Positions 1 to 5,931 of a stretch of DNA of 5,931 nucleotides are shown here, piece by piece. Source of the DNA: a candidate division Zixibacteria bacterium SM23_81 (GTDB lineage: Bacteria; SM23-81). The DNA lies in contig LJUY01000093.1 of the NCBI GenBank assembly GCA_001304015.1, positions 1 to 5,931 of the forward strand, in the 5' to 3' direction. Position 1 is the first letter of the stretch; each line of letters starts with the position of its first letter. The position numbers and the translations under genes are program-made. The notes beneath the pieces were generated by a model, which searched no databases, was not told where the DNA came from, and worked only from the letters and a program-made list of their open reading frames with translations.

Positions 1-1142
1 TGAACTCTCTCCAAATCGCTGGTAATCTCTTCCCGGACTCTTCCCTCCAGAGCTTGAAGGTTTTTCCGGGCCTGCCTGATTCTGTATTGGGCTTTGGCGA
101 TCTGGGCCTGATTCTGATCAAACACGGGGAGTTGGATGTCGAAGCCGGGGCCGAGGACGTCAGCGCCGTCGGCATCCCTTTCGTAGGAAACCCCCAGGGC
201 CACGTGTTTCAAAATGCGCGCCTTCTCCAGCTCAAGGGTTCTCTCGGCCTGGCGGACCTTGAACTGGGCCATCTGAATATCCAGCCGCTGATCTAAGGCG
301 TATCTAACAGCCTCTCCCAGATCGGGTAGCTGTGCGGGTTCTTCAGCTCCACTTTCTTGGAGGTCATACCCGACCTGCCTTGGCCCAAGGGCCAAAATCC
401 GATTGAGATGAGACCTCGCAATAGCCATCTCACCCTCAAACCGGGCAAGTTCCATCTCCGCCTCTGCCACCGTGGCCTGGGCCAAATAGACGTCCAGTTC
501 GCTCATATACCCGAAATCGCGGCGGATGGCCACCTGATCACCTATTTCCCTGAATCTGTTGAGGATTTTCTCGGTTTCATTCTTCGCTTCGCTCAAATAG
601 TAAACCGCGTCATAGGCCCGCTTGGCTTCAGCGGATGTTTCCATCACCACCTGTCCCACGCGCATAATAGTGGCCTCCATGTGGGCGGCCGCCGCCTTTT
701 TCCGGAATGGCATCTGCCATAGGTCGGAAATGGGGAAGAACAGGTCGGCATCGACGTTGGTCCCACTTCCACTGCTTATGAGAAAGCGAAATACCGCCCC
801 AAGGCTCGGATTGGAGAGCAGCCCTGCCTGGACCAGGTCGGCCTTGGAGATGCCGTGCTCCTCAAAGGCGCTCTGGAGCTGGCGGTTATTGAGGAGCGCA
901 ATTCGCACCACGTCTTGCCTGGAAAGACCATCGGCCAGGAGTGCCTCAACCTCTTTCAGAATGGCCTTCTGCTCTTCTTCCGACTTCTCCCATAGGAGCT
1001 CTTGATCCGTGCGCTCTTTCGCTATCTCCTGGAACTTCCTCCATTCATGGCCAGTCTTGACCGACGCGCATCCAACGAGCACCAGAATGAGCGATAATAA
1101 GAGGATGATTGGTCTCATTGTCCTGATTTTCAAAGACTCCAT
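1..1142 (-). CDS. TolC/CusC-family outer-membrane efflux lipoprotein (3' end beyond window)
   Basis: Outer-membrane channel component of a tripartite efflux system, by family. The frame is open from the start codon to the left edge, giving about 380 residues, so only the last part of the coiled-coil/barrel is missing. A signal with a hydrophobic core (residues 11-24) ends in a lipobox, LVGC, with the lipidated Cys at residue 25, as in CusC/OprM-type proteins. The first outer-membrane-efflux repeat starts near residue 74 (LSRQDVVRIALLNN, then QAGLLSNPSLG at 105-115). The second starts near 275 and includes GPGFDIQLPVFDQNQAQ at 331-347, a typical TolC-family signature. Long heptad-like Glu/Ala/Arg/Leu stretches fit the periplasmic helices. 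The start at 1142 is chosen over an in-frame ATG at 1118 because a strong Shine-Dalgarno site precedes it. It lies 41 bases after the multicopper oxidase, so they are probably co-transcribed. The substrate is inferred to be a metal ion such as copper from this neighbour only; the pump and adaptor genes would lie further left. Confidence 0.93.
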   Translation of the reverse strand, partial: MESLKIRTMRPIILLLSLILVLVGCASVKTGHEWRKFQEIAKERTDQELLWEKSEEEQKAILKEVEALLADGLSRQDVVRIALLNNRQLQSAFEEHGISKADLVQAGLLSNPSLGAVFRFLISSGSGTNVDADLFFPISDLWQMPFRKKAAAAHMEATIMRVGQVVMETSAEAKRAYDAVYYLSEAKNETEKILNRFREIGDQVAIRRDFGYMSELDVYLAQATVAEAEMELARFEGEMAIARSHLNRILALGPRQVGYDLQESGAEEPAQLPDLGEAVRYALDQRLDIQMAQFKVRQAERTLELEKARILKHVALGVSYERDADGADVLGPGFDIQLPVFDQNQAQIAKAQYRIRQARKNLQALEGRVREEITSDLERV

Positions 1143-1146
1143 TTGT

Positions 1147-1155
1147 CACCTCCCT
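1147..1155 (-). promoter_or_regulatory. Ribosome binding site that decides the TolC-family start
   Basis: On the minus strand AGGGAGGTG, continuing into A, matches the anti-Shine-Dalgarno sequence at about eight positions. It sits about six bases (from GGAGG) before the ATG at 1142. The alternative in-frame ATG at 1118 has no such site, so the longer start is preferred. The extra eight residues add positive charge before the lipoprotein signal. Confidence 0.7.
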
Positions 1156-1183
1156 CGGGACAACGGCCGCAGCGAACCCCATG

Positions 1184-2374
1184 TTATGTCACGTGTACAA
1201 AGGTGAACATGCCGCCATGGGGCATGATTCCCATGGGGATATCCGCATGGGCATTGACCGTGTGGTGCAGCTTATGGCAGTGAATACGCCAAAGGCCAGG
1301 GCCTAGGGCCACGAACTCCACATCTCGCGTGGTCCCAGGCGGCACATTCACGGTGTTGCCGGGCCACTGGGCCGTCTCGGGGATGAGGCCGCCCTCGGTA
1401 CCGACAATCTTCCACGTGTGGCCGTGGATGTGGATCGGGTGGCTATCCATGCTGAGGTTACCGAAACGAATCCGCACCCGATCGCCCTGCTTAACACTCA
1501 TCAACTCGATATCCGGGGCTACCTTTCCATTGAAGGTAAACCAGTTGAAATCCATGGTCACCAAGTCGGGGCTGTCATTTCCGGGAAGAAGGGCAAAGGC
1601 CTGGAGCATAATAGCGAACTCCCTATCGATTCTATACCTGGGTTTCCTGGGGTGAATCACGAAAAAGCCGCCAAGGCCCATGTGATCCTGCTTCATCATG
1701 TTGTATCCGGAATGATACATGAACGTGCCCACCTGGTGTACGGTGAACTCATAGACCCAGGTACTGCTCGGAGGGATGGGCGGCTGGCTTTCACCGCCAG
1801 CTCCATCTTGGTCAAAGGTCACCTCCAGGCCGTGCCAGTGGATGCTCGTGGGCTCAGGAAGCTCATTTTTCACCATAATCCGAACCCGATCGCCCTGTGT
1901 GACCTCGATAGTGGGCCCAGGCACCGAACCGTTGAAGCCCCAGAGTTTAACCTCCTTGGGGACCTTCATGTGGTGGACATAGGGGTTATTGCGCTTCCAA
2001 ATCTCCGATACCACCGGGTGTGGTGGGTCTCCTGTGGTGAGAAACTGCTTCACCGGCTGCATAATCAGGGTAAAGACCTTCACATCTCCGTCCATCTCGT
2101 AGCCCAGCGGGGGAACGTTGAGGGTCTGTACCCGACCCATCTGTCTGCCCATCAGGCGCGGGGGAGGCGAGATGGGGATGGTGGGATTGGCCCAGGCGAC
2201 AGGGGGATATTTTGCCATGGCCTTATGGGTATGGCTTTCCGGCTGTGGGTGAGCTGCATGCCCATGTCCCTCCATACTTCCCGATTTGGAAAAGGCTTGC
2301 CGCGTTGAAAATGCCGAAATGCCCGTGGCCAGAGCTGCCCCAATGGCCTTCAAGAACTTTCTCCTTTTCAGCAT
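1184..2374 (-). CDS. Two-domain multicopper oxidase with Tat signal peptide
   Basis: Periplasmic copper enzyme of the laccase/CueO superfamily, 396 residues. By family it oxidises a reduced substrate (Cu(I), phenol or another metal) and reduces O2 to water. The N-terminus KRRKFLKA followed by a hydrophobic stretch is a twin-arginine signal, fitting export of a folded metalloprotein. A His/Met-rich linker (34-53) follows. Domain 1, about 90-242, carries HWHG (H179, H181) and YHSG (H221). Domain 2, about 250-395, carries HPIHIHG (H312, H315, H317) and HCHKLHH (H365, C366, H367, H371), with M381 or M384 as possible axial ligands. There is no middle cupredoxin domain, so the layout resembles two-domain laccases with the type 1 site in domain 2, which trimerise; oligomerisation here is inferred. 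Oddities are that the second His of the HxH motif is Gly223 and the loop after HCH is longer than in CueO. The start at 2374 has TAGGAGGT seven bases upstream. The gene leads the unit with the TolC-family gene and follows a terminator. Confidence 0.93.
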   Translation of the reverse strand: MLKRRKFLKAIGAALATGISAFSTRQAFSKSGSMEGHGHAAHPQPESHTHKAMAKYPPVAWANPTIPISPPPRLMGRQMGRVQTLNVPPLGYEMDGDVKVFTLIMQPVKQFLTTGDPPHPVVSEIWKRNNPYVHHMKVPKEVKLWGFNGSVPGPTIEVTQGDRVRIMVKNELPEPTSIHWHGLEVTFDQDGAGGESQPPIPPSSTWVYEFTVHQVGTFMYHSGYNMMKQDHMGLGGFFVIHPRKPRYRIDREFAIMLQAFALLPGNDSPDLVTMDFNWFTFNGKVAPDIELMSVKQGDRVRIRFGNLSMDSHPIHIHGHTWKIVGTEGGLIPETAQWPGNTVNVPPGTTRDVEFVALGPGLWRIHCHKLHHTVNAHADIPMGIMPHGGMFTFVHVT

Positions 2375-2400
2375 GACTTGGACCTCCTAAACAATAGTCT

Positions 2401-2415
2401 AAACCCACACGGTTT
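2401..2415. promoter_or_regulatory. Short inverted repeat upstream of the oxidase (possible operator)
   Basis: A perfect 5-bp palindrome, AAACC then CACAC then GGTTT, lies about 12 bases upstream of the Shine-Dalgarno site of the multicopper oxidase and downstream of the terminator, where its promoter should be. The size fits a small dimeric regulator site, but a 5-bp half-site can arise by chance. No convincing -35/-10 pair was found in 2389-2452: the best -10-like box, TATTGT, abuts the Shine-Dalgarno site and would leave almost no leader. It is not a recognised CueR or CopY box. Confidence 0.2.
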
Positions 2416-2452
2416 CTCCATGCTCACATCGCCTGTCGAACACCCATACTCC

Positions 2453-2481
2453 AAAAAAGGGGCAAACAGTACGTTTGCCCC
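2453..2481 (-). terminator. Rho-independent terminator after the htrA/cytochrome-remnant unit
   Basis: Read on the minus strand, GGGGCAAAC and GTTTGCCCC form a perfect 9-bp stem with a 5-base loop (GTACT), followed directly by six T residues. The arms are at 2473-2481 and 2459-2467, the T-run at 2453-2458. It points the same way as all the genes and lies about 115 bases past the cytochrome-remnant stop and about 78 bases before the oxidase start. It therefore separates two transcription units. On the plus strand the stem has no T-tract after it, so it is unidirectional. Confidence 0.88.
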
Positions 2482-2524
2482 TCCCTCTTCACGCAATAAG
2501 CCAATCGAGAATCTTCGGGTAATC

Positions 2525-2596
2525 GGCAGCACGTTACCTTAGCAAAATACCCGCCCCCTGTGAAGATGATTTTCAAAGGTCTGATAACATGCTGCC
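2525..2596. repeat. 12-bp inverted repeat spanning 72 bases, directly after the cytochrome remnant
   Basis: GGCAGCACGTTA at 2525-2536 and TAACATGCTGCC at 2585-2596 are reverse complements except at one position. In minus-strand RNA that position is a G-U pair, so the stem would be fully paired around a 48-base loop. The outer arm begins at the base next to the TGA stop of the cytochrome remnant. It could be an mRNA-stabilising hairpin or the ends of a tiny mobile-element remnant. No flanking target duplication was seen, and the loop has no coding content. Confidence 0.4.
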
Positions 2597-2749
2597 TCAC
2601 TCGAGGGTTTTCAAATATTCGATCAGGGCGTCCAAATCGGCTTCGGACATCTGCCACCGGGGCACGGTCCAGTCCATGACATCTCCGTCCGCTTCCAACC
2701 CTTGAGCGATGGCAGCAAGTGGCCTGCGCGCCGATAGTTGCCGCGTCAC
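2597..2749 (-). pseudogene. C-terminal remnant of a c-type cytochrome
   Basis: The frame ending at TGA 2597-2599 encodes, from 2719 on, IAQGLEADGDV, MDWTVPRWQM and SEADLDALIEYLKTLE. This is the typical C-terminus of small class-I c-type cytochromes, where a xMPxWxM segment precedes a final helix of the form SDxDLxxLIxYLKTL. No CxxCH haem-attachment motif or signal peptide exists upstream, because that space is occupied by the end of htrA in another frame. The usual Met of MPRW, the likely axial haem ligand, is Val here. A GTG at 2749 overlaps the htrA stop (GTGA) and could give a 50-residue peptide, but without a haem motif it cannot be a cytochrome. I read it as the broken 3' end of a gene that once stood upstream of the oxidase, a combination that suits a copper oxidase with an electron partner. 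The first ~10 codons (2749-2720) show no family similarity. Confidence 0.7.
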
Positions 2750-3819
2750 CGTGGTTTCTCGTCCAGCGTCACTTCCATGTGGAGAACCTTACCTTTTCGT
2801 AAAACCTTCAATTCAACCCTATCCCCGGGCCGGTGATCTCGGATCATCCGTAGCAGGTCATTGGAGGATGTCACCTTTTTCCCATCCATCTCAATAATTA
2901 CATCACCTCCCACCGGGATTAAGGAATTTCCCACTTGAACCAGCCTATCTCCCCCTCGCAGGCCTGCCCTGTCAAGAGGGCCACCTCGAATGACTTCCGC
3001 GATCACTGCGCCACGCTCGACTTGAAGCCCTAGAGCTCTCGCAAATTCAGGAATTAACGGATAGACTGAGGCCCCGATCCACGGATAGGAAACGTGTCCC
3101 TTCGAGATCAGCTCTGGCAAGATTCGTTTGGCAATATTGACCGGGATGGCAAAGCCGATTCCCACGCTGGCCCCGGTCGGACTAATAATGGCTGAGTTGA
3201 TGCCGATGATCCTCCCTTTGGAATCTAGCAGGGGGCCACCGGAGTTGCCCGGGTTAATGGCCGCATCGGTCTGAATTACGTCCTCGATCATTGTCCCCGC
3301 CTCCGACCGAATGCTCCTTCCCAGGGAGCTGATGATCCCTGTGGTCAGTGTCTGTCTCAGACCAAAGGGATTCCCAATAGCCAAAACCTTCTGGCCTATT
3401 TGGAGTTGGGATGAGTCCCCCATGGAAATTACCGTTAGTTTCTCCTTTGGCGCGTCAATCTTTATGACCGCCAGGTCATTGTCCGGATCGGAACCCACAA
3501 ACCGGGCAGGCCATTTACTCCCATCGCTTAACGTGACCTCTAATTTCCTTGAATCCCGAATGACATGGTAATTGGTCAATATGTGACCGGAGTCGTCTAT
3601 GATTGAGCCCGAACCAGCCCCCTCCCTGGGGATCGGGTTGAAAAAGAAATCCCGCTCAAGGACCACGCTCGTGATATTGACCACACCGGGACCAACCCGA
3701 CGATAGATAGAGATGTTGTTTTCCTCGTCCTCGGTTTCCGCAACACTAAGACTGTATCCCGCTGCAAAAAGGAGTCCCAGGGCGAATAGCATACATTTCC
3801 ATTTTCGAATTCTATTCAT
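2746..3819 (-). CDS. Periplasmic HtrA/DegP-family serine protease, single PDZ domain
   Basis: Envelope quality-control endopeptidase that degrades or refolds damaged exported proteins. It has 357 residues from the chosen ATG. A Sec signal (RIRKWK, then a hydrophobic core, cleavage near SVA/ET at about residue 27) sends it to the periplasm. The trypsin-like domain, about 35-235, has a complete triad: His85 in TNYHVI, Asp115 in DNDLAVIKID and Ser193 in GNSGGP, plus the oxyanion-loop INPGNSGG. One PDZ domain spans about 247-350 and includes GGPLDRAGLRGGDRLVQVG. The length matches single-PDZ family members, so it looks intact. A GTG nine bases upstream (3828) is in frame, but AAGGAAGGTG is correctly spaced for the ATG at 3819 and overlaps that GTG. 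The gene is only 14 bases after the truncated thioredoxin-like gene, and its Shine-Dalgarno overlaps that stop codon. It could be called degP- or degQ-like, but a specific symbol is not supported. Confidence 0.95.
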   Translation of the reverse strand: MNRIRKWKCMLFALGLLFAAGYSLSVAETEDEENNISIYRRVGPGVVNITSVVLERDFFFNPIPREGAGSGSIIDDSGHILTNYHVIRDSRKLEVTLSDGSKWPARFVGSDPDNDLAVIKIDAPKEKLTVISMGDSSQLQIGQKVLAIGNPFGLRQTLTTGIISSLGRSIRSEAGTMIEDVIQTDAAINPGNSGGPLLDSKGRIIGINSAIISPTGASVGIGFAIPVNIAKRILPELISKGHVSYPWIGASVYPLIPEFARALGLQVERGAVIAEVIRGGPLDRAGLRGGDRLVQVGNSLIPVGGDVIIEMDGKKVTSSNDLLRMIRDHRPGDRVELKVLRKGKVLHMEVTLDEKPR

Positions 3820-3825
3820 CTTCAA

Positions 3826-3835
3826 CACCTTCCTT
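3826..3835 (-). promoter_or_regulatory. htrA ribosome binding site overlapping the upstream stop codon
   Basis: AAGGAAGGTG on the minus strand lies six bases before the ATG at 3819 and shares two bases with the TAA (3834-3836) of the thioredoxin-like gene. This arrangement suggests translational coupling. It argues against the in-frame GTG at 3828, which lies inside the site itself. Confidence 0.6.
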
Positions 3836-4202
3836 ACGCTTGCTTTAAACGAGGAACATCAGAGGACATCCCCCAGCCACCAATGGTAAAATCCTTATCC
3901 TTAAATTCGCTGTAGGGCTTTTCCATGGAGGGCATTTCCCCTCGACACGGCAAACACCAGGTGGCCCAACAATTCAGAAAGACGATCTTCCCTCTGTGAT
4001 CCTCCAGCTTCACTTCTTCGCCATTGAGATCCTTTAGCGTGAAGCTTGGGGCCATGGGCTTTTCCTCGATTGGAGCGATCCCAAGAGCAGCCCAATAATG
4101 CCTGCCTGCAACAGCACGGCTTGGTGGGATAACGGAAATGAGAAAGAGGCAGATGAGGTTGATTCCAAATAGTGGAAGAGATCTTCCATGTCTTCTCCCC
4201 AT
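3834..4202 (-). CDS. TlpA/ResA-like thioredoxin-fold protein, C-terminally truncated
   Basis: Exported thiol-disulfide oxidoreductase family (redoxin/AhpC-TSA fold), which by family reduces disulfides in the periplasm, for example for cytochrome c or copper-protein maturation. It has 122 residues. A basic N-terminus and hydrophobic segment (about 8-30) form a signal peptide or anchor. The AlkylHydroperoxide/TlpA start, MAPSFTLKDLNGEEVKLED, is at 50-68 and the active site WCLPC is at 82-86 (Cys83, Cys86), followed by RGEMPSMEK. After FTI (residue 107) the family normally continues for some 60-80 residues, including the cis-Pro strand. Here it ends after IGGWGMSSDVPRLKQA, so the second half of the fold is absent. 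The final residues vaguely resemble the extreme C-terminus of some TlpA proteins (GxxxWSSPExxxL), so an in-frame internal deletion is possible. It is probably non-functional or altered. The start at 4202 is chosen by GGAGGT at 4207-4212; an in-frame TTG at 4214 is less likely. Confidence 0.75.
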   Translation of the reverse strand: MGRRHGRSLPLFGINLICLFLISVIPPSRAVAGRHYWAALGIAPIEEKPMAPSFTLKDLNGEEVKLEDHRGKIVFLNCWATWCLPCRGEMPSMEKPYSEFKDKDFTIGGWGMSSDVPRLKQA

Positions 4203-4276
4203 CCAAACCTCCAAAGGATGAGTGGGGAATCACCGGCCATCTCGCTGAAAACCAGCATTGAGAAACACTATCGTAT

Positions 4277-4762
4277 CTACCTATTCTTTTCGGCCGCCTC
4301 TTTAACGATCGTTCCAACCAGAATGTCCATCCGTCGCTTCAGCTTGTCGAGATCTTTATCCTGGTAGTGCTTAAATAGATATGAGGGCTGATAATAAATG
4401 ACATCCACTCTCCCGTCATCCAATTCCATTACTGCAATCTTCAAGGGCATTTCTAAAACTGCCCTAGGCTCTGCTCTCAATACATCATGTTCCAGCTCTG
4501 AACCAACAAATCCAATGGTAATGGCGTTCTTACCCTCGAAACCTGCCATCCCCATTACTTCTTCACGGTTAAGCTCAAAAATGACCCTCAAGTTTCTCGC
4601 TTCAACTGCACCTTTCAATTTGTTTATTGTCTCGGAAAAGGAATTGTGAGAATTCACCACCACGGGTTGAGATGGAGTCCTCACATCGGTTGACCAAGCC
4701 TCAGGTAGTAAGAAAAGTCCGGTTATCGAGACCACCAGGAAAATCCCTAGAACCTTCATCAT
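4277..4762 (-). CDS. Secreted DUF302-domain protein
   Basis: Function unknown, 161 residues. A Sec signal peptide (MMKV, hydrophobic to about residue 20, cleavage near EAWS/TD at 24-25) predicts periplasmic location. Residues about 40-130 match the DUF302 pattern: a helix with ETINKLKGAVEARNLRVIFELN, then AGFEGKNAITIGFVGS, then the conserved run AVLEMPLKIAVMELDDG and VDVIYYQPSYLF. A basic helical tail follows (135-161). No Cys, no catalytic motif and no haem site are visible. DUF302 proteins are often found beside sulfur, cytochrome or metal genes, which suits this context but does not assign a role. Two adjacent ATGs (4762 and 4759) are possible starts; the AGGGGGT site is better spaced for 4759. 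It lies 76 bases after the hydroxylase-family gene and 74 bases before the thioredoxin-like gene, so it is likely in the same transcript. Confidence 0.85.
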   Translation of the reverse strand: MMKVLGIFLVVSITGLFLLPEAWSTDVRTPSQPVVVNSHNSFSETINKLKGAVEARNLRVIFELNREEVMGMAGFEGKNAITIGFVGSELEHDVLRAEPRAVLEMPLKIAVMELDDGRVDVIYYQPSYLFKHYQDKDLDKLKRRMDILVGTIVKEAAEKNR

Positions 4763-4779
4763 CTACCCCCTTTTTCACC

Positions 4780-4807
4780 AATTTATGACTTCCAGCGGAG
4801 CCGCCAA
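4780..4807 (-). promoter_or_regulatory. Weak candidate promoter before the DUF302 gene
   Basis: TTGGCG at 4807-4802 and TAAATT at 4785-4780 on the minus strand are spaced by 16 bases, a loose sigma-70 layout, and would start transcription just before the DUF302 ribosome site. Both boxes are imperfect and the gap is only 76 bases, so this may be chance. If real, the DUF302-tlpA-htrA genes could be transcribed apart from the two genes upstream. Confidence 0.2.
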
Positions 4808-4838
4808 GCCTTTATTTTTTGCTGTGCTCTGCCCATTT

Positions 4839-5681
4839 CTACCTGCCCCCGATAACAGGTTCTCTTCCACTCCGATTGATGGCATATTCACCCGGTTTGC
4901 CGATGAACGGAAGAGCCAACATCCACGGGAGAGTGAGGCGCCTGGCGTCCCGAAACTGGGAAAGTCCGATAGCCATACCTTCATGCCCCGCAGCCGGCTG
5001 ATCACGATAAGTACCGAGCAGACGGTCCCACCAGGGCAGATTGAAACCAAAATTGCTGTTGGTTTCGCGTATCACCACGGAATGATGTACCCGATGCATG
5101 TCCGGGGTCACCACGAGGAGACGGAGCTTCCGATCGATCCCCGATGGGAGATGAATATTGCCATGGTTAAACATGGACGTGGCATTGAGGAGAACCTCGA
5201 AAGTAAGCACAGCTGAGGCGGGCGGTCCAATTAAGACTACAACAGAAAGTTTGATGACCATAGATAGAACCATCTCTATTGGGTGGAAACGCAGCCCGGT
5301 TGTCACGTCAAAATCCAGGTCAGCGTGGTGCATCATATGAAGACGCCACAGGATCGGAACTGCATGAAACATGACATGCTGAAGATAGATGACTAAATCC
5401 AGCACTATCACGCCAACCACCACTTCAAGCCAGTATGGCAGCCCAACATTGTTCAACAAGCCCCAACCTCCTTCCTGAGCCAGCAGCGCCAACCCCATGG
5501 CCAAGATAGGAAACACCAAACGCACCACTGCGGGATTGAGAAAGGTGATACCCAGGTTGCTTAACCATCGCACGGTCTTGGAGGTGGTCGGGGTGCGGCG
5601 CGGTGCCAATAGTTCCCAAATCGCCACCAAGGCGAATATGCCGAAGAAAAAGGCAACCCGAATAGCAATTTCATTTTGCAT
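4839..5681 (-). CDS. Membrane fatty-acid-hydroxylase/sterol-desaturase family protein
   Basis: Integral membrane di-iron oxygenase family, 280 residues. Members hydroxylate or desaturate lipids or sterol-like molecules with O2; the substrate here cannot be read from sequence. His clusters characteristic of the family are H102-VMF-H106, H115-MM-H118-H119, H133 in RFHP, H173-GNI-H177, and H196-RV-H199-H200 near the C-terminus. Hydrophobic segments lie at about 7-25, 50-69, 82-101 and 136-170, with the His motifs facing one side. The frame is open upstream to 5870, but that stretch overlaps the SHOCT gene and is Arg/Gly/Glu-rich and unlike the family, so the ATG at 5681 (MQNEIAIRV) is chosen. 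Its only Shine-Dalgarno-like site, AGAGGT, is about 13 bases away and therefore weak. It is 50 bases after the SHOCT gene and is probably in the same operon. The family may affect membrane lipids under stress; that is inference. Confidence 0.9.
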   Translation of the reverse strand: MQNEIAIRVAFFFGIFALVAIWELLAPRRTPTTSKTVRWLSNLGITFLNPAVVRLVFPILAMGLALLAQEGGWGLLNNVGLPYWLEVVVGVIVLDLVIYLQHVMFHAVPILWRLHMMHHADLDFDVTTGLRFHPIEMVLSMVIKLSVVVLIGPPASAVLTFEVLLNATSMFNHGNIHLPSGIDRKLRLLVVTPDMHRVHHSVVIRETNSNFGFNLPWWDRLLGTYRDQPAAGHEGMAIGLSQFRDARRLTLPWMLALPFIGKPGEYAINRSGREPVIGGR

Positions 5682-5731
5682 AATGCTTATCCGAACCTCT
5701 TTGCTCCCAGTTTGTATGAAAGGTTCTGGAA

Positions 5732-5931
5732 CTAGGCCAGGTCTTTCTTTTTCTCCTCGAACTCCTGTTTGTCGATCTCTCCCCGTGCGTACCTTCGCTT
5801 GAGGATCTCGAGCGGAGAATCCTCTGATCTCGCGGCGCGACCACCAGCAATCGTCGATATCACCAACCACCTGATCAGAAAGACGATTCCCACAATTACC
5901 GCAATCCAGAAGGCGGCCATGAGGATGGTCC
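5732..5931 (-). CDS. Small SHOCT-domain membrane protein (5' end probably beyond window)
   Basis: A transmembrane helix (from the ATG at 5920, residues 4-22: FWIAVIVGIVFLIRWLVIS) is followed by a charged linker and a C-terminal SHOCT motif at 35-61 (SPLEILKRRYARGEIDKQEF, then EEKKKDLA). SHOCT is a short oligomerisation-type module of unclear role found at the C-terminus of many small membrane proteins. The frame stays open from the ATG at 5920 to the right edge and no Shine-Dalgarno site precedes that ATG. Family members usually carry a Gly/Met/Trp-rich leader before the helix, so the true start is likely outside the window. It is followed 50 bases later by the hydroxylase-family gene. Its function is unknown. 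Confidence 0.82.
   Translation of the reverse strand, partial: TILMAAFWIAVIVGIVFLIRWLVISTIAGGRAARSEDSPLEILKRRYARGEIDKQEFEEKKKDLA

Follow-up and report, generated by a model that had tools for sequence, protein, structure and literature searches.

Fixed loss of one type-3 copper histidine in a clade of two-domain multicopper oxidases encoded beside a TolC-family protein

We examined a multicopper oxidase (MCO) gene and its neighbors in a 5,931-nucleotide stretch of DNA (hereafter the window) from the candidate division Zixibacteria bacterium SM23_81 (contig LJUY01000093.1). The gene lies on the minus strand (1184..2374) and encodes a two-domain MCO of 396 residues that belongs to what we term the HxG clade. 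Directly downstream, also on the minus strand, is a gene for a TolC-family outer membrane efflux lipoprotein (3..1142; Pfam OEP, PF02321; lipobox LVGC), incomplete at the window start, where the contig ends. Upstream (2746-5931, minus strand) are genes for an HtrA/DegP protease, a TlpA-like protein, a DUF302 protein, a member of the fatty-acid-hydroxylase family and a SHOCT protein. This arrangement is largely common to three related loci (L007, L008 and L009), and the block of envelope-stress and copper genes seems to stay together across these loci and the window. The TlpA/ResA-like thioredoxin reading frame (3834-4214, minus strand) encodes 126 residues, compared with 190 in L007 and 203 in L008, and is probably truncated. 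Between the HtrA and MCO genes (2605-2720, minus strand) lies the remnant of a small protein ending ...MSEADLDALIEYLKTLE, with a C-terminus that by eye resembles that of a cytochrome c; L008 carries a longer reading frame with a like ending (5223-5684) that has no Pfam match. The closest relatives of the contig were found in one class (G004-G006), with none in the other genomes searched from the window's phylum. The contig is also slightly atypical in tetranucleotide composition (r of 0.80-0.86 to the other contigs vs. 0.85-0.94 among those). Either transfer or mis-binning may have brought the contig into this genome, the two being indistinguishable.

The MCO has only two cupredoxin domains, Cu-oxidase_3 (PF07732, residues 141-244) and Cu-oxidase_2 (PF07731, residues 273-374), and the absence of a middle domain, proposed in an earlier note made from the DNA, is borne out by these Pfam matches. 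The two-domain fold is likewise predicted by a single-chain AlphaFold2 model (33 sequences, mean pLDDT 82.3, pTM 0.81), whose best structural matches were two MCOs of this type, 2zwn and 3g5w (Z 31.7; 265 residues superposed with an rmsd of 1.6-1.7). The protein begins with a probable Tat signal peptide (residues 1 to ~28; 2291..2374, minus strand), recognized by eye from RRKFLK in the Tat-like start MLKRRKFLKAIG, and continues with a His-rich stretch (residues ~33-54, SMEGHGHAAHPQPESHTHKAMA; 2213..2278, minus strand) that has comparable counterparts in clade members. Its sole cysteine, C366, is in the HCH motif of domain 2, and the type-1 (T1) copper ligands are confined to that domain; domain 1 has no cysteine, and its motif 2 reads HSG. 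Judged from the sequence, this is the layout of a type B two-domain MCO as defined in PMC13151041. NCBIfam models for CopA (TIGR01480, 145.4 vs. a cut-off of 478.95 bits), CueO (NF008205, 84.9 vs. 525 bits) and copper nitrite reductase (TIGR02376, 62.9 vs. 296.3 bits) all matched far under their cut-offs, as did the laccase models.

Three of the four copper motifs, all on the minus strand, are intact. Motif 1 (HWH, residues 179-181; 1832..1840) supplies type-2 (T2) and type-3 (T3) ligands and keeps both His residues in all 37 clade members. Motif 3 (HPIHIH, residues 312-317; 1424..1441) provides H312, H315 and H317 as T1, T2 and T3 ligands, present in 35-36 of the 36 clade members with letters there, and motif 4 (HCH, residues 365-367; 1274..1282), with T3, T1 and T3 ligands in that order, is kept in 35/36. 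His371, a T1 ligand at Cys+5 (1262..1264, minus strand), is present in 34 of 35. Motif 2, in contrast, reads HSG (residues 221-223; 1706..1714, codons CAT TCC GGA; YHSG with residue 220), with its first His kept and its second, T3 His replaced by Gly223, and the translation agrees with the earlier note on this point. Gly223 aligns without gaps to the second His of the HSH, HPH or HCH motif in all 36 outgroup MCOs and to the His of HSH in PDB 4f7k. The position corresponds to H136 of bilirubin oxidase and H137 of lacTT, that is, to the third His of one T3 copper whose partners here are H317 and H365. The T3-alpha copper of lacTT is bound by H137, H402 and H449 (PMC6487685), and each T3 copper of bilirubin oxidase has three His ligands (PMC6337666). 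The full eight-His trinuclear center built from four HxH-type motifs is absent here, and no clade member (0/37) has His at residue 223. At the remaining positions assigned to copper binding by homology, leaving out the axial one, no more than one or two of the clade members with letters there depart from the expected residue, with the degenerate L140 as the outlier.

A scan of bacterial and archaeal genomes yielded 36 loci, to which phylum searches added further ones. After removal of duplicates, the tree comprised 73 MCOs of at least 270 residues, 37 without the His and 36 with it. Residue 223 is Gly in 29 and Glu in 8 members of the clade, whereas all 36 outgroup MCOs have His. The His-less and His-bearing sets form the two sides of one branch (SH-aLRT 100), and a single change suffices to explain them; the tree itself came from a quick search and contains three long end branches, namely L140 and two outgroups. 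The loss of the His is therefore fixed in the clade, arose once and was never regained, in keeping with the earlier suggestion of an altered T3 site in a divergent two-domain clade. The gene in the window shares with this clade the lack of His at 223, Lys or Arg at 228 and a TolC gene downstream. The other clade-specific positions, besides K228, are W61, S69, P72, Q78, M79, G80, G91, Q106, N266, A286, Q296, W321, V324, G339 and M384. When compared with four relatives, the window gene gave dN/dS values of 0.095-0.135, and purifying selection of this strength (dN/dS ~0.1) argues against decay.

By record titles and search groups, the hosts of the clade span about five phyla: Thermodesulfobacteriota/Desulfobacterota, Nitrospinota, Nitrospirota, the Armatimonadota group (WS1, Hebobacteria) and Dependentiae. 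Only genomes of Dependentiae carry it often (~20 of 101); in the other groups searched it is rare (2/295, 2/297 and 5/251 genomes). No second copy was found among the four genomes searched in the window's own phylum, and no relative was found on viral contigs. In one branch from Dependentiae (L025-L029, L131, L133 and L134), motif 1 is HSH rather than HWH and motif 2 is HGE rather than HxG, so that this copper site has changed a second time. The glutamate of this branch could serve as a T3 ligand. L140 (1465-2736) lacks both HCH and a neighboring TolC gene and is apparently a decayed or copper-free form. The earlier note had allowed that HSG and the longer loop after HCH might be the normal state of a characterized clade with standard copper ligands. 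The variant is indeed normal in a clade, but we found no purified or characterized member of that clade. Nor did the papers searched yield anything usable on MCOs of Dependentiae or on mutants of T3 ligands, and hence no measured effect of exactly this loss.

The loop that follows HCH is also unusual. It is enlarged, as had been noted, and extends over residues 372-389 (1208..1261, minus strand), of which 372-386 have pLDDT values below 50 in the model. The translation confirms H371 at Cys+5, His376 at Cys+10, and Met381 and Met384 further on; the alignment adds His386 and Met389, the latter at Cys+23. In each of the 34 clade members that could be measured, a Gly-Met pair at Cys+23 immediately precedes the last strand; the corresponding pair is at Cys+15 in MCOs from Chloroflexota and at Cys+75 to +78 in the sister clade. 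The canonical spacing from Cys to axial Met is +10, as in lacTT (C450/M460; PMC6487685) and bilirubin oxidase (C457/M467; PMC6337666). Residue 376 is His in 30/36 clade members and Met in the other six, the Met forms read so far coming from Nitrospirota and Nitrospinota. A changed T1 axial ligand is no more than a possibility: His376 is largely kept, but Met389, which had been overlooked, is conserved just before the last strand in 34 of 35 members. Judging by these patterns, either residue 376 or Met389 could be axial. Met389 is conserved, and the sister clades have Met at Cys+10 and, in most cases, a further Met ahead of the last strand. A His in the axial position of lacTT lowered efficiency ~400-fold but hardly altered the potential (PMC6487685). 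We therefore make no claim that the T1 potential is changed here. A search of PDB sequences with domain 2 gave matches that ended before this loop.

The TolC gene lies directly downstream of the MCO gene in 34 of the 37 clade loci with enough flanking sequence to show it; the exceptions are L009, the degenerate L140 and L031, in which the MCO gene is split and TolC comes after the second half. L009 also encodes a second, three-domain CopA-like MCO (2109-3635) a few genes upstream of its HxG MCO. The next sister clade in the tree, the proteobacterial "copper oxidases" with an HPHxDEM motif (e.g., Sulfitobacter WP_107277643.1, from plasmid copper operons), has the flipped order, with TolC upstream of the MCO in 10/11 loci. 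Its members occur in operons of TolC, MCO and copper-binding protein genes with CopC/CopD or heavy-metal ATPases nearby, and some loci of the HxG clade likewise have a heavy-metal-type P-type ATPase or DUF326 Cys-rich proteins in the vicinity. In the clade loci read by eye, TolC had neither an adaptor gene nor an RND pump gene beside it. This gene context fits a function in copper tolerance. Bradyrhizobium became less tolerant of copper when an MCO gene or a tolC gene was disrupted (PMC5057107), though the proteins concerned may belong neither to the HxG clade nor to its sister.

Among known systems, the closest in layout are the type B two-domain MCOs, such as the Streptomyces small laccase SLAC and CjMCO from Cellvibrio japonicus (superfamily N, PMC13151041), which likewise have two cupredoxin domains, a T1 site in domain 2 and the four copper motifs in the same order. 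CjMCO, compared here by its description rather than its sequence, also shares a Tat signal and a His-rich N-terminus with the window MCO (PMC13151041); without that N-terminus it binds four coppers per protomer (PMC13151041). However, CjMCO and SLAC have the complete His set, in contrast to the HxG or HGE of motif 2 in our clade. Since one defining feature, the full His set, is missing, we do not call the window MCO a full member of type B, although it probably works like one. The HPHxDEM sister proteins, at 46-48% identity, share two domains, the signature HCHK[SL]HH and the pairing with TolC, but differ in having the complete His set, TolC upstream and a Met-rich insert that lengthens the loop after HCH by another ~50-55 residues. 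The type C MCOs 3g5w and 2zwn, despite being the best structural matches to the predicted fold, have T1 in domain 1 (HCH in motif 2) and none in domain 2, whereas the window MCO has no Cys in domain 1. The cuprous oxidases CueO and CopA have the same kind of copper motifs and likely do the same job, oxidation of Cu(I), but they have three domains and a complete His set, and their family models score the window MCO far under the cut-offs. The insect protein MCORP (PMC4203857) is another MCO fold from which copper ligands have disappeared in nature; MCORP, however, has lost the Cys and most His residues and binds little copper, whereas the clade described here has lost a single His.

We lean, with moderate confidence, toward a periplasmic Cu(I) oxidase that has an under-coordinated T3 copper and acts within a two-gene copper-tolerance unit. 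The MCO would be located in the periplasm, probably after Tat export, with its T1 copper in domain 2, and by homology would form a trimer, each trinuclear center combining motifs 1 and 2 from one subunit with motifs 3 and 4 from its neighbor. One T3 His was lost once, its place being taken by Gly or, in a branch from Dependentiae, by Glu, while the T2 copper and the other T3 copper would retain all of their His ligands. The affected T3 copper would then be held by two His residues (317 and 365) plus solvent, or plus Glu in the HGE branch. Cu(I) would be oxidized at the T1 site, from which electrons would pass to the altered trinuclear center, and the MCO would be one half of the tolerance unit, with the TolC-like channel as the other. 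We infer the trimer, the copper loading, the Cu(I) oxidase activity and the role in copper tolerance. Some considerations weigh against this role: without one T3 ligand, the center could be incapable of four-electron reduction of O2, several hosts are probably anaerobes or intracellular, and, with no adaptor or pump gene adjoining TolC in the loci read, a share of TolC in export is only tentative. A bolder variant, which we put forward tentatively, is that the seven-His trinuclear center, with its open or Glu-ligated T3 copper, serves a reaction other than four-electron O2 reduction, such as slow Cu(I) oxidation tuned to low oxygen, peroxide chemistry or handover of copper to a dedicated outer-membrane channel.

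The affected T3 copper may be either under-coordinated or helped by a non-His residue. It is possible, though doubtful, that the lost His is compensated by Lys228, by Met226/227, by a residue from the adjacent subunit or, where motif 2 is HGE, by Glu223, which would leave an ordinary oxidase with one odd ligand. Near the gap, only Lys228 (1691..1693, minus strand), a basic residue five positions past the lost ligand, is specific to the clade (35 Lys and 2 Arg in the 37 clade members vs. 0/36 outgroups), and it lies in a short helix (226-231) of the model. Lysine, however, is a rare copper ligand. A nearby Met, which the earlier note had named as a substitute, fares better in conservation than in specificity: M227 occurs in 35/37 clade members but also in 13/36 outgroups with the complete His set. 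A carboxylate stands exactly at 223 in the HGE branch, yet the aligned protein nowhere contains a conserved His that is peculiar to the clade. H231, the other residue suggested earlier, is His in just 8 of 37 members, with S, G, A, M, D, Q or R in the rest, and we rejected it as a clade-wide replacement.

An unlikely alternative is that the protein is an oxidase no longer, and that its copper sites serve storage or structure in a periplasmic protein that binds copper and delivers it to the TolC-like channel. Such a function would agree with the lack of a ligand that the O2-reducing pair requires, as well as with the His-rich N-terminus, the loop with its His and Met residues and the strict pairing with an outer membrane channel, and MCO relatives without ligands and activity do exist (e.g., insect MCORP, PMC4203857). 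However, the T1 Cys and the HCH bridge, which are needed only for electron transfer to oxygen, are kept in 35/36 clade members, whereas non-enzymatic relatives such as MCORP have lost the Cys and many His residues. Reduction of another small molecule by the altered center, for example nitrite or NO as in copper nitrite reductases, appears very improbable. The fold family is the same, nitrite reductases are among the structural matches and some hosts presumably live without oxygen, but the TIGR02376 score given above is far too low, copper nitrite reductases have their T1 site in domain 1 rather than domain 2, and the gene context is one of copper efflux. Finally, a sequencing error or pseudogene can be dismissed as the source of Gly223, for although the window is a 5.9-kb contig of a 99-contig draft genome and a few relatives are broken or degenerate (L031 and L140), Gly or Glu occupies this position in 37/37 independent sequences and dN/dS is ~0.1. 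An error at codon 223 is excluded by the absence of His throughout the clade, and the HxG form of motif 2 is a natural variant of a type B-like two-domain MCO.

The fixed loss, with a single origin, of one T3 His while the other ligands are kept is real and should be somewhat surprising to MCO specialists. What defines MCOs is a set of copper ligands that hardly varies, and a clade that lacks exactly one T3 His, keeps the rest under selection and extends over about five phyla amounts to a natural experiment on which ligands O2 reduction needs. It also bears on how bacteria that live at low oxygen or inside other cells detoxify copper.
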